Below, piece after piece: positions 1 to 64,000 of a stretch of DNA of 64,000 bases. Made by a program: the position numbers and the translations under genes. The notes under the pieces are model-generated. The model was not told the DNA's origin. It did not search any database and saw nothing but the letters and a program-made list of their open reading frames with translations. Source of the DNA: Bombella favorum (lineage in GTDB: Bacteria > Pseudomonadota > Alphaproteobacteria > Acetobacterales > Acetobacteraceae); the NCBI RefSeq assembly GCF_014048475.1, contig NZ_NWUS01000001.1:744001-808000 (forward strand), written 5' to 3'. Each line of letters opens with the position of its first letter. The stretch's first letter is position 1.

Positions 1-866
1 ACAGAGGATGGCATTTCCCCATATGCAGGATGCCGCCCATGCCACCAGCCAAACAGCAGGCCAGACAGCAAAGCCCCGCCACCACTGCCCAGCGTGATAG
101 AGACACCCCCTAATCGGACAACCACCAGCCCGAGCATCAACCCCAGTGCCATGCCCAGCATGTTATAAACAAGGTCCGTAGCGACAGGTAGCGCAGCTTG
201 CCGGGATGCTTCTTCATCCTGAATAGCCGGAAGAGCATTTTCCTCTACTTCCTCCTCCGGCAATGAGCCCGCCTTCAGCGCATCATCCCGCATGTTGCGA
301 CGCATAACGAGCGGCAGGATATTCACACAAAAAATGATAGTCCCGATAGACCCAAAAATATACGTCACAGCGTAGCCTACAGCGACATGAGCCTGCATCT
401 GCTGCACCTGCGCCAGTGGCAAGCTCAACTTCTCCAAAGCGGAACTAGCCGTGCCGATAATGGCAGACTGTGTCAGCCCACCAGCCGCCAAACCGGCTGC
501 CATGCCCTTATCCAGATGAAACAGCCGCCCCACTCCGACCACCGTCACAAATGCGCTGATCGCCATAATGGCAGCCAAAGCAACCTCCCTGAGAGATTGC
601 CGCCCTAATGACCGAAAGAACCCCGGCCCGCTCCGGTAGCCTACCGCATAGATGAACAGAACAAACAGTACGGTTTTGAGGCTGGAACCAATATGCACGC
701 CACATTGGCTAATCAGCACGGCCATCAGCAATGACCCAGCCACACCTCCGAGCTGGAACACCCCGACCTTGATACGCCCAACCCAGCAACCGAGACCAAC
801 TGATAGGAAAAAAGCCAGCTCCGGATTTTCTGCAAAAAGATGCGACAGCCCATGATACAGAAACAT
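1..866 (-). CDS. aspT: Aspartate:alanine antiporter family protein (partial)
   Basis: This is the N-terminal 288 codons of an inner-membrane exchanger of the AspT/YidE type, which swaps an amino acid such as aspartate for its decarboxylation product. Translation from the ATG at 866 gives hydrophobic helices rich in Gly/Ala, a Gly-rich stretch (GLAAGGLTQSAIIGTASSA) and the family-like run VQQMQAHVAVGYAVTYIFGS, then a charged cytoplasmic loop (EEEVEEN) before more helices. The frame stays open to the left edge, so the C-terminal half lies outside. A GGAG/AAGG ribosome site sits about 7 bases before the ATG. The exact substrate cannot be read from the sequence. Confidence 0.85.
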   Translation of the reverse strand, partial: MFLYHGLSHLFAENPELAFFLSVGLGCWVGRIKVGVFQLGGVAGSLLMAVLISQCGVHIGSSLKTVLFVLFIYAVGYRSGPGFFRSLGRQSLREVALAAIMAISAFVTVVGVGRLFHLDKGMAAGLAAGGLTQSAIIGTASSALEKLSLPLAQVQQMQAHVAVGYAVTYIFGSIGTIIFCVNILPLVMRRNMRDDALKAGSLPEEEVEENALPAIQDEEASRQAALPVATDLVYNMLGMALGLMLGLVVVRLGGVSITLGSGGGALLSGLLFGWWHGRHPAYGEMPSS

Positions 867-896
867 CCCGTGACCTTCTCTCCAAACAGCTTTTAA

Positions 897-928
897 GAAA
901 GCCGGACTGTTTTTCTAGTCGGGCTTTC
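897..928 (-). promoter_or_regulatory. Leader hairpin upstream of aspT
   Basis: Twelve-base arms (897-908 and 917-928) pair with one mismatch around an 8-base loop, 31 bases before the aspT start. No T-run follows on the minus strand, so it is not a classic terminator. It could be an RNA leader element or an operator. Confidence 0.35.
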
Positions 929-1044
929 TCCTCCATGTGCGCTACTTAATAGTTACAGAACATTTCTGCCAGAGAGTTAGAACCGTCAAGCTTACTCGGG
1001 CACACAATAAAAGAACTAGAATAGCACCAGGAAAACGCAGTCAT

Positions 1045-1084
1045 AAAAAAAGCCACCACGCTCATAGAGCGATGGCGGCTTTTC
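1045..1084 (-). terminator. Rho-independent terminator of the 1097-1612 gene
   Basis: On the minus strand a hairpin with arms built on GCC, CC and CGCTC is followed by seven T. It begins about 13 bases after the stop codon of the gene at 1097-1612. Confidence 0.75.
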
Positions 1085-1096
1085 TACAGCCCCGCT

Positions 1097-1612
1097 TTAC
1101 TGAGCAGCTTTGAAGATTTCTTCAAGATGCTCAAGGGACACAGCTTCCCGGGTATCGGGGATGGGCTTACCTGCCTGGTCCAGCTTCTCGATCTCGTAGA
1201 CGATGAAGCCCTCATCATCATAATGAACATCAATGACGACAAAACGGTCAGAGGCTTCACCCTCGCCACGATGTTCTTCCGTCTTCACCAGCTGCTGATC
1301 CTTCGCAAAGGGAAGGTCTGCCAGCTTTTCTTCATCAATCTGGCGGACAGCATGGTTCCATTTTTCATAGGTCTCCCGAATAGCCGCATAGATCGCTGTA
1401 ATATCGGGAAACTCTTCCACATCTTCCGTGGTGGTGACATCGACCGTGGCGATGTCTGAGCCAAAATTAGCCTGCACCTGATAGGACTCAGGCGCAATAG
1501 ACTGCACAGCCTCCAGAATGCGCTCGAGGAACTCAGGCCCATACATGGATGAGTTGAAATTCAGCATCTTGGAACGATCAAGAGTAACACTGATTTTGGC
1601 AGTTGTGGCCAT
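1097..1612 (-). CDS. Protein of unknown function, 171 aa
   Basis: I do not recognise this family. The acidic, soluble 171-residue protein has no signal peptide and no membrane segment. It begins MATTAKISVTLDRSKM, has a helical middle (AAIRETYEKWNHAV) and an acidic C-terminal half (VVIDVHYDDEGFIVYEIEKL). The ATG at 1612 follows a strong AGGAGGGG ribosome site, so it is preferred to an in-frame upstream start at 1702. The gene is flanked by its own terminator and a 365-base spacer, so it is probably transcribed alone. Confidence 0.7.
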   Translation of the reverse strand: MATTAKISVTLDRSKMLNFNSSMYGPEFLERILEAVQSIAPESYQVQANFGSDIATVDVTTTEDVEEFPDITAIYAAIRETYEKWNHAVRQIDEEKLADLPFAKDQQLVKTEEHRGEGEASDRFVVIDVHYDDEGFIVYEIEKLDQAGKPIPDTREAVSLEHLEEIFKAAQ

Positions 1613-1977
1613 GGCCCCCTCCTGGATAAAAAAATTGCCAGAGCACACTCTACCAAAATAGGCCGTTTCACACAGCCCCCTTAAAGGCCAGCCCCTTTGC
1701 ACGCATCACCCCTCCCATACGAGAAAGGCCTTTTTCCCTGATGAATACTGGCAATTCCTGCCATGATTACCGAAAGTTAGCGCCATGTTACAAAAACGTA
1801 ACATGACATAAATGTGCTTCCCAACAGCAAAAACACCCCTCTTATTCGCACGCCCCTTCACAACAGCCTCATAACGACCGTTCTCTCATAGTAAGTCGAT
1901 GCAAGTGAATTTTACTGTTCCGGTTTCGTTATGAATGCCCTAGTCTACCCTTCTGGAAGACAAGGAGACACTCCCTC
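1613..1977. other. Intergenic region with a palindrome
   Basis: This 365-base divergent spacer holds the 5' end of the 171-aa gene on one side and the start signals of the relic permease on the other. An AAGGAG ribosome site survives about 10 bases before 1978. Apart from the palindrome at 1784-1805 I see no gene here. Confidence 0.6.
1784..1805. promoter_or_regulatory. Perfect palindrome, candidate operator
   Basis: Two perfect 8-base arms, CATGTTAC and GTAACATG, flank a 6-base A-rich spacer (AAAAAC). It lies about 170 bases before the relic permease start. Arm length and spacing suit a dimeric regulator, but I cannot name one. Confidence 0.5.
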
Positions 1978-2220
1978 ATGAGTACAGGCCAGCAAACAAC
2001 ACCCTCTTCTTCTCAGGTAGATGACAGGCATAACGGCAAACGAACCGACGATGACTACCCCCTCCGTTACGCACCGAGCCATTATCGCCGCTGGTCGCCC
2101 GCAACGGTAGCTATTACAGCTCTAGGTGGTATTGCCTATCTGGCCGACTTCTCCATCGGTGCCTCCATCGCCCTCTCTTATGGAACATGGAACGCCATTC
2201 TGGGTATTCTGGTGGCGGGA
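1978..2220 (+). pseudogene. N-terminal remnant of an NCS1 (cytosine/purine-type) permease
   Basis: The first 81 codons encode a polar N-terminus followed by YAPSHYRRWSP and a first transmembrane segment (ALGGIAYLADFSIGASIALS). This resembles the N-terminus of long NCS1-family nucleobase permeases. The similarity stops at GILVAG near 2220, where the reading frame runs into the antisense strand of a ureC fragment and ends at 2280. Full-length members have roughly 450-550 residues, so about five sixths is gone. Start codon and ribosome site are intact. A full-length NCS1 permease exists separately at 50593-51957. Confidence 0.7.
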
Positions 2221-2376
2221 CCTGTTCCCCCACCTACGAAGGTTGTAACCCCAGCGGCGAGGGCTTCTTCAACCTGCTGAGGGCAAATATAGTGAATGTG
2301 ACTGTTGACCCCGCCCGGCGTGACGATGCGCCCTTCCGCAGCGATGATCTCCGTTCCCGGCCCGATGATAATGCCC
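2211..2376 (-). pseudogene. ureC: Urease alpha subunit (ureC) internal remnant
   Basis: Minus-strand translation gives [18 protein letters not shown], then [19 protein letters not shown] and GGGTGPAT. These match the conserved UreC segment around the two nickel-binding histidines (HIH). Only about 55 of some 570 residues remain. It has no start, and the downstream sequence is replaced by antisense NCS1 permease sequence. The junction falls in a 10-base stretch at 2211-2220 that reads as both VAG of the permease and PAT of UreC, which suggests a microhomology-mediated deletion or rearrangement. Confidence 0.8.
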
Positions 2377-2697
2377 ATCCCGCTGGATGCTCAGCCTGTC
2401 CCGCACATGCAGCCGTTGCAGCTGCTCCCCAGAGCTACAGCGGCCTAAAATACGACTCTCGTAAAAAAGAAAGCTGGCCGTATCTGCCATCTCCACAGCC
2501 ATGAAACGCTCCAACCGAGCCCCATTAAAGAAAATGGTCCCATGAGGCAACCATTCCAGTCGGGAATGTGGAGCTAGATGGTAGATTGTCCGGATCACAG
2601 CGGGCGGGTCTTCCGAACGGACACGGGCGCTGAGCGTGAACGTGCCTTCCGCCCTTTGCAGAGACACTCCTGCCCCCCCACCTACAACCATTGTCAC
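2374..2697 (-). pseudogene. ureD: Urease accessory protein (ureD/ureH) remnant
   Basis: The minus-strand frame shows SRLEWLPHGTIFFNGARLER, followed by a stretch ending ESRILGRCSSGEQL and [10 protein letters not shown]. This fits the middle of UreD, the urease nickel-insertion chaperone. The usual N-terminal portion is missing, and after RDG the sequence changes frame and becomes UreC. ureD precedes the structural genes ureABC in many urease operons, so one deletion from ureD into ureC, removing ureA and ureB, explains the arrangement. The product cannot be functional. Confidence 0.7.
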
Positions 2698-2928
2698 GCT
2701 CTCCCATCCACCATTTCTTTAATGGCCAGATATGAAAGAACCATCATATCAGGACAGAGACAATCCAGACACACCCTAAAAGGAAACAGACATAATACAT
2801 GGTGATTAATAAATAACAACAAACCATATAATATAATATTTATGCATATTTATTACGCTAATTTCATATTCTATTTAATGTGCTGGTAACATTGTTATTA
2901 GACACAGGGCTTTCAAAATATCTTGTTC

Positions 2929-2946
2929 CATCACGATCAAGTGATG
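2929..2946. promoter_or_regulatory. Short inverted repeat before the chemoreceptor gene
   Basis: Perfect arms CATCAC and GTGATG are separated by six bases, 26 bases before the preferred start at 2973, in an AT-rich region. It could be a 5' UTR hairpin or an operator. Confidence 0.35.
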
Positions 2947-2972
2947 ATTAAATAATGCCTAACGGGGATAGC

Positions 2973-4484
2973 ATGTCTAACTTTTCAGCCATCATGACTA
3001 ATCCAAAAGAACGCTTTGAGGATACTGACGATCTGAAATCCCGGCTGCATTTTCTCAAGCTGGGGGAACGGGACTGTCTGGCTATCCGCCGTATTGAAAA
3101 ATATGTTAACCGATGCCTGCCCAAAGCCCTTGATGCGTTTTATGACACGGTTCGCCAAGAACCGCATACAAGAACTTTCTTCAGTTCAGAAGCACAGATA
3201 CAGAAAGCCAAACAGGCACAGCTCACCTATTGGAAGAATATTTCAGCGGCTAATTTCGGCCTGCAATATGCCAATACCGTCCGCCAGATTGGTCGTACCC
3301 ATGCCAAAATTGGGCTGGAACCACGTTGGTATATTGGCGGCTACGCCCTTCTACTGACCTCCATCATTACAGATGTTACAACTCAGTTAGCCCCCCCGGC
3401 ACCGCTCCTACCCTCCAAAATGCCCTTTTCCAAGCTGACGGAATCCCTTGCCAGCCTCTGCAAAGCCGTCTTTTTGGACATGGAACTCACCATTTCCATC
3501 TATATTGACGAGGCCAAGCAGCTCAATAAAGAGGAAATGAACAAGCTTGATGAAGCTATCGAGCAGGAGCGGCGGTTTGTCACAGAGCGATTTGGGTACA
3601 TTATTGATGCGCTCGCCAACAAAAATCTCTCGCACACGGTAGAAGGGGATTTCCCCAACACCTACCTCCCCATGCGCGACAACCTCAATCGTGCCATCTC
3701 ATCGCTCTGTCAGACACTCCATACCATCAGCGAAGCGACAGAAAGCATCGACAATACAGCCGATGAGATCAACAGCGCTGCCCAGGACCTCGCCCAGCGT
3801 ACGGAACGGCAGGCAGCCTCTGTTGAGAAAACAGCCGCCGCCGTAGAGCAGATCACCGCCACCGTCTCCTCCACCGAGGCCCGTGTTAGTGAGGCCACCC
3901 AGTTCGTGGAGGAGTGCCAAACTATTACGGAACAATTCGGCACCATGATTCGCCGTGCCAGCACAGCCATGGAAGAGATCGAACGTTCTGCCGAAGCCGT
4001 AAACAAGATTACAAACGTCATCTCCAACATCGCCACGCAAACCAATCTACTGGCACTGAATACCGGCGTGGAAGCTGCCCATGCGGGAGAGGCAGGCAGT
4101 GGCTTCCGTGTTCTGGCGCAGGAAATCCGCAAATTGGCCAACCGGGTTGGCGATGCCTCCGAAGAGGTCAAAGACCTCATCACCACGTCTCAGACCCACG
4201 TCAGTTCTGGGTCCACCATCATGAAAGATGCCAGCGGCGCCATCGACACCATCATCTCCAGCGTGGCCAATATCGGTACACACCTCAAAGAAATCTCCAA
4301 GGCAACATCCGAGCAAGCATCGGCCCTACGGGATGTCAACGGGGCTGTCGTCACCATTGATCAGGGCACACGGGAGAATGCCGCCATGGTGGAAGAAACC
4401 TCTGCGGCAACCTCCAACATGGCGCAGCGGACACGCCAGCTTCGCCAGCTACTGAGTGAATTTATCCTTCAGGATCGGAGGTAA
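2973..4484 (+). CDS. Globin-coupled methyl-accepting chemotaxis protein (HemAT-like)
   Basis: This is a soluble 503-residue sensor with no membrane segment. Residues about 20-185 form a protoglobin-type heme domain; the run IGRTHAKIGLEPRWYIGGY carries the expected proximal histidine. A linker with a coiled coil leads to a chemoreceptor signalling domain over about residues 255-500, with the hairpin tip IATQTNLLALN followed by VEAAHAGEAGSGF and QEIRKLANR. Such proteins bind oxygen through heme and signal to CheA/CheW. The ATG at 2973 has a GGGGA ribosome site, whereas an in-frame ATG at 2955 has none. No che genes lie in the window, so its signalling partners are elsewhere or absent. Confidence 0.9.
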   Translation: MSNFSAIMTNPKERFEDTDDLKSRLHFLKLGERDCLAIRRIEKYVNRCLPKALDAFYDTVRQEPHTRTFFSSEAQIQKAKQAQLTYWKNISAANFGLQYANTVRQIGRTHAKIGLEPRWYIGGYALLLTSIITDVTTQLAPPAPLLPSKMPFSKLTESLASLCKAVFLDMELTISIYIDEAKQLNKEEMNKLDEAIEQERRFVTERFGYIIDALANKNLSHTVEGDFPNTYLPMRDNLNRAISSLCQTLHTISEATESIDNTADEINSAAQDLAQRTERQAASVEKTAAAVEQITATVSSTEARVSEATQFVEECQTITEQFGTMIRRASTAMEEIERSAEAVNKITNVISNIATQTNLLALNTGVEAAHAGEAGSGFRVLAQEIRKLANRVGDASEEVKDLITTSQTHVSSGSTIMKDASGAIDTIISSVANIGTHLKEISKATSEQASALRDVNGAVVTIDQGTRENAAMVEETSAATSNMAQRTRQLRQLLSEFILQDRR

Positions 4485-4497
4485 CAGGAAAGAGGGG

Positions 4498-5460
4498 TCA
4501 ACGCCCCTCCAACCTGTCGGCAAGCTGCACTATGAAACGGGACAGGCGGTTAAACTCACCTCTCAGCTCGCTCATCTCCTGCCGCAACCGACTACATTCC
4601 TCCCGGGCTTGCTCTGCCTGCTGGGAAAATGATGCGGCAAGACGATATTCCTGACGAGCCTGCTGGAGGAATGCCGCCTGCAACTCCCTCATCCGGCCTT
4701 TACCCTGGATGGCATCCCGCAGCACAGTGTTGGTATAAGCAATGATGGCATCGTAGGAGAACTCTGTCTCGCTCTTGTCATCCGGCCCGCCGGTCCTGAG
4801 TGGCCTCTGATGGTAATTTGCCAAGAAATCTGGAATGATCCCCACTTCCCCCGCCAACATAAGACGCTGGAAGAAGTCCTGATCTTCCACATAAGGCAGG
4901 GTCGTATTCACCCCATCCGAGGCTGGAATGGCCGAGCGGCGGAACACTGTCGTAATCGTGCTGAGCAAACTGACATGCGCCAGAAATAGGCCATAATCAA
5001 CAATGGACCCTTCTTTACGTCCGAGGGTATCAAAACGCTTATCGAAAACGATTTGCCCCTCTTCCATATGCTCAACGATATCGTAGCTGCTTGTCGTCAC
5101 CCCCACGAACGTACCGGCCTGGTCATCATCAAGATACGCAACAGTGCGCGCGTAAAATTCTGGTTCTAACGTATCGTCATCATCGTGGATGTGGACATAC
5201 TCTTCTTTGACAAGCCCCAGCCCGATGCTCATGGCTTGCGCCCGACCTGCTGAAGTTGGGAGGTCCATCTGGACGACACGGTCTGCCTCGCTAGGGCCAT
5301 ATAGCGAGATGACCCGGAACACCTCGTCGGGATCTCCGCCATCATTAATGACGTACACACGGAAATCCTGAAAGCTCTGCCGCCGCAAACTCTCAAAAGC
5401 CCGGGCTAGGAACAGGGGACGATTCTTTGTCCGAATAATAATAGCAACCCTGTACGGCAT
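4498..5460 (-). CDS. Family 2 glycosyltransferase with C-terminal coiled coil
   Basis: This 320-residue protein has a GT-A fold. It starts MPYRVAIIIRTKNRPLFLARA, has the nucleotide-binding NDGGD near residue 40 and a metal-binding acidic cluster HIHDDDD near residue 95, then WxD-like and LPYVEDQDF elements. It probably transfers a sugar from a nucleotide sugar to a polysaccharide or lipid acceptor. The last 60 residues are strongly helical and charged (EECSRLRQEMSELRGEF), a likely coiled coil for assembly. The ATG at 5460 follows AGGAGG by 10 bases; a TTG 9 bases upstream lies too close to the ribosome site. A terminator separates it from gldA. Confidence 0.85.
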   Translation of the reverse strand: MPYRVAIIIRTKNRPLFLARAFESLRRQSFQDFRVYVINDGGDPDEVFRVISLYGPSEADRVVQMDLPTSAGRAQAMSIGLGLVKEEYVHIHDDDDTLEPEFYARTVAYLDDDQAGTFVGVTTSSYDIVEHMEEGQIVFDKRFDTLGRKEGSIVDYGLFLAHVSLLSTITTVFRRSAIPASDGVNTTLPYVEDQDFFQRLMLAGEVGIIPDFLANYHQRPLRTGGPDDKSETEFSYDAIIAYTNTVLRDAIQGKGRMRELQAAFLQQARQEYRLAASFSQQAEQAREECSRLRQEMSELRGEFNRLSRFIVQLADRLEGR

Positions 5461-5510
5461 GATCTCCAATCCTCCTGTATCAGAAACTTTACTAATCGCT
5501 CGTACCTCAC

Positions 5511-5548
5511 AAAAAAAGGCCCGGAGCCTGAAAACTCCGGACCTTTCT
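5511..5548 (-). terminator. Rho-independent terminator after gldA
   Basis: Twelve-base arms (5515-5526 and 5535-5546, one mismatch) with an 8-base loop are followed on the minus strand by a run of T. It ends the gldA transcript about 45 bases after its stop codon. Confidence 0.85.
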
Positions 5549-5591
5549 TATAAAGAGCCGTGCTTCCACAGCCCTAGCCTGTCAGGCCATA

Positions 5592-6710
5592 TTAGCCCTG
5601 ATGGGCAGCACGGTAACGCTCACCAAGAGCATTTGCTGCAACCATGGCATGATAGACATCATCCGGCGTGACCTTGAAGGGCAGGTTGCCCATTGTGTCA
5701 TTCTTATCGCAGGCAATCTCTGCCACCTTGCGCCAGTCTGCCTCCACAAACTCCTTAACCCCAAGCTCTTTGAGGGTCATCGGCAGGCCTGCAGACCGGA
5801 CAACACGCAGCACTTCCTCGATCTCTTCCTTCGGTGCATTCTCCAAAACCAGCTGGGTCAGCAGGCCGAACACCACTTTCTCACCGTGCTGAGCGTGATG
5901 GAGGTCTTCAATAACGGTCATACCGTTATGCACAGCATGAGCAGCAGCCAAGCCGCCTGTCTCTGCACCTGTACCGCTGAGGTAAATGGTTGCTTCGACC
6001 ATTTCTTCCAATGCACGGGTCGGCACCTTGTTGCGCACGGCGTCCATGGCCAGATCAACATTCTGGCAAACCAGATCGTAGCACATACGGGCCAGACCGA
6101 GCCCCGTGCGGGACGGACGCTTGCAGGACAGGTTCACACCGTCGGAATTATAGCAAGCACGGGCTTCGAAATAGGTGGAGAGAGCATCACCGATACCCGC
6201 GGCAAAGAAGCGGACCGGTGCACCGGCGATCACGCCTGTGTCAGCCACCACCACATCAGGGTTCTGCGGCAGGAAGAGATAGCGGTCAAACTCGCCCTTC
6301 TCCGTATAGATGACGGCCAGAGCAATGCAAGGAGCATCGGTAGAGGCGATAGTCGGATAAAGGATGAGAGGCAGCTTGTAATAGTGCGCCACGGCCTTGC
6401 TGGTATCCAGCGTCTTACCGCCACCAATACCGACAATCACATTAGCACCCTGCGCCTTGGCCAGCTCGCCCAGACGCTTAATCTCGGCATCCGTACACTC
6501 ACGCTGGAATTTCTCGGCCTTACCCTTCAGCCCTGCTTTCTCCAGCCCAGCAACGGATTCTTTCTGAACACGCTCAACAAAGAACTCGTCACTGATGATG
6601 AAAGCGTTATCACCAAAATCTTTTACAAAATCATGCAGCTGAGCGAGCAGGCCCGTGCCGATGATGAATTTCTTGGGGGCTGAAACGGTGCGGGGGGTTT
6701 TCTCAACCAT
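5592..6710 (-). CDS. gldA: Glycerol dehydrogenase (iron/zinc alcohol dehydrogenase family)
   Basis: This 372-residue cytoplasmic NAD-dependent dehydrogenase interconverts glycerol and dihydroxyacetone. It has the NAD-binding GIGGGKTLDTSKAVAHY near residue 97, PTIASTDAPC near residue 122 and the metal ligands of the GldA branch: Asp in GIGDALSTYFEA, His in AAHAVHNG and His in HAQHGEKV. Length agrees with the family (about 365). The ATG at 6710 is preceded by AAGGAG 9-10 bases upstream; a TTG 18 bases earlier is less likely. It is monocistronic, with a terminator behind it and a 260-base spacer to panC. Confidence 0.9.
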   Translation of the reverse strand: MVEKTPRTVSAPKKFIIGTGLLAQLHDFVKDFGDNAFIISDEFFVERVQKESVAGLEKAGLKGKAEKFQRECTDAEIKRLGELAKAQGANVIVGIGGGKTLDTSKAVAHYYKLPLILYPTIASTDAPCIALAVIYTEKGEFDRYLFLPQNPDVVVADTGVIAGAPVRFFAAGIGDALSTYFEARACYNSDGVNLSCKRPSRTGLGLARMCYDLVCQNVDLAMDAVRNKVPTRALEEMVEATIYLSGTGAETGGLAAAHAVHNGMTVIEDLHHAQHGEKVVFGLLTQLVLENAPKEEIEEVLRVVRSAGLPMTLKELGVKEFVEADWRKVAEIACDKNDTMGNLPFKVTPDDVYHAMVAANALGERYRAAHQG

Positions 6711-6969
6711 GCTCGATATCTCCTTCAAGCATATGTAAATGCCTCATTACCTCGCCACGCTACCCCCTCACCTGCTGATTGACCAGAAGCCAATCCGGGT
6801 TTTTGCATCATGCCAGCATGTATTGCCATGCATAGGTTGCAGCCATAGGACTGCTCTTGTCTTAAATGACTTTCCACGCACGAATAATAGGACAGATACA
6901 GCCCCCTTTTTTTAAGAAAGACCATTCTGTTCCATTCACTAGAAACATGAGAATTATTGCAACTTCTCT

Positions 6970-7800
6970 TCAGAACAGGGGCATATTATCAATCAGCCGG
7001 ACAGCCCCCAACTTTACAGCCAACAGGGCCAGAGCCGTTTCCTCCACCGTCTCTTCTGCTTGAAAGGTTTCCGGGTTCACCACGGTGACATAATCGATCT
7101 CCGTCAGGCCGGCCTTCACCAACACATCGCGTATGGCGTCTTCCAGAACCATGCGTCTGCGCTCCCCACCCTGGGCCAGATCACGGGCACGACACAAAGC
7201 CTGATGCAAAACTGGTGCCCGGCTGCGTTCCTCCTCCGTCAGACGGCTGTTACGACTTGAGCCTGCCAGACCATCCGCCTCCCGCCATGTTGGCAGGGTA
7301 GTGATCTCTACCGGAATATTCAGGTCCTGTACGAAACGCTGAACGACAGCGCATTGCTGGGCGTCCTTCTGCCCAAAATAGGCCCGCTGCGGCTGGACGA
7401 TATTAAAGAATTTGGTCAGCACCGTTGCTACACCAGCAAAATGACCAGGGCGTGATGGCCCTTCCAGCTCCTGCGCTACACCGCCTACATCCACCTGCGT
7501 AGCAAAACCAGCGGGATAAAACTCGGCTGCATCCGGCGTGAAGACACAGGCAAGACCCTCCTTTTGCAGTAAGGCAATATCCCTCTCTACCGCACGGGGG
7601 TAATTGGCCAGATCATCAGGAGAGCCAAACTGAATGGGATTGACAAAAAGACTGACGACAACCGCCTCATTCTCCTCTCTAGCACGCCGGACAAGGGAGA
7701 GATGCCCCTCGTGCAGAAACCCCATGGTCGGGACAAAACCGACTGTCCCAAGCTTTGCCCGCTCCTGCCGCATTTCCTGAACCGTTGTGCAGAGTCTCAT
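6970..7800 (-). CDS. panC: Pantothenate synthetase
   Basis: This enzyme joins pantoate and beta-alanine using ATP, the last step of vitamin B5 synthesis. The 276 residues show the nucleotidyl-transferase signature PTMGFLHEGHLSLV near residue 24, LFVNPIQF near 52, GHFAGVATVLTKFFN near 120, FGQKDAQQ near 145 and the KMSKS-like SSRNSRLTEEER near 180. Length is normal for the family. The ATG at 7800 follows GGAAGGAACGAC. A GTG at 7824 is in frame but has no suitable ribosome site. panB and panD are not nearby. Confidence 0.95.
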   Translation of the reverse strand: MRLCTTVQEMRQERAKLGTVGFVPTMGFLHEGHLSLVRRAREENEAVVVSLFVNPIQFGSPDDLANYPRAVERDIALLQKEGLACVFTPDAAEFYPAGFATQVDVGGVAQELEGPSRPGHFAGVATVLTKFFNIVQPQRAYFGQKDAQQCAVVQRFVQDLNIPVEITTLPTWREADGLAGSSRNSRLTEEERSRAPVLHQALCRARDLAQGGERRRMVLEDAIRDVLVKAGLTEIDYVTVVNPETFQAEETVEETALALLAVKLGAVRLIDNMPLF

Positions 7801-7938
7801 GTCGTTCCTTCCCCCAATGGCCACCTAATGGCCTTTTCCCTTCCATAGCCTGCCTGCCTCCGGTTTGTCTTCCCCGAGAGACCGGAACAGGCTAACAACA
7901 GCTCACTCCCGCAGATCACCCAACCGAACGGATCACTC

Positions 7939-9180
7939 ATGCCTGATACCAGCACGGCACAGACATCCCCCATTGCCATCATCGGCGCAGGCCCAGCCGG
8001 ACTCTTCGCTGCCGAATGCCTGAGCAAGAAAGGCCATAAGGTCCATCTGTTCGACCACATGGCCAGACCGGGCCGAAAATTCCTTATGGCTGGGCGCAGC
8101 GGGCTAAACCTAACCCATAGCGAACCGCTAGAGCTGTTCCTTCAACGCTATGGCGCTGCACGGAACAGGCTGGAACCCACCATCCGCTGCTTTCCGCCCG
8201 AGGCTCTCCGCCACTGGGCCGAAGAGCTGGGCGAACCCTGCTTTATCGGCAGTTCTGGTCGAGTATTCCTAAAATCACTCAAAGCCTCTCCTCTTCTGCG
8301 CCGCTGGCTCAACCGCCTGCAGGAACAAGGCGTGCACTTCTTCCCCCGGCACCGGCTGACAGACATGCAGGGCCTCTCCCTCACCTTCCAGACAGCTGAA
8401 GGGCCTGTTCACACAACCGCACAAGCCGTCATCCTAGCTTGTGGCGGTGGAAGCTGGTCACGACTAGGCAGTGATGGGCACTGGGCCTCACTACTGAAAG
8501 ACTATTGCACCCCCTTTGTCCCCTCTAACTGTGGGTTCATGCCGGATTGGCCAGAAGAGTTCCTACTCCGCCATGAAGGTGCCACCCTTCGGGGCATCAC
8601 ACTCAATTTTGCGGGTCAGACACAACGGGGCGATATCATCATCACAAAGCGGGGGCTAGAAGGCGCGCCGCTTTATGCCCTTTCAGCCTTATTGCGGCAG
8701 GCTCTGGCAGAGGCAGATAAGAAGGGCGTAACGATCCATCTAAATCTCCGCCCGACTCTGGAACCAGAACGCATCATGGAACGTCTCTCCCGCCAGCGCA
8801 TCCGTGAAAGCCGCAGCAACAGACTCCGCAAAGCATTGGGGCTAGACCGCACCATACGGGAGCTGCTTGCTCGCCTCTGCCCGGAAGCCCGCACGGCAGG
8901 GGAGCTGACAAACGCCATCACGCAGGCACCCCTACGTCTTGTAGCCCCTGCCGAACTGGACCGGGCTATCTCCACCGCTGGCGGCCTAAAATTGGACGCC
9001 CTGGATGATACTCTCATGCTCCGCCATCAGCCCGGCCTGTTTGCCTGTGGTGAAATGCTGGACTGGGACGCCCCTACGGGCGGGTATTTGCTACAGGGCT
9101 GTTTTTCTACCGCCTACTGCTGTGCGGAGAGCGTTCATCACTGGCTCTCGCGCTCATTGCCCGGTAAAGTAACGCCATGA
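7939..9180 (+). CDS. HI0933-like FAD-dependent flavoprotein
   Basis: This 413-residue protein belongs to the NAD(P)/FAD-dependent oxidoreductase group (HI0933/BaiN-like). It has an N-terminal dinucleotide motif IIGAGPAGLFAAECL, the family motif PGRKFLMAGRSGLNLTHSE, a second glycine motif ILACGGGSW near residue 170 and the C-terminal CGEMLDWDAPTGGYLLQG that closes the FAD site. The physiological substrate of the family is unclear. The gene overlaps the next one by four bases (ATGA at 9177), so the two are probably translationally coupled. Confidence 0.85.
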   Translation: MPDTSTAQTSPIAIIGAGPAGLFAAECLSKKGHKVHLFDHMARPGRKFLMAGRSGLNLTHSEPLELFLQRYGAARNRLEPTIRCFPPEALRHWAEELGEPCFIGSSGRVFLKSLKASPLLRRWLNRLQEQGVHFFPRHRLTDMQGLSLTFQTAEGPVHTTAQAVILACGGGSWSRLGSDGHWASLLKDYCTPFVPSNCGFMPDWPEEFLLRHEGATLRGITLNFAGQTQRGDIIITKRGLEGAPLYALSALLRQALAEADKKGVTIHLNLRPTLEPERIMERLSRQRIRESRSNRLRKALGLDRTIRELLARLCPEARTAGELTNAITQAPLRLVAPAELDRAISTAGGLKLDALDDTLMLRHQPGLFACGEMLDWDAPTGGYLLQGCFSTAYCCAESVHHWLSRSLPGKVTP

Positions 9181-10646
9181 GTTCATCACATTTCGGCCCC
9201 CTTCTTCTTGGCACCACGACCCGTGGCGAGGATGCCCATATCGACCTGCCCGAACTTCTGGCTACCCGCCTGCTCGTACAGGGCAATTCCGGTTCTGGGA
9301 AATCTCATCTCCTTCGCCGCTTGCTGGAGCAGAGCGCAACCCTTGTCCAACAGGTCATCATCGACCCGGAAGGGGACTTTGTTACTCTAGCCGAAAAATA
9401 CGACCATCTTGTCATCGAGACAGACACACAGTCTGAAGCCAGCCTGCGGAGTGCGGGGGAGCGTGTGCGAATGCACCGGGCTTCTGTCGTACTGAATCTG
9501 GAGCAGAGTGAGCCAGAAGGACAGCTCCGCTCGGTAGGAGCCTTTCTAACAGGCATGTTCGAAGCCCCACGGGCCTACTGGTACCCGGTTCTCATTGTGG
9601 TGGATGAGGCGCAGCTCTTTGCGCCCATCGCAGGGGGCGATACCTCCGATGAAGCTCGCCGCATCTCTCTCAATGCCATGACGAACCTCATGTGCCGTGG
9701 GCGCAAGCGTGGCATGGCGGGCATCATTGCGACCCAGCGTCTTGCCAAGCTCGCCAAGAATGTCGCTGCAGAAGCCTCTAACTTTCTAATGGGCCGAACC
9801 TTTCTGGACATCGACATGGCCCGTGCCGCCGACCTACTGGGCATGGAACGCCGCGCCGCTGAAGCATTCCGGGACCTTACCCGTGGTCAGTTCATGGCTC
9901 TGGGGCCTGCTCTGGCCCGCCGCCCCCAACGGGTTACCATCGGCCCGGTCGAAACTGCCAGCCATGCAGGGGGGCCTGCACTCATGCCGCTGGAGCAGCC
10001 CAATATTCCCATGGATGAGCTACGGGACCTCATTCTAGAGGCCCCACCCGAACCAGCTCCCCGCCCCCGCAAAGAACCAGCAGCCCCCAAACCGGACCTA
10101 CTTGCCCAGCTGGATGCCTACAGCTCTTCCCGCGATGCCAGAGAGCAACAGCAGAACCAGCAGATGGCCACCCCCGATCCGGAAACACTCTGGAACCTAG
10201 TAGCCGAAGCGGGCCAGGATGAAGATGCGGCCTATCGGCCACTCGCCACCTTGTATCAGGACTTCCAGATGCGGGCCCGGCTGGCTGGATTCTCCCGTAA
10301 CATCCTGCCCATGCCCCAGTTTCAAACCATGCTAAGCACTATCCGTTGCGGCATCACACGGGAACAGGCTGAAAGTGACGCATGGCAGGATATCCAGCAA
10401 CGGGCTGGCCGCCTCCCTGAGGACATGCAGCCCGTTTATTTTCTGCTGGCTCGTGCCGCTATGGAGGGGGAACCCTGCCCGGATGACGCCGCTCTGGCCC
10501 GTGCCTATGGCACACATTCTCTTGGCCGTGCACGACGCCAACTAACTTACCTCGAAAAATGCGAGGCTATCATCCTACAAGGCACAGGCCGCCATCGGCG
10601 TGTTGCCATTATCGGACCGGGCTGGCAGACAGCCGCCTCGCTCTGA
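9177..10646 (+). CDS. HerA-like P-loop ATPase
   Basis: This 489-residue protein has a HerA/FtsK-type ATPase domain with Walker A GNSGSGKSHLL near residue 36, IIDPEGDF near 62, Walker B LIVVDEAQLFAP near 140 and an arginine-rich sensor segment CRGRKRGMAGIIATQRL. The C-terminal third is a Pro-rich linker (about residues 285-305) followed by a helical region that I cannot assign. HerA-like proteins pump or translocate DNA, but chromosomal stand-alone members such as this one are largely uncharacterised. Start overlaps the stop of the flavoprotein gene. Confidence 0.8.
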   Translation: MSSSHFGPLLLGTTTRGEDAHIDLPELLATRLLVQGNSGSGKSHLLRRLLEQSATLVQQVIIDPEGDFVTLAEKYDHLVIETDTQSEASLRSAGERVRMHRASVVLNLEQSEPEGQLRSVGAFLTGMFEAPRAYWYPVLIVVDEAQLFAPIAGGDTSDEARRISLNAMTNLMCRGRKRGMAGIIATQRLAKLAKNVAAEASNFLMGRTFLDIDMARAADLLGMERRAAEAFRDLTRGQFMALGPALARRPQRVTIGPVETASHAGGPALMPLEQPNIPMDELRDLILEAPPEPAPRPRKEPAAPKPDLLAQLDAYSSSRDAREQQQNQQMATPDPETLWNLVAEAGQDEDAAYRPLATLYQDFQMRARLAGFSRNILPMPQFQTMLSTIRCGITREQAESDAWQDIQQRAGRLPEDMQPVYFLLARAAMEGEPCPDDAALARAYGTHSLGRARRQLTYLEKCEAIILQGTGRHRRVAIIGPGWQTAASL

Positions 10647-10710
10647 CCACCTAGACGTTTCCGAGGGGAGTGACAAAATAACAACCTGCTGCTCCTCTCT
10701 CCCCTCCTAC

Positions 10711-10742
10711 AAAAAATGGCGGAGCCAAAGCCCCGCCATCTT
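10711..10742 (-). terminator. Terminator of the pentose-phosphate operon
   Basis: Arms ATGGCGG and CCGCCAT (10716-10722 and 10733-10739) are followed on the minus strand by six T, 48 bases past the gntK stop. It marks the end of the seven-gene operon. Confidence 0.8.
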
Positions 10743-10789
10743 CCAAAGTCTCTAAGGACTATTACTGAACGAGCGCCAGAAGCCCCGTA

Positions 10790-11359
10790 TCAGTCTACCA
10801 CCTTCGGCGGCGGCACAACACGCAGACGCTCGATTACGCGGTCACGCAGCTCTTCCGGTGTTGCATCACCGGGAACACGAATAACGGGCTCGTCATCTGT
10901 CGGCTCTTCCAGAGTGGCCAACTGGCTCGGCAGCAAGGTCGGCGGCATGTAATGCCCGACACGGTGCTTCAACCGTTCCTCTATAATCTTCGGGTCCACC
11001 TTCAGATACACAAACTGCACCGGAATATGCTTGGCCAATGCGTCGCGATATTTCTTCTTCAGGGCAGAGCATGTCAGTACGGCACCGGTACCCTTCTCGG
11101 CGCATTTGGCCAGCCAGTCATGACACAGCTCCAGCCAGGGGGCACGGTCCTCATCCGTCAACGGGTGGCCGTTGCGCATTTTCTCTACATTGGCTTTGGG
11201 GTGCAGATCGTCCCCTTCCTGAAACGGCCAGCCGAGGCTCTTGGCCAGCAACTCAGCTACAGTGGTCTTGCCGTTACCGGAAACACCCATCACCACAATG
11301 TAATGCGGAGCAATACCAGATGCTGCCTGAGCAGCCTCTTTCTCTGTCATGGCGCCCAT
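10790..11359 (-). CDS. gntK: Gluconokinase
   Basis: This kinase phosphorylates gluconate to 6-phosphogluconate, feeding gluconate made by periplasmic glucose oxidation into the pentose-phosphate route. Its 189 residues carry Walker A GVSGNGKTT near residue 25, the substrate segment EGDDLHPKANVEKM and CSALKKKYRD. The ATG at 11359 has GGGAGG seven bases upstream, inside the end of rpiA, which it overlaps by 13 bases. Another ATG at 11350 overlaps the rpiA stop but has no ribosome site. It is the last gene of the operon. Confidence 0.93.
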   Translation of the reverse strand: MGAMTEKEAAQAASGIAPHYIVVMGVSGNGKTTVAELLAKSLGWPFQEGDDLHPKANVEKMRNGHPLTDEDRAPWLELCHDWLAKCAEKGTGAVLTCSALKKKYRDALAKHIPVQFVYLKVDPKIIEERLKHRVGHYMPPTLLPSQLATLEEPTDDEPVIRVPGDATPEELRDRVIERLRVVPPPKVVD

Positions 11360-12036
11360 TGTTCAACCTCCCGTTCGGTGGCAACCAACACATCGGTCGC
11401 CATATTGGGGAACAACCCATGCTCCACCACGCCCACCGTACCATCAAGCCGTGCGGCCAGAGCCTGCACATCGTTGATTGGACCGAAAGCGCAATCAAGT
11501 ATCCTGTTCCCATTATCGGTAGTAAGTAGCTCACCCGTCAGATGCCGACGAGGGCGAATAACCTTTGCCCCCATTGCCTCCAGACGAGCCGCTGTTGCCT
11601 CGTAACCAAATGGAACAACTTCCACTGGCACGGGCACCCGCTGGCCAAGCTGGTCAACCGGTTTGGTCACATCGACAATCACGACAAAACGCCGTGACGC
11701 CTGTGCAACAATCTTCTCACGCAGCAGAGCAGCCCCCAACCCTTTGATGAGATGAAGCGTTTTACGTTCCACTTCATCCGCACCATCAATAGTGATGTCG
11801 ACTACGGAATGATCTGCAAACGTCGTGATCGGAATCCCCGCTGCACGAGCAAGCTTTGTTGATTCCTCGGAGGTTGGAATGGCCTGAATCTTCAGCCCCT
11901 CTTTGGCAACACGCTCGCCAAGCCGTTCGATCATGAATGCTGCTGTGCTTCCTGTCCCCAGCCCGACAACCATTCCTGGTTTGACAAGGCTTGCAGCAAG
12001 ATGGGCAGCAGCACGTTTACAGTCATCTACGTTCAT
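11347..12036 (-). CDS. rpiA: Ribose-5-phosphate isomerase A
   Basis: This enzyme interconverts ribulose 5-phosphate and ribose 5-phosphate. The 229-residue protein shows GLGTGSTAAFMIERL near residue 25, PTSEES near 54, DGADEV near 84 and KGLGAALLREKIVA near 95, all typical of RpiA. Length matches the family. Its start overlaps the pgl stop (ATGA at 12033-12036). Confidence 0.95.
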   Translation of the reverse strand: MNVDDCKRAAAHLAASLVKPGMVVGLGTGSTAAFMIERLGERVAKEGLKIQAIPTSEESTKLARAAGIPITTFADHSVVDITIDGADEVERKTLHLIKGLGAALLREKIVAQASRRFVVIVDVTKPVDQLGQRVPVPVEVVPFGYEATAARLEAMGAKVIRPRRHLTGELLTTDNGNRILDCAFGPINDVQALAARLDGTVGVVEHGLFPNMATDVLVATEREVEQWAP

Positions 12037-12773
12037 GAAAGCTCTCCAGCAGCAGCTCTGTCTGCCAGTATGAGGATTTTCCCTTCCGAAACAATACGCC
12101 CGGATGGGATGCTGCCATCACCCTGACGCAAACGGGCCAACATTGGTACTTTATTTTCCCCTGTCACAAGGAAGACAACCAATGCGCTGGAGGCAATGGC
12201 CGGGTAGGTCAGTGTCAGGCGTTCATGCGGGGCTGTACTGGGGGCGGCAATGCTCACCCAGGCCTTCTTTTCCTCAAGGACGGGTTCACCGGGGAACAAA
12301 GATGCCGTATGGCCGTCTGTCCCCAAGCCGAGCATGACAATATCAAAGAGCGGGCGGCCTGCCTCAAGGGTTGTGGAGCCGTAGGCCTTTTCCAGAACAC
12401 TCTGATACCGAGCAGCATCCCCCTTGGCTGTGGTATCTGTCGGCATCGGGTGGACCTGATCCACCGGGATAGAAACCTTAGAAAGCAGCAAGGTGCGGGC
12501 ACTAGCATGGTTGCTGTCCGCATGCCCCTCGGGCACATGGCGTTCATCACCATAGAAAATCTCGACACGAGACCAATCGACCTGCTGGGCCATTTCGGGC
12601 CGGGCAAGAATCGCAAAAAGCTGTTTAGGCGTGGACCCACCAGAAAGGGCGATGCGTACCTTGCCTTCCCGCTTTTCCTTCACTGTCGCGATCAGCAGCT
12701 TTGCCATTTCCATAGCGACTGCCTCTGAATCCTTCAGAACCTCCACGGCCGCATGGCGCATATCCGTTGTCAT
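12033..12773 (-). CDS. pgl: 6-phosphogluconolactonase
   Basis: This enzyme hydrolyses 6-phosphogluconolactone, step two of the oxidative branch. The 246 residues show LSGGSTPKQLF near 40, FYGDERHVPEGHADSN near 70 and the signature MLGLGTDGHTASLFPG near 140. The ATG at 12773 has GGAGGG about 10 bases upstream. In-frame upstream starts would overlap the HAD gene and lack a ribosome site. It ends in a 4-base overlap with rpiA. Confidence 0.93.
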   Translation of the reverse strand: MTTDMRHAAVEVLKDSEAVAMEMAKLLIATVKEKREGKVRIALSGGSTPKQLFAILARPEMAQQVDWSRVEIFYGDERHVPEGHADSNHASARTLLLSKVSIPVDQVHPMPTDTTAKGDAARYQSVLEKAYGSTTLEAGRPLFDIVMLGLGTDGHTASLFPGEPVLEEKKAWVSIAAPSTAPHERLTLTYPAIASSALVVFLVTGENKVPMLARLRQGDGSIPSGRIVSEGKILILADRAAAGELS

Positions 12774-12792
12774 ACCCGTCGTACCCTCCGAA

Positions 12793-13635
12793 TCACTTTC
12801 TGCTCCCATCTGAAAAAGGAGCTGCCGGCATAATGAACGTCTCAGCTGCGTATGCCCAGCCACCTTCATCAGGTTTTCCGGTAACATAGCTGGCCTGCTC
12901 TTTCACAGAGTCCTGCGCCTGCCCCATGGCAATGCTCATACCCGCAGCCTGCAACATAGGAATGTCATTGGGAGCGTCACCAAGGGCGGCAATCTCCTGC
13001 GGGGTCACGCCATATAGTCTGGCTAGTTCGACTACGGCCTCCCCCTTCGTGGCCTTAGCGGGCGTGATATTCAGCTTATGGGGGGCAGAGCGCAACATGC
13101 TGGCACGCCCAGCAAAAGGAGGTGCCAACTCTTCCTCCAACCGAGCAATCAAAGCCGTATCATCAGAACAGACTATGAGCCGGTTTACCGTTTCCGGCGT
13201 CATGGGAAGGGACTCCACCTCCCGTGGGGTCATGCCCGTTAGCTCCCGCTCCCGCAGTACCAACGGCGTTCGACACTCACGGACCAGCCATTCCTGTTCT
13301 GTCTGAAACCAGATTTCCACAGGGAAAGAAGACAGAGCCTCCATAATGGCCATGAGGCTCTCAACAGGGAAATGATGGCTTTTTAGAATATTTCCATCAG
13401 GCGTGAAAAAGACTCCGCCGTTAAACCCCACACATGGCCCCTTCAACCCAAGCTGACGAACATAGGGCAGCACGGCCGCTGGCATACGGGCACTGACAAG
13501 CGCCAGGGCCACCCCCCGCTCGGCAAGGCGCTGTACAGCTGCGCCTGTTGTGGGGGAAATAGTATGGTCAGAATCAAGAATGGTGCCATCCATGTCGGAT
13601 AGCACCAGTCTGATCGTCGGGGATGTTTCTGTCAT
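12793..13635 (-). CDS. HAD-IIB (Cof-type) sugar phosphatase
   Basis: This 280-residue cytoplasmic hydrolase has HAD motif I SDMDGTILDSDHTIS near residue 12, motif II LVSAR near 47, a large C2-type cap domain over about residues 85-190 and motif III/IV KGEAVVEL and ALGDAPNDIPML near 230. Members dephosphorylate small sugar phosphates or similar metabolites, and the substrate here is unknown. Its place between gnd and pgl suggests removal of a pentose-phosphate side product or control of a phosphosugar pool, which is inference. A GGAGGAG ribosome site precedes the ATG. Confidence 0.85.
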   Translation of the reverse strand: MTETSPTIRLVLSDMDGTILDSDHTISPTTGAAVQRLAERGVALALVSARMPAAVLPYVRQLGLKGPCVGFNGGVFFTPDGNILKSHHFPVESLMAIMEALSSFPVEIWFQTEQEWLVRECRTPLVLRERELTGMTPREVESLPMTPETVNRLIVCSDDTALIARLEEELAPPFAGRASMLRSAPHKLNITPAKATKGEAVVELARLYGVTPQEIAALGDAPNDIPMLQAAGMSIAMGQAQDSVKEQASYVTGKPDEGGWAYAAETFIMPAAPFSDGSRK

Positions 13636-13712
13636 GTGAGTCTCCTCCTCCCTTTCGGGGGAAGAGGGGGTGCGGCCCCCTACCCGCATCCCCCGCTCTT
13701 CAGGACAATGTA

Positions 13713-14717
13713 TTACTTCTTGCGTTCGGTATGACCACCGAAGCCGTACCGCATGGCGGACAAGGCCTTCTCGGCAAAGTTGTTGCCAGTACGGGACCGG
13801 AAACGTGTGAAAAGGGCAGCTGTCATCACCGGTGCAGGGACATCTTCCTCAATAGCGGCTTCGATCGTCCAACGACCTTCCCCGGAGTCCTGCACCTCAC
13901 CACTGAATTCGTTCAGGTCACCAGAACGAGCCAGAGCTTCGGCTGTCAAATCCAGCAGCCAAGAAGAGACGACACTGCCACGACGCCACACCTCGGCGAT
14001 ATCAGCCAAATGCAGGTCGTAACGCTCTTCCTCCGGCAGTTTTTCGGAATTCTTGCTAGCCAGCACATCAAAGCCTTCAGCAATGGCCTGCATCATGCCG
14101 TATTCGATGCCGTTGTGAATCATCTTCACAAAATGGCCAGCACCAGCAGGGCCGCAATAAAGATACCCTTTCTCGGCCCGTGGATCATGACGTCCATCAT
14201 CCTCACGGTCTGGCGTACGGGGTACATCCCCCATACCCGGTGCCAAAGCATTCAAAATCGGATCTACATATTCAGCAGCGTGTTTCTCGCCGCCATACAT
14301 CATGCAGTAGCCCCGCTCGAGCCCCCAGACACCGCCAGAGGTACCGACATCGATATAATCAATGCCGCGCTCGGCCAGCTCTTTCGCCCGGCGGATATCT
14401 TCCTTGTAATATGTATTGCCACCATCAATGATGATGTCCCCCTTACCCAGCAGGGGAGCGAGCTTCTGTATGCAGTCTTCTGTCACCTTACCGGCTGGCA
14501 GCATGACCCAGATCACACGCCGCTCCTCACCAGAAAGAAGCTCAACCATTTTCTCGAAGGTTGGGGCTCCCTGAGCCCGCCCCTTTTCTGACCGCTCGAC
14601 AATCTTCTCGGTGACAGCGGGTGTCCGGTCGAACGCGACAACATCATGCCCCTTGCGGGTCAAGCGGACAGCAATATTGCCACCCATGCGGCCAAGTCCG
14701 ACAATTCCGATACGCAT
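13713..14717 (-). CDS. gnd: 6-phosphogluconate dehydrogenase, short (about 330-aa) form
   Basis: It oxidatively decarboxylates 6-phosphogluconate to ribulose 5-phosphate. The protein has 334 residues, so it belongs to the short branch seen in Gluconobacter, which is often NAD-preferring, and not to the 470-residue NADP form. Visible are the Rossmann motif [31 protein letters not shown] near 95, [21 protein letters not shown] near 120 and [17 protein letters not shown] near 180. The ATG at 14717 follows AAGGAG and is two bases from the end of tal-pgi; a TTG at 14723 is less likely. Confidence 0.93.
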
Positions 14718-14719
14718 TC

Positions 14720-17569
14720 TCAAGCTCCTTTTAGAATATCTGTCACCAGCTGAGCGAGACGGTCCAACCCTGCATGCAGGGGCCCGGCAATATGCACCCG
14801 CAGCGCACGACGGCCACGGGCAGCCAGAACGTCAAAATCCCCTCGTGCCTGAGCGGCCTTAACGACACCAAAGCTATAGGCATGCCCCGGGATGGGCAGG
14901 TCGGCAGCATCATCTGCCGTCACCTGTAGGAAGACACCGCTATTAGGGCCCCCTTTATAGGCCTGGCCTGTCGAGTGAAGGAAGCGTGGACCAAACTGCG
15001 CCGCTGTTGCGACATGAAGCTGGTCCCTCAACTCTGTTCTCACCGTCTGCTCCCAGGCGATATGGGCTTTGTTCCGCTCAATATAAGCTAGGAGGCCAAT
15101 ATAATCATTCTTACCCACACGGTCAAAATGAGCTTTCAGAATGGTTTCTGCACTCCCATTGCCCAAGGCTTCACGGTTGCGCTCATCAGCATAGAAGGCA
15201 AGATCACCATCCTTAGCAAAGGGGGTTTCCTCCGGCAGATGCCCCGTCTCGGCATAAGCCTTAGTTAGCTTGCGGGTTTCCACCTTGCTGAACTCTACAT
15301 CCGGCTGATCAAATGGATTGATCCCCAGCACGGACCCAGCTACCGCCGTGGCGAACTCAAAAACAAAGAAAGCCTGCACGATCTGGCTAACATCATCAAG
15401 ATGCAGGGTCACGACAGGGTGCCCCGCCTCCCGCAGCGCCTTCAGCCCCGGATTGACTGGCTCATGCCCCAACCGCAGCTCCACGAAGACACGGTCATCC
15501 CCATAGACTTCCGGGGTGCCCAGCGGCTCGCCATCTATGGGGATAAGGCCTGTACCGTTCTTACCAGTACTCTCGGCCAGAAGCTGCTCCAGCCAAGCCC
15601 CAAGGGAGGCAATTTTCTGTGACGCCACAAACGTGACCTTGTCCCGCCGGAAGCTCGTTGCTGCCACACCAAGAGCGAGCCCCAGATTCACCCCGGGGTT
15701 AGTAACGGGCGGAACGGAAGCGTCGCAGGCCTCAATCATCAGCTGAGTACTGTCCAGCAAGGCCCGAACATCGTACCCCGCCGCCGCAGCCGGGGCGAGA
15801 CCGAATGCAGACAGAACAGAATACCGGCCACCAATCTCCGGATTGCCATGGAAAATATGAGCAAACCCACGCTCTTTAGCCAATGCTTCCAATGAGGAAC
15901 CGGGGTCCGTCACGGCGACAAAATGCTCACTCGGGCTGCGTCCCAAAGCTTTTTCTGCCTGATCCCAGAAATAGGCAAACAGGATGTTCGGCTCCAGCGT
16001 ACTGCCGGACTTACTGGACACGATAAACAGCGTCTTAGCCGGGTCGATAGCCTTGCGGAAGCTGGCAACCTGCTGAGGGTCGGTGCTGTCCAGCACATGC
16101 AGCTTGGGCCCACCAGACACCCGCCCGAATGTCTCTTCCAGCACTTCTGGCCCAAGGCTGGACCCACCCATAGCCAGAAGCAGCACGTCGCTATAGCCAC
16201 GCTCCTTTACCTCACGGCCGAGGGCCTCATATGCCTCAAGAGCGGCACGGCCATTTTTTACGACATCCAGCCATCCCAGCCATTTACTTTCCGGCCCGTT
16301 GGTCCAAACAGAGGCATCACGCTCCCATATGCGCCGTACCTTGCCGTCATGGCTCCAGCTCTTACCAGCTGCGACAACGGCATTTTCCAACTCACCTGAC
16401 AGTGCCAAGGATACTCGCATAAGACGTTCCCCCAAAACAGCTTCCCGGCGGGCTGCAACCGCACCGAGCAATCCATCAAAAGCGACCTCGAAAGCCGCCA
16501 CCCCTTCTTCCAACAAGGTGGTGGCCACACCGTCCAGATCAAGCCCCAACCGCTCCGCTTCCAGCAGAATCTTACGGGCAGCATCTACATTCTGAACCAA
16601 ACGCCCCTCTGGAACCCCATGGTCTCGGAAGGCCTCCAGCGTGCGGGGCGGTAGCGTATTAACGGTATCGGTGCCGATCAACTCCTCCACATACAGCACA
16701 TCACGATAGGCTTTATCCTTCGTACTTGTGCTGGCCCAGAGAAGACGCTGTGTCTGCGCTCCCTTCGCCGCCAGTGCCTGCCAACGAGGACTGGCTATGA
16801 CACTAAGGTAATGCTGATACGCCATACGGGCATTAGCAATGGCCACCTGCCCCCGCAACGCTTTCAGTGCCTCACTTTCCGGGTCTTCCGCTGCTATGCG
16901 GCGGTCGATCCGGGCATCAATCCGCCCATCAATACGACTGACAAAGAAAGAGGCCACGCTACCGATATGCCCTACCGGCAAACCAGCTTTTACCCGTGTC
17001 TCCAGCCCTTTCAGATACGCCTCCAGCACTTTCTTATACATGCCAATCGCAAAGAGAAGCGTGACATTGACATTGATGCCCTCAGCAATGGCTTGCTCGA
17101 TGGCTGGAATGGCTTCTTCCGTTGCCGGAATCTTAATCATCACATTAGGATGATCCACCTGCTGCCAGAGCCTGCGGGCTTCCTCCAGGCTTCTCTTAGA
17201 GTCATGTGCTAGATAGGGAGAGACCTCAAGGCTGACATAGCCGTCCCGCCCGTTTGTCTCATCAAAAACGGGACGCAGAACCTGACAGGCCTGACGGATA
17301 TCCTCCACAGCCAGAGCCTCATAGAGTTCTCCAGCGGTCAGGCTACCCGTTTCCAGAAGGGCCTGTACGGCTTCTTCATATTCCGCACCATGCCCGATGG
17401 CCTGCTCAAAAATAGCTGGGTTGGAGGTCACCCCTTTCAGGGCGTCCTCCTTCACCATGGCGGCCAGGCGACCATCTTCGACGAAATCTCGCCTGATGAA
17501 GTCCAACCAAATGGACTGGCCATGACGGGCCAGACCGGTCAAAGGGGTCTCTGGCAGGGTGCCTTCCAT
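14720..17569 (-). CDS. tal-pgi: Bifunctional transaldolase / glucose-6-phosphate isomerase
   Basis: This 949-residue fusion unites two sugar-phosphate enzymes. Residues about 1-370 are transaldolase, with the early [13 protein letters not shown], the catalytic-lysine segment [18 protein letters not shown] and NVTLLFA. Residues about 380-949 are phosphoglucose isomerase, with [38 protein letters not shown], the catalytic-base region and NPFDQPDVE near the end. The same fusion is known from Gluconobacter and relatives. It may channel products between the non-oxidative branch and glucose 6-phosphate for cycling. It follows tkt by 19 bases. Confidence 0.95.
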
Positions 17570-17588
17570 TGTTTTTGCTCCTCTCCAG

Positions 17589-19664
17589 TCAGTCTTCTGC
17601 GGCCCGTAGCAAGAGGTGGACCTGCTCGTAAACAGCCTGTTCTGTAAAGCCGAATTTTTCCATCAGCTCTGACGCCGCTCCGGATTCACCAAAGCTATTC
17701 ATGGCAATGACGACACCGTCCAGCCCCACATAGCGGTCCCAGCCAAACCCGGACGCCATTTCCACACCGACACGCCTACGGACAGAAGGCGGCAACACGT
17801 CGTCACGATAGGTGCGATCCTGCTTCTCGAATAGCTCAAAGCTCGGAATGGAGACTACACGGGCCCGCACACCCTCGGCCTTCAGCCGTTCATAGACCCC
17901 AACAACAAGCGACACTTCGGAGCCAGAAGCCATAAGCAGGATATCCGGCGTGCCTTCGCAATCTGCCAGAACATAACCACCACGGGCCACGCCAGCGGCA
18001 GGAGCATAATGGGTACGGTCCAGCGTTGGCAGATTCTGCCGGGTCAAGGCAAGGGCCACAGGGCCAGCACGGTGCTGCATGGCGACACGCCAGCTTTCCA
18101 CCACTTCATTTGCATCTGCTGGGCGCAACATAGTCAGCCCCGGCATCGCCCGGAACTGGGCCAGCTGTTCGATCGGCTGGTGGGTCGGTCCATCTTCACC
18201 CACGCCAATAGAATCATGAGTAAAGACATAGATCACCGGCAGATGCATCAAAGCAGCAAGACGGATAGCGGGCTTCATGTAATCCGAGAAGATCAGAAAG
18301 CCCGCACAGAAAGGCCGCAGGCCACTCAGGGCTAGACCATTGCAAATGGCCGCCATCGCATGTTCACGCACTCCGAAATGGACGTTCCGACCGTCATAAT
18401 GCGCCCCTTCCTGCACCATGTTGGACGGAGCCTGCAACGACCGCGCCCCCTGGATGAGCGTCTTAGTGGATGGTGCAAGGTCTGCCGCCCCACCAACCAG
18501 CCACGGGAACTGGGACGCTATGGCATTCAGCACCTCACCGGAACTCTGGCGGGATGCGATCCCTTTTTCATCAGCAGGATAGACGGGCAAATTTTTGTCC
18601 CAGCTTTCCGGCAATGTACCAGCAAAGATGTGCTTTAGCTCATCCCCTTCCTTCGGATACTCGGTACAATAGGCAGCAAACTGCGCTTCCCATTCCGCCT
18701 GGGCCTTAGCACCACGCTGGCCAGCCAGCTCCTGGAAACGTTCCTTCACGCCCTCAGGCACAGTAAAGTGCGGTGCATCATCGGGCCAGCCGTAGGCTTT
18801 TTTGGCCCCCACCAGTGCTTCCATGCCGAGCGGCTCACCATGGGCGGAGGCTGTACCCGCCTTACCCGGTGCCCCATAGCCAATGACCGTCTTCAGAATG
18901 ATCAGCGTTGGGCGGAAGGTTTCTGCACGGCCCTGCTGTAGAGCGTCACAGATGGCAGGAACATCATTGCCATCGTCTACCTCCAGCACCTGCCACCCGT
19001 AAGCGGCAAAACGCATGGCCACGTCTTCCGTAAAGGTTACATCTGTGGAGCCTTCAATGGAAATGCGGTTGCTGTCATAAACCCATGTCAGGTTACCTAG
19101 CTTGAGATGCCCTGCTAGAGACGCAGCCTCGGCGGCGACACCCTCCATGATGTCCCCATCACCGCAGAAAGAGGTAATGTGATAGCCAAACAGGTCGTAG
19201 CCCGGTCGCCCATAATGTGTAGCAAGCCACCGCTCGGCCATGGCCATGCCGACGGCACTGCTGCATCCCTGCCCCAACGGGCCGGTCGTGATTTCTACAC
19301 CGGCAGTCAGCCCATATTCAGGATGACCCGGCGTGCGGGATTCAAACCGGCGGAAGTTTTTTAAGTCTTCCAACGTCAGAGCCGGGCGGTCAACGACCTG
19401 CCCGTTCTCAATATCCTTCACTCCAGCAAGAAAGACCGTGGCATAGAGAAGGATAGACGCATGCCCACCCGAGAGAATAAATCGGTCACGCCCCGGCCAA
19501 AAGGGATCGGCCGGGTTATAATACATCGTAAACTGCCAATAAGCATACATAGCCGGAGCCAGAGCCATTGCGGTACCCGGATGACCGGATTTTGCGCGCT
19601 CTACACTATCCATCACCAATGTGCGGATCGTGTCTATGCCAAGTTTCGACAGCATACTGTTCAC
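17589..19664 (-). CDS. tkt: Transketolase
   Basis: This thiamine-diphosphate enzyme moves two-carbon units in the non-oxidative branch. The 691 residues show SGHPGTAMALAPAMYAYW near 26, LSGGHASILLYA near 65, the ThDP motif FCGDGDIMEGVAAEAASLAG near 155 and a pyrimidine-binding domain with FGVREHAMAAICNG near 425. Length is typical. The GTG at 19664 lies 11 bases after GAGG; an internal ATG at 19655 is the alternative. It is the first gene of the operon. Confidence 0.95.
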   Translation of the reverse strand: MNSMLSKLGIDTIRTLVMDSVERAKSGHPGTAMALAPAMYAYWQFTMYYNPADPFWPGRDRFILSGGHASILLYATVFLAGVKDIENGQVVDRPALTLEDLKNFRRFESRTPGHPEYGLTAGVEITTGPLGQGCSSAVGMAMAERWLATHYGRPGYDLFGYHITSFCGDGDIMEGVAAEAASLAGHLKLGNLTWVYDSNRISIEGSTDVTFTEDVAMRFAAYGWQVLEVDDGNDVPAICDALQQGRAETFRPTLIILKTVIGYGAPGKAGTASAHGEPLGMEALVGAKKAYGWPDDAPHFTVPEGVKERFQELAGQRGAKAQAEWEAQFAAYCTEYPKEGDELKHIFAGTLPESWDKNLPVYPADEKGIASRQSSGEVLNAIASQFPWLVGGAADLAPSTKTLIQGARSLQAPSNMVQEGAHYDGRNVHFGVREHAMAAICNGLALSGLRPFCAGFLIFSDYMKPAIRLAALMHLPVIYVFTHDSIGVGEDGPTHQPIEQLAQFRAMPGLTMLRPADANEVVESWRVAMQHRAGPVALALTRQNLPTLDRTHYAPAAGVARGGYVLADCEGTPDILLMASGSEVSLVVGVYERLKAEGVRARVVSIPSFELFEKQDRTYRDDVLPPSVRRRVGVEMASGFGWDRYVGLDGVVIAMNSFGESGAASELMEKFGFTEQAVYEQVHLLLRAAED

Positions 19665-20012
19665 TGATCTAACATCCTCAATTCAAACAATCATCCGGTC
19701 TCCCATGTCAGGCTCATGCCCCTTAACACGGCCTGTCATAGTCCGGATATTTCACAAGTGGCCTTATCCTGCGAAAGAACGCAATGCCCAACAGACAAAT
19801 AAGGTCAATTTTCCTACCTCCAGAGTATAGACAGGTCGCACCTGTCAGACCCTACGGCAGATTCCGGTCAGGCTGCCCTCTTCCATCCATCCTGCATCAA
19901 TCACATATCCGACGTATCAGAGAGGGCCTTCCCCCTTGACCTGACCGCAAACAGGCAGGACATTCGGAGGCCACATGCGTGCACATTCTTTTATCACAAA
20001 GGCAGCCCATCC
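19665..20012. other. Divergent promoter region between tkt and the ankyrin gene
   Basis: The 348-base spacer has no convincing gene. It holds a minus-strand promoter candidate with a palindrome (19824-19846) and a possible plus-strand -35 box TTGACC near 19934 with only a weak -10. Confidence 0.6.
19824..19846 (-). promoter_or_regulatory. Candidate promoter -10 box and operator of the pentose-phosphate operon
   Basis: On the minus strand a TATACT -10 hexamer (19824-19829) directly follows a perfect inverted repeat GACAGGT-N3-ACCTGTC (19830-19846). The repeat is 17 bases long, exactly the usual distance between -35 and -10 boxes, so a bound protein would sit inside the promoter. The predicted transcript starts about 150 bases before tkt. 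The -35 box itself is poor, which would fit activator-dependent use. Confidence 0.5.
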
Positions 20013-20516
20013 ATGACGCAGCCCGAAATGTCCTTCACCCCAGAGCAGATCACCGCTCTCTTCATCGATGCGGCCCGCAATGGAGAGAATGATCTGGTCA
20101 GACAGTTTCTCGAAGCCGGAATGCCTGCCGACTGCGCCGACAGCCGCGGCTATACCCCACTGATTGTCGCCACTTATAACGACCAGCTCGACACAGCTCG
20201 CCTGCTGCTGGATAACGGGGCCGACCCGAATGGCGTGGATGCCAAGGGAGCTACGGCTCTCTCCGGTGTGGCTTTTAAAGGATATGAGGCCATTGCCCTC
20301 CTGCTGCTGGAACGTGGAGCGCATATTGATCAAGCCAACCATGCTGGACGCACGCCGCTCATGTTTGCCATCATGTTCGGGCGGCAGGGCATAGCCCGTA
20401 TGCTGCTGGAACATGGTGCCAACCCCGATATTCGTGATGCCGAGGGCCTGTCCGCCCGTGACCTTGCTCACCGCCAGGGATTAGGCAGCCTGTTTGATGG
20501 GGCAACGGCACAATGA
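20013..20516 (+). CDS. Ankyrin repeat protein
   Basis: This 167-residue soluble protein consists of about four ankyrin repeats, recognisable from GYTPLIVATYNDQLDTARLLL, then GATALSGVAFKGYEAIALLLLE, GRTPLMFAIMFGRQGIARMLL and a degenerate last repeat (GLSARDLAHRQG). It has no signal peptide. Ankyrin domains bind proteins, and the partner is unknown. It overlaps hisC by four bases (ATGA), so the two are probably co-translated. Confidence 0.85.
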   Translation: MTQPEMSFTPEQITALFIDAARNGENDLVRQFLEAGMPADCADSRGYTPLIVATYNDQLDTARLLLDNGADPNGVDAKGATALSGVAFKGYEAIALLLLERGAHIDQANHAGRTPLMFAIMFGRQGIARMLLEHGANPDIRDAEGLSARDLAHRQGLGSLFDGATAQ

Positions 20517-21577
20517 GCCAGTTCTGGAACAGGAAGGTCCACGACCTCCAGCCTTACGTCCCCGGCGAACAACCCCGCATGGCCACGCTCATAAAGCTAA
20601 ACACCAATGAGTCCCCCTACGGCCCGTCCCCTCGTGCGCTGGAAGCCATAAAGGCCAGCGCAGATGACCGCCTACGCCTCTATCCCGACCCGGCGGCCCT
20701 CGCCCTGTGTACGGCCATTGCCGAACAGGAACAGGTTCCAGTTGAATGTATCTTCGCTGGGAACGGCTCTGATGAAGTCCTCGCCCATGCTTTCCAGGCG
20801 TTATTCCGCAATGATGCGCCGATATTGTTTAGCGATGTGACCTACGGTTTCTACCCGATCTACTGCCAGATGTTCGGGCTGGAGTACCGTACTATTCCCC
20901 TGCGGGATGATTTCACCATCGCCGTGGAGGATTATGAGGGGCCGGCTGGCGGCATCATCATCGCCAATCCCAACGCCAATACTGGTATCGGTCTGCCTGT
21001 ATCGGCTATTGAGTCGCTGCTAAAACGCTTCACCACCCAGACGGTCATCATTGATGAAGCCTATGTTGACTTCGGTGGCAAGAGTGTCGTGCCACTCACG
21101 CAGCGTTACCCCAATTTACTCGTTACCCGTACCTTCTCCAAATCCTCCGGGCTGGCGGGGCTGCGTGTAGGCTATGCTATCGGCTCGCCCGAGCTGATCG
21201 AAGGGCTGATACGGGTGAAGGACAGCTTCAACTCCTACCCCCTCTCCCGCCCTGCACAGGCCGGGGCGGAGGCATCTGTCCGGGATAAAGCATGGCTGGA
21301 ACAAACCGTAGGCCGCATCATCGCCACACGGGACCGCACCGTCACAGCCCTGCGGGAGCGTGGGCTGAAGGTTCTGCCCTCTGTAGGTAACTTCATTCTG
21401 GTGCATCACCCCGACTGTTCGTCTGATACACTCTTCAATGCTCTGCGGGAGCGGGCTATCATCGTTCGCCATCAGGGCAGCAGCCCCCGCATCAGCGACT
21501 GGCTCCGCATCACCATCGGCTCAGATGAGGAAATGGATGCCTTGCTGAAGGCACTGGATGAAATCCTGTCTCTCTAA
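20513..21577 (+). CDS. hisC: Histidinol-phosphate aminotransferase
   Basis: This PLP enzyme of fold type I makes histidinol phosphate in histidine synthesis, and homologues may also serve aromatic amino acids. The 354 residues show NTNESPYGPSPRALEA near 24, FAGNGSDEVLAHAF near 82, the IIDEAYVDF segment near 180 and the PLP lysine in RTFSKSSGLAGLRVGY near 205. Length is normal. It lies between an ankyrin gene and an aminopeptidase, away from other his genes. Confidence 0.9.
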   Translation: MSQFWNRKVHDLQPYVPGEQPRMATLIKLNTNESPYGPSPRALEAIKASADDRLRLYPDPAALALCTAIAEQEQVPVECIFAGNGSDEVLAHAFQALFRNDAPILFSDVTYGFYPIYCQMFGLEYRTIPLRDDFTIAVEDYEGPAGGIIIANPNANTGIGLPVSAIESLLKRFTTQTVIIDEAYVDFGGKSVVPLTQRYPNLLVTRTFSKSSGLAGLRVGYAIGSPELIEGLIRVKDSFNSYPLSRPAQAGAEASVRDKAWLEQTVGRIIATRDRTVTALRERGLKVLPSVGNFILVHHPDCSSDTLFNALRERAIIVRHQGSSPRISDWLRITIGSDEEMDALLKALDEILSL

Positions 21578-21613
21578 TTCCATCCAAACATCATCATTTC
21601 ACGAGATTATCCC

Positions 21614-22852
21614 ATGCCCACATCACCTTTCACACATGAGCAGCTTCTGGACCGTCTGGCTGAAGTTTCCGTCCGTACAGGGCTGAACATCACACCCGGC
21701 CAGCAACTCATCATCACAGCAGGGCTGGAGGCTGTACCTCTCATCCGGCGTATTACCGCCCACGCCTACAAGGCTGGGGCCTCTCTCGTCACCACGCTGT
21801 ATCAGGATGATGAAACCACGCTAGCCCGCTTTATTCACGGGCACGAGGACGGCTTCGACACCGCTGCGGGCTGGCTAGCCAATGGCATGGCAGAGGCTTT
21901 TGGCAACGGGGCCGCCCGTATGGCCATCACAGGGGGGAACCCCACCCTGCTGAAGGACCAGAACCCGGACCATATCTCCCGTGTTAGCCGGGCCAATTCT
22001 GCAGCCTATCGTCCTGCTATGGAGCGCATCACCAATTTTGACATCAACTGGAACATCATCGCCTGTGCCACCCCAGCATGGGCACAACAGGTCTTCCCCG
22101 ACCTCCCAGAAGATGAAGCCCTGAAAGCTCTGTGGAACGGCATCTTCCATGCCTCCCGTGTGGATGTGGCAGACCCTGTCTCCGCTTGGGCGGAGCATAA
22201 CAAGACCCTCCATGCCCGTGCCGCCATGCTCAATGACCGCCGCTTTGACGCCCTGCACTTCACCGGGCCGGGAACAGACCTAACGGTCGGGCTGGCTGAT
22301 GGTCACCTCTGGGCTGGTGGGTCTGAGGAGGCCAGAAATGGCGTTGTCTGCAACCCGAACATTCCGACAGAAGAGGTCTTCACCACACCGCACTGCGCCC
22401 GTGTGGAAGGGACCGTCTCCAGCACTAAGCCGCTCTTTCATCAAGGTTCCTTGATCGACGGGATTCAGGTCCGATTTGAGAAAGGCCGCATTGTGGAGGC
22501 TCACGCCAGCAAAGGCGAAGATGTGCTAAACCGCATCCTAGAGAGTGATGCAGGGGCTCGCCGCATTGGTGAGGTTGCCCTTGTTCCTCACTCCTCCCCA
22601 ATCTCCCAGAGTGGCATCCTGTATCAGAACACTCTGTTTGATGAGAATGCCGCCTGCCATATCGCCCTCGGCCAAGCCTACACAAAATGTATGACCGACC
22701 CTGACGGGCTAAGCGAGGATGAACTGATTGCCCGTGGGGCCAATCACTCCATCATCCATATCGATTGGATGATCGGTTCCGACAGAATCGATATCGATGG
22801 GGTGAAGGACGGTCAGAAAGTTCCTCTCATGCGCTCTGGTGAGTGGGTCTAA
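21614..22852 (+). CDS. M29 family metallo-aminopeptidase
   Basis: This 412-residue cytosolic aminopeptidase removes N-terminal residues from peptides. It resembles AmpS/AmpT/PepS, with metal-ligand regions NIPTEEVFTTPH (Glu and His), EGTVSSTKPL and the C-terminal GANHSIIHIDWMIGS (two His and Asp). It has no signal peptide. The stop codon overlaps the start of the next gene as TAATG. Confidence 0.9.
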   Translation: MPTSPFTHEQLLDRLAEVSVRTGLNITPGQQLIITAGLEAVPLIRRITAHAYKAGASLVTTLYQDDETTLARFIHGHEDGFDTAAGWLANGMAEAFGNGAARMAITGGNPTLLKDQNPDHISRVSRANSAAYRPAMERITNFDINWNIIACATPAWAQQVFPDLPEDEALKALWNGIFHASRVDVADPVSAWAEHNKTLHARAAMLNDRRFDALHFTGPGTDLTVGLADGHLWAGGSEEARNGVVCNPNIPTEEVFTTPHCARVEGTVSSTKPLFHQGSLIDGIQVRFEKGRIVEAHASKGEDVLNRILESDAGARRIGEVALVPHSSPISQSGILYQNTLFDENAACHIALGQAYTKCMTDPDGLSEDELIARGANHSIIHIDWMIGSDRIDIDGVKDGQKVPLMRSGEWV

Positions 22853-23304
22853 TGGCCATCACGCTTGATCCAACCCGCCTGCCCAAACTGGATATCCTCT
22901 CTCTTGCCCAGAACGGCCTCATCCTTCGTGCCGAACGGACTACACCAGAGGCGGGGATTCCTAGTTTTCTAACCCGTGCGGGCTGGAACGAGCTCATCGC
23001 CCATCATCGCCACTCCACAACGGAGGGAGGCGAGACGGAAGAGCAAACAGCCAGCCGCCTCCTCCCTGCGCTGGAGCGCATCAGTGCCCGCCTCCTTAGC
23101 GAGGCGGCCCGCGGGGCGGAGACACAGGGGCAGCAGGATGCGTCTGTCTTCACGCTGGAGACCGACCTCTTTCCCAGCTCTACACAGACACGCCTTGTAC
23201 TGGTTGCAGATAAGACACATCCCGTTGCTTGTGCGCTGATTGGCACGCCAGAACAGATCACCCAGCTTCTGGCATCCAGCACGGCAGAGCCTGGCGACGC
23301 CTAA
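22852..23304 (+). CDS. Protein of unknown function, 150 aa
   Basis: I do not recognise this protein. It is soluble, rich in Ala, Glu and Thr, with the middle GETEEQTASRLLPALERISARLL forming an amphipathic helix and a C-terminal part (TRLVLVADKTHPVACALIG) that looks like a beta strand pair. The ATG overlaps the stop of the aminopeptidase gene (TAATG), which makes translational coupling and a shared job plausible. Confidence 0.65.
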   Translation: MAITLDPTRLPKLDILSLAQNGLILRAERTTPEAGIPSFLTRAGWNELIAHHRHSTTEGGETEEQTASRLLPALERISARLLSEAARGAETQGQQDASVFTLETDLFPSSTQTRLVLVADKTHPVACALIGTPEQITQLLASSTAEPGDA

Positions 23305-23788
23305 AGCGATTCGGACTTCCAGACTCCTAATTGTATTATTTTGCTCCATAAAAATGGGAGTAAAGCGGTTTTATTTCTTTGCGTAAAAAATTATTAAGCG
23401 GCTCCCACTCCGTAAAAAAAGAAAAGTTATTCCGATAAGTGTGTTCGATAATTTGCTCTAATGTGGCGGCATGCTTATTTTAATTTTTTCTTTATTTAGT
23501 AAAACGCTTTTCACGTTCCTGTGATATTCATCTAAAATTGAATATACATAGATTGATACACACAAAGGTATAAGTATTCATCTTAATTATTGAAGCCTAC
23601 CCCCCTTATTTTCTTTCTCACAGCAAAAGACGACATTAAATTATCATCTACTCAACACAAAAATGCCCCATACGAGGAGCAGAAGTAGCTCCTGTTCTAG
23701 TTGTATGGATTACAAGAAAAACAATCAAAGGTTGCATCCTATAAAAAATATCTTCCATACTACAACCAGTCCAAGGGGAGTTGAAATT
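23305..23788. other. AT-rich intergenic region upstream of ctrA
   Basis: These 484 bases hold no convincing gene. Noted here: two GANTC sites (23308-23312, 23322-23326), three related motifs of the type AAGCGRYT near 23303, 23362 and 23395, a CtrA-like half-site pair TTAA-N7-TTTA at 23480-23494, and a weak promoter-like pair TTGATA (23553) and TATTCA (23575). Confidence 0.5.
23480..23494 (+). promoter_or_regulatory. Candidate CtrA box in the ctrA leader
   Basis: TTAA, seven bases and TTTA match the TTAA-N7-TTAA CtrA consensus at seven of eight positions. In Caulobacter CtrA regulates its own promoters. The AT-rich setting raises the chance of coincidence. Confidence 0.35.
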
Positions 23789-24538
23789 ATGCGTATTCTC
23801 ATCGCTGATACCGACAGCGTTGCGGTAAACTATCTGGTGAAGGTGTTGGAAAAATCTTCTTATGCGGTCGACCATGTCAGAACCGCTGATGAAGCTCTCA
23901 ACATGTTCAAGCACTACGATTATGATCTATTCATAACCGAGCTGAACTTGGCTGACCTACCAGGGGAAGAATTGATCCGCCAGCTTCGGCGCTCCCGCAT
24001 CGCAACGCCTGTCATGGTTTTGTCTGCCCGGATGGATTCCTCCACCAAGGTTGCTGCCTTCTCCGCTGGTGCTGATGACTATGTGACAAAGCCCTTCGAT
24101 ATAAACGAGGCACAGGCCCGTATTCAGGCCCTAACCCGCCGTGCCTATGGCATCTCCGAGCCACGCCTGCGTGTCGGCCCGCTAGAGCTGGACCTGGAGA
24201 GCCGGATGGTCAGCGTCAATGGTCACTTCCTGCACCTGACCAGCAAAGAATATTCCATTCTGGAGCTGCTCCTTCTGCGTAAGGGCGCTGTCCTTACCAA
24301 GGATATGTTCCTGAATCACCTCTATGGCGGCATTGATGAGCCCGAGATGAAGATCATCGACGTGTTCATCTGCAAGCTGCGCCGTAAGCTCCAGCGTTTT
24401 GGGGCCGAGCATATGATCACTACCGTCTGGGGCCGCGGCTACATTCTGCAAGACCCAGCCGCGATATCCAACGGCGCAAACCATGTTGCCCCGCAGCCCT
24501 TTTCTGACGGGACTCCCCCCATGCGTCAGGCTGGCTAA
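23789..24538 (+). CDS. ctrA: CtrA-type response regulator with Glu at the phosphorylation site
   Basis: This 249-residue OmpR/PhoB-class regulator has an N-terminal receiver and a C-terminal winged helix. The DNA-binding half is almost identical in pattern to Caulobacter CtrA: LTSKEYSILELLLLRKG, then FLNHLYGGIDEPEMKIIDVF and VWGRGYIL. In the receiver, alignment without gaps puts Glu at residue 51 (codon GAG at 23939-23941, context FITELNL) where CtrA has the phosphorylated Asp. One of the acidic-pocket residues (position 8) is Thr, while the switch Lys (TKPF) is kept. D51E is the classic phosphate-mimic in Caulobacter. The ATG at 23789 follows AAGGGGAG; the frame is open upstream to 23663 but with unlikely sequence. 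Confidence 0.92.
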   Translation: MRILIADTDSVAVNYLVKVLEKSSYAVDHVRTADEALNMFKHYDYDLFITELNLADLPGEELIRQLRRSRIATPVMVLSARMDSSTKVAAFSAGADDYVTKPFDINEAQARIQALTRRAYGISEPRLRVGPLELDLESRMVSVNGHFLHLTSKEYSILELLLLRKGAVLTKDMFLNHLYGGIDEPEMKIIDVFICKLRRKLQRFGAEHMITTVWGRGYILQDPAAISNGANHVAPQPFSDGTPPMRQAG

Positions 24539-24544
24539 AACAGA

Positions 24545-24579
24545 AAAAGGGGCAGATGCCGAGGCAGCCCCTTCTTCTT
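24545..24579 (+). terminator. Terminator after ctrA
   Basis: Arms AAGGGGC and GCCCCTT (24547-24553, 24567-24573), with inner TGC/GCA pairing, are followed by CTTCTT. It lies nine bases after the ctrA stop. Confidence 0.65.
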
Positions 24580-24598
24580 ACGCTATCAATGCTCTAAC

Positions 24599-24636
24599 AA
24601 AAAAGCCCCCGTTGCCAAAGGCTCGGGGGCTTCTTC
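24599..24636 (-). terminator. Terminator after glmM
   Basis: Perfect arms GCCCCCG and CGGGGGC (24605-24611, 24624-24630) are followed on the minus strand by six T, about 30 bases past the glmM stop. On the plus strand it could also back up the ctrA terminator. Confidence 0.8.
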
Positions 24637-24661
24637 TCTGCGCAGAATCCTCATGTATTGT

Positions 24662-26032
24662 TTAGCTAACTGCCAGCTGCTGGATGTGAGCACTGACCCG
24701 CTCCACCACATCCGCTACTAGTGCCTCATCCCGGGCTTCCACCATCACACGGATCAAAGGTTCCGTACCACTCGCCCGCAAAACGAGACGCCCCTTCCCA
24801 GCAAGCTTCTCTTCCGCCCAGCGGACAATCTCTCCCAGAGCTGGGTTCTGCATGGGGTTTGTGCCCTTATAGGGCACATTCTTCAAGGTCTGCGGATATG
24901 GCGTAAAAAGGTGGCAGAGCTCACTTGCAGGTCTGCCAGAGTCTACCAACGCTGCCAGAACCTGAAGAGCGGCTAAAAGACCATCCCCCGTTGTCGCATG
25001 GTCGGACAACACCATGTGGCCAGACTGTTCCCCGCCCAAGTTTCCGCCAGTCTGGCGCATACGCTCTACAACGTAACGATCACCAACTGCTGTGCGATGC
25101 AGGCTCAGCCCCTGTGTTTTCAGATACTCTTCCAGCCCGATATTGGACATAACAGTCGCCACAATTTCGGTACCATTCAGCCATCCCATGCGCTTCCAAA
25201 GCGTAGCGATAAGGGCCAGTATCTGGTCACCATCCACCAACTCGCCACGCTCATTAGCAAACAGGACACGGTCCGCATCACCATCAAGCGCAATGCCGCA
25301 ATCAGCCTTATTGGCACGCACCGCCTCGCAAAGAGCCTCTGGGTGGGTGGAGCCAACACCATCATTGATGTTCAGACCATCCGGCGAAGCCCCGATGGTG
25401 ATGACCTCTGCCCCAAGCTCCCACAAGGCGGCAGGTGCCACACGGTAGGCAGAACCATGCGCACAATCTAGGACAATCTTCAGACCATCCAAACGCAACC
25501 CACGGGGAAAGGAGGATTTGACACTCTCAATATACCGCCCGGCAGCGTCATTCAGGCGAGAGGCCCGCCCTATGGCCGCAGGAGAGGCTAGCTGGCCGCT
25601 CAGGTCTTCTGCCATGAGGGCCTCAATCTCTTTCTCCACCGCATCGGAGAGCTTAAACCCATCCGGACCAAACAGCTTGATCCCATTATCCGTAAATGGA
25701 TTATGGGATGCTGAGATCATAACCCCCAGATCGGCCCTCAGAGAACGTGTAAGGAAAGCAACAGCCGGAGTTGGCAGTGGGCCCAGCAACACCACATCCA
25801 CACCAGCGGACAGAAACCCCGAGACCAGAGCACACTCGATCATATAGCCAGAAAGGCGTGTATCCTTACCAAGTACAACCGTATGGCGGTGCTGTCTCCC
25901 TGTCTCGCCCTGCCGGCAGAAATAAAGTCCCGCCGCCTGCCCCAACTTCTGAGCAATCTCAACCGTCATGGGTGCCGTATTGGCCGTACCACGGATACCG
26001 TCAGTGCCGAAAAACATCCGCCTGTCTGCCAT
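24662..26032 (-). CDS. glmM: Phosphoglucosamine mutase
   Basis: It converts glucosamine 6-phosphate to glucosamine 1-phosphate for UDP-GlcNAc, peptidoglycan and LPS. The 456 residues show [12 protein letters not shown] near 9, the phosphoserine loop [17 protein letters not shown] near 100, metal loop [11 protein letters not shown] near 245, the sugar loop [12 protein letters not shown] near 330 and phosphate loop [14 protein letters not shown] near 415. The ATG at 26032 follows GAGGGGA; an upstream in-frame start at 26098 encodes unlikely residues. ftsH-glmM order is common in proteobacteria. Confidence 0.96.
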
Positions 26033-26167
26033 GACTTCCCCTCTGTTTTTTCTGTCTCTCTGCCTGCTTTCTACCGGTCGCCGACAGGACAGGCCCACCT
26101 GTTACACCATGAAACGCCCCCTGAAATGCCAGCCATTCCCTTGATACGCAAGCATTTCGTAAACAAA

Positions 26168-26205
26168 ACGGGCGTATAGCCACCGCCATACGCCCGTCCC
26201 ACTTA
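26168..26205 (-). terminator. Terminator after ftsH
   Basis: Perfect 10-base arms ACGGGCGTAT and ATACGCCCGT (26168-26177, 26188-26197) are followed on the minus strand by TTTTGTTT. It lies in the 193-base gap between ftsH and glmM, so glmM may also have its own promoter. Confidence 0.75.
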
Positions 26206-26225
26206 TCAACGAACAGTCTATTATA

Positions 26226-28115
<1,890 letters not shown>

Positions 28116-28264
28116 CTCTACAAACACCTCACAAATCGGGGCACAGGGGCAGAGCCCACACCACACTTAGTCCCTTCAAGATAGGTATTTCTGGCGGCGT
28201 TCCCACCCCCATCGGGGCAAAATGGATGAAAAACCCTCATCTCGCCGCATTTATCAAGCTAGTT

Positions 28265-29536
28265 TCAGCCGCTCCAGTCCCGTTCCCCTGTTAGGGGAGC
28301 TCCCCCATCCCACACAAAGGCTACACGGGGCAGGCCAGGAGGAAGCCCCCTCACTCCCTCTGGTACGGCAAGCAGCTCATCCCCCGCCCACAAAGCTGGC
28401 AAAGCAGGCAGAACGCAGGCCGGTATACCACGCCCCTCCCGCCGATGCGGCCCGAGAGCCGCAATCACCGCATCCGGGCGGTCCGGCCCTATATAACGCC
28501 AACGCCCATCCCAGCATTGCCCATGTCGAGCTGATATTTTTTCTTCCAGATTCCGGGCTTCGCGATACAACATCCAACCGGCTTCTCGCCCCCGGAGAGG
28601 AGCCAGGCAGGTCCGTCCTAAAGACCCCGTCCCCGCCTGCCGCAAAGCCGAAACAGCCTGACGCTCTGGCACATAATCCTGCCCGCCCACAAGGCGGATC
28701 AACCGCCCCAGCAACTCATCCCCTAATGAGGACAGAAGAGCATCAGTGGTGAGTTTCAGCCACCCTTCCGGCTGCCACGCCACACAGCTGGCAACATGTG
28801 CTGCCAGCCGTTGCTCCGTGTCTTGTTGTTCGGCACAGGCCTGTCGCCTGATATCATGCATCTCCCGCCGCTCATCATCGGTCAGGTCCTGCCGGACTTC
28901 TACACGGCGAAACCGACGATTCTGATTAGAAGGGTCTTCACACCAAACCACGCCAGCTTGCCGCAGCGTCTCCCGCAGGCGTTCCGGCCTGATGCCCAGC
29001 AATGGCCGCAACAGCGTGATTCGCCCCCGAACGGTGCGGGCTGCCATGCCACATAACCCCCGGGCCCCACTCCCCCGCTCCTGACGCATCCAGAGCGTTT
29101 CTTCCTGATCTGCCTCATGATGAGCGACCAGCAAAACAGACCCTCCAGCTTCAACGCAAGCAGCTTCCAATATTTCAAACCGTGCTTCTCTAGCCCGCTG
29201 CTGCATACCGCCGGGTTTCAGAGGCCCTAACGTAAGTTGCCGTGAAGGAATATCTAACGCAGCCAAACGCTGGCAGGTTAAGGCGGCTTCCTCGGCGGAT
29301 TCTGGGCGCAGAGCATGATCCACGACCAGAGCCAGAACGTTCCGCCTCCATCGCCGAGCCAACAGCGCCAAGGCCATAGAGTCCCCACCACCGGACACCG
29401 CAATACAGAGCGAATGCGCCGCCTCATCCGGCCCTACAGGCCCGAGCCTCTCCATAAGAGAGGCAAATTCACTCTGCGTGACAGGCTCTTCTCTACCCTC
29501 TCTGGCGTTATTCTTAATGACAGCCAGCCCGTTCAC
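28265..29536 (-). CDS. tilS: tRNA(Ile)-lysidine synthetase
   Basis: It converts C34 of tRNA-Ile(CAU) to lysidine so that AUA codons are read as isoleucine. The 423 residues have a PP-loop AVSGGGDSMALALLARRW near residue 45, VDHALRPES near 72, LLVAHHEADQEET near 135 and a basic N-type core; the C-terminal part is divergent. No in-frame ATG fits well upstream of the VTQSEFASLM segment, so a GTG at 29536, 23 bases inside cpoB, is the probable start; ATG at 29455 is the alternative. Confidence 0.88.
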   Translation of the reverse strand: MNGLAVIKNNAREGREEPVTQSEFASLMERLGPVGPDEAAHSLCIAVSGGGDSMALALLARRWRRNVLALVVDHALRPESAEEAALTCQRLAALDIPSRQLTLGPLKPGGMQQRAREARFEILEAACVEAGGSVLLVAHHEADQEETLWMRQERGSGARGLCGMAARTVRGRITLLRPLLGIRPERLRETLRQAGVVWCEDPSNQNRRFRRVEVRQDLTDDERREMHDIRRQACAEQQDTEQRLAAHVASCVAWQPEGWLKLTTDALLSSLGDELLGRLIRLVGGQDYVPERQAVSALRQAGTGSLGRTCLAPLRGREAGWMLYREARNLEEKISARHGQCWDGRWRYIGPDRPDAVIAALGPHRREGRGIPACVLPALPALWAGDELLAVPEGVRGLPPGLPRVAFVWDGGAPLTGERDWSG

Positions 29537-30434
29537 TGAAGATTTTCTCAGAAGACTTCACACGAGCCGAAGCATTGGGGAATTCTTTATGGAGCCGCCG
29601 CAATGCCTCGCAAGATGCCGTCTTGTTCCCTAACGCCAACATGGAAGCTGAAACACCCAACAGAGCCTCTGGTGCCCGAGGAGACTCCGGTGAATGGCTA
29701 TATACATCGTAATAGGTCAAAGCCGCATTCTTGTAGGATTTCTGACCAGCAAGGGACTGCGCCAGTAGATACTGGGCTTCTGTGTGGCTCCAACCTGTTT
29801 TGCTCTGCTTAAGTACCTGACGGGCCTGTGTTTCAGCCGTCTCATACTGATGGGCCTTCAGAGCCGCACGGCCAGCCTGCAACATCTCCGTGGTAGACGC
29901 CACATGTGGTGCGGCTGCCGGAGCAGCAGCAGATGTTTCAGCCGCGGCAGAGGGACGGGCTGCGGCATGATGGCCATTCTCAAGGGCGAACTGCATATCC
30001 CCGAGCTGCTTGGTCATCGTCGCTTCATCCTGATGAAGCTGATTGCTCATCTGCTCTATCTGGCCATGCATCTCCCGCACCTGCCCTTCCAGAGAATTCA
30101 CACGCTCCAGCAGGTTGGCAACCAAGTCCCCGCTACTCCGACCTGAAGAGCTCCCTTCAGAAGACCTACTTCCACTGCTGCTAGATGCTACCGGCAAGGG
30201 AGCGGACAGATCATCACCCTGATCATCAAGACTGCCTGTGCCGTCGTCACTGCTACTACCATGCTGACGGGCCAATGCCTGATGCTGCTGCATGATAGCT
30301 TCGCGCGAGAGACCAGCATCCGCCCAGGCAGAGCCAAGGGGCGCAATCGCCGTGCAGGAAAGCAGCAGAGCCCCCAATGCTCCCTTCAGAGTGGCTGAAA
30401 CAGGACCCAGAACAGGCCGAGCAGAATGACGCAT
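29514..30434 (-). CDS. cpoB: Cell division coordinator CpoB (YbgF)
   Basis: This periplasmic protein links the Tol-Pal system with peptidoglycan synthesis during division. The 306 residues start with a signal peptide (cleavage near SAWADAG). A Ser-rich low-complexity segment follows (about 55-85), then a trimerising coiled coil (NLLERVNSLEGQVREMHGQI) and C-terminal TPR repeats from about residue 185 (YETAETQARQVLKQ). The ATG at 30434 follows GGGAG. A strong terminator separates it from pal. Confidence 0.9.
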   Translation of the reverse strand: MRHSARPVLGPVSATLKGALGALLLSCTAIAPLGSAWADAGLSREAIMQQHQALARQHGSSSDDGTGSLDDQGDDLSAPLPVASSSSGSRSSEGSSSGRSSGDLVANLLERVNSLEGQVREMHGQIEQMSNQLHQDEATMTKQLGDMQFALENGHHAAARPSAAAETSAAAPAAAPHVASTTEMLQAGRAALKAHQYETAETQARQVLKQSKTGWSHTEAQYLLAQSLAGQKSYKNAALTYYDVYSHSPESPRAPEALLGVSASMLALGNKTASCEALRRLHKEFPNASARVKSSEKIFSERAGCH

Positions 30435-30471
30435 GATCTCATCTCCCAACGGACAGGCAATAATCGCACAT

Positions 30472-30503
30472 AAAAATCGGGCCGGTTAAGCAAACCGGCC
30501 CGA
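30472..30503 (-). terminator. Strong terminator between pal and cpoB
   Basis: Perfect 11-base arms (30477-30487, 30493-30503) around a 5-base loop are followed on the minus strand by five T. It lies 58 bases after the pal stop and would uncouple tolQRAB-pal from cpoB-tilS-ftsH. Confidence 0.85.
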
Positions 30504-30560
30504 CCTTTTCTGAAAGGGCACCACCGCCCCTTCTACAGGTTTCCCGGAACCGGGCCTGCT

Positions 30561-31043
30561 TTAGCGGACAGACGTAATAGCGTTACGGTTCTGTGCCCAT
30601 GCTTCTGGTGTATCGCCATCAGCTGTCGGACGGTCTTTGCCGTAAGAGATCGTCATGATACGGGCCGGGGCCACGCCCTTGGCTTCCAGATACTCACGGG
30701 CAGCGTTAGCACGACGCTGGCCAAGAGCGATGTTGTACTCTTCCGTACCACGGTCATCGCAGTTACCAGCAACCAGGATATTGACCTGAGGGTAGCGAGC
30801 CAGCCAAGCAGCCTGCTTATCCAGCGTGGCACGACCTTCGCTGTTAAGCTGATTCTTATTCAGCTCGAAATAAACACGGTCCCCGGCAGTGGCGACCAGA
30901 TCAGCCTGACTACCCGGAACCGGGCCCTGACTCATCTGCTGGGTGTTCTGCCCATCACCGTCATTATCGTGGTTCTTATGGTCACCACTACAGGCGGTCA
31001 GAGCGCAGGCCATACCCAGCACAGCGAACATCTTCAACTTCAT
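30561..31043 (-). CDS. pal: Peptidoglycan-associated lipoprotein Pal
   Basis: This outer-membrane lipoprotein anchors peptidoglycan and is the endpoint of the Tol system. The 160 residues have a lipoprotein signal with lipobox LTAC near residue 20, an Asn/Asp-rich linker and an OmpA-like C-terminal domain with VYFELNKNQL, then NILVAGNCDDRGTEEYNIALG and QRRANAAREYL. The ATG at 31043 follows AGGAG; upstream in-frame residues lack a ribosome site. Confidence 0.95.
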   Translation of the reverse strand: MKLKMFAVLGMACALTACSGDHKNHDNDGDGQNTQQMSQGPVPGSQADLVATAGDRVYFELNKNQLNSEGRATLDKQAAWLARYPQVNILVAGNCDDRGTEEYNIALGQRRANAAREYLEAKGVAPARIMTISYGKDRPTADGDTPEAWAQNRNAITSVR

Positions 31044-31197
31044 GACAATCTCCTGCAAAAAGATGCACCCCAGTTAATGGGGGAGTTTTCACCCACCTGC
31101 AAGATGCAGATGAGGAAAGACGCATGGCAGCCCCGAAAGCTACCAGAGCCATGGAAGCGCAACGTCTCCCATAGCCCCAAACAACCGTTCCCTACGC

Positions 31198-32568
31198 TTA
31201 GCGCCGCAACGGCGACCATGCTGGGTCAGAAGCCCCTGTCGTAGTGGGAATGATATGCTCATTGAAACCCGCTACGTCAATCACAGCGATAGAAGAGGTA
31301 AAGCCCGCACCACCGGCACCCGCTGCATTCTGGCGGCAGAAGGCCAGTGCCCGGCCATTTGGTGCGAAACTTGGGCTCTCCACAGTAAAGCCTTGTGTCA
31401 GAGACCGCTCCCCAACACCATCTGGCCCCATCACGCCAAGGGTGAAGCCACCCGAGCCAATACGGACGAAAGCAATCTGATCACCTCTCGGGGACCATAC
31501 AGGCGACCCATAGTGACCATTACCGTAAGAAATGCGATGGGCATTTCCACCGTTCGCACTCATCACATACAGCTGCGGCGAGCCACCACGGTCGGAGTTA
31601 AAGACGATGTTCTGACCATCTGGGCTAAAGCACGGGCTAGTATCAATCACACCCGGTGCCGATGTCAGACGGCGACGGTGCTGGGTGGCCAGATCAATCA
31701 GATACAAATCCGCCCCACCATCCTTAGTCGTGGCCGAAAGAATGATGCTCCGCCCATCTGGAGAAAAGCGCGGTGCAAAGGAAATGCCCTCAAACGTGCC
31801 AAGAATGGTCTGCTGCCCCGTGTTGAGGTCATACACATACACACGAGGGCGATTATTAGCGTAGGACAGAAAGGCCAACTGCTCACTAATAGGGCTGAAG
31901 CGTGGCTCCAACGTCAGCCAGTTACCATTGGTCAACATATGAGCATTGGCACCGTCCTGATCCATAATGGCAAGACGTGTGGCCTGATGGCGCCGTGGGC
32001 CTGTCCGGGAGATATAAGCGATACGAGTATCAAAATACCCATCCTCACCCAGCAGACGCTTATAGATAGAATCAGCAATGATATGGGCAATACGACGCCA
32101 GTTGCTCGGAGAAGCCGTATAGGCCCGGCCTTCCATCTGCTGGCCTGCCACGACATCCCACAGGCGCATCTCCACCCGTACATGGTCAGCCCCTGTAGCA
32201 CTCCCGGCCACAGCTACACGGGCACCACGAGCCTTCAGTGCCGAAAAGTCCGGCTGAACAGAAGCCGGCACCGTGCCCCCCATGACCTGAAACAGCCCTG
32301 TGCTGGAAAGGTCAGAAGAAATCACGCCGGAAATCTGATTCCCCAGCCCCGGTCCAAAATCCGGAACCACAATGGGGATGGGGGCCTGATGAGCCCCGGC
32401 CACTGTGATCTCTGCCGGGGCGTTTCCGCTAGCAGCCCGTGCGCTACGACTTCCCAGCAGGGCCAGAGGCGTAACAAGCACACCACCCGCAGCAACCCCA
32501 CCAAGCAGGGAGCGGCGGGAGAGATGCTTCTGAAGAAGTTCAGCCTCGGTATCAGAAAAAAAGGACAT
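31198..32568 (-). CDS. tolB: Tol-Pal system periplasmic protein TolB
   Basis: This periplasmic beta-propeller binds Pal and TolA. The 456 residues hold a D1 domain (about 55-185, with GLFQVMGG) and six WD40-like PD40 repeats such as PRFSPDGRSIILSA, PCFSPDGQNIVFNSDR and PVWSPRGDQIAF. The leader contains SRRSLLGG and a long hydrophobic stretch ending SARAA, which fits a twin-arginine (Tat) signal; E. coli TolB uses Sec. A 139-base gap separates it from pal. Confidence 0.95.
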   Translation of the reverse strand: MSFFSDTEAELLQKHLSRRSLLGGVAAGGVLVTPLALLGSRSARAASGNAPAEITVAGAHQAPIPIVVPDFGPGLGNQISGVISSDLSSTGLFQVMGGTVPASVQPDFSALKARGARVAVAGSATGADHVRVEMRLWDVVAGQQMEGRAYTASPSNWRRIAHIIADSIYKRLLGEDGYFDTRIAYISRTGPRRHQATRLAIMDQDGANAHMLTNGNWLTLEPRFSPISEQLAFLSYANNRPRVYVYDLNTGQQTILGTFEGISFAPRFSPDGRSIILSATTKDGGADLYLIDLATQHRRRLTSAPGVIDTSPCFSPDGQNIVFNSDRGGSPQLYVMSANGGNAHRISYGNGHYGSPVWSPRGDQIAFVRIGSGGFTLGVMGPDGVGERSLTQGFTVESPSFAPNGRALAFCRQNAAGAGGAGFTSSIAVIDVAGFNEHIIPTTTGASDPAWSPLRR

Positions 32569-32593
32569 GCAATAACCTCAGATAAATCCAGCC

Positions 32594-33616
32594 TCAGGGC
32601 TTGAACAGAAAACGGAACTGCCTCACCTGCCCCAGCATACGCTTAGGCACGGGCAGGCGGGAGCAGGTAGGACTCAGCACGGCATCCCGGGCCCGTTCGG
32701 CCTGGACCCGATATGTCGGGTCCGCTGCCATACGGGCACGAGTCTCCGGCAAAAATGTGACCATGCGAGCTTCGCCGGCTGCATCCACCGTGACCATCAT
32801 ACGTGCAGAGAAATTCTGATAGTTTCGAGCCAGTGTATCTTCCTGATAGCAACGCTGTACGGATGACCCGATGGCATTCTGCTCACCACTCGTCAAAGCA
32901 CCCGTATCACCATCAGGACGACCACCCCCACGAGGAGACCCGCCCTGTGCCTGATTAGGCAACGCCTTAGGCGGACGCTCTTGCTTCTCCTGGCTCCGGT
33001 ACTCATCCAACGTAGCCAACAGGGAACGGCTGTCCTCCTGCGTCTTTTTAGCCTCATGCTCCTGCTGGGTATGGGAAAGCTGCGGCTTGGCAGGCGGCTT
33101 CTCCACCTTATGCTCCGGTGCCTTGACCTGCGCTTGCTTATGCACCGGTTCCGGCTTCGGCTTTGCTTGCTCGCTCACCTCACCCTTTTCCCGCACTGGA
33201 GCACGCTGCTGGACCGGTGTCTTCACAGCCACATGAGACGGCTCTGGGGCTGCCTGTACAGGCCGAGGCGGTGGCGGAGCCGGTGGCGGTGGTTCAACTG
33301 GCTTTGGCTTGGGCGGCTGCGGTGCTGGGGGAGCCTTTGCCTCCACCGGAGCAGGTGGCGCCGGAACTTCAGCCTTATGCGCAGACCGAGCCGCCGGGCG
33401 GGCACCCCCGGTTGCCTCATACACCATAGTGACTGTCTGCTCTGCCGGTGGTTCTGGCAGGGGCGGCTGCGGGTGCCAAAGTAGGAAAACCAGCACACCC
33501 CCATGCAGCAGCAGGGAGAGCAGCACAGCACCCGTCACAAGGCTGCCCTGCCCCCGCTCCCGCCGCTGATAGGGCGGTGGAATCTCATCAAATCGTGATG
33601 ATGCAGAGAAGCTCAC
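32594..33616 (-). CDS. tolA: Cell envelope protein TolA
   Basis: TolA links the inner-membrane TolQR motor with TolB/Pal. The 340 residues have one N-terminal transmembrane helix (about 27-47), a Pro/Lys/Ala-rich periplasmic spacer (about 60-200) and a C-terminal domain (about 245-340) with CYQEDTL and ARMMVTVDAAGEARMVTF resembling the TonB/TolA C-terminal fold. The start is a GTG at 33616 behind AAGGAG. It follows tolR by 11 bases. Confidence 0.9.
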   Translation of the reverse strand: MSFSASSRFDEIPPPYQRRERGQGSLVTGAVLLSLLLHGGVLVFLLWHPQPPLPEPPAEQTVTMVYEATGGARPAARSAHKAEVPAPPAPVEAKAPPAPQPPKPKPVEPPPPAPPPPRPVQAAPEPSHVAVKTPVQQRAPVREKGEVSEQAKPKPEPVHKQAQVKAPEHKVEKPPAKPQLSHTQQEHEAKKTQEDSRSLLATLDEYRSQEKQERPPKALPNQAQGGSPRGGGRPDGDTGALTSGEQNAIGSSVQRCYQEDTLARNYQNFSARMMVTVDAAGEARMVTFLPETRARMAADPTYRVQAERARDAVLSPTCSRLPVPKRMLGQVRQFRFLFKP

Positions 33617-33627
33617 GCAGGCTCTCC

Positions 33628-34062
33628 TTACTGGCCGCCCTGTGGCTGCTGCGCCAACAGGGCAACATGGGTAAAGCCACCAGATGTGATCTGCCCCATC
33701 GTACTCATCACCTTGCCATAGTCGATATGCGCATCGGCCCGCACAAAAATACGGCGACCGGAATCATCGCTCGCCAACTGCTTGAGATGAGTTACCAGCT
33801 CATCTGCACTGACGGGATCATCCCCCAGATACAAGCTGCCATCGCTCTTGATGGACACTGTAATGGGCTTGTCATCAGAATTGACAGGCTTGGCACTTGT
33901 CTGCGGCAGATCAACATTTACACCACTGGTCAACATCGGTGCCGTCACCATGAAAATGATGAGCAGCACCAGCATGACATCTACCAGCGGGGTTACGTTG
34001 ATGTTTGCTTCCGGGCGGCTCCGCCTACTTCTGCCCCGCCCAATGCGTGATGAAGCCTCCAT
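33628..34062 (-). CDS. tolR: TolR, proton-channel subunit of the Tol motor
   Basis: This ExbD/TolR protein has 144 residues, with a single transmembrane helix at about 24-44 carrying the conserved proton-path aspartate in VTPLVDVMLVLLIIFMVT. A periplasmic domain follows (FVRADAHIDYGKVMSTM). It works with TolQ to energise TolA and keep the outer membrane drawn in at division sites. Confidence 0.95.
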   Translation of the reverse strand: MEASSRIGRGRSRRSRPEANINVTPLVDVMLVLLIIFMVTAPMLTSGVNVDLPQTSAKPVNSDDKPITVSIKSDGSLYLGDDPVSADELVTHLKQLASDDSGRRIFVRADAHIDYGKVMSTMGQITSGGFTHVALLAQQPQGGQ

Positions 34063-34067
34063 GATGC

Positions 34068-34799
34068 TCAGTTCCTCCCGCTGCCACGTTCTTCAGACTG
34101 GCGGGATAGGATAGCCGCAAACTCGGTCCCGAAGCCTTCCAGCCGTTCAGCGAAATTATCCACACTGCGGCTGATGAGGTTGTAAGCCACATAGGCCGGA
34201 ATGGCTGTTAGCAGACCGATAGCTGTTGCAAAAAGTGCCTCGGAAATACCCGGTGCTACAACGGAAAGATTCGTGTTGTGCATGGAAGCAATGGAGCTAA
34301 AAGCATGCATGATACCCCACACCGTTCCAAACAGACCGACAAATGGGGCGACCGGACCGATGGTAGCCAGCATCACGAGATAGCGGCTCAGACGCTCTGT
34401 CTCTCTGCCGATTGTAATGCTGATAGCCCGGTCAATGCGTTCAGACGTACCACCGTGGATCACATCAATCCCCGCAATGCGGGATGAACGACGCCATTCG
34501 CCCATCGCCGCCCCGAAGACAGCAGCCATTGGATGAACAGGGCGTGCCCCTTCACTGTCATACAGATCATCCAGCGACCCACCGGACCAGAAGCGGTCCT
34601 CAAAGGTCGTAGCCTCTCGATTGACCCGCCGCAGGAGAAGCACCTTCTCCACAATGACCGCCCATACGAAAATGCTACACAGCACCAGCCCGATCATGAC
34701 TAGCTGCACAGCCAGAGAAGCATTCAGGAACAGATGGAAGGGCGAAAGCCCCGCTGCCCCGGCAGCACCCAGAGCACTCGAATTCACAGCCTGATCCAC
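34068..34799 (-). CDS. tolQ: TolQ, motor subunit of the Tol system
   Basis: This MotA/TolQ/ExbB protein has 243 residues and three transmembrane helices: near 30-50, then IGPVAPFVGLFGTVWGIMHAF near 140 and GISEALFATAIGLLTAIPAYVAY near 180. It forms the proton-driven stator with TolR. A GTG at 34799 is preceded by AGGAG at 8 bases. The gene leads the tolQRAB-pal group. Confidence 0.95.
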   Translation of the reverse strand: MDQAVNSSALGAAGAAGLSPFHLFLNASLAVQLVMIGLVLCSIFVWAVIVEKVLLLRRVNREATTFEDRFWSGGSLDDLYDSEGARPVHPMAAVFGAAMGEWRRSSRIAGIDVIHGGTSERIDRAISITIGRETERLSRYLVMLATIGPVAPFVGLFGTVWGIMHAFSSIASMHNTNLSVVAPGISEALFATAIGLLTAIPAYVAYNLISRSVDNFAERLEGFGTEFAAILSRQSEERGSGRN

Positions 34800-34924
34800 T
34801 CCGCTTTCTCCTGTTTTCTATGGTCGGTTGGGTAAAGGACTACTGCCCATGTTGCGGCAGGAAGTACTTTTTTCAATGGCACAGGACGCAGAAAGAGCAA
34901 ACATCTTTATCTTTAAATCTTTTG

Positions 34925-35359
34925 TCAGGCGGAATCCCCGCCTGATACCTCCAGCCCTGCCAATTTTTCCTGATAGGCAACAGGCAGCCGCAACGGAGCC
35001 ATACTAGCCAATCTCAGGCAGGCCAGCTCCACCTCAATCACGACCGACTTCTGCCCACCCCGGGAGAGATTGGTGATAACCTGCCTCAGCTTCAGCCGGG
35101 CCCCGCCCCTCTGTAGCAAAACTGTTTCCACATCCATCAGCTCATCCAACCGCAGGGGGGCGTGATAACGGATACCCAACTGCCGGACGACAAAGCCGAT
35201 TCCATCCTCTTCCGCCATTTCCCCAACGCTAAGCCCAAGGCTGCGTAATGCCTCGGCTCTGGCACGTTCGGCAAAGCCCAGATACCGGGCGTGATAGACG
35301 ATACCCCCCGCATCTGTATCTTCATAATAAATACGGAACTGACAGTGATGTGCCGCCAT
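34925..35359 (-). CDS. ybgC: Tol-Pal-associated acyl-CoA thioesterase YbgC
   Basis: This hotdog-fold thioesterase has 144 residues and acts on acyl-CoA or acyl-ACP at the membrane. The signature YYEDTDAGGIVYHARYLGF near residue 10 carries the catalytic Asp, followed by ERARAEALRSLG. It regularly precedes tolQ in proteobacteria, as here. A GGGAGA ribosome site precedes the ATG. Confidence 0.92.
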   Translation of the reverse strand: MAAHHCQFRIYYEDTDAGGIVYHARYLGFAERARAEALRSLGLSVGEMAEEDGIGFVVRQLGIRYHAPLRLDELMDVETVLLQRGGARLKLRQVITNLSRGGQKSVVIEVELACLRLASMAPLRLPVAYQEKLAGLEVSGGDSA

Positions 35360-35394
35360 GTCGTGTTCTCCCTAATGGCCGCCCGCACCAGCCC

Positions 35395-36444
35395 TTACAG
35401 GAACCGTGGTGCCAGATTATCAGAAGGTGGGTTGAGGCCGAGATAACGCCATCCGGGTTCCCCCAGCATCCGCCCCCGTGAGGTCCGCAGGATCAACCCT
35501 TCCTGTATCAGATAGGGTTCCACTACGTCTTCCAACGTATCACGGGCTTCCGCCAATGCCGCTGCCAATGTTTCCACCCCCACGGGGCCACCCCGGTGAT
35601 GCTCGGCAATGCGGCGGAGGTAACGTCTATCCATCGCATCAAGCCCGTGGCTATCTACCTCCAGTCGAGAGAGGGCTGCATCTGCCAGCGTACGGTCAAC
35701 GACCCCTTTCTTCGCCACAAGGGCAAAGTCCCTCACACGGCGCAGCAGCCTTCCAGCAATACGGGGTGTCCCACGGGAACGACGGGCAATTTCTTCTGCC
35801 CCTTCATCCGTCAACGCCATACCTAGCTTCTCTGCGCCACGGCTAACAATCTGGCGCAACTCCTCAGGCGTATAGAAAACCAAACGCAGCGGAATGCCGA
35901 ACCGGTCCCGCAACGGTGTTGCCAGCAGACCAGAACGTGTCGTAGCGGCTACGAGCGTAAAGGGAGCCAAATCAATCCGCACTGAGCGAGCGGCCGGCCC
36001 CTCACCAATCACGAGGTCCAGTTGGAAATCTTCCATCGCAGGATAAAGGATTTCCTCAATCGCCGGCTGGAGACGGTGAATCTCATCAATGAACAGCACA
36101 TCTCGAGGCTGAAGGTTCGTCAGAATGGCTGCAAGGTCTCCAGCGCGCTGAATGACCGGCCCTGACGTAGCCCGGAAGCCTACACCAAGTTCACGAGAAA
36201 CAATCTGGGCGAGGGTTGTCTTCCCCAATCCTGGCGGACCATGTAGCAGGACATGGTCCAGCGCATCACCCCGTTTACGGGCTGCCTCAATAAAAATGGA
36301 GAGATTTTCCCGGCTGGCTTTCTGGCCTGTAAAGTCGGCCAGAGTCTGCGGGCGCAGGGTGGTATCAGCCACATCCTCGGGCTGGCGTGTGGCATCCGTC
36401 TCCGGCGCACGGCCAAAAGGTGTCTCTGGTACAAACTGGTTCAT
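35395..36444 (-). CDS. ruvB: Holliday junction helicase subunit RuvB
   Basis: This hexameric AAA motor drives branch migration together with RuvA. The 349 residues show [12 protein letters not shown] near 31, Walker [18 protein letters not shown] near 68, Walker [14 protein letters not shown] near 115, sensor [17 protein letters not shown] near 165 and a C-terminal winged helix with [13 protein letters not shown]. Length is normal. Confidence 0.97.
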
Positions 36445-36473
36445 CGGCCCTGCTCTTCCCCTCTTCCCTCTGC

Positions 36474-37112
36474 CTACCGGGCCAGTTCCTTAAGGGCAAG
36501 ACGAATGATAACATCCAGCCCTGCCCCGTCATTCTCCCCGATAAGTCGGCTGACAATCGGCCAGCTTTCTGCACGACGGAAGCCCAGACCTTCCAGGGCC
36601 ATAAGAGCATCCTGCTCCAGCCCTGCACTCCCATGCAGACGGGTGCTGATAGCCGCCTCTCCCCCTCCAGCGGTCATGCTTGTCCCGCTCATACCGGCGG
36701 GAGCTGGCATTTTGGCCACTTTGCCCTTAAGCTCCGTTAAGAGACGTGCTGCTAGCTTGGGGCCAACCCCAGCGGCCTGCGTAAAGGCAGTCTTATCCTC
36801 TGCATGGACAGCCTTCCAAAGCAGACTGGGGCGACTAACTGACAGAATGGCCAAAGCCACACGGGTACCCACCCCTTGAACAGTCGTAAGAAGGCGGAAC
36901 CATGCCTGTTCATCCGCCTCCGCAAAGCCAAAAAGCTGAATAGCATCTTCCCGCACGATGGTTTCCACCAACACACGGGCCACTTCCGGCGGGCGAGGCA
37001 ACAGCCCGAGCGTGTGACTTGATGCCGACACGACATAGCCTACCCCATTAACATCAATGAGGCAGTGATCCCCTTCAATATGGGAGACAAGACCCGTCAA
37101 TTGTCCGATCAT
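36474..37112 (-). CDS. ruvA: Holliday junction subunit RuvA
   Basis: RuvA tetramers recognise four-way junctions and load RuvB. The 212 residues start [23 protein letters not shown] (OB fold), followed by helix-hairpin-helix motifs around [16 protein letters not shown] and [14 protein letters not shown], and a C-terminal RuvB-binding domain ([16 protein letters not shown]). It overlaps ruvC by four bases. Confidence 0.96.
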
Positions 37113-37615
37113 GCCATGCGTACTCCCGCACCCACATGCTGCGCACTAGCCCGGTGATGAGCATGGCAAATCGCAATGGCGAGCGCATCGGAGGCATCAG
37201 CCCGCTTAACCTCCGCCCCCGGCAAAAGGCGACGGACCATCATGCTGACCTGCTCCTTAGTCGCTGCCCCTGTGCCGACGACCGCACGCTTTACGGCCAT
37301 GGCGCCATACTCATGCACGCTCAACCCGGCAAGGGCCGGCACAACAAGGGCCACACCACGGGCATAACCCAACTTGAGCGTGGAAGAGCCGTTGCGGTTT
37401 ACATAGGTCTCCTCAACGGCAGCTTCCGTGGGGCCATAGTGCTGAATGAGCTTCATCAGCCCTTCATGCAAGTCGCAAAGGCGGCGGGGAACGTCATCAC
37501 CGCTCTGAGTTGCCAAAACACCATCGGCAACATGGCGCAGACGATTCCCCTCCACATCTACAATACCCCAACCCATAAAGCGCAGGCCGGGGTCTATCCC
37601 CATAAGGCGGATCAA
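37109..37615 (-). CDS. ruvC: Holliday junction resolvase RuvC
   Basis: This dimeric endonuclease cuts Holliday junctions. The 168 residues show the RNase H-like core with catalytic acids in [24 protein letters not shown] near 68 and the C-terminal [17 protein letters not shown]. It overlaps yebC and ruvA by four bases each, indicating tight coupling. Confidence 0.96.
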
Positions 37616-38361
37616 GCTGCCAGAGCCTCGGCTACCTCATCCGGAATGTCAAAGTTGGCGTAAACAGCCTGCACGTCGTCATTTTCCTCAAGCACATCAA
37701 TCAGCTTGAGAACGGAACGGGCCTGATCCTCATCCAGCGTGACAGTCGTCTGCGGACGCCAATCCAGCTTGGCAGAACGAGGCTCACCGAAGCGACCTTC
37801 CAGCGCATCACGCACGCTCATCAGGGCTTCCATCGCTGTGGTAATCTCGTGCCCATCTTCTGTAGTTTCCACGTTATCAGCACCAGCTTCGATGGCGGCT
37901 TCCAGCATGTCATCTTCAGAGGCGGCATCCTGCGGGTAAGCGATCACACCGATATGATCGAAACCGAAGGAAACAGAATTGGTTTCCCCCATGGAGCCAC
38001 CATGCTTAGAAAATGCAGCCCGGACTTCGGAAGCCGTACGGTTGCGATTATCCGTAAGGCCTTCAATGATGATGGCTACGCCAGCCGGACCATAGCCCTC
38101 GTAACGGACAGCCACATAATCTTCCCCACCACCGGCGCCGCTGGCCTTTTTGATGGCACGTTCGACCGTATCCTTGGGCATATTGACTTCACGAGCTGCC
38201 GTAATGGCGGCACGCAGGCGGGGGTTCATGGCCGGGTCTGGCATACCGGACCGTGTTGCCACCGTGATCTCACGGATGACTTTGGCAAACTGCTTGGCAC
38301 GCTTGGCATCCTGCGCCCCTTTACGGTGCATGATGTTCTTAAACTGTGAATGTCCTGCCAT
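37612..38361 (-). CDS. yebC: YebC/PmpR family protein
   Basis: YebC-family proteins act as transcription regulators or ribosome-associated factors for translating proline-rich stretches. The 249 residues begin [21 protein letters not shown] and include [26 protein letters not shown] and the acidic [16 protein letters not shown] near the end. The frame is open upstream to 38508, but the MAGHSQ start with AGGAG matches the family. First gene of the ruv group. Confidence 0.95.
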
Positions 38362-38423
38362 GGACCCTACTTCTCCTAAAAAACGTTGAACGCCTATATT
38401 CCATGCACCAGCAACGTGCGCCA

Positions 38424-38453
38424 GAAGGCCGCCCAGAAAAGGCGGCTCCCTTC
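38424..38453 (-). terminator. Hairpin after secA
   Basis: GAAGGCCGCC (38424-38433) pairs with GGCGGC and CTTC (38441-38453) around a 7-base loop, directly after the secA stop. No T-run follows, so termination would be weak or Rho-assisted. Confidence 0.4.
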
Positions 38454-41108
38454 TTAAATCATTCTGCCGTGGCAGTGCTTGAACTTCTGTCCGGACCCAC
38501 AAGGGCACGGCGCATTACGAGGTACCTCGTTAAGCCAGCGGGCCAGCGTTGCCGTGTCCAGAGCTTCCTCCTCGGAGGCACCCTCCTCCATCATGCCTGT
38601 GGGCATGGTCGGCATGGTCGGGGCTTCACTGACGGGCTGGACATGGCTAACGGACTGCACAACACGGATCCGCAAGTCTTCCAACATGTAAGTGAACATC
38701 TGAAAGGCTTCCTGCTTATATTCGTTCAGCGGGTCACGCTGGGCATAGGCCCGCAAGCCAATCCCCTGCCGCATCTGGTCCAGCCCGTGCAGATGCTCCT
38801 TCCATGCCCCATCAAAAGAAGTCAGAAGGATATGCTTCTCAATCAGCCTCATCATCTCCGGGCCGACAGTAGCCGAACGTGCCGCATGGGCCTTCGTTGC
38901 CGTATCCTCGATGCGGTCGATCAGATGCTCCTCATCCATGCCGTCTTCTTTTGCCCAATCGGCAATCGGCATATCCAGATTAAGGATACGATGAAGCTCC
39001 GATGCTAAACCATCGATATCCCATGCTTCCACAAAGGAATTCTGCGGGATATGAGCATGGACAAGCTCTTCAATCACCTTGCCCCGCATATCCGCAATTA
39101 CACCGGATACATCGGCAGAAGCCATATATTCACGACGCTGGGCGTAGACTTCCTTACGCTGAGCATTCATGACATCGTCATATTTCAGCGTGTTCTTGCG
39201 CATGTCGAAGTTACGGGCCTCGACCTTTTTCTGCGCCTTTTCCAATGCCCGATTAAGCCACGGATGCACGATGGCCTCGCCCCGCTTGAGGCCCATCTTC
39301 TGCATCATCGCCCCCATGCGGTCCGACCCGAAAATACGGATCAGATCATCCTGAAGGGAAAGGAAGAAGCGGGAATTGCCGGGGTCACCCTGACGGCCAG
39401 ACCGCCCACGCAACTGATTGTCCACTCGACGGCTTTCATGCCGTTCTGTCCCGATGACATACAGCCCACCAAGCTCGTGCACCTTCTTGTGGTCAGCCGC
39501 CACCTGCGCACGGACCTGCTCCGCAACGGCGGCACGCTCGGCTTCATCCTCAATACCAGCGGTTTTCTCTGCCACCAGCATCTCAACGTTACCGCCGAGC
39601 TTGATGTCCGTTCCACGCCCCGCCATGTTCGTAGCGATCGTGATGGCACCCGGTGCACCAGCCTGTGCAATGATGCTGGCCTCACGCTCGTGATGGCGGG
39701 CATTCAACACGTTATGCGGAATGTGCTTCTGCCGCAGCAAATGAGACAGAACCTCGCTTTGCTCAATAGAGGCTGTACCAACAAGGATGGGCTGGCCCGT
39801 TTCATGCACCTTGCGGACAAGCTCTGCGACGGCTTCGTATTTCTCTTCCGCCGTGAGATAAACCTCATCATCCGCATCCTTACGGCGGACAGGCAGATTT
39901 GTCGGAATCTCTACGACCTGAAGATTGTAAATCTCGGCGAATTCATCCGCCTCCGTCATAGCTGTACCGGTCATACCGGCCAGCTTGGGGTAGAGGCGGA
40001 AATAATTCTGGAAGGTAATGGAAGCCAGCGTCTGGTTTTCCTGCTGAATTTCCACCCCTTCCTTAGCTTCCAACGCTTGATGCAGACCATCGGAGTAACG
40101 GCGTCCATCCATCATACGGCCCGTAAACTCGTCAATCAGCATCACCTTGCCATCACGGACGATGTAATCAACATCCCTTGTGAAGAGCGTCCGCGCCCGC
40201 AGGGACTGCTGAACATGATGGACGACTGAGATATTATGAAGGTCATACAATCCGCCTTCATGCAGCAGACCAGCCTCCTGCAGCAGTTCCTCGACACGGT
40301 CGGACCCTTTTTCCGTCAGCGTGACGGTACGCAGTTTCTCGTCCTTCTCAAAGACGTCCTGCTCCTTCACCAGACGGGCGATCACAGCATCTACGTGACG
40401 GTAAAGATCGGAACTATCATCCGCAGGACCAGAGATGATGAGCGGCGTGCGGGCCTCATCAATAAGGATGCTGTCGACCTCATCAACAATGGCAAAGCTG
40501 AAAGCACGCTGGACCATTTCATCCAGCGAATATTTCATATTGTCCCGCAGATAATCGAAGCCGAACTCATTGTTCGTTCCGTATGTAATATCTGCCCCGT
40601 AGGCCGCACGACGCTGATCGTCCGTCAGGTTCGGGACGATCACACCGGTGGTCAGGCCAAGGAAGCCATACAGACGGGACATTTCCTCAGCATCACGTTT
40701 GGCCAGATAGTCATTGACCGTAACAACATGCACCCCCTTACCGGACAGCGCATTCAAATAAACCGCCAAAGTACCAACAAGGGTTTTACCCTCACCAGTC
40801 CGCATCTCGGCAATGCGCCCATCATGCAGGACCATGCCCCCGATGAGCTGCACATCGAAATGGCGCATACCCAGCACACGGCGGGAGGCCTCACGACAAA
40901 CAGCGAAAGCCTCGGTTAACAGGTCATCCAGAGAGGCACCTTCAGCCAGACGCTGACGGAACTCCACCGTCTTACCCTTCAGTTCATCATCCGTGAGAGC
41001 CTGCACCTGCGGCTCCAGAGCATTGATCTCTGGCACACGCCGCTGATACTTCTTGAGCGAACGGTCGTTGGAGTGGCCAAAGAGGGCGCGAGCAAGGCGT
41101 GAAAGCAT
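38454..41108 (-). CDS. secA: Preprotein translocase motor SecA
   Basis: SecA drives secretory proteins through SecYEG with ATP. The 884 residues show the Walker A region [20 protein letters not shown] near 102, [19 protein letters not shown] near 208, the second motor domain [14 protein letters not shown] near 490 and [27 protein letters not shown]. It ends with a zinc-binding SEC-C motif [15 protein letters not shown]. Length is typical. It stands alone and is divergent from the parvulin gene. Confidence 0.97.
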
Positions 41109-41451
41109 GAGTTACCCTGAAAATTTTGCCATCAGCGACTGCGTACGCCCCTTCTTCCCACGGGAAGCCGGGAAACGCCTGCTACGGATGGTCACAACGC
41201 TTTTCATATTATGTCCGACATAAGGGGCCTCGCCATCATGGTCAATGGGAAAGCCCCTGTCCTCCTTCTGGACGCAGCACTATTCCCCACTTTTTTCCTC
41301 GCTAAGAACCAGCAATGCCACCTCACGCTCATGATGACATAAAATATAGGAAATACTTCACGTTTCTGCCCGTAAGGCTCTTGCTAGGGCAAGCAGGCTT
41401 TGTCATGGTGAAAAGGCTGAGTTCTAACAGATTGAAATGACGAGGTCTTAC
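41109..41451. other. Divergent spacer between secA and the parvulin gene
   Basis: These 343 bases hold no gene that I can support. A perfect inverted repeat lies at 41209-41223. An AT-rich stretch near 41338-41352 may form part of the plus-strand promoter. Confidence 0.55.
41209..41223. promoter_or_regulatory. Perfect inverted repeat upstream of secA
   Basis: Arms TTATGTC and GACATAA flank one central base, about 100 bases before the secA start. It overlaps a CATAAT-like -10 box on the minus strand, so it may be an operator. Confidence 0.35.
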
Positions 41452-42390
41452 ATGCGGCTTTCCCGCTCTCTCCTCCTGTGCACGGCCCTCATCGGGGGCG
41501 TCTCCTCTTCTGCCTCGCTGACGGCACAGGCCTTGGCTGCTGATGCCAAGCCGGCCGCCGCTGCACAGCCGCAGGCCAAGCCCGCAGCAGACCCCAACAT
41601 GCTGCTGGCTACCGTGAATGATCAAAAGATCACTCTGGGCGATGTTCAGCGTGCTGCTGCTACGCTGCCGCCGGAAGCCCGCCAGCTTCAGCCTGCCGTC
41701 ATCATTCCTTTGCTGATCAATCAGCTCATCGACCAGAAGGCCATCCAGCTTCAGGCTGACAAGGCTGGTCTGGCAAACAAGCCTGCCGTCAAGGCCGCTA
41801 TGGAGGCTGCTGCCAACAACGTGCTCCAGAACGCTTATCTGGAAGAGCAGGTTGCTCCGAAACTGACAGACGACGCCCTGAAGGCTTATTATCAGGAGCA
41901 TTATGCCTCCAAGAAGCCTGAGGAAGAAGTCCATGCCCGCCATATCCTCGTGGATAGCGAAGCCAAGGCACAGGGCATCATCCGTCAGCTGAACAAGGGT
42001 GCTGATTTCGCCAAACTGGCCGGCCGCCTCTCCACGGACAAAGCTTCCGGTGGGACAAACGGCGGTGACCTCGGCTGGTTCAAACGCGGGGACATGATCC
42101 CTGATTTCTCCAATGCTGCTTTCTCCATGAAGTCCGGCACTATCACCCAGAAGCCGGTTCATACCCAGTATGGCTGGCATGTGATTCAGGTTCTGGGCAC
42201 ACGGACAGCCCCGGTACCTAGCTTTGAGCAGGTCCGTGACCAGATCCGCCGCGACCTGATCCGCCAGGAAGTCCGGAAGGTTGTGGAAGCTGCCGAAAAG
42301 CAGGCTCGAATCGTGCATTATGATGCCAAGGGCCAGCCCATAACCAGCGCACCGGCACCGGCTGCTGCTCCGGCACAGGCAACACACTAA
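41452..42390 (+). CDS. Parvulin-type peptidyl-prolyl isomerase, exported
   Basis: This 312-residue periplasmic foldase has an N-terminal signal peptide (cleavage near AQALAAD), an Ala/Pro/Lys-rich spacer, a SurA-like helical chaperone region (about 50-150) and a rotamase domain with HARHILVDSEAKAQGIIRQL, GGDLGWFKRGDMIPDFSNAAF and TQYGWHVIQVL. The C-terminus is Ala/Pro-rich. The ATG at 41452 follows GAGG by seven bases; an ATG at 41437 has no good ribosome site. argJ follows after three bases. Confidence 0.9.
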   Translation: MRLSRSLLLCTALIGGVSSSASLTAQALAADAKPAAAAQPQAKPAADPNMLLATVNDQKITLGDVQRAAATLPPEARQLQPAVIIPLLINQLIDQKAIQLQADKAGLANKPAVKAAMEAAANNVLQNAYLEEQVAPKLTDDALKAYYQEHYASKKPEEEVHARHILVDSEAKAQGIIRQLNKGADFAKLAGRLSTDKASGGTNGGDLGWFKRGDMIPDFSNAAFSMKSGTITQKPVHTQYGWHVIQVLGTRTAPVPSFEQVRDQIRRDLIRQEVRKVVEAAEKQARIVHYDAKGQPITSAPAPAAAPAQATH

Positions 42391-42393
42391 GCC

Positions 42394-43629
42394 ATGGCGA
42401 AACCATACCCCCGCTCCCCGCTGGCGCTCTCACTGCCTAAGCTGACCTCCATCGCCGGGGTGCGGCTTAGTGGTGTGGAAGCCAATATCCGCTATAGCGG
42501 GCGGACCGACCTTATGCTGGTCGAGTTCGCCCCCGGCACAACGGCAGCAGGTGTCTATACCCGCAACCTCTGCCCGGGGGCTCCCATCCCCTGGTGCCGT
42601 CGTGCCCTTGCTAACACGCCTCATGCACGGGCGCTGCTGGTAAATTCCGGCAATGCGAATGTCTTCACCGGTCGCGCCGGGGAAGAAGCCGTGGTGGCCT
42701 GCGCTGGTGAAGTGGCACACCTGCTGGATTGCCCCGTTGAGGATGTCTTCCTCGCCTCTACTGGCGTAATCGGCGAGACACTTCCTTACAAAAAGATCCT
42801 CTCGGCTCTGCCCGCAGCCATCGAGGCCTTGCATGATGACGGCTGGGAAGACGCTGCCCGCGCCATCATGACGACCGACACCTTCCCCAAAGCTGCCCGC
42901 CGTGAAGTGACGATAGGCGACACGCCGGTCTGCATTCAGGGAATCGCCAAGGGGTCTGGCATGGTCGCCCCGGACATGGCCACTATGCTGGCCTATGTCG
43001 CTACGGATGCAACTCTGCCTCAGCCGGTTCTCCAGGCCCTGCTAGAAGAGGGCGTGGGACCGAGCTTCAACTCCATCACGGTGGATTCAGACACCTCCAC
43101 GTCGGACATGCTGATGCTTTTTGCCACCGGGCAGGCAGAGCATGAGGCGATCAGCAGTCATGAGGATTCAGCACTAGCCGAGTTCCGTGCAGCCCTGAAG
43201 GACCTGCTCCATGAGCTAGCCCTGCTGGTTGTCCGTGATGGCGAAGGGGCCAGCAAGCTGATCCGTGTCGATGTGCAAGGCGCACAAAGCGAGCAATCCG
43301 CCCGGCGGATTGCCATGGCCATTGCCAACTCTCCGCTGGTGAAGACCGCCATTGCTGGAGAAGATGCAAATTGGGGCCGCATCGTCATGGCCGTTGGCAA
43401 AAGCGGCGAGCCTGCTGACAGGGACCGCCTCTCCATCGCCATCGGGGATCATTGGGTGGCCAGTAAGGGCAGCGTAAAAGAGCATGACGTCCATGCGCTG
43501 GACGACTACATGCGCCAGCAGGAGATCACAATCACGGCAGATATAGGCCTTGGTTCGGGATGTTCGAGCGTCTGGACCTGTGATCTCACCCACGGTTACA
43601 TCGACATCAACGGCTCTTACCGGAGCTAA
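42394..43629 (+). CDS. argJ: Bifunctional glutamate N-acetyltransferase / amino-acid acetyltransferase
   Basis: ArgJ recycles the acetyl group between acetylornithine and glutamate in arginine synthesis. The 411 residues include [14 protein letters not shown] near 86 and the self-cleavage site [21 protein letters not shown] near 185, where the Thr of MATML becomes the N-terminal nucleophile of the beta chain. [13 protein letters not shown] and [16 protein letters not shown] are also present. Length is normal. Confidence 0.95.
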
Positions 43630-43655
43630 ATCCGGGTCTTCCCACCCCCAGATAT

Positions 43656-43697
43656 GGTAGGGTATCGGCCTGTTATACGAACAGGGCCTGCCCTACC
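43656..43697. other. Long imperfect hairpin between argJ and ndh
   Basis: Outer arms GGTAGGG and CCCTACC and inner arms CCTGTT and AACAGG form one large stem about 27 bases after the argJ stop. No T-run follows. It may terminate or stabilise the argJ transcript. Confidence 0.45.
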
Positions 43698-43868
43698 ACC
43701 GGCAGACAGCAGCTCCCCTTGAAATATGGGACTGATACACTCAGAAAACCATGTCGATTACCATGACAGGGCTTGTATATACTGGTACGGACGGCTAGAG
43801 CACGAATAGTTATGCGTCCTGCTTACGCCTGTCACGAAAATCACGTCGGAAAAACGAGGAACGGTTTC

Positions 43869-45131
43869 ATGTCCGCAAAAAAGCATGTCGTCATTCTAGG
43901 GGGGGGTGTTGGCGGGCTGGAAGCCGCAACCCAGCTCAGCCACAATTCTAAGGTCAGGATTACCCTGATCGATCAGAACGCCGTCCATATCTGGAAGCCC
44001 GTTCTGCATGAGCTCGCCTCTGGCACGATCGGTCAGAAGGGGAATCTCTTCGCCTTCAACGAGCTTGCCAAACGTTTTGGCTTCTCCTTCATCCAGAGCA
44101 CGCTGGATACCATCGACAGCACAACCAAGACACTGAACCTGGAAAACGGGCAGGTACTGGACTATGACCTGCTGATCGTGGCTCTGGGGGCCTGTGCCAA
44201 CGACTTTGGTACGCCGGGCGCAAAAGAGAACTGTCTCTTCCTCAACACTCTGGCTGATGCGAACGTCATTCACGACCGTTTCCGCTCCCTCATCGAACGG
44301 GCACAGCTGACAAACAAGCCGGTCAATCTCAGCATTGTTGGCGGTGGTGCCACGGGCGTGCAGCTGGCGGCTGAGCTCTGTCAGGCTATCGACAGCACAC
44401 CCGGCCTTGGCCCGTCCGCACGGAAAAGACTGCTAAAGCCCACGCTGATTGAAGCCCAGCCCCGCCTCCTCCCGCCTTTCCCGGAGCAGGTATCGGCTGA
44501 GGCACAAGCCGAGCTGGAGAAGCTGGGTTTTGATGTCATCACGAACGGCATGGTTAGCGAAGTTGGCTGTGGTTATATTGCCCTCAAGGATGGCCGCCGT
44601 ATTGAGTCCGACTTCCCCATCTGGGCTGCCGGTGTGAAGGCCTGCGCTGCGACGTCTCTCCTCAAAAATCTTGAGCTTAGCCGCAGCGGGCAGATTATGG
44701 TCACCGATACGCTCCAGACCACGAAGGACCCGTCCATCTATGCGATTGGGGACTGTGCCCGTATGGAGGTCAACCCGACTGCTCCTACGGCTCAGGCAGC
44801 CCGGCAGGAAGGCCGCTATGTTGGCCGTGTCGCTATTCCCCGTCAGCTGGCAGGCAAACAGCCCGTTCCCTTCGTTTATAACGACCGTGGCGCCGTTGTG
44901 GCTCTGGGTCGCTACAATGCATGGGGCATGTGGCCTTCCAAAAAAGGCTTTGGTGGCCACGGCCTCGGGGCTCAACTGGCCCGCTTTATTCATGAAGGGC
45001 TGTTCCGCCAGCACCAGATGGGCATTAGCGGTATTTTCCGTACCATCTGCGCCGCTCTTGGCGAACGCTTCCGGCCCAATAATCCGGACCTGAACGGCAA
45101 AGAAACGCCAATCGAGAACAAGAGCAAGTAA
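43869..45131 (+). CDS. ndh: Type II NADH dehydrogenase
   Basis: This peripheral membrane flavoprotein passes electrons from NADH to quinone without pumping protons. The 420 residues show the FAD motif VVILGGGVGGLEAATQL near 8, the NADH motif LSIVGGGATGVQLAAEL near 155, DYDLLIVALGA near 95, YAIGDCARM near 295 and a C-terminal amphipathic region. The ATG at 43869 follows GAGGAA. Acetic acid bacteria commonly depend on this enzyme because sugar oxidation in the periplasm is fast. Confidence 0.95.
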   Translation: MSAKKHVVILGGGVGGLEAATQLSHNSKVRITLIDQNAVHIWKPVLHELASGTIGQKGNLFAFNELAKRFGFSFIQSTLDTIDSTTKTLNLENGQVLDYDLLIVALGACANDFGTPGAKENCLFLNTLADANVIHDRFRSLIERAQLTNKPVNLSIVGGGATGVQLAAELCQAIDSTPGLGPSARKRLLKPTLIEAQPRLLPPFPEQVSAEAQAELEKLGFDVITNGMVSEVGCGYIALKDGRRIESDFPIWAAGVKACAATSLLKNLELSRSGQIMVTDTLQTTKDPSIYAIGDCARMEVNPTAPTAQAARQEGRYVGRVAIPRQLAGKQPVPFVYNDRGAVVALGRYNAWGMWPSKKGFGGHGLGAQLARFIHEGLFRQHQMGISGIFRTICAALGERFRPNNPDLNGKETPIENKSK

Positions 45132-45155
45132 GCCCCTCTTCTAGTTCTGCTGCGA

Positions 45156-45192
45156 AAACCCCTTCCACACACCGTGCGAAGGGGTTTTTCTT
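45156..45192 (+). terminator. Terminator after ndh
   Basis: Perfect 10-base arms AAACCCCTTC and GAAGGGGTTT with a 12-base loop are followed by TTCTT, 24 bases after the stop codon. Confidence 0.85.
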
Positions 45193-45324
45193 AAAGGGCG
45201 CATAGAGCGCAAGACAGCGGCCCAGAGACCCCCTATACTATATAAATGTGCCATCATGATCCGTAATGCCGGACAGGTGCCAGTTCCATTCTGTTTTCAT
45301 TACGGCCACAGGGAGCCGCCCACC

Positions 45325-46062
45325 ATGACTCCATCCCGCACAATACCCACTGCCTCTACCGAACAGCAGATCACGAAAGACGGTTTTACCTTTCTCCCTG
45401 CACAGCAGGCTGAAACGTGGCTGGAGCCCTATGGCCTAAAGGACTGGCAGGGTTTTGCGGAAAGCTGGAACGATCTAGGCGTGGACCTCTACATGGCCGA
45501 TGGTGGACGTTATCGCCGACGCCGTTACGCCACCTTCTCCATCACTGGCGACAATCTAACACGCAAAGAACACCAGCCCCATTACCAGAGCCGAGATTAT
45601 AATGTGCTCAATGGCGGTGTGGAACGCTGGTTCAGCCCAATCACGGATGAGATCGGGCAGCATCCTGCCCTTACAGCCATTCTTCAGGCCTCTTCCAGCA
45701 TGGCAGATCACCTCTCTCCGGAACGACCACAGCCAGCATCGTGGCATGTGGAAGTGCATCAGTTCCGTATCGAGGCTGCCAACGATGCAGACGCTCTCCC
45801 CACGCCAGAAGGGATGCATCGAGATGGTGTAGACTGGGTGTTCGTCTTCATGGTCAACCGCTGTAATATCCGTGAGGGCGTCACCAGCATCCATGCGTTG
45901 GATCAGCAGACTGTTTTAGGCTCCTTCACTCTAACGGACCCGCTGGATACAGCCATTGTGGATGATCACCGGGTTTATCACGGCGTGACGGCTGTCGAGC
46001 CGGAAGACCCGGCACACCCCGCCTATCGGGATGTGCTTGTCGTCACGTTACGCTATGAATGA
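45325..46062 (+). CDS. 2-oxoglutarate/Fe(II) dioxygenase, amino-acid hydroxylase-like
   Basis: This 245-residue protein resembles the 2OG-Fe dioxygenase family that includes isoleucine 4-hydroxylases and BsmA. The iron site can be read as His-Arg-Asp in PEGMHRDGVDWVFVFMVNR near residue 160 and a distal His in DDHRVYHGVTAV near 220; a final Arg (VTLRYE) probably binds 2-oxoglutarate. YRRRRYATFSI near residue 55 is also family-like. A free amino acid is the best guess for the substrate. The ATG at 45325 has GGGAG 10 bases upstream, so it is preferred to ATG 45256. Confidence 0.8.
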   Translation: MTPSRTIPTASTEQQITKDGFTFLPAQQAETWLEPYGLKDWQGFAESWNDLGVDLYMADGGRYRRRRYATFSITGDNLTRKEHQPHYQSRDYNVLNGGVERWFSPITDEIGQHPALTAILQASSSMADHLSPERPQPASWHVEVHQFRIEAANDADALPTPEGMHRDGVDWVFVFMVNRCNIREGVTSIHALDQQTVLGSFTLTDPLDTAIVDDHRVYHGVTAVEPEDPAHPAYRDVLVVTLRYE

Positions 46063-46108
46063 ATAACGCCCCTGCTCCTTCCTGCTCTTCCCAGAGGATA
46101 ACAACGCC

Positions 46109-46657
46109 ATGACCCGCCTATCATCTGCCTCTCGCCGCTTTCCTGCCTTTGCCAAAAGCCTGCGTTCTGCTGCTACTGTCATGGCCCTCTCCGGCCTTGC
46201 CCTAATCACCCCTGCCGGGGCAGCCACGGCTAAACATTCAGCACATCGCCATCACGCATCCCAATCTTCTGGCACCATTCCTGTGGAGCTAAAATCCCAG
46301 CCTGGTACGGAGCTGGACAAGGCGGCCCGCAGTCTGAATACCGACCTGCTGGAAGATGCAACTCGCCATAATGAGCAGCCCATCGTCCTGACTGGTACGG
46401 CCAAACTTGCCTCTAAACAAAAAGGCACGATCCTTTTTGTCCAGCTACAGTCCTACCGCCTCTGCGGCTCGGCGGGTTGTACGACCTCCATTTACCGTAA
46501 GAATGGCGATAAATGGGACACATTGCTTGATAGCGTGAATGGCACCATCCGTATCGCCCGTCAGCGTCACAATGGCATGGCTGATATCGTCGTTGATGGA
46601 AATGACCGCTGGGTGTTCGACGGTCAAAAATATCAGGACACCCTCAACAGCCCCTAA
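46109..46657 (+). CDS. Exported protein of unknown function, 182 aa
   Basis: I do not recognise the family. Residues 1-38 form a signal peptide (basic N-terminus, hydrophobic LSGLALITPAGAATA), then comes a His-rich stretch KHSAHRHHAS. The mature C-terminal domain has two close cysteines (RLCGSAGCTTSIYRKNGDKW) that could form a disulfide, followed by beta-rich sequence ending DDxWVFDG-like. It is 46 bases downstream of the dioxygenase gene. Confidence 0.75.
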   Translation: MTRLSSASRRFPAFAKSLRSAATVMALSGLALITPAGAATAKHSAHRHHASQSSGTIPVELKSQPGTELDKAARSLNTDLLEDATRHNEQPIVLTGTAKLASKQKGTILFVQLQSYRLCGSAGCTTSIYRKNGDKWDTLLDSVNGTIRIARQRHNGMADIVVDGNDRWVFDGQKYQDTLNSP

Positions 46658-46772
46658 TCACACTGCTCCCACCGTCTTTTCATAGAGGGTGGGATTCATA
46701 TTTCCGTAGGAAAGCAGGAAGATTTTTCCAGGCTGAGGCAAAATATTTTTTACAGCGTTTTACATCAGGATA

Positions 46773-46790
46773 ATCACATCCTTATGTGAT
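46773..46790. promoter_or_regulatory. Palindrome upstream of the homocysteine methyltransferase gene
   Basis: Perfect arms ATCACAT and ATGTGAT flank four bases, 200 bases before the start at 46990. Candidate operator; the cognate regulator is unknown. Confidence 0.4.
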
Positions 46791-46953
46791 GAAATACATT
46801 CCATTAACTGATTTTCATTTATTCTACCCAGTAACTGCCTTTCCTGCTTCCGCTTATACTTTAGATATAACACTATGCTTATATATGTATGGGATTGATA
46901 TTTTTCACCGCTTTTTTTACCCATGACACTTCCTTCAACAGACAGAAATACAA

Positions 46954-46972
46954 GGGGGCAACGCCATCCCCC
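46954..46972 (+). promoter_or_regulatory. G5/C5 hairpin just before the methyltransferase start
   Basis: GGGGG and CCCCC with a 9-base loop lie 17 bases before the ATG, so they would sit close to the ribosome site. This may be an expression-control element. It does not match a riboswitch class that I know. Confidence 0.35.
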
Positions 46973-46989
46973 GATGAGACAGAGACGCC

Positions 46990-47988
46990 ATGCCTTCCTC
47001 CATCACGTCCATCTTCCCCGATAATACCCACACTCCTCTAATCCTGGATGGTGGAATGGGACGTGAACTGCACCGCATGGGGGCACCCTTCCGCCAACCG
47101 GAATGGTCAGCCCTCAGCCTGATGGAGCGGCCTGACCTAGTGCAGCAGGCACATGAAAATTTCCTCAAGGCAGGGGCGCAGGTCATTACAAGCAACAGCT
47201 ATGCCGTGGTGCCTTTCCATATTGGTGAAGAGCGTTTTACGACACAGGGCGAAGCACTGGCGCGTCTATCCGGCCATCTGGGGCGGCAAGCCATTGCGGC
47301 ACAGGCCAATGAAGGGACACGGGCACGGCCCCTTCTGGCTGGTTCTCTGCCTCCAACTGGCGGCTCCTACCGGCCCGACCTCTTCACCCCTCACAGGGCA
47401 GAAGCCATCCTAACCCCGCTCATCTCCGGGCTGGCACCATCGGTTGATCTCTGGTTGGCAGAGACACAGGGCAGCATTGCCGAACTCCAGACAGCCCACC
47501 GGCTCATTCGCCAGAATACAGACGATACACGGCCCTTCTGGGGAAGCTTCACGCTGGATGATTCCGATCCCGCCGCACTCATCCACCAGCACGCCCCGGT
47601 CTGCCTGCGATCGGGTGAACGGCTGGAAGAAGCCGTAAAAGCCGCCCTTCGGTTGAAGTTGGAGGCTCTACTCTTCAACTGTAGTGACCCTCGAATCATG
47701 GAAATGGCACTACGAACAGCCCGCAACGTGCTGAAAACTCACGGTGATGCCTCCTCCCCCCTACAGCTTGGTGTCTATGCCAATGGCTTTGCCCATAACC
47801 ATCATGAAGATGAAGGCCAAGGCGCTAATGAAAGCATCACACCGCTGGATGGCACACTAACCCCGCAGCATTACGGCGAATTTGCCCAACGCTGGCACGA
47901 AGCCGGTGCCAACATCATTGGTGGATGTTGCGGCATTGGCCCTGAACATATCACCGCCCTCGCTGACCGCTTTTCTTCCCCCTACTAA
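46990..47988 (+). CDS. mmuM: Homocysteine S-methyltransferase family protein
   Basis: Members transfer a methyl group from S-methylmethionine or betaine to homocysteine, making methionine. The 332 residues show LILDGGMGRELHRMG near 17, GAQVITSNSYAV near 62 and the zinc cysteines in LLFNCSDPRIMEMAL near 230 and IIGGCCGIGPEHITAL near 310. The symbol is by similarity; the methyl donor is not proven. Two transport genes follow at 34- and 38-base spacing (receptor 48023, permease 50593). Confidence 0.85.
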   Translation: MPSSITSIFPDNTHTPLILDGGMGRELHRMGAPFRQPEWSALSLMERPDLVQQAHENFLKAGAQVITSNSYAVVPFHIGEERFTTQGEALARLSGHLGRQAIAAQANEGTRARPLLAGSLPPTGGSYRPDLFTPHRAEAILTPLISGLAPSVDLWLAETQGSIAELQTAHRLIRQNTDDTRPFWGSFTLDDSDPAALIHQHAPVCLRSGERLEEAVKAALRLKLEALLFNCSDPRIMEMALRTARNVLKTHGDASSPLQLGVYANGFAHNHHEDEGQGANESITPLDGTLTPQHYGEFAQRWHEAGANIIGGCCGIGPEHITALADRFSSPY

Positions 47989-48022
47989 CCCGCCATCCTT
48001 TTCGCACTCTGGAGAAACAACA

Positions 48023-50554
48023 ATGCCCCGCCTGCATGGCCCTTACCGTCTGCCTGCCTCCCTGCTGTCCCTATCCTGCCTGATGGGCTCATGCAGCTTT
48101 GGTCTCGGGCTCTCTACAGCCATGTCCGGCCTTACATCCCCCGCTCTGGCCGCCGTTCCCACCCACGGCCCGGGTACAAACACCAGAGCAGCCCATACAA
48201 AGGATAGCGGTGCAACCAAGGCTGTGCCCCATACAGCCACAGCCCACCCCCACCATCGGCCCCACGCCATCAATGCCACATCTACCGAACATCTGACTGT
48301 CCGGCAGACCAACACCCCCCTGAAACGGGCCCGCACCAGTACATCGCCTGTTGATATTGTCACGGCTCAACAGCTTCAGCGTACGGGGCAAATCAATGTG
48401 GCGGATGCGCTGGCCCGCATCAATCCCTCTGTCACCATAAGCACGGCGGGCTATGATGCCTCGGCTCTAACATCCTCCATCCGCCTGCGGGGGCTCAACC
48501 CCAATCATACGCTTGTGCTTGTCAACGGCATACGCCGCCACACCACAGCAAACATCAGCGCCGATAGCGGGCCGGAGGAAGGCTCCAGCCCGGTCGATCT
48601 GAACATGATTCCCCCTGAAGCCATCGACCATATCGAAATCCTACGGGATGGAGCAGCCTCCCGCTATGGGGCCGACGGATTGGCGGGTGTCATCAACATT
48701 GTGCTGAAAAAGGACATCAAAAGCTCTAATATCGACGCCCAGACCGGCGCAAATGCCTATAATGGCGACGGCTGGCAATATCAGTTCGGCTTCGACAAGG
48801 GCTTCTCCCTTGGGGAGGATGGCTACGTCAATCTCGCCGGACAAATGTTCCATACGGACCATTTCATCCAAAAGGGCCTTGATGACCGCACGGGCCTTTA
48901 TGATGACCCTGCCCTGAGCCTTGCTGAACAGACCCGCCAGACCCTCAGCCTCAATTTCGGCAAACACTTTACCCAGTCGCTGGAAGGCTATGGCTTTGTC
49001 ACCTATGCCCACCGTCACGGTGAAGGCTTTCAGGATTACCGGACACCGGATGTCTTCCCACAATATTTTCCCAACGGCTTTTCCCCCATCGAGGCCATGG
49101 AGGAACAGGATTTCGCCGTTACTCTGGGGCTAAAGGGCCGCCTGCCTGCTGGGTTCCATTGGGATGCCAATACAACCTACGGGGCTGATGATGACCACAT
49201 GAGCCTTAAAAACAGCGGCAACCCGGCCTATTACGCCGATTACGGCACATCCCCCACTAAGGTGCGGACAGAACGCTTCAAAAACGAACAGTGGAACAAC
49301 ACGCTAAATATCAGCCGCAAATTTGCTTTTGCTCCGGGCCGCTCTCTAGACCTCTCCTTCGGGGCCCAGCACAGGCTGGAGAAATACACTATCGGTGCTG
49401 GTGAACCTGCCTCCTACTACAAAGGCGGCCTTCAGGGCTTTTCAGGCCTGATGCCGCAGAATGCCGGTTCATGGAACCGCAATGTCTGGGCTGGTTACAT
49501 TGATGCTGATTTTCACCCGCTGCGTCATCTTGATGTCGATTTCGGCGGGCGGTACGAACATTATACCGATTCCGGAAATGCCCAGACAGGCAAAGTCGCC
49601 GCCCGCTATGACTTTACGAAACGCTTTGCCATACGCGCCACCATCAGCAACGGCTATCGTGCCCCAACCCTGCTAGAGCAGCATTACAGCGCACTAAGTG
49701 TCATTCCCAACGGGGCCTCTGCCAGCTTGCCTGTCAGCTCCGTAGCGGCCAGTTCCCTCGGGGCGCAGAAGCTGAAAGCCGAACGCTCCACCAATGCCAG
49801 CGGCGGCATTGTGATGGAACCCATTACGAATCTTCATGTCTCGGTGGATGTGTATCAAATCAACATCCGCAACCGCATTGCTCCGGGGGGCAGCTTTCAG
49901 GGTAGTGCAGCAGAAAATGCCATCTCCCTCATGGGGGCCGCCCTGCCCGGCGGGCTAGACCCGGACAACGTAACGGCAACCTACTTCACCAACGGTGCCA
50001 GCACCCGCACGCAGGGGCTGGACATCATGGCCGATTACAATCTGAAACTGCACCGCTACGGGTCGCTCAATCTCAGCATGGCCCTCAATCTTAACCGGAC
50101 CCGCATCCATCATCTCAATACCTATGCGGATGGATCACCCATCCTCAATGCTCAGCAGATCGGTTATCTCACTACGGCATCACCACGAAGCAAGATTGTT
50201 CTCAATGCCTATTGGAAGCTGAACCGCTGGAACGTGAACCTACGCCAGACCCGCTATGGCGAGACAGTCAATAACGTGACCTATCAAGATCAGGCCCCTG
50301 CTGCACTGCAATACTCACAGAGCCAGTTCCATCGCTTCGTAAACACACCCGCATGGCTGACAGACCTTGAGGTCGGCTTCCAGGCCACGAAGCGCATCCA
50401 TCTGGCTATTGGCGGTAACAATCTTTTCAATGTCCGCCCCCGCCGGATGCCTGCCGCGAATTCATATCTCGGTACGCTGTTCTATGACAACAACTCCGCC
50501 GGTATCCCTATGACGGGCGGATATTATTACGGGCGCATCAACATCAGCCTGTAA
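48023..50554 (+). CDS. TonB-dependent outer-membrane receptor
   Basis: This 843-residue outer-membrane transporter has a signal peptide (to about LAAVPTHG) and a His/Thr-rich linker (residues about 55-90, HPHHRPH). A plug domain follows with VADALARINPSVTIS, IRLRGLNPNHTLVLVNGIRRH, then PPEAIDHIEILRDGAASRYG and GLAGVINIVLKK. The remainder is a 22-strand type barrel (LFNVRPRRMPAAN near the end). The ATG at 48023 follows TGGAGAAAC; the frame is open upstream into mmuM but that part is the wrong frame for it. Substrate unknown; see the neighbouring methyltransferase and permease. Confidence 0.92.
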   Translation: MPRLHGPYRLPASLLSLSCLMGSCSFGLGLSTAMSGLTSPALAAVPTHGPGTNTRAAHTKDSGATKAVPHTATAHPHHRPHAINATSTEHLTVRQTNTPLKRARTSTSPVDIVTAQQLQRTGQINVADALARINPSVTISTAGYDASALTSSIRLRGLNPNHTLVLVNGIRRHTTANISADSGPEEGSSPVDLNMIPPEAIDHIEILRDGAASRYGADGLAGVINIVLKKDIKSSNIDAQTGANAYNGDGWQYQFGFDKGFSLGEDGYVNLAGQMFHTDHFIQKGLDDRTGLYDDPALSLAEQTRQTLSLNFGKHFTQSLEGYGFVTYAHRHGEGFQDYRTPDVFPQYFPNGFSPIEAMEEQDFAVTLGLKGRLPAGFHWDANTTYGADDDHMSLKNSGNPAYYADYGTSPTKVRTERFKNEQWNNTLNISRKFAFAPGRSLDLSFGAQHRLEKYTIGAGEPASYYKGGLQGFSGLMPQNAGSWNRNVWAGYIDADFHPLRHLDVDFGGRYEHYTDSGNAQTGKVAARYDFTKRFAIRATISNGYRAPTLLEQHYSALSVIPNGASASLPVSSVAASSLGAQKLKAERSTNASGGIVMEPITNLHVSVDVYQINIRNRIAPGGSFQGSAAENAISLMGAALPGGLDPDNVTATYFTNGASTRTQGLDIMADYNLKLHRYGSLNLSMALNLNRTRIHHLNTYADGSPILNAQQIGYLTTASPRSKIVLNAYWKLNRWNVNLRQTRYGETVNNVTYQDQAPAALQYSQSQFHRFVNTPAWLTDLEVGFQATKRIHLAIGGNNLFNVRPRRMPAANSYLGTLFYDNNSAGIPMTGGYYYGRINISL

Positions 50555-50592
50555 CGGCACTTCAGGCACGGATCACGGCAAGGCAGACCATC

Positions 50593-51957
50593 ATGTTCTC
50601 AGCGATTGAACAGCACACCATCCACCCCATCCCCGCCTCGGACAGGCGGGGACGCCCCCGGGACCAGTTCACCATCTGGTTCAGCACCAACATGACGCTG
50701 CTAACAGTCGTGACCGGTGCGCTAGGGCCGTTGCAATGTCATATCTCCTTTAGCATGACAGCCCTTGCCTTCCTGCTGGGCAGTCTGCTCGGGGCGGTCT
50801 TCATGGCTCTTCATGCTGTCCAAGGGCCACGGCTGGGTGTCCCGCAGATGATCCAAAGCCGGGGGCAATTCGGTGCGTGGGGGGCCATTCCGGTCATCCT
50901 GATGGTCGTCATCATGTATGTCAGCTTTGTTGCTTCAAACTGCGTGGTAGGCGGCGATGCACTACGGAGCGTCCTGCCCTCGCTGGGGGCACATCCGGCC
51001 ATTCTCATCATGGCTGTACTCAGCCTGCTGCCTTGCATCATCGGCTATAGGACAATCGAAATCTTTTCCTCGGCCGTCTCCTTCATCACGGCGGCCGTCA
51101 TTCTACTCTGCTTCTTTGTTGGGCTAGCAAGCCTACCACACGGACAAGCCTTTCTGGCAGACATGCACGGCTCCTTCGCCGGGTTTCTTCAGGCCTTTTC
51201 CATCGCCGTGCTCTGGCAGATCGCTACAGCTCCTTATGTCTCGGACTCCTCACGCTATTTGCCGGATGAAAAGGCCAGCTATCCCCGCATCTTCCTCGCC
51301 TGCTATGGCGGTACAGTCGGCGGAACCTTTCTGGCGATGGCAGCGGGAGCCTTCCTCAGTGCTGCAACAGGTCTATCGCCTGCCGTTGCCATCACACACA
51401 TGACCGGGCCTTGGGCGGGGCTAATCATTCTTGTGCTGGGGCTCTCCATCGCCTTCGCCAATGCCATGGACCTCTACTGCTGCACGCTCTCCCTCATCAC
51501 ACTGCTGCATAGCTGCCGCACTAGCTGGCAGCCACGGGGCCGCAGTCGCCTCATCATCACCCTGCTCATCATCCTAACAGCGACGGCAATGGCTCTCTTC
51601 ATGGCCAAGTCCTTCAATGCCGCCTATAGTGCCCTGCTGGACCTGCTCATGGCTGTCATGATCCCGTGGACGGCTATAAATCTGGCGGACTTCTACCTCA
51701 TCCGTAAGGGGGATTATCACGTCTCATCCTTTTTCGAACGGGATGGCGGCGTCTATGGGCTTGTGAATGGTCCAGCCCTGTTCAGCTACGGGCTAGGTAT
51801 TCTGGCTGAAATCCCCTTCCTCAACCTGTCCTTCTATCATGGCCCGCTACTGGAGCGGCTGCATGGCGTGGACATCTCATGGCTGACAGCCCTGCTCGTC
51901 TCCACGCTCAGCTATCTTCTGCTGGCACGACGTAAAGCCGTCTCTCCAGCCCTCTAG
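50593..51957 (+). CDS. NCS1 family permease (cytosine/purine/hydantoin type)
   Basis: This 454-residue inner-membrane protein has about 12 transmembrane helices. The N-terminal segment DQFTIWFSTNMTLLTVVTGAL, LGSLLGAVFMALHAVQGPRLGVPQM and RGQFGAWGAIPVIL are typical of CodB/NCS1 transporters, which take up nucleobases or related compounds with sodium or protons. The gene follows the TonB-dependent receptor by 38 bases, so the two could carry the same compound across both membranes. No nucleobase catabolism gene lies nearby. Confidence 0.88.
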   Translation: MFSAIEQHTIHPIPASDRRGRPRDQFTIWFSTNMTLLTVVTGALGPLQCHISFSMTALAFLLGSLLGAVFMALHAVQGPRLGVPQMIQSRGQFGAWGAIPVILMVVIMYVSFVASNCVVGGDALRSVLPSLGAHPAILIMAVLSLLPCIIGYRTIEIFSSAVSFITAAVILLCFFVGLASLPHGQAFLADMHGSFAGFLQAFSIAVLWQIATAPYVSDSSRYLPDEKASYPRIFLACYGGTVGGTFLAMAAGAFLSAATGLSPAVAITHMTGPWAGLIILVLGLSIAFANAMDLYCCTLSLITLLHSCRTSWQPRGRSRLIITLLIILTATAMALFMAKSFNAAYSALLDLLMAVMIPWTAINLADFYLIRKGDYHVSSFFERDGGVYGLVNGPALFSYGLGILAEIPFLNLSFYHGPLLERLHGVDISWLTALLVSTLSYLLLARRKAVSPAL

Positions 51958-51996
51958 GGGGTGGGGAACGGACTATTCCATTTTTTAGGGGAAGTT

Positions 51997-52070
51997 TGGA
52001 GCGGATGAGGGGAATCGAACCCCCGTATGCAGCTTGGGAAGCTGCCGTTCTACCATTGAACTACATCCGC
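51997..52070 (-). tRNA. tRNA-Gly (anticodon CCC)
   Basis: The minus strand folds as a tRNA: acceptor GCGGATG / CATCCGC, D arm GTTCAATGGTAGAAC, anticodon stem GCAGC / GCTGC with loop TTCCCAA (anticodon CCC at 52036-52038), and T arm GGGGTTCGATTCCCC. The CCA end is encoded (51997-51999). Confidence 0.97.
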
Positions 52071-52082
52071 TTTATGGGGGTC

Positions 52083-52111
52083 CTTATACTGGCAGGCTGT
52101 GTGCCATGCAA
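52083..52111 (-). promoter_or_regulatory. Promoter of tRNA-Gly
   Basis: On the minus strand TTGCAT (52106-52111) and TATAAG (52083-52088) are spaced by 17 bases and lie 13 bases before the tRNA 5' end. Consensus-like sigma-70 promoter. Confidence 0.65.
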
Positions 52112-52155
52112 TCCCCTTTTCGTAGAGTTTTGCAACATGGCATCATTGCTTCTCC

Positions 52156-52184
52156 TTGACGCTCCCTCCCACCAGGCGCATAGT
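52156..52184 (+). promoter_or_regulatory. Promoter of the SAM-II riboswitch and metZ
   Basis: TTGACG (52156-52161) and CATAGT (52179-52184) are separated by 17 bases. The expected start near 52191 lies about 25 bases before the riboswitch. Confidence 0.6.
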
Positions 52185-52215
52185 CGAGGTGTAGTGCCGC
52201 TGAAAGGTGGCCTTC

Positions 52216-52275
52216 CCTCGTGATTTGATAGGCCGGCTTGCGGCGAGGTAAAAGAACATGCGCTAAAGAGGCCCT
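52216..52275 (+). ncRNA. SAM-II riboswitch
   Basis: The sequence has the SAM-II layout: a P1 stem CCTCG (52216-52220) with CGAGG (52244-52248), the conserved TGATTTG directly after the first arm, a loop containing GGCCGGCTTGCGG, then an A-rich joint TAAAAGAA and the conserved GCTAAAGAGGCC that forms the pseudoknot. SAM-II riboswitches in alphaproteobacteria sit before metA, metX and metZ and repress them when S-adenosylmethionine is abundant. It is about 95 bases before metZ. Confidence 0.9.
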
Positions 52276-52367
52276 GTTTCTCTCCCGTAGAATCAGGACT
52301 TCATACGGCCTCCATCCTAATCGGGCAGGTCGTCTTGTAGCCCTGCCTCTTCAAGCTGGAGGAACCC

Positions 52368-53582
52368 ATGCCCTCTACCGACCAGTCCTTCCTCTCCTCC
52401 TGCCGCACTGACACACGTCTGCTGCACGAGGCCCGCAACCGCACCGAACATGGCGAAACGTCCGACGCCATCTTCCCAACATCCGGCTTTGTCTATGACA
52501 GTGCGGAACAGGCTGATGCCACCTTTGAAGGCACAATTCAGCACCTCCAATATTCCCGCTATGGCAACCCCACAGTAGATGCGCTTCAGGATCGCCTCGC
52601 CCTGTTAGAAGGGGCCGAAGCCTGCCAGACAACATCCACCGGCATGGGAGCTGTCTCCTGTGCCCTGCTCGCCCAACTGAAGGCCGGTGACCGTGTCGTG
52701 GCCAGCAGTGCCCTCTTTGGCTCCACACACTGGCTGCTGGACTCGCTGCTCCCCGGCTACGGGATTGAAACCGTCATGCTGGATGGTACAGACCCCAAAG
52801 CATGGGAAGAGGCTCTCTCCAAACCTGCGCAGGCCGTGCTGATTGAGACACCTTCCAACCCAATGTTGGATGTGCTGGATATCCGCCATATTGCGGACCT
52901 CGCCCATAAGGCTGGGGCTGTCTTCATGGTTGATAACGTCTTTGCTACCCCTGTTGGCCAGAAGCCGCTGGAGCTCGGTGCGGATGTCGTCATCTACTCC
53001 TGTACCAAGCATATTGATGGTCAGGGCCGTGTGATGGGTGGGGCCATTCTGGGCAGCAAAAAATGGATCACCGAGACACTCCAGCCCTTCGTCCGTAATA
53101 CGGGCAATACACTCTCCCCCTTCAATGCGTGGGTTCTCTCCAAAGGGCTGGAAACATTACGTCTGCGTGTAGACGCCATGGCCCGTAATGCGGCCCGTGT
53201 TGCCGATGCCCTGAGCGAGCTGCCCGGCGTTACGTCTGTCCGCTATCCCGGTCGTAAAGACCATCCCCATGCCGACCTCGCCCGCAAACAGATGAGCAAT
53301 GGCGGCACGCTAGTGGCCTTTAGCGTGGCCAATGGCCGGGAAGGCGCTTTTGCCTGCCTCAATGCATTTCGCCTCATTGCTATCTCCAACAATCTGGGGG
53401 ATGCCCGTAGCCTTGCCACTCATCCTGCTACGACCACCCACCGCAAACTAACACCGGAGCAGCGGGCCGCTCTGGGTATTACGGATGGGTCAATCCGTTT
53501 CTCGGTCGGGTTGGAAGATGCGGAAGACCTGATTGAAGACCTCCGCCGTGGTGCCGAAGCCGCCCTGAAAGCCGGTAAATAA
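52368..53582 (+). CDS. metZ: O-succinylhomoserine (or O-acetylhomoserine) sulfhydrylase
   Basis: This PLP enzyme makes homocysteine from activated homoserine and sulfide. The 404 residues belong to the Cys/Met metabolism family: YSRYGNPTVDALQDRLALLEGAEA near 62, ATSTGMGAVSC-type TTSTGMGAV near 88, IETPSNPMLDVLDI near 163, DNVFATP near 190 and the PLP lysine YSCTKHIDGQGRVMGG near 215. The ATG at 52368 has GGAGG. Its SAM-II leader gives SAM repression. Cystathionine gamma-synthase is a less likely alternative. Confidence 0.92.
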   Translation: MPSTDQSFLSSCRTDTRLLHEARNRTEHGETSDAIFPTSGFVYDSAEQADATFEGTIQHLQYSRYGNPTVDALQDRLALLEGAEACQTTSTGMGAVSCALLAQLKAGDRVVASSALFGSTHWLLDSLLPGYGIETVMLDGTDPKAWEEALSKPAQAVLIETPSNPMLDVLDIRHIADLAHKAGAVFMVDNVFATPVGQKPLELGADVVIYSCTKHIDGQGRVMGGAILGSKKWITETLQPFVRNTGNTLSPFNAWVLSKGLETLRLRVDAMARNAARVADALSELPGVTSVRYPGRKDHPHADLARKQMSNGGTLVAFSVANGREGAFACLNAFRLIAISNNLGDARSLATHPATTTHRKLTPEQRAALGITDGSIRFSVGLEDAEDLIEDLRRGAEAALKAGK

Positions 53583-53593
53583 TCTCCGTGGTC

Positions 53594-53641
53594 GTGCAGC
53601 CCTTCACGCTTTCTCCCCGGGCGGGACGTGACGGGCTGCAC
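53594..53641 (+). terminator. Strong hairpin between metZ and apaG
   Basis: Fifteen-base arms (53594-53608 and 53627-53641) pair with one mismatch around an 18-base GC-rich loop, 12 bases after metZ. No T-run follows. It may end or stabilise the metZ message and limit read-through into apaG. Confidence 0.5.
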
Positions 53642-53741
53642 CACGACAGATTACACATTTCCTGAATACCAAGAGGGGAAAATCCCCCAGCCCTGACAGA
53701 ATGACCTGACAAATCGCTATAATGATTCTAAGTAGGGGCCC

Positions 53742-54218
53742 ATGTCCGATAATTCCCCCCCTCCGGAAGACCCTATGGTCGAGACGGAAACCCTCGAGAT
53801 GGAACCCATAACGGCCCTGCCTGCCTTCACGGCCCGGACTGGGGAGATAACTGTCAATGTCCGCCCCTTCTGGGTTGATGAACATTCCGACCCGGAAGAG
53901 CATCGTTATGTCTGGCTCTATCATGTTCTGATCGAGAACAAGGGTAAGGAGAGCATCCAGCTTCTCTCCCGCAGCTGGACCATCACAGATGAACGTGGCG
54001 GGCGGGAACAAGTGCATGGCGAGGGCGTAGTAGGCGAGCAACCCATCATTGCGCCAGATAGCAGCTACCAATATACATCCGGCGCTGAGCTCAAAACACC
54101 CAGCGGCTTCATGGAGGGCATCTACCATATGATCGCTCCAACCAGTGGTCACCGTTTTGATGTCACCGTGCCCGTTTTCAGTCTGGACAGCCCCCACCAT
54201 ATGGGCATGACCCACTGA
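53742..54218 (+). CDS. apaG: ApaG family protein
   Basis: ApaG is a small Ig-like beta-sandwich protein linked with divalent-cation resistance. The 158 residues have an acidic N-terminal tail, then VRPFWVDEHSDPEEHRYVWLYHVLIENKG, QLLSRSWTITDERGG near 76 and YTSGAELKTPSGFMEG near 106, all typical of ApaG. metZ-apaG adjacency is common in alphaproteobacteria, although the physiological link is unclear. Confidence 0.93.
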   Translation: MSDNSPPPEDPMVETETLEMEPITALPAFTARTGEITVNVRPFWVDEHSDPEEHRYVWLYHVLIENKGKESIQLLSRSWTITDERGGREQVHGEGVVGEQPIIAPDSSYQYTSGAELKTPSGFMEGIYHMIAPTSGHRFDVTVPVFSLDSPHHMGMTH

Positions 54219-54245
54219 CGAACCCGTAAAGAAGGACTGACCATC

Positions 54246-55469
54246 TTGAACGCCCCTCACGCCCGCCCCAAACGCAAACGCATTGCCGCCCTTCTTCTGG
54301 CGGCGGGACGTGGGCGGCGTTTCTCTGCCAGTGCCACGCAGGAGCAGGCCAGCATTAGCAAGCAGTTCCATCTTCTGGCGGGCCAGCCGGTTATCCGACA
54401 TGCCGCTCTGGCCCTCTTGCCACATGTGGATGTCCTCCAGCCGGTCGGCAATGACCCGCTCTTGCCCGAGGCTCTGGCAGGACTAGATGTCCGCCCCCCG
54501 GTCGAGGGTGGTGCAGAACGTCATGATAGCGTGCGGGCTGGGCTGGAGGCTCTGGCCAAGTTGCCAGAACAACCAGATATCGTCCTCGTGCATGATGGTG
54601 CCCGCCCCTGCGTGCCTGCTGCTGTCATCGCCCGCACCCTTGAGGCTCTAGAAAGTTTTGAAGGCGTCATCCCCGCCCTACCTGTCAGCGATACGTTGAA
54701 GAAGGTGGAAGGTGGCGTCATCACGGGGACAGTCCCACGGGAAGGCCTCTGGCGTGCCCAAACCCCGCAGGGCTTTTCCTTCCCCCTGCTGCGGGACCTG
54801 CATGACCGCCACCGCACAGCCCTGACCGACGATGCTGGCCTGCTGGAGGCAGAAGGTCACAAGGTGGCAATCGTCATGGGCTCGGAAGATAATATCAAAC
54901 TGACCGTTACGGAGGATCTGATGCGGCTTGAACGTGTAATTGAGGACCAAAAGACCCAGCCTGTGCAGGCACCCGTTCTTCTGCCCCGTGTCGGTCTGGG
55001 CTATGATGTTCATGCCTTCGCTGAAGGCCGCAAACTCATCCTCTGTGGCATCGAGATACCCCATGAGAAGGGTCTTGCCGGTCACTCCGATGCGGATGTG
55101 GGCATCCATACGCTCTGCGACGCTATCTATGGTGCGCTGAATGAGGGTGACATCGGTCGCCACTTCCCCCCCACGGATGAGAAATGGCGTGACATGGATT
55201 CTGCCCGCTTCCTCATCCATGCTGGGGACCTTATCCGCTCCAAAGGGGGGATGCTGGTTAATGCGGACCTGACGATCATCTGTGAACGCCCGAAGATCGG
55301 CCCCCATGCCAAAGCCATGTGCGCCCGCCTTGCCGAACTGCTGAAGGTTAATCCTAGCCGCATTTCTGTTAAAGCCACGACCTCCGAGCGTCTGGGCTTT
55401 ACAGGGCGGGAAGAAGGCATCGCAGCTACGGCTGCCGTCAGCATCATGGTGCCAGACAGCGGGGAGTAA
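54246..55469 (+). CDS. ispDF: Bifunctional IspDF (MEP cytidylyltransferase / MECDP synthase)
   Basis: One polypeptide carries steps three and five of the non-mevalonate isoprenoid pathway. Residues about 10-230 are IspD (LLAAGRGRRFSAS near 17, VHDGARPCVP, TDDAGLLEAEGHKV). Residues about 245-407 are IspF (GLGYDVHAFAEGR, GIEIPHEKGLAGHSDADVGIHTLCDA with metal His/Asp, and ATTSERLGFTGREEGIAA). The start is TTG with AAGGA upstream. The fusion is typical of many alphaproteobacteria. Confidence 0.95.
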   Translation: MNAPHARPKRKRIAALLLAAGRGRRFSASATQEQASISKQFHLLAGQPVIRHAALALLPHVDVLQPVGNDPLLPEALAGLDVRPPVEGGAERHDSVRAGLEALAKLPEQPDIVLVHDGARPCVPAAVIARTLEALESFEGVIPALPVSDTLKKVEGGVITGTVPREGLWRAQTPQGFSFPLLRDLHDRHRTALTDDAGLLEAEGHKVAIVMGSEDNIKLTVTEDLMRLERVIEDQKTQPVQAPVLLPRVGLGYDVHAFAEGRKLILCGIEIPHEKGLAGHSDADVGIHTLCDAIYGALNEGDIGRHFPPTDEKWRDMDSARFLIHAGDLIRSKGGMLVNADLTIICERPKIGPHAKAMCARLAELLKVNPSRISVKATTSERLGFTGREEGIAATAAVSIMVPDSGE

Positions 55470-55491
55470 GGCACTCTCCTAAAAGATCATC

Positions 55492-55533
55492 AAAAAAAGC
55501 CCTTCTGGCCGTAATGCCAAAAGGGCTTTTTTC
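55492..55533. terminator. Bidirectional terminator between ispDF and ATP12 genes
   Basis: An AAAAAAGCCCTT / AAGGGCTTTTTT stem extended by TGGC / GCCA has A-runs on one side and T-runs on the other. It can end both the plus-strand ispDF and the minus-strand ATP12 transcripts. Confidence 0.88.
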
Positions 55534-55536
55534 TTA

Positions 55537-56250
55537 TCAGCCGTTCAGCGCCCTACCCTGCGCCAGATGTAAAAAACGGAGTGCATCGGCAATATCCGTA
55601 TTCCGCTTCTCCAGCAATGTGGCCAACTCTTTATCATGACCCCATTTTTCCAACTGGCGATATTCATCCGCATGGGCCAAATGCACGGCTTCATCAAAAC
55701 TGACGACATCATACACCAAAGCCAACGGCAGAAGCAGGCTACCCGTGATGGGCACCATCACACCTAGAGCGGCCAGAATAAGTGGCTCCCGTGCGGCAAG
55801 GTACCGCTTCAGAGCCTCTTTATAAGTTTCTGGCTGTGTTAGCGGCATGAGGCCATCCGTCATGGCAGGATGCAGCCCCTGCTCCGCCGCCCAATCCCGG
55901 ATGCGGGCTACCACCCTCTCATCCTGTGCGGCACTCTGATAGCAAAGATTGTCATCAATGCCATAAGCATGCAGGGCGGCTTCCATAGCGGCACGATCAG
56001 GCAGGATACGCTCGATATAGCTGCCCGCAATACGTGTCAGGGCCAGATCATCAGGGGTAAACTGCGCCCCTACAGCAATCTGCTTCCATTCCTCCGCAAG
56101 GGCCTGCGCCAGAACGGGTGATGTCACAGCCAGAAGCCCCCCAGCAGGCAGCTTGACGGGGCGGCCATCCAGCAAAGGCCCTTGCTGGCCCTCTTCACCA
56201 ACCGGCCCCACTGTTACCTGCTTCCAGAACCGCTTGTGGAACTGCGCCAT
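55537..56250 (-). CDS. ATP12 family chaperone
   Basis: This 237-residue protein matches the ATP12 family, known in mitochondria for assembling the alpha subunit of F1-ATPase and kept in alphaproteobacteria. Visible are FHKRFWKQVTVG, LLDGRPVKLPAGGLL near 30, ALAEEWKQI near 53, DDNLCYQSAAQDERVV near 98 and LEKRNTDIADALRFL near the end. It is the last gene of a minus-strand group and is followed by a terminator. Confidence 0.9.
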   Translation of the reverse strand: MAQFHKRFWKQVTVGPVGEEGQQGPLLDGRPVKLPAGGLLAVTSPVLAQALAEEWKQIAVGAQFTPDDLALTRIAGSYIERILPDRAAMEAALHAYGIDDNLCYQSAAQDERVVARIRDWAAEQGLHPAMTDGLMPLTQPETYKEALKRYLAAREPLILAALGVMVPITGSLLLPLALVYDVVSFDEAVHLAHADEYRQLEKWGHDKELATLLEKRNTDIADALRFLHLAQGRALNG

Positions 56251-56273
56251 GACGCCGTCCTTTCTTTCTCTGT

Positions 56274-58880
56274 TCAGTTACCACCAAGGCCGAGGGCACG
56301 CAGCAGGTTACCTGCTTTGCTGGTGCTGCCCTCATCTCGTGCAGGCAGGGCTAGCCCCTTCCGCCCGGCACGGGCCTGCTGCACAGCATAGGCGCAGGCA
56401 TCATTACCAAAGTTCGCTGTGTTCAACATGGCCTGATCCTTCCCTTGCGCCCCAATATGGAACGTATCTTTCTGCCCGGAAAGAACCAGCGGAGTGGAGA
56501 AGTCCGCACCCACAAGAGTGACATGCGGTACAAGCTGGAGCGTATAGCTCATGTCATCCAACTTCATCGTGCCTTGCCCAATGACGGAAAGATGCTTCAC
56601 TTCCAAAGCCATATCATCGAAATGCGCCTGCCCGTGATCAAACCTCACCGTTCCGGCTAGGCAGCGCAATCCCATCGTGCCGGACCCCAACTTCAACAGG
56701 CTGGCCCCAGGCCCTGCCAGAGGTGCAAGAACATCTCGGTGAACACGACCATCCACAAGTGAAAGGCCCATTTTGCCAGCCAGCCCCTGCCACAGGGCCG
56801 CAGACTGTGCCCCTTCCGTGCCAATAGCACCATCTAGCTGCACAGGCCCCTCAAACATCATGTCCTGCCCTAGCAAGCTTTGCACCCAGCCAGCGGGCAG
56901 GATGAACGGGCTGGCCTTCATGCCCATCCGCACAGGGTCCTGAGAGCCATCCAGCACAATCTCCCCCGAGAGAGGCACATCCTGCACACTGCCCTCCAGC
57001 ACGGACAAGCTCAGTCGCCCTTCCAGCCCTAAAAGATGCAGATGCAACCCCTGATAGGCAATCCCCGCTACATTCAGCCGATCAGCCATCACATCAATAT
57101 CTGACGGTCTAGTCGCCATTCCTCCAAACCACTGGGTCAGAAGCCCTGTGGGGGTCTTTCCATTAGCAGGGGTTATCTCTGGTTTCTGCGCCACCTGTGA
57201 TTTGTCTTCAGACTGATTGATATCAGCCGGTGATGTGGTTTCGGTTGGCGTCATAATAGGGGCGTACGTAAAGCGGTCCCCATCCACATGGGTCAGGTGC
57301 AGTTTAGCCGTCAGCCCAGCTTCTGGCTGAACAGGAAGCTCAGCTGACACTGTGCCGCCAATTTCCTGGCTCTCAAACTCCACATCTTGAACAGACAAGG
57401 ATGACACACCGGCATCCTTCACCGGCCCTATGACAAGCTGTCCCTGCACATGGCCATCATGCACCAGCAGGCCGGATAGCCCCCTGATATCGGGCAGCTG
57501 GAGCAACGCCGCCTGACCAGAGAGGGACAGAGTACTCCCCTGCGGGCCGACCTGCCCCTGAAGATCAAAGGATACATGATCCTGTCTGGCATCTGTTTTA
57601 GCGGCATCATTGCGGTTGAACAGGCTAGATAATGTCCTGTCCTGCCCCTGTACGTTCACTTTCAGCCCAACGGAAGCCGGCTCCCGACTAAAAGCGGCGA
57701 CCCGTGCCTGCTGGAGGCTTTCTGCCTCGCCATGAAAGAGCCATGCATAACGCCCCCAAGCCGCCTGCCCCTGCAGCACAAGCGGCGCCTGCGCACTGTC
57801 TGCATCAATTTGGATATCACTCAACTGAAGAGGCGCTGCAATATGCCACACTCCCGCAGGCAAGTTGATACTGCCCAGATGGACATGAATCTGGTCCGGC
57901 ACCAGCCGGCCCGGCACGTGGAGCAGAGCATCCGTCAGGGCCATATCGGCCCCATTTGTAGCAGCGGCAGTAGAACGCACCTCATCATCGCTATGGAAAC
58001 GGATCGTACCTTCCAATTGCCCAAGGTCAGCCGGAAGCGCATGAGGGAAAAGATGCCTCATGCCCTGTAAGGACGACCAACGCCCCGAAAGGGTAAAGTT
58101 CACGCCTTGCAGATGATGAGCATCCCGCATGACACCATCCAGCGTAGCATGATCCTGATGCTCGCCCTCTCCCAGCGTCATGCCCAGACTAAAGGCCCAC
58201 GGGTCTTTCTGCTCTGCCTTAGCCGATACCAGCCGGTTGAGCGGCCCCACCCGCCCCCGCAGCGTAAAGGGCGTATGGTCATGTGTGCCCTGCAAGTCCA
58301 CCCACGGGCTAGCACTGCGCATTCCTGCCAGGTCCAGACTATCAATATGGAGATGCCCCCCCGCAGGAACATGGCCATCTGATAAATCATCCTGCCATGA
58401 AAGTTCTGCGTTTGTCAGGTGCAGCCCGCCGAAGCTGACTTTCCAGCGGGGGCTAACCCGGCCATCGTGACCCGGCAGAACCACCGCGCCTTTATCCTGC
58501 GAGATCATAGGCAGCCATGTGGAGCAGTCTTTCTCACTGGCCCGATGCAGCATGATGCCTGCTCCCTTCACCGTAAATTGCTGAAAGGAAATTTCCCGGT
58601 TCAGGATGGCGAGCAGGGACATATCGGCATGGACAGAACGAGCCGCCACAAAAGGCGTACAGCCCGGGCGGGTCAGCACCACATTAGTCGCCTGAAAAGA
58701 TGGCCAAGGCAGAAGCTGGAAGGAGGTTTCCCCCATCTTCAGTTCCAGGCCTGTCTGACGCTGGAAAACTTCCTTGACGCTCTGACGCAACCTGTTCTGG
58801 TCTATCAGAAACTGCGGAGCAAGGCTTATGCCCGTCAGCACCACTATCAGCCCGATCAGGATTGCTGCCAGCTTCTTCAT
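56274..58880 (-). CDS. asmA: AsmA family protein
   Basis: This 868-residue protein has one N-terminal membrane helix (about 4-23) and a long periplasmic beta-rich domain. The N-terminus (LIDQNRLRQSVKEVFQRQTGLEL, LLPWPSFQATNVVL) is AsmA-like, and the C-terminal GTMGLRCLAGTVRFDHGQAHFDDMALE matches the AsmA C-terminal region. The family is linked with outer-membrane lipid transport as bridge-like proteins. The symbol is by similarity. It follows the pseudouridine synthase gene by 58 bases. Confidence 0.88.
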   Translation of the reverse strand: MKKLAAILIGLIVVLTGISLAPQFLIDQNRLRQSVKEVFQRQTGLELKMGETSFQLLPWPSFQATNVVLTRPGCTPFVAARSVHADMSLLAILNREISFQQFTVKGAGIMLHRASEKDCSTWLPMISQDKGAVVLPGHDGRVSPRWKVSFGGLHLTNAELSWQDDLSDGHVPAGGHLHIDSLDLAGMRSASPWVDLQGTHDHTPFTLRGRVGPLNRLVSAKAEQKDPWAFSLGMTLGEGEHQDHATLDGVMRDAHHLQGVNFTLSGRWSSLQGMRHLFPHALPADLGQLEGTIRFHSDDEVRSTAAATNGADMALTDALLHVPGRLVPDQIHVHLGSINLPAGVWHIAAPLQLSDIQIDADSAQAPLVLQGQAAWGRYAWLFHGEAESLQQARVAAFSREPASVGLKVNVQGQDRTLSSLFNRNDAAKTDARQDHVSFDLQGQVGPQGSTLSLSGQAALLQLPDIRGLSGLLVHDGHVQGQLVIGPVKDAGVSSLSVQDVEFESQEIGGTVSAELPVQPEAGLTAKLHLTHVDGDRFTYAPIMTPTETTSPADINQSEDKSQVAQKPEITPANGKTPTGLLTQWFGGMATRPSDIDVMADRLNVAGIAYQGLHLHLLGLEGRLSLSVLEGSVQDVPLSGEIVLDGSQDPVRMGMKASPFILPAGWVQSLLGQDMMFEGPVQLDGAIGTEGAQSAALWQGLAGKMGLSLVDGRVHRDVLAPLAGPGASLLKLGSGTMGLRCLAGTVRFDHGQAHFDDMALEVKHLSVIGQGTMKLDDMSYTLQLVPHVTLVGADFSTPLVLSGQKDTFHIGAQGKDQAMLNTANFGNDACAYAVQQARAGRKGLALPARDEGSTSKAGNLLRALGLGGN

Positions 58881-58938
58881 CTGCCTGTTGTCCTTGTTCT
58901 CTTAATCCGCAAGAAGGCCTGCTGCCCTTGCCAGCCTG

Positions 58939-59910
58939 TTACCGTGTCCGGCGTGGTGCCGGTGTATCCCCCGCAATGAAACCCAACATCTGGAAGGTCT
59001 CACGCATATGGGGCGGCAAAGGAGCAGCTACCTGCAACCGTCCCCCTGCCGGATGTGGGAAATCCAACATCCGAGCATGAAGATGCAGCCTATCGGGGAA
59101 ACCTTCCACATGGGCCGTTTCGCCGCCATAGCGGGGGTCCCCAAGAATGGGGGTGCCCAAACTTTCTGTATGAACACGCAACTGATGGGTACGCCCCGTC
59201 CAGGGGGACAGGGCCAGCCAACTGAAGCGCTTGCCAGTGGCATCCAGCGTTTCATAAGAGCTCTTGGCACTCATCGCATCCTCCTCCCCACGAGAGACAG
59301 GAACGATAAGCGAGGCTCCGCCTGCTCCAACCTTGGCTAGTGGCTGGTCGATCACACCTTCGGCCGGGCTGGGCCGCCCGACGACCACCGCCCAATATGT
59401 CTTGCTAACATCCCGCCCCCGGAAAGCCGCTGCCAGTTTGGCCGCCACACCGGGGGTACGGGCCAGAAGCAGGATACCGGATGTATCACGGTCAATACGA
59501 TGGACAAGACGGGGCTTATCCCCGCCTTCCGGCCGCAGGCCCTCCAACATCATGTCCACATGAACGGTAATACCGGGGCCGCCCTGTGTTGCTAGACCGG
59601 ATGGCTTGTTCAGCACGATCAGATGATCGTCCTCATAAATAATCATGTCCCGCAGCTGTTGAACCAAAGCCGGATTAGGCGGTGGCGGTGGTGCGGGGCG
59701 GCTCTGGTCTGGCAGCGGCGGGATACGGATGCTCTGGCCGGGATAAAGCCGCTTGTTAGGCTGTACACGGCCCCCATCAACCCGCACCTGCCCCTTACGG
59801 CACAGCTTCTGCAAGCCGCCCTGTGTCAGATTAGGATAATGACGACGGAACCAGCGGTCGAGACGCAGATCGGCCTCATCCTCGCTGACAATACGATTCT
59901 CTACACTCAT
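58939..59910 (-). CDS. RluC/RluD-type pseudouridine synthase
   Basis: This 323-residue enzyme isomerises uridines, probably in 23S rRNA. An S4 RNA-binding domain covers about residues 10-75 (LRLDRWFRRHYPNLTQGGLQKL, GQVRVDGGRV). The catalytic domain has VLNKPSGLATQGG near 100 and HRIDRDTSGILLLART near 143 with the nucleophilic Asp. The start overlaps the rarA stop as ATGA. RluC is the closest fit, but the target base cannot be read from sequence. Confidence 0.92.
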   Translation of the reverse strand: MSVENRIVSEDEADLRLDRWFRRHYPNLTQGGLQKLCRKGQVRVDGGRVQPNKRLYPGQSIRIPPLPDQSRPAPPPPPNPALVQQLRDMIIYEDDHLIVLNKPSGLATQGGPGITVHVDMMLEGLRPEGGDKPRLVHRIDRDTSGILLLARTPGVAAKLAAAFRGRDVSKTYWAVVVGRPSPAEGVIDQPLAKVGAGGASLIVPVSRGEEDAMSAKSSYETLDATGKRFSWLALSPWTGRTHQLRVHTESLGTPILGDPRYGGETAHVEGFPDRLHLHARMLDFPHPAGGRLQVAAPLPPHMRETFQMLGFIAGDTPAPRRTR

Positions 59911-61295
59911 GACTGGCGAGATGCCCGTTTCTGCGCCAACATGTCCAGCCGTTTCCTGATTCTTTCTTCAAAACCACGATCAACCGGTTTGTAAAGGGTC
60001 ACTCTTTCCATGCCATCGGGAAAATAATTCTGGCCGGAAACGCCATCTTCACAATCGTGATCATACTCGTAGCCCTTCTTATACCCCAGCTCCTTCATCA
60101 AGGCCGTAGGAGCATTGCGAATATGGGCGGGTGGCATGAGGCTACCCGTCCGCTTCGCCAGAACGCGAGCCTCGTTATACGCTTTATAAACAGCATTAGA
60201 TTTGGATGCGACTGCCAGATGGACCACCACCTGCGCCAAGGCCACCTCTCCCTCCGGAGAACCAAGCCGCTCATAAGCAGCCGCCCCAGCCTGTGCCAAA
60301 GGCAGGGATGTCGGGTCAGCTTCACCAATATCCTCACTAGCAAAACGGACGAGGCGGCGGGCAATGTAGCGGGGGTCCTCGCCTCCTTCCAGCATCCTAG
60401 CAAACCAGTAAAGACCGGCATCCGGGTCACTCCCCCGCAAAGATTTATGCAGGGCAGAGATCAGATTGTAATGTTCGTCCCGATCCCTGTCGTAAAGGAC
60501 AGGCCGCCGGGATAGGGACCGGGCCAGCTCATCCGGCCCCAGAGGCGATGCCTCACTTTTTGTCAAAGATAGAAGCTGCTCAACCATGTTTAGCAGATAA
60601 CGGCCGTCTCCATCCGCCATGGCCCGCAGAGAGGTCCGCCCCTCATCCGTCAGCGGCAACGGTCTTCCAGTCTCATGCTCTGCCCGCACCAGCAACTGCT
60701 CCAGCGCAGCGTCATCCAACCGATGCAGCACGAGGACCTGACAACGCGACAGGAGGGCGGAGTTCAACGTAAAAGACGGATTTTCCGTTGTTGCACCTAC
60801 CAGTACTACCGTTCCTTGCTCCACATAGGGCAGGAACCCATCCTGCTGGGCACGATTGAACCGGTGTATCTCATCAACAAACAGCAGCGTACCCCGCCCC
60901 GTAGCCTCGGCCTTGCGACGGGCTTCATCAAACGCTTTTTTCAGATCTGCAACACCGGAAAACACAGCAGAAATCTTAGTATAAAAAAGCCCCACCCGTT
61001 CTGCGAGCAACTGAGCAATAGTCGTCTTGCCACAGCCCGGCCCGCCCCAGAGAATCAAGCTGGAAAGATGGCCACTCTCCAGCATGCGGGTCAGCGTACC
61101 TTCTGGCCCTAGAAGATGGGTCTGCCCCTGCACATCATCCAGCGACTGCGGGCGCAAACGGTCCGCCAGCGGCTGGGTTCCCGTCCCACGGCGTGATGAG
61201 GAAGATGCTGGGCGGCCGGCTTCCTCATCACGCTGGGGAGCCCCCTTAGATGAGGGACCACCAAAGAGGTCCGGCATAGTATCCGCCATCATCAT
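59907..61295 (-). CDS. rarA: Replication-associated recombination protein RarA (MgsA)
   Basis: This AAA clamp-loader-like ATPase acts at stalled forks. The 462 residues show LADRLRPQSLDDVQGQTHLLG near 45, Walker A ILWGGPGCGKTTIAQLLAE near 81, Walker B LLFVDEIHRFNRAQQDGFLP near 138, ATTENPSFTLNSALLSRCQVL and the C-terminal YARNAP-like HIRNAPTALMKELGYKKGYEY. Three ATG codons stand in a row (61295, 61292, 61289); the AGGAG site favours the second or third. Confidence 0.95.
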   Translation of the reverse strand: MMMADTMPDLFGGPSSKGAPQRDEEAGRPASSSSRRGTGTQPLADRLRPQSLDDVQGQTHLLGPEGTLTRMLESGHLSSLILWGGPGCGKTTIAQLLAERVGLFYTKISAVFSGVADLKKAFDEARRKAEATGRGTLLFVDEIHRFNRAQQDGFLPYVEQGTVVLVGATTENPSFTLNSALLSRCQVLVLHRLDDAALEQLLVRAEHETGRPLPLTDEGRTSLRAMADGDGRYLLNMVEQLLSLTKSEASPLGPDELARSLSRRPVLYDRDRDEHYNLISALHKSLRGSDPDAGLYWFARMLEGGEDPRYIARRLVRFASEDIGEADPTSLPLAQAGAAAYERLGSPEGEVALAQVVVHLAVASKSNAVYKAYNEARVLAKRTGSLMPPAHIRNAPTALMKELGYKKGYEYDHDCEDGVSGQNYFPDGMERVTLYKPVDRGFEERIRKRLDMLAQKRASRQS

Positions 61296-61339
61296 CTCTC
61301 CTGCCTTTCCCCGGGCCTTATCAACCCTGGGCCACCCTC

Positions 61340-64000
61340 TTACTCAAACAAACGCCGCAGCCCACCGGGCAACAGAGCTGCAAACGGGTTAACATGCATC
61401 TGCGGCTTATCCAAACTGCCATCCAGCTTATAGGTCATCGCCATGATGCCACTACCTTTTCTGGCCCCAAAGACACTTCCAGCTGCCTGATTGATCCCGA
61501 AAAATGGGGAGATAGTTCCCTGCATCTGCACAGTGGACCGCCGGAAGTCCAGCTGCCCTTTCATAGTTGCCCCGAGAATGGGATTATTGATCTGAGCATC
61601 GGCCAATTCAAGCTGCTCTCCAGCCACCTTAAAGGCGGCCCGCAGGCGGACATCCTCAAACCGTTTACGGGAAATCTGCCCCCAATGCAGAGGCGCTGCC
61701 AGTGTAGCAATAACAAGCACCGCTGGCGGATTTTCCAACGTCAGATGATCCAGCTTCACAGTTCCAGCAAACGGTGGCAACCCAAGACCAAGCCCCATTG
61801 TACGCTCTGCACTGGTCACATTGGCACCGGCCGGGACAGGCTGGCAGCGTCCTTCCAGAGCAACTGCTCCCCCGATAAGCTTGTCGTAAACATCCAGAGA
61901 AGCCAGTAGCTTGCCAAGATCAGCAATGGCAAATCTGACATCCAGCACCCCTATCCGGTGAGCATCCGGCACGAGGTCGAAACTAATGGCAGGCTGTGCC
62001 ACATGCAGAGAAGCCCCCTGAAGCCGCTGCGCTGCCCAATGAAGATTGGCTGAGACACGACTAGCTGTCTGCTCCCTACCATAAATCATCCGGTCAGCCC
62101 GCAACCCGATAGCCCAGATACCCGCTGGTAGAATAGCCTTTCGGGGCACATCAACAGATGGCCGCCCATTTCTTTCCGGCATTGGTCGGACATGAGGCGA
62201 TTGTACCTTCCCAGCGGCATGGCTGCCCAGCCAAGGGGTGATATCCAACGTGCTAGCCTGAACGGAAATCTGATAACGCTGGTCATCAGGCGTCCCATTC
62301 TTCAGCGGCCAGTCCACTACAGCACTGCCAAGCGTCCGCCCCAACTGGAAACGGGTAAGGCTGATCCCTCCCAACTGGCCGGACCGCACCCGCCCTTCAG
62401 CCTGAAGGGCCAGTTGTGGACCATAAGCCTTTATACCGTCCAAGCGGGTTATATGCCCATCCTGCCATGCAATACCCGCTTGAAACCCAGCCGCCACCCC
62501 AATTGGCTTGCGCCAAAAATGCGCGCGGACCCCCAACCCTCTGAGGTCCAACTGCACCGCCGCCGTCTCCTTCTTATGCCCGGGGCCCTCACCATATTGG
62601 CTATAGACAACATGCCCCTGCCCTCTGCCCTGCATCACGGAATCCTGCGTCAGGGTCATAGGTAGCCCTAGACTACGAAACTCTTTCGGCCCCAGAGGGG
62701 CTGTCAGGTCCGCTTTCAGCAGCAAGCGGCCCGGCATATTGGCCTGGAAACTATCGAACAGATTGCCTGTTACCGTCACGCCACGGAACTGGGCACTGCC
62801 CTGTATGGTCAACCCGACATCGGTAAGAGAAAAATGCCCATTCCCCTGCTGAAGACGCCCAAAAGATGGCACGGCAAACCAGACATTCTGAAAGTCAAAA
62901 TCCGCTCCGAAATCGACATTCTTCATCAGAACATGATTCTTGAGAGGCAGCTTTAGCGACAGCGTACCCTTCAACTTACCCCCTGTCTCCGCTGGATTGA
63001 CCGGATGCCGGGACAGAAGATTAAGCCGTGGGTAAGATAGAACAGCAACGAAAGACGGAAGAGCCCCTTCCAGCCCCAATGAGAATTCACCCGTCTGCTC
63101 TCGCTCCAGCAAGTCGTTAAGAACGATATGCCCGGTCGGCACAGTTACTGTGCCCCCTCTGCCATCGGCTAAATGCCCATGCTGCACATCGATCAGCAGC
63201 CGGTCATTATCAACAAAATGGGCATAGGCATCCTCCCCTGTAACCTGCGGCATACCCTCCAGCCACGTTACATTCAGGTTATGGCCTGTCAGCTCCCCGC
63301 CTAGCTTGCGGACATCCAACCCATCGAAACCGGTGTCGCTCGTAAAATAAAGCTGGAGCCTTAGATTCTCACCACGACCGGCCGTCATGTTGGTCGTCAT
63401 CCAGCGGCGGGCCCCACGGGCTGTACCATCCGGCCAGACGCTCGCCAGTGTCGCAAAATCAAACTCTGGAACGGTGCCATCCACCATCATTTCCATAGTC
63501 TCGGGATGGCCCGGATGACCAAAATTACCATGAACATCCAGAAGAAAAGGTACCGTCCTACCAATAGAATCCAGAGCTTTCAGGTCTGTATGCAGTGTGA
63601 GCACCAGAGCCCCTGTCTGCCCTGCCTCCAAAGGTTCCAAATGGAAGGAAGACTGCCCGGAGGAGACCCGGAAGGGAATCTTGCCGGGTCGGTCAATTTC
63701 ACCCGTACCAGCAGTAATCTCACCGGCTACATGATCAAAGTGACCAAATAGACCCCAGCCATTCAGCTGACCTTCCAGATGAAACGCCAGAGGTAGGTTT
63801 GGAATGGCCATACCCCGTTTCTGTGCTGGAGAAAGCGGTAGCCATGCCGCCAATGCCGGAAAACGAACAGAAGAAAGATTCAACTGCCAGCGGGTATGCT
63901 CCTCCCCCTCTGGGTTCATTGTTCCTGTCAGATGAACCGTGGAATCGCCCGGGCCAGCCCCCAGACCATCCCCCTGAATAAACGCCTCCATCTCTCCCTG
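61340..64000 (-). CDS. AsmA/YhdP-like giant periplasmic protein (partial)
   Basis: The frame is open to the right edge, so this is the C-terminal 886 residues of a larger protein. Repeating beta-rich segments such as GHLADGRGGTVTVPTGHIVL and PLKNHVLMKNVDFGADFDFQNV, with Asp/Gly turns, fit the DUF3971/AsmA-like YhdP group, implicated in phospholipid transport to the outer membrane. The last part (AAFKVAGEQLELADAQINNP, TYKLDGSLDKPQMHVNPFAALLPG) is the typical C-terminus. The N-terminal membrane helix lies outside. It precedes rarA by 44 bases. Confidence 0.85.
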   Translation of the reverse strand, partial: QGEMEAFIQGDGLGAGPGDSTVHLTGTMNPEGEEHTRWQLNLSSVRFPALAAWLPLSPAQKRGMAIPNLPLAFHLEGQLNGWGLFGHFDHVAGEITAGTGEIDRPGKIPFRVSSGQSSFHLEPLEAGQTGALVLTLHTDLKALDSIGRTVPFLLDVHGNFGHPGHPETMEMMVDGTVPEFDFATLASVWPDGTARGARRWMTTNMTAGRGENLRLQLYFTSDTGFDGLDVRKLGGELTGHNLNVTWLEGMPQVTGEDAYAHFVDNDRLLIDVQHGHLADGRGGTVTVPTGHIVLNDLLEREQTGEFSLGLEGALPSFVAVLSYPRLNLLSRHPVNPAETGGKLKGTLSLKLPLKNHVLMKNVDFGADFDFQNVWFAVPSFGRLQQGNGHFSLTDVGLTIQGSAQFRGVTVTGNLFDSFQANMPGRLLLKADLTAPLGPKEFRSLGLPMTLTQDSVMQGRGQGHVVYSQYGEGPGHKKETAAVQLDLRGLGVRAHFWRKPIGVAAGFQAGIAWQDGHITRLDGIKAYGPQLALQAEGRVRSGQLGGISLTRFQLGRTLGSAVVDWPLKNGTPDDQRYQISVQASTLDITPWLGSHAAGKVQSPHVRPMPERNGRPSVDVPRKAILPAGIWAIGLRADRMIYGREQTASRVSANLHWAAQRLQGASLHVAQPAISFDLVPDAHRIGVLDVRFAIADLGKLLASLDVYDKLIGGAVALEGRCQPVPAGANVTSAERTMGLGLGLPPFAGTVKLDHLTLENPPAVLVIATLAAPLHWGQISRKRFEDVRLRAAFKVAGEQLELADAQINNPILGATMKGQLDFRRSTVQMQGTISPFFGINQAAGSVFGARKGSGIMAMTYKLDGSLDKPQMHVNPFAALLPGGLRRLFE

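Follow-up and report, generated by a model that had tools for sequence, protein, structure and literature searches.

Here we identified a CtrA orthologue in Bombella favorum in which the phosphoacceptor Asp of the receiver domain is replaced by Glu (E51). The gene lies in a 64,000-nucleotide stretch of DNA that was analysed at its full length (the window), part of a 1.97-Mb genome (G000). CtrA is a textbook phospho-regulated cell-cycle switch. The most apt description of the window protein, and of CtrA in these acetic acid bacteria, is a CtrA orthologue carrying a pseudo-receiver. As a whole, the evidence is best explained by CtrA having been kept as a phosphorylation-independent DNA-binding regulator once the CckA-ChpT relay was dismantled, a reading we hold to be probable. 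The features of the gene are as follows, with residue counts from 36 ChpT-positive relatives or from 23 E51-type sequences (21 E51 and two A51), the two sets used in the entropy comparison below.

23789 to 24538, forward strand: ctrA orthologue, 249 amino acids, E51 (NCBIfam match, alignment with relatives).
23789 to 24142, forward strand: receiver domain, residues 1-118, with a degraded phosphorylation site (PF00072, 83.5 bits; predicted structure m99174d81f48c).
23810 to 23812, forward strand: codon 8, Thr at the site of the Mg2+-binding Asp (Asp in 36/36 ChpT-positive relatives).
23828 to 23830, forward strand: codon 14, Asn (Arg in 33/36 ChpT-positive relatives).
23939 to 23941, forward strand: codon 51, GAG, encoding Glu at the site of the phosphoacceptor Asp (sequence, alignment).
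23951 to 23953, forward strand: codon 55, Ala (Pro in 36/36 ChpT-positive relatives).
24023 to 24025, forward strand: codon 79, Ser, the switch Ser/Thr, kept (Ser/Thr in 23/23 E51-type sequences).
24080 to 24082, forward strand: codon 98, Tyr, the switch aromatic, kept (Tyr in 23/23 E51-type sequences).
24089 to 24091, forward strand: codon 101, Lys, kept (Lys/Arg in 22/23 E51-type sequences).
24161 to 24460, forward strand: winged-helix DNA-binding domain (PF00486), spanning residues 125-224 and highly conserved.
24467 to 24535, forward strand: low-confidence C-terminal tail, last residues RQAG (alignment, predicted structure).

The top NCBIfam model for the product is CtrA (NF045991) with 288 bits versus 162 for the next family, a score that lies below the curated cut-off of 350. 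Pfam places a receiver and an OmpR-type DNA-binding domain in the 249-residue product, both above cut-off, and the latter carries the invariant columns HLYGG and KIIDVF. In an alignment with 18 relatives the window protein is free of gaps up to its C-terminal tail, a region that varies from genus to genus in CtrA, so that the CtrA homologue and gap-free alignment of the preliminary description are borne out to that point. There is an earlier in-frame ATG at 23663; the alignment with relatives begins at 23789. The best CtrA matches in other genera of the family have 50-65% identity among the matches listed and as little as 38% in a search at 1e-40, and by this measure g101, the genus of G208, comes closest to the window's genus. 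No second canonical CtrA was found in G000, where the next-closest paralogues have at most 38% identity; the three scanned whole score better with CztR/CopR or PhoB models than with the CtrA model, and two more were scanned over the receiver stretch only.

Residues 7-9 of the window protein are Asp-Thr-Asp, compared to Glu-Asp-Asp in canonical relatives. Both the phosphoacceptor Asp51 and the acidic Mg2+ pocket are thus changed (E51, T8), as had been read from the sequence alone. The predicted structure (mean pLDDT 83) has a normal (beta-alpha)5 receiver and a winged helix; it supports the fold only, the active state not being reliably inferable from such a model. Together, structure, Pfam and alignment indicate an atypical receiver, with the fold kept and the phosphotransfer residues missing. 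The identical GAG codon is found in two sister genomes whose CtrA proteins are 97% and 92% identical to that of the window, which rules out a sequencing error or a strain oddity at codon 51.

Whether the substitution was lineage-wide or specific to this strain had been left open, and residue 51 across genus, family and class indicates that it is lineage-wide. The window's genus is split between E51 (7 of 11 genomes) and A51 (the remaining 4). Across 98 family loci, residue 51 is Asp in 50, Glu in 36, Ala in 5, and His, Asn and Arg in one each, with 4 unreadable. The 98 were chosen from 254 family genomes (249 and 5 more of the genus) to represent each genus roughly once, with extra members close to the window, and the proportions are therefore not free of bias. 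G002, with A51, is counted separately; ctrA in that genome is frameshifted after approximately codon 92 (L019/L020, G002:C12 at about 342754-343505), reflecting an assembly error or a pseudogene. Outside the genus, A51 also occurs in G075 and G011 and H51 in G177, and G055 and G069 have D51 with a broken pocket. Species names are available for few genera since the naming scan covered the best 80 of 591 stretches, with D51 in 74, E51 in 5 (Acetobacter musti, Novacetimonas maltaceti, Saccharibacter floricola, Komagataeibacter xylinus and Acetobacter cibinongensis) and N51 in Acetobacter garciniae.

In a class sample of one genome per family, 69 were read of the 74 genomes outside the family with a match at 1e-52. 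Of these, 67 have D51, which argues against E51 being a chance finding, and two have E51 (G341 and G342). The CtrA proteins of these two (L329 and L304, respectively) have a broken pocket, neither genome has a ChpT match, and both belong to other families and are 1.1-1.2 Mb in size; they appear to be independent parallels to the change within the family.

Several family members depart further. The CtrA receivers of G033 (L120), G077 (L121) and G105 (L125) are degraded far past residue 51, with S79 and K101 also replaced; CtrA is the sole NCBIfam match at 1e-30 for the G033 and G077 proteins. At a threshold of 1e-55, 47 family genomes lacked a CtrA match, most of them outside the 98-genome sample; 34 genomes were searched again at 1e-40, and 10 of these had no match at that threshold either. 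Five genomes (G039, G125, G086, G109 and G126) have neither a CtrA match at 1e-40 nor a ChpT match, and because both are unmatched, these genomes may have lost ctrA itself or carry it in unrecognisable form.

We then compared the site with the relay that phosphorylates it. Using the ChpT profile PF10090 on 249 family genomes, 157 matched at E ≤ 1e-3 and 150 exceeded the curated cut-off; among 14 named controls only Caulobacter matched. No match at E ≤ 1e-3 was found in G000, where divergence of the family limits sensitivity. In the genus, none of 6 genomes matched in the first search and none of 5 others exceeded the cut-off; ChpT is divergent and the profile could miss it. For a table of 95 family genomes, presence was a match at E ≤ 1e-4 and an intact site was E/D7, D8, D51 and K101. 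Matches between 1e-4 and 1e-3 (14 genomes, and also G010) were scored as absent, and G071, G095 and G105 were left out for gaps at the site. An intact site accompanies ChpT in 38 genomes and occurs without it in 4; a degraded site occurs with ChpT in one genome and without it in 52 (Fisher p = 8e-21, kinship ignored). The four intact sites without ChpT are those of G048 (87% complete), G050 (90% complete), G023 (99% complete) and G040, which has Lys at 9. The single degraded site with ChpT, in G014, is based on a CtrA match of 38% identity. Outside the family ChpT is present in 65/74 genomes; it is absent in both E51 genomes and in 7/67 D51 genomes.

CckA follows a similar pattern. The CckA profile NF046026 at 1e-60 matched none of 8 genus genomes and 64 of 80 family genomes, with 0/80 over the curated cut-off, and many of the family matches are other hybrid kinases. 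We generated a kinase tree from the best match of each of 10 ChpT-less genomes and from 20 D51 genomes, with G013 and G026 represented not by the best match but by one as long as CckA. L444 (G013) was dropped since it did not pass the motif filter for kinases, and L438 is likewise no kinase stretch. G055, labelled E51 in this tree, is actually D51 and ChpT-less. Nineteen of the 20 matches from D51 genomes join 14 reference matches of other families (split SH-aLRT 100; one of the 14 exceeds the NF046026 cut-off), while the best matches of all 10 ChpT-less genomes fall outside this reference group. Judged by this tree, the best CckA-like matches of these 10 genomes are not CckA. Among the 12 receiver matches of G000 at E ≤ 0.001, none is a receiver C-terminal to a kinase domain; a 47-kb contig encodes two kinases with the receiver in front. 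The single-domain receivers among these matches are all within the chemotaxis (che) cluster, which leaves no candidate for DivK or CpdR among them. With the acceptor and D8 gone, ChpT undetected and no CckA, DivK or CpdR candidate in G000, the earlier suggestion that this CtrA has left phosphorelay control is well supported. More broadly, the phosphate-adding enzymes are no longer detectable in the many acetic acid bacteria that have lost the phosphate site.

A diverged ChpT or another kinase might still control CtrA, through another residue or through a kept D51. Ala51 and Glu51 are unable to accept an aspartyl phosphate, which with the prevailing loss of D8 stands against this, as does the lack of a detectable CckA by profile or kinase tree. 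Weak PF10090 matches do occur in three E51 genomes (G010, G019 and G199), the G010 match being below cut-off and in a 507-residue frame. ChpT is indeed described as a small, divergent protein in the part of PMC8116508 available to us, and substitute phosphotransferases are proposed in excerpts of Brilli et al. (PMC2877005). Overall, we consider such residual control very improbable.

The two domains of CtrA have evolved differently. In 13 pairs of close relatives omega is 0-0.17 for the receiver and 0-0.03 for the DNA-binding domain, values that are rough because many dS are near or above 1. The receiver is under purifying selection. From ChpT-positive to E51-type genomes, mean entropy rises by 0.51 bits in the receiver and 0.02 bits in the DNA-binding domain, in keeping with the very conserved DNA-binding half noted earlier. 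The most relaxed receiver positions include 14, 55, 34, 80, 15 and 8, and positions 140 and 211 of the DNA-binding domain are also among the most relaxed. At position 14, Arg in nearly all ChpT-positive genomes, no residue exceeds 3/23 in the E51-type rows; the Pro at 55 falls to 5/23 and the Asp at 8 to 1/23. Position 14 is in helix alpha1, the usual docking face of phosphodonors; PDB entry 4qpj is a complex of a phosphotransferase and the CtrA receiver. Alongside the switch residues S/T79, Y98 and K/R101, D56 is kept in 23/23 E51-type rows.

Among 56 ChpT-less genomes, a lost D51 is replaced by Glu in 36/45 cases (two of the 36 being far-degraded receivers), compared to 1/49 for a lost D8. 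This bias, with the switch residues kept, fits a receiver that lacks phosphotransfer and may still need a negative side chain at 51. Drift would offer another account, in which position 51 became free once ChpT was gone and Asp to Glu, a common conservative change, simply accumulated, with the receiver a dimerisation scaffold in which charge is irrelevant. It draws on the A51, N51 (A. garciniae), H51 and D51 seen in ChpT-less relatives, on the larger number of changes at residue 51 than in ChpT on the species tree (13 versus 4, below), and on atypical regulators that dimerise without phosphorylation, as covered in the available sections of a 2025 review (PMC12632262). The excess of Glu at 51 over 8 speaks against it, although the rows are related and so do not provide an independent test, and so does the retention of S/T79, Y98 and K/R101. 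We regard drift as unlikely.

Purifying selection on the receiver could also mean that CtrA is still regulated there, as a pseudo-receiver that responds to a ligand or to another protein. Precedents for pseudo-receivers controlled directly or through partners, e.g., Rem by MirA, are given in the same portion of PMC12632262. The window receiver, however, has no insertion or new domain, and there is no evident partner gene beside ctrA, the neighbours on one side being glmM- and ftsH-like; we consider this switch improbable.

Returning to a phosphorylation-independent CtrA, we propose the following course. In the ancestry of this group of acetic acid bacteria the CckA-ChpT relay would have been lost, and the CtrA receiver would have given up phosphotransfer chemistry, with D8 and P55 decaying and D51 being replaced, mostly by Glu. 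The receiver would have been retained under purifying selection together with the phosphoryl-sensing residues S/T79, Y98 and K/R101, and as these are kept, Glu51 plausibly holds it in an active-like, dimer-competent state. CtrA would then act without phosphorylation, probably permanently DNA-binding, with its output set by the amount made or degraded and possibly autoregulated at TTAA-N6/7-TTAA boxes. That CtrA is regulated by abundance or DNA binding, as first suggested, would follow from such a protein. A natural phosphate mimic and a constitutively active CtrA are plausible on the sequence evidence. The mimic cannot be essential throughout, since relatives carry Ala, Asn, His or Arg, or Asp with a broken pocket; the far-degraded G033 and G077 have lost the three supposed switch residues too. 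In the bolder version, the whole clade would have fixed a phosphomimetic Glu that makes CtrA permanently "on" while dismantling CckA-ChpT, so that these bacteria cycle without CtrA phosphorylation and two small genomes arrived independently at the same arrangement. We regard this version as possible but somewhat doubtful.

To place these changes on a phylogeny we used FtsH, whose gene is a neighbour of ctrA in the window. Both neighbours listed here are named from motifs in their translations.

24662 to 26098, reverse strand: glmM-like neighbour (translated open reading frame).
26226 to 28166, reverse strand: ftsH-like neighbour (translated open reading frame; species-tree marker).

Six named loci have E51 or N51, and in five of them both glmM- and ftsH-like motifs lie no more than approximately 6 kb away from ctrA; at the remaining locus, that of A. 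musti, glmM does. Neither motif was seen in the 9 other named ctrA loci viewed, two of them short. In several ChpT-positive genomes chpT itself is about 6 kb from ctrA (e.g., G013, G021, G116, G135, G174 and G212).

The FtsH tree, a stand-in for a species tree, covers 70 genomes and was built by a quick method with SH-aLRT support; it contains several long branches. ChpT-positive D51 genomes group in one part of it. Most E51 genera are in the other part, surrounding the window, and descent is presumed to be vertical. Between the two parts are the ChpT-less lineages G062, G065, G011, G080, G023, G049 and G220, and three further ChpT-less genomes (G033, G077 and G105) are placed among ChpT-positive ones. 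By parsimony, ChpT requires 4 changes, site integrity 6 and residue 51 13, the site counts leaving out G105 and G109, where the site was not read. Of four supported independent pairs on the tree, two differ in both traits (sign test p = 0.5), a test underpowered because phylogenetically independent pairs are too few. A. musti and G019 have E51 with an intact Glu-Asp-Asp pocket, which suggests that D51E is able to precede the loss of D8. In G062, G065, G080 and G069, conversely, D51 survives beside a damaged pocket, which points to more than one order of decay.

We also considered how ctrA expression might be set. An element upstream of the gene is shared within the genus, and is possibly a promoter or operator.

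23700 to 23737, forward strand: upstream element GTTGT...ACAATC...GGTTGCAT, its three blocks identical in 9/9 genus upstream regions aligned.

TTAA-N6/7-TTAA boxes occur in 11 of 32 ctrA upstream regions, compared to a shuffled mean of 2.8, and none of 200 shuffles had as many. N6 was pooled with N7 post hoc, once N6 sites had been observed, and the 32 regions are related. The exact TTAA-N7-TTAA box is found in 5 regions versus 1.5 in shuffles (2/200 with as many), and four control spacings in 1 to 3 regions versus means of 1.4 to 1.5. Since the boxes are enriched upstream of ctrA, autoregulation is likely in part of the clade. No such box lies within 300 bases upstream of the window ctrA. Genome-wide in G000, full CtrA sites are not enriched (10, versus 11 for a control pattern), and by eye the genes adjoining the 10 sites share no clear theme.

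Compared to the CckA-ChpT-CtrA system of Caulobacter and other Alphaproteobacteria, the window CtrA agrees in its best NCBIfam model, its gap-free alignment and its near-invariant DNA-binding half. It differs in lacking the acceptor Asp, D8 and a detectable ChpT or CckA, and in its sub-threshold model score. Engineered CtrA D51E has the identical residue in the identical place and is treated as a phosphomimetic allele in Caulobacter (excerpts of PMC12186491) and Rhodobacter capsulatus (excerpts of PMC6363796). The window E51 is instead natural and clade-wide, and it is combined with the loss of D8, P55 and the relay.

The proposed phosphorylation-independent function also resembles that of the atypical OmpR-type regulators ChxR, HP1043 and CosR. 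Fold matches of the window model include a CosR structure and 2hqr, titled as a phosphorylation-independent orphan regulator, which we take to be HP1043. For ChxR, dimerisation, DNA binding and activation all proceed without phosphorylation, according to the abstract. These are other regulators, whereas in CtrA the ancestral phosphorylated form, the relay and intermediates are all seen in sister lineages. Pseudo-receivers with Glu at the D position are also known among bacterial aspartate-less receivers, plant PRRs and Rim15p of Ascomycota, and according to sections of PMC12632262 no residue is more common than Glu there in aspartate-less receivers. The window CtrA shares this Glu; unlike these, it is a core cell-cycle regulator, and the spread of the change can be compared with the loss of the cognate phosphotransferase.

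The absence of ChpT was already known: Brilli et al. 2010 (PMC2877005, in excerpts) noted that some Rhodospirillales have CtrA but no ChpT, and proposed that other phosphotransferases stand in for it. They also gave cckA as present; our kinase tree offers no support for this in the 10 ChpT-less genomes it includes. In Tomasch et al. 2021 (PMC8116508), the available text reports ctrA, gcrA and ccrM in 72-82% of Rhodospirillales genomes and chpT, cckA and divL in 27-36%, with a caution by the authors that these genes are hard to identify. The string "D51" does not occur in the text of PMC2877005, and CtrA is not mentioned in the excerpts of PMC4395418. Going by titles and the first lines of abstracts, we found no report in the open-licence literature of the residue-51 change or of its link to the loss of ChpT.

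The receiver sequence suggests a simpler answer than substitute phosphotransferases, namely that this CtrA may need no phosphate now. The D51, E51, A51, N51 and H51 relatives, some with an intact pocket, would form a natural series from phospho-dependence to independence, and cultured strains with names exist for several of the species. How bacterial pseudo-receivers are activated is called a mystery in the accessible part of the 2025 review (PMC12632262).

G000 also encodes a seventh OmpR-type protein, an orphan in a flagellar cluster whose receiver is below the Pfam cut-off (L170:1936-2865, reverse strand; G000:C2 at about 255400-256400). It adjoins genes that we take to be fliM- and fliL-like. 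This protein is reminiscent of the flagellar atypical regulators Rem and FtcR, the former of which is mentioned in excerpts of PMC12632262.
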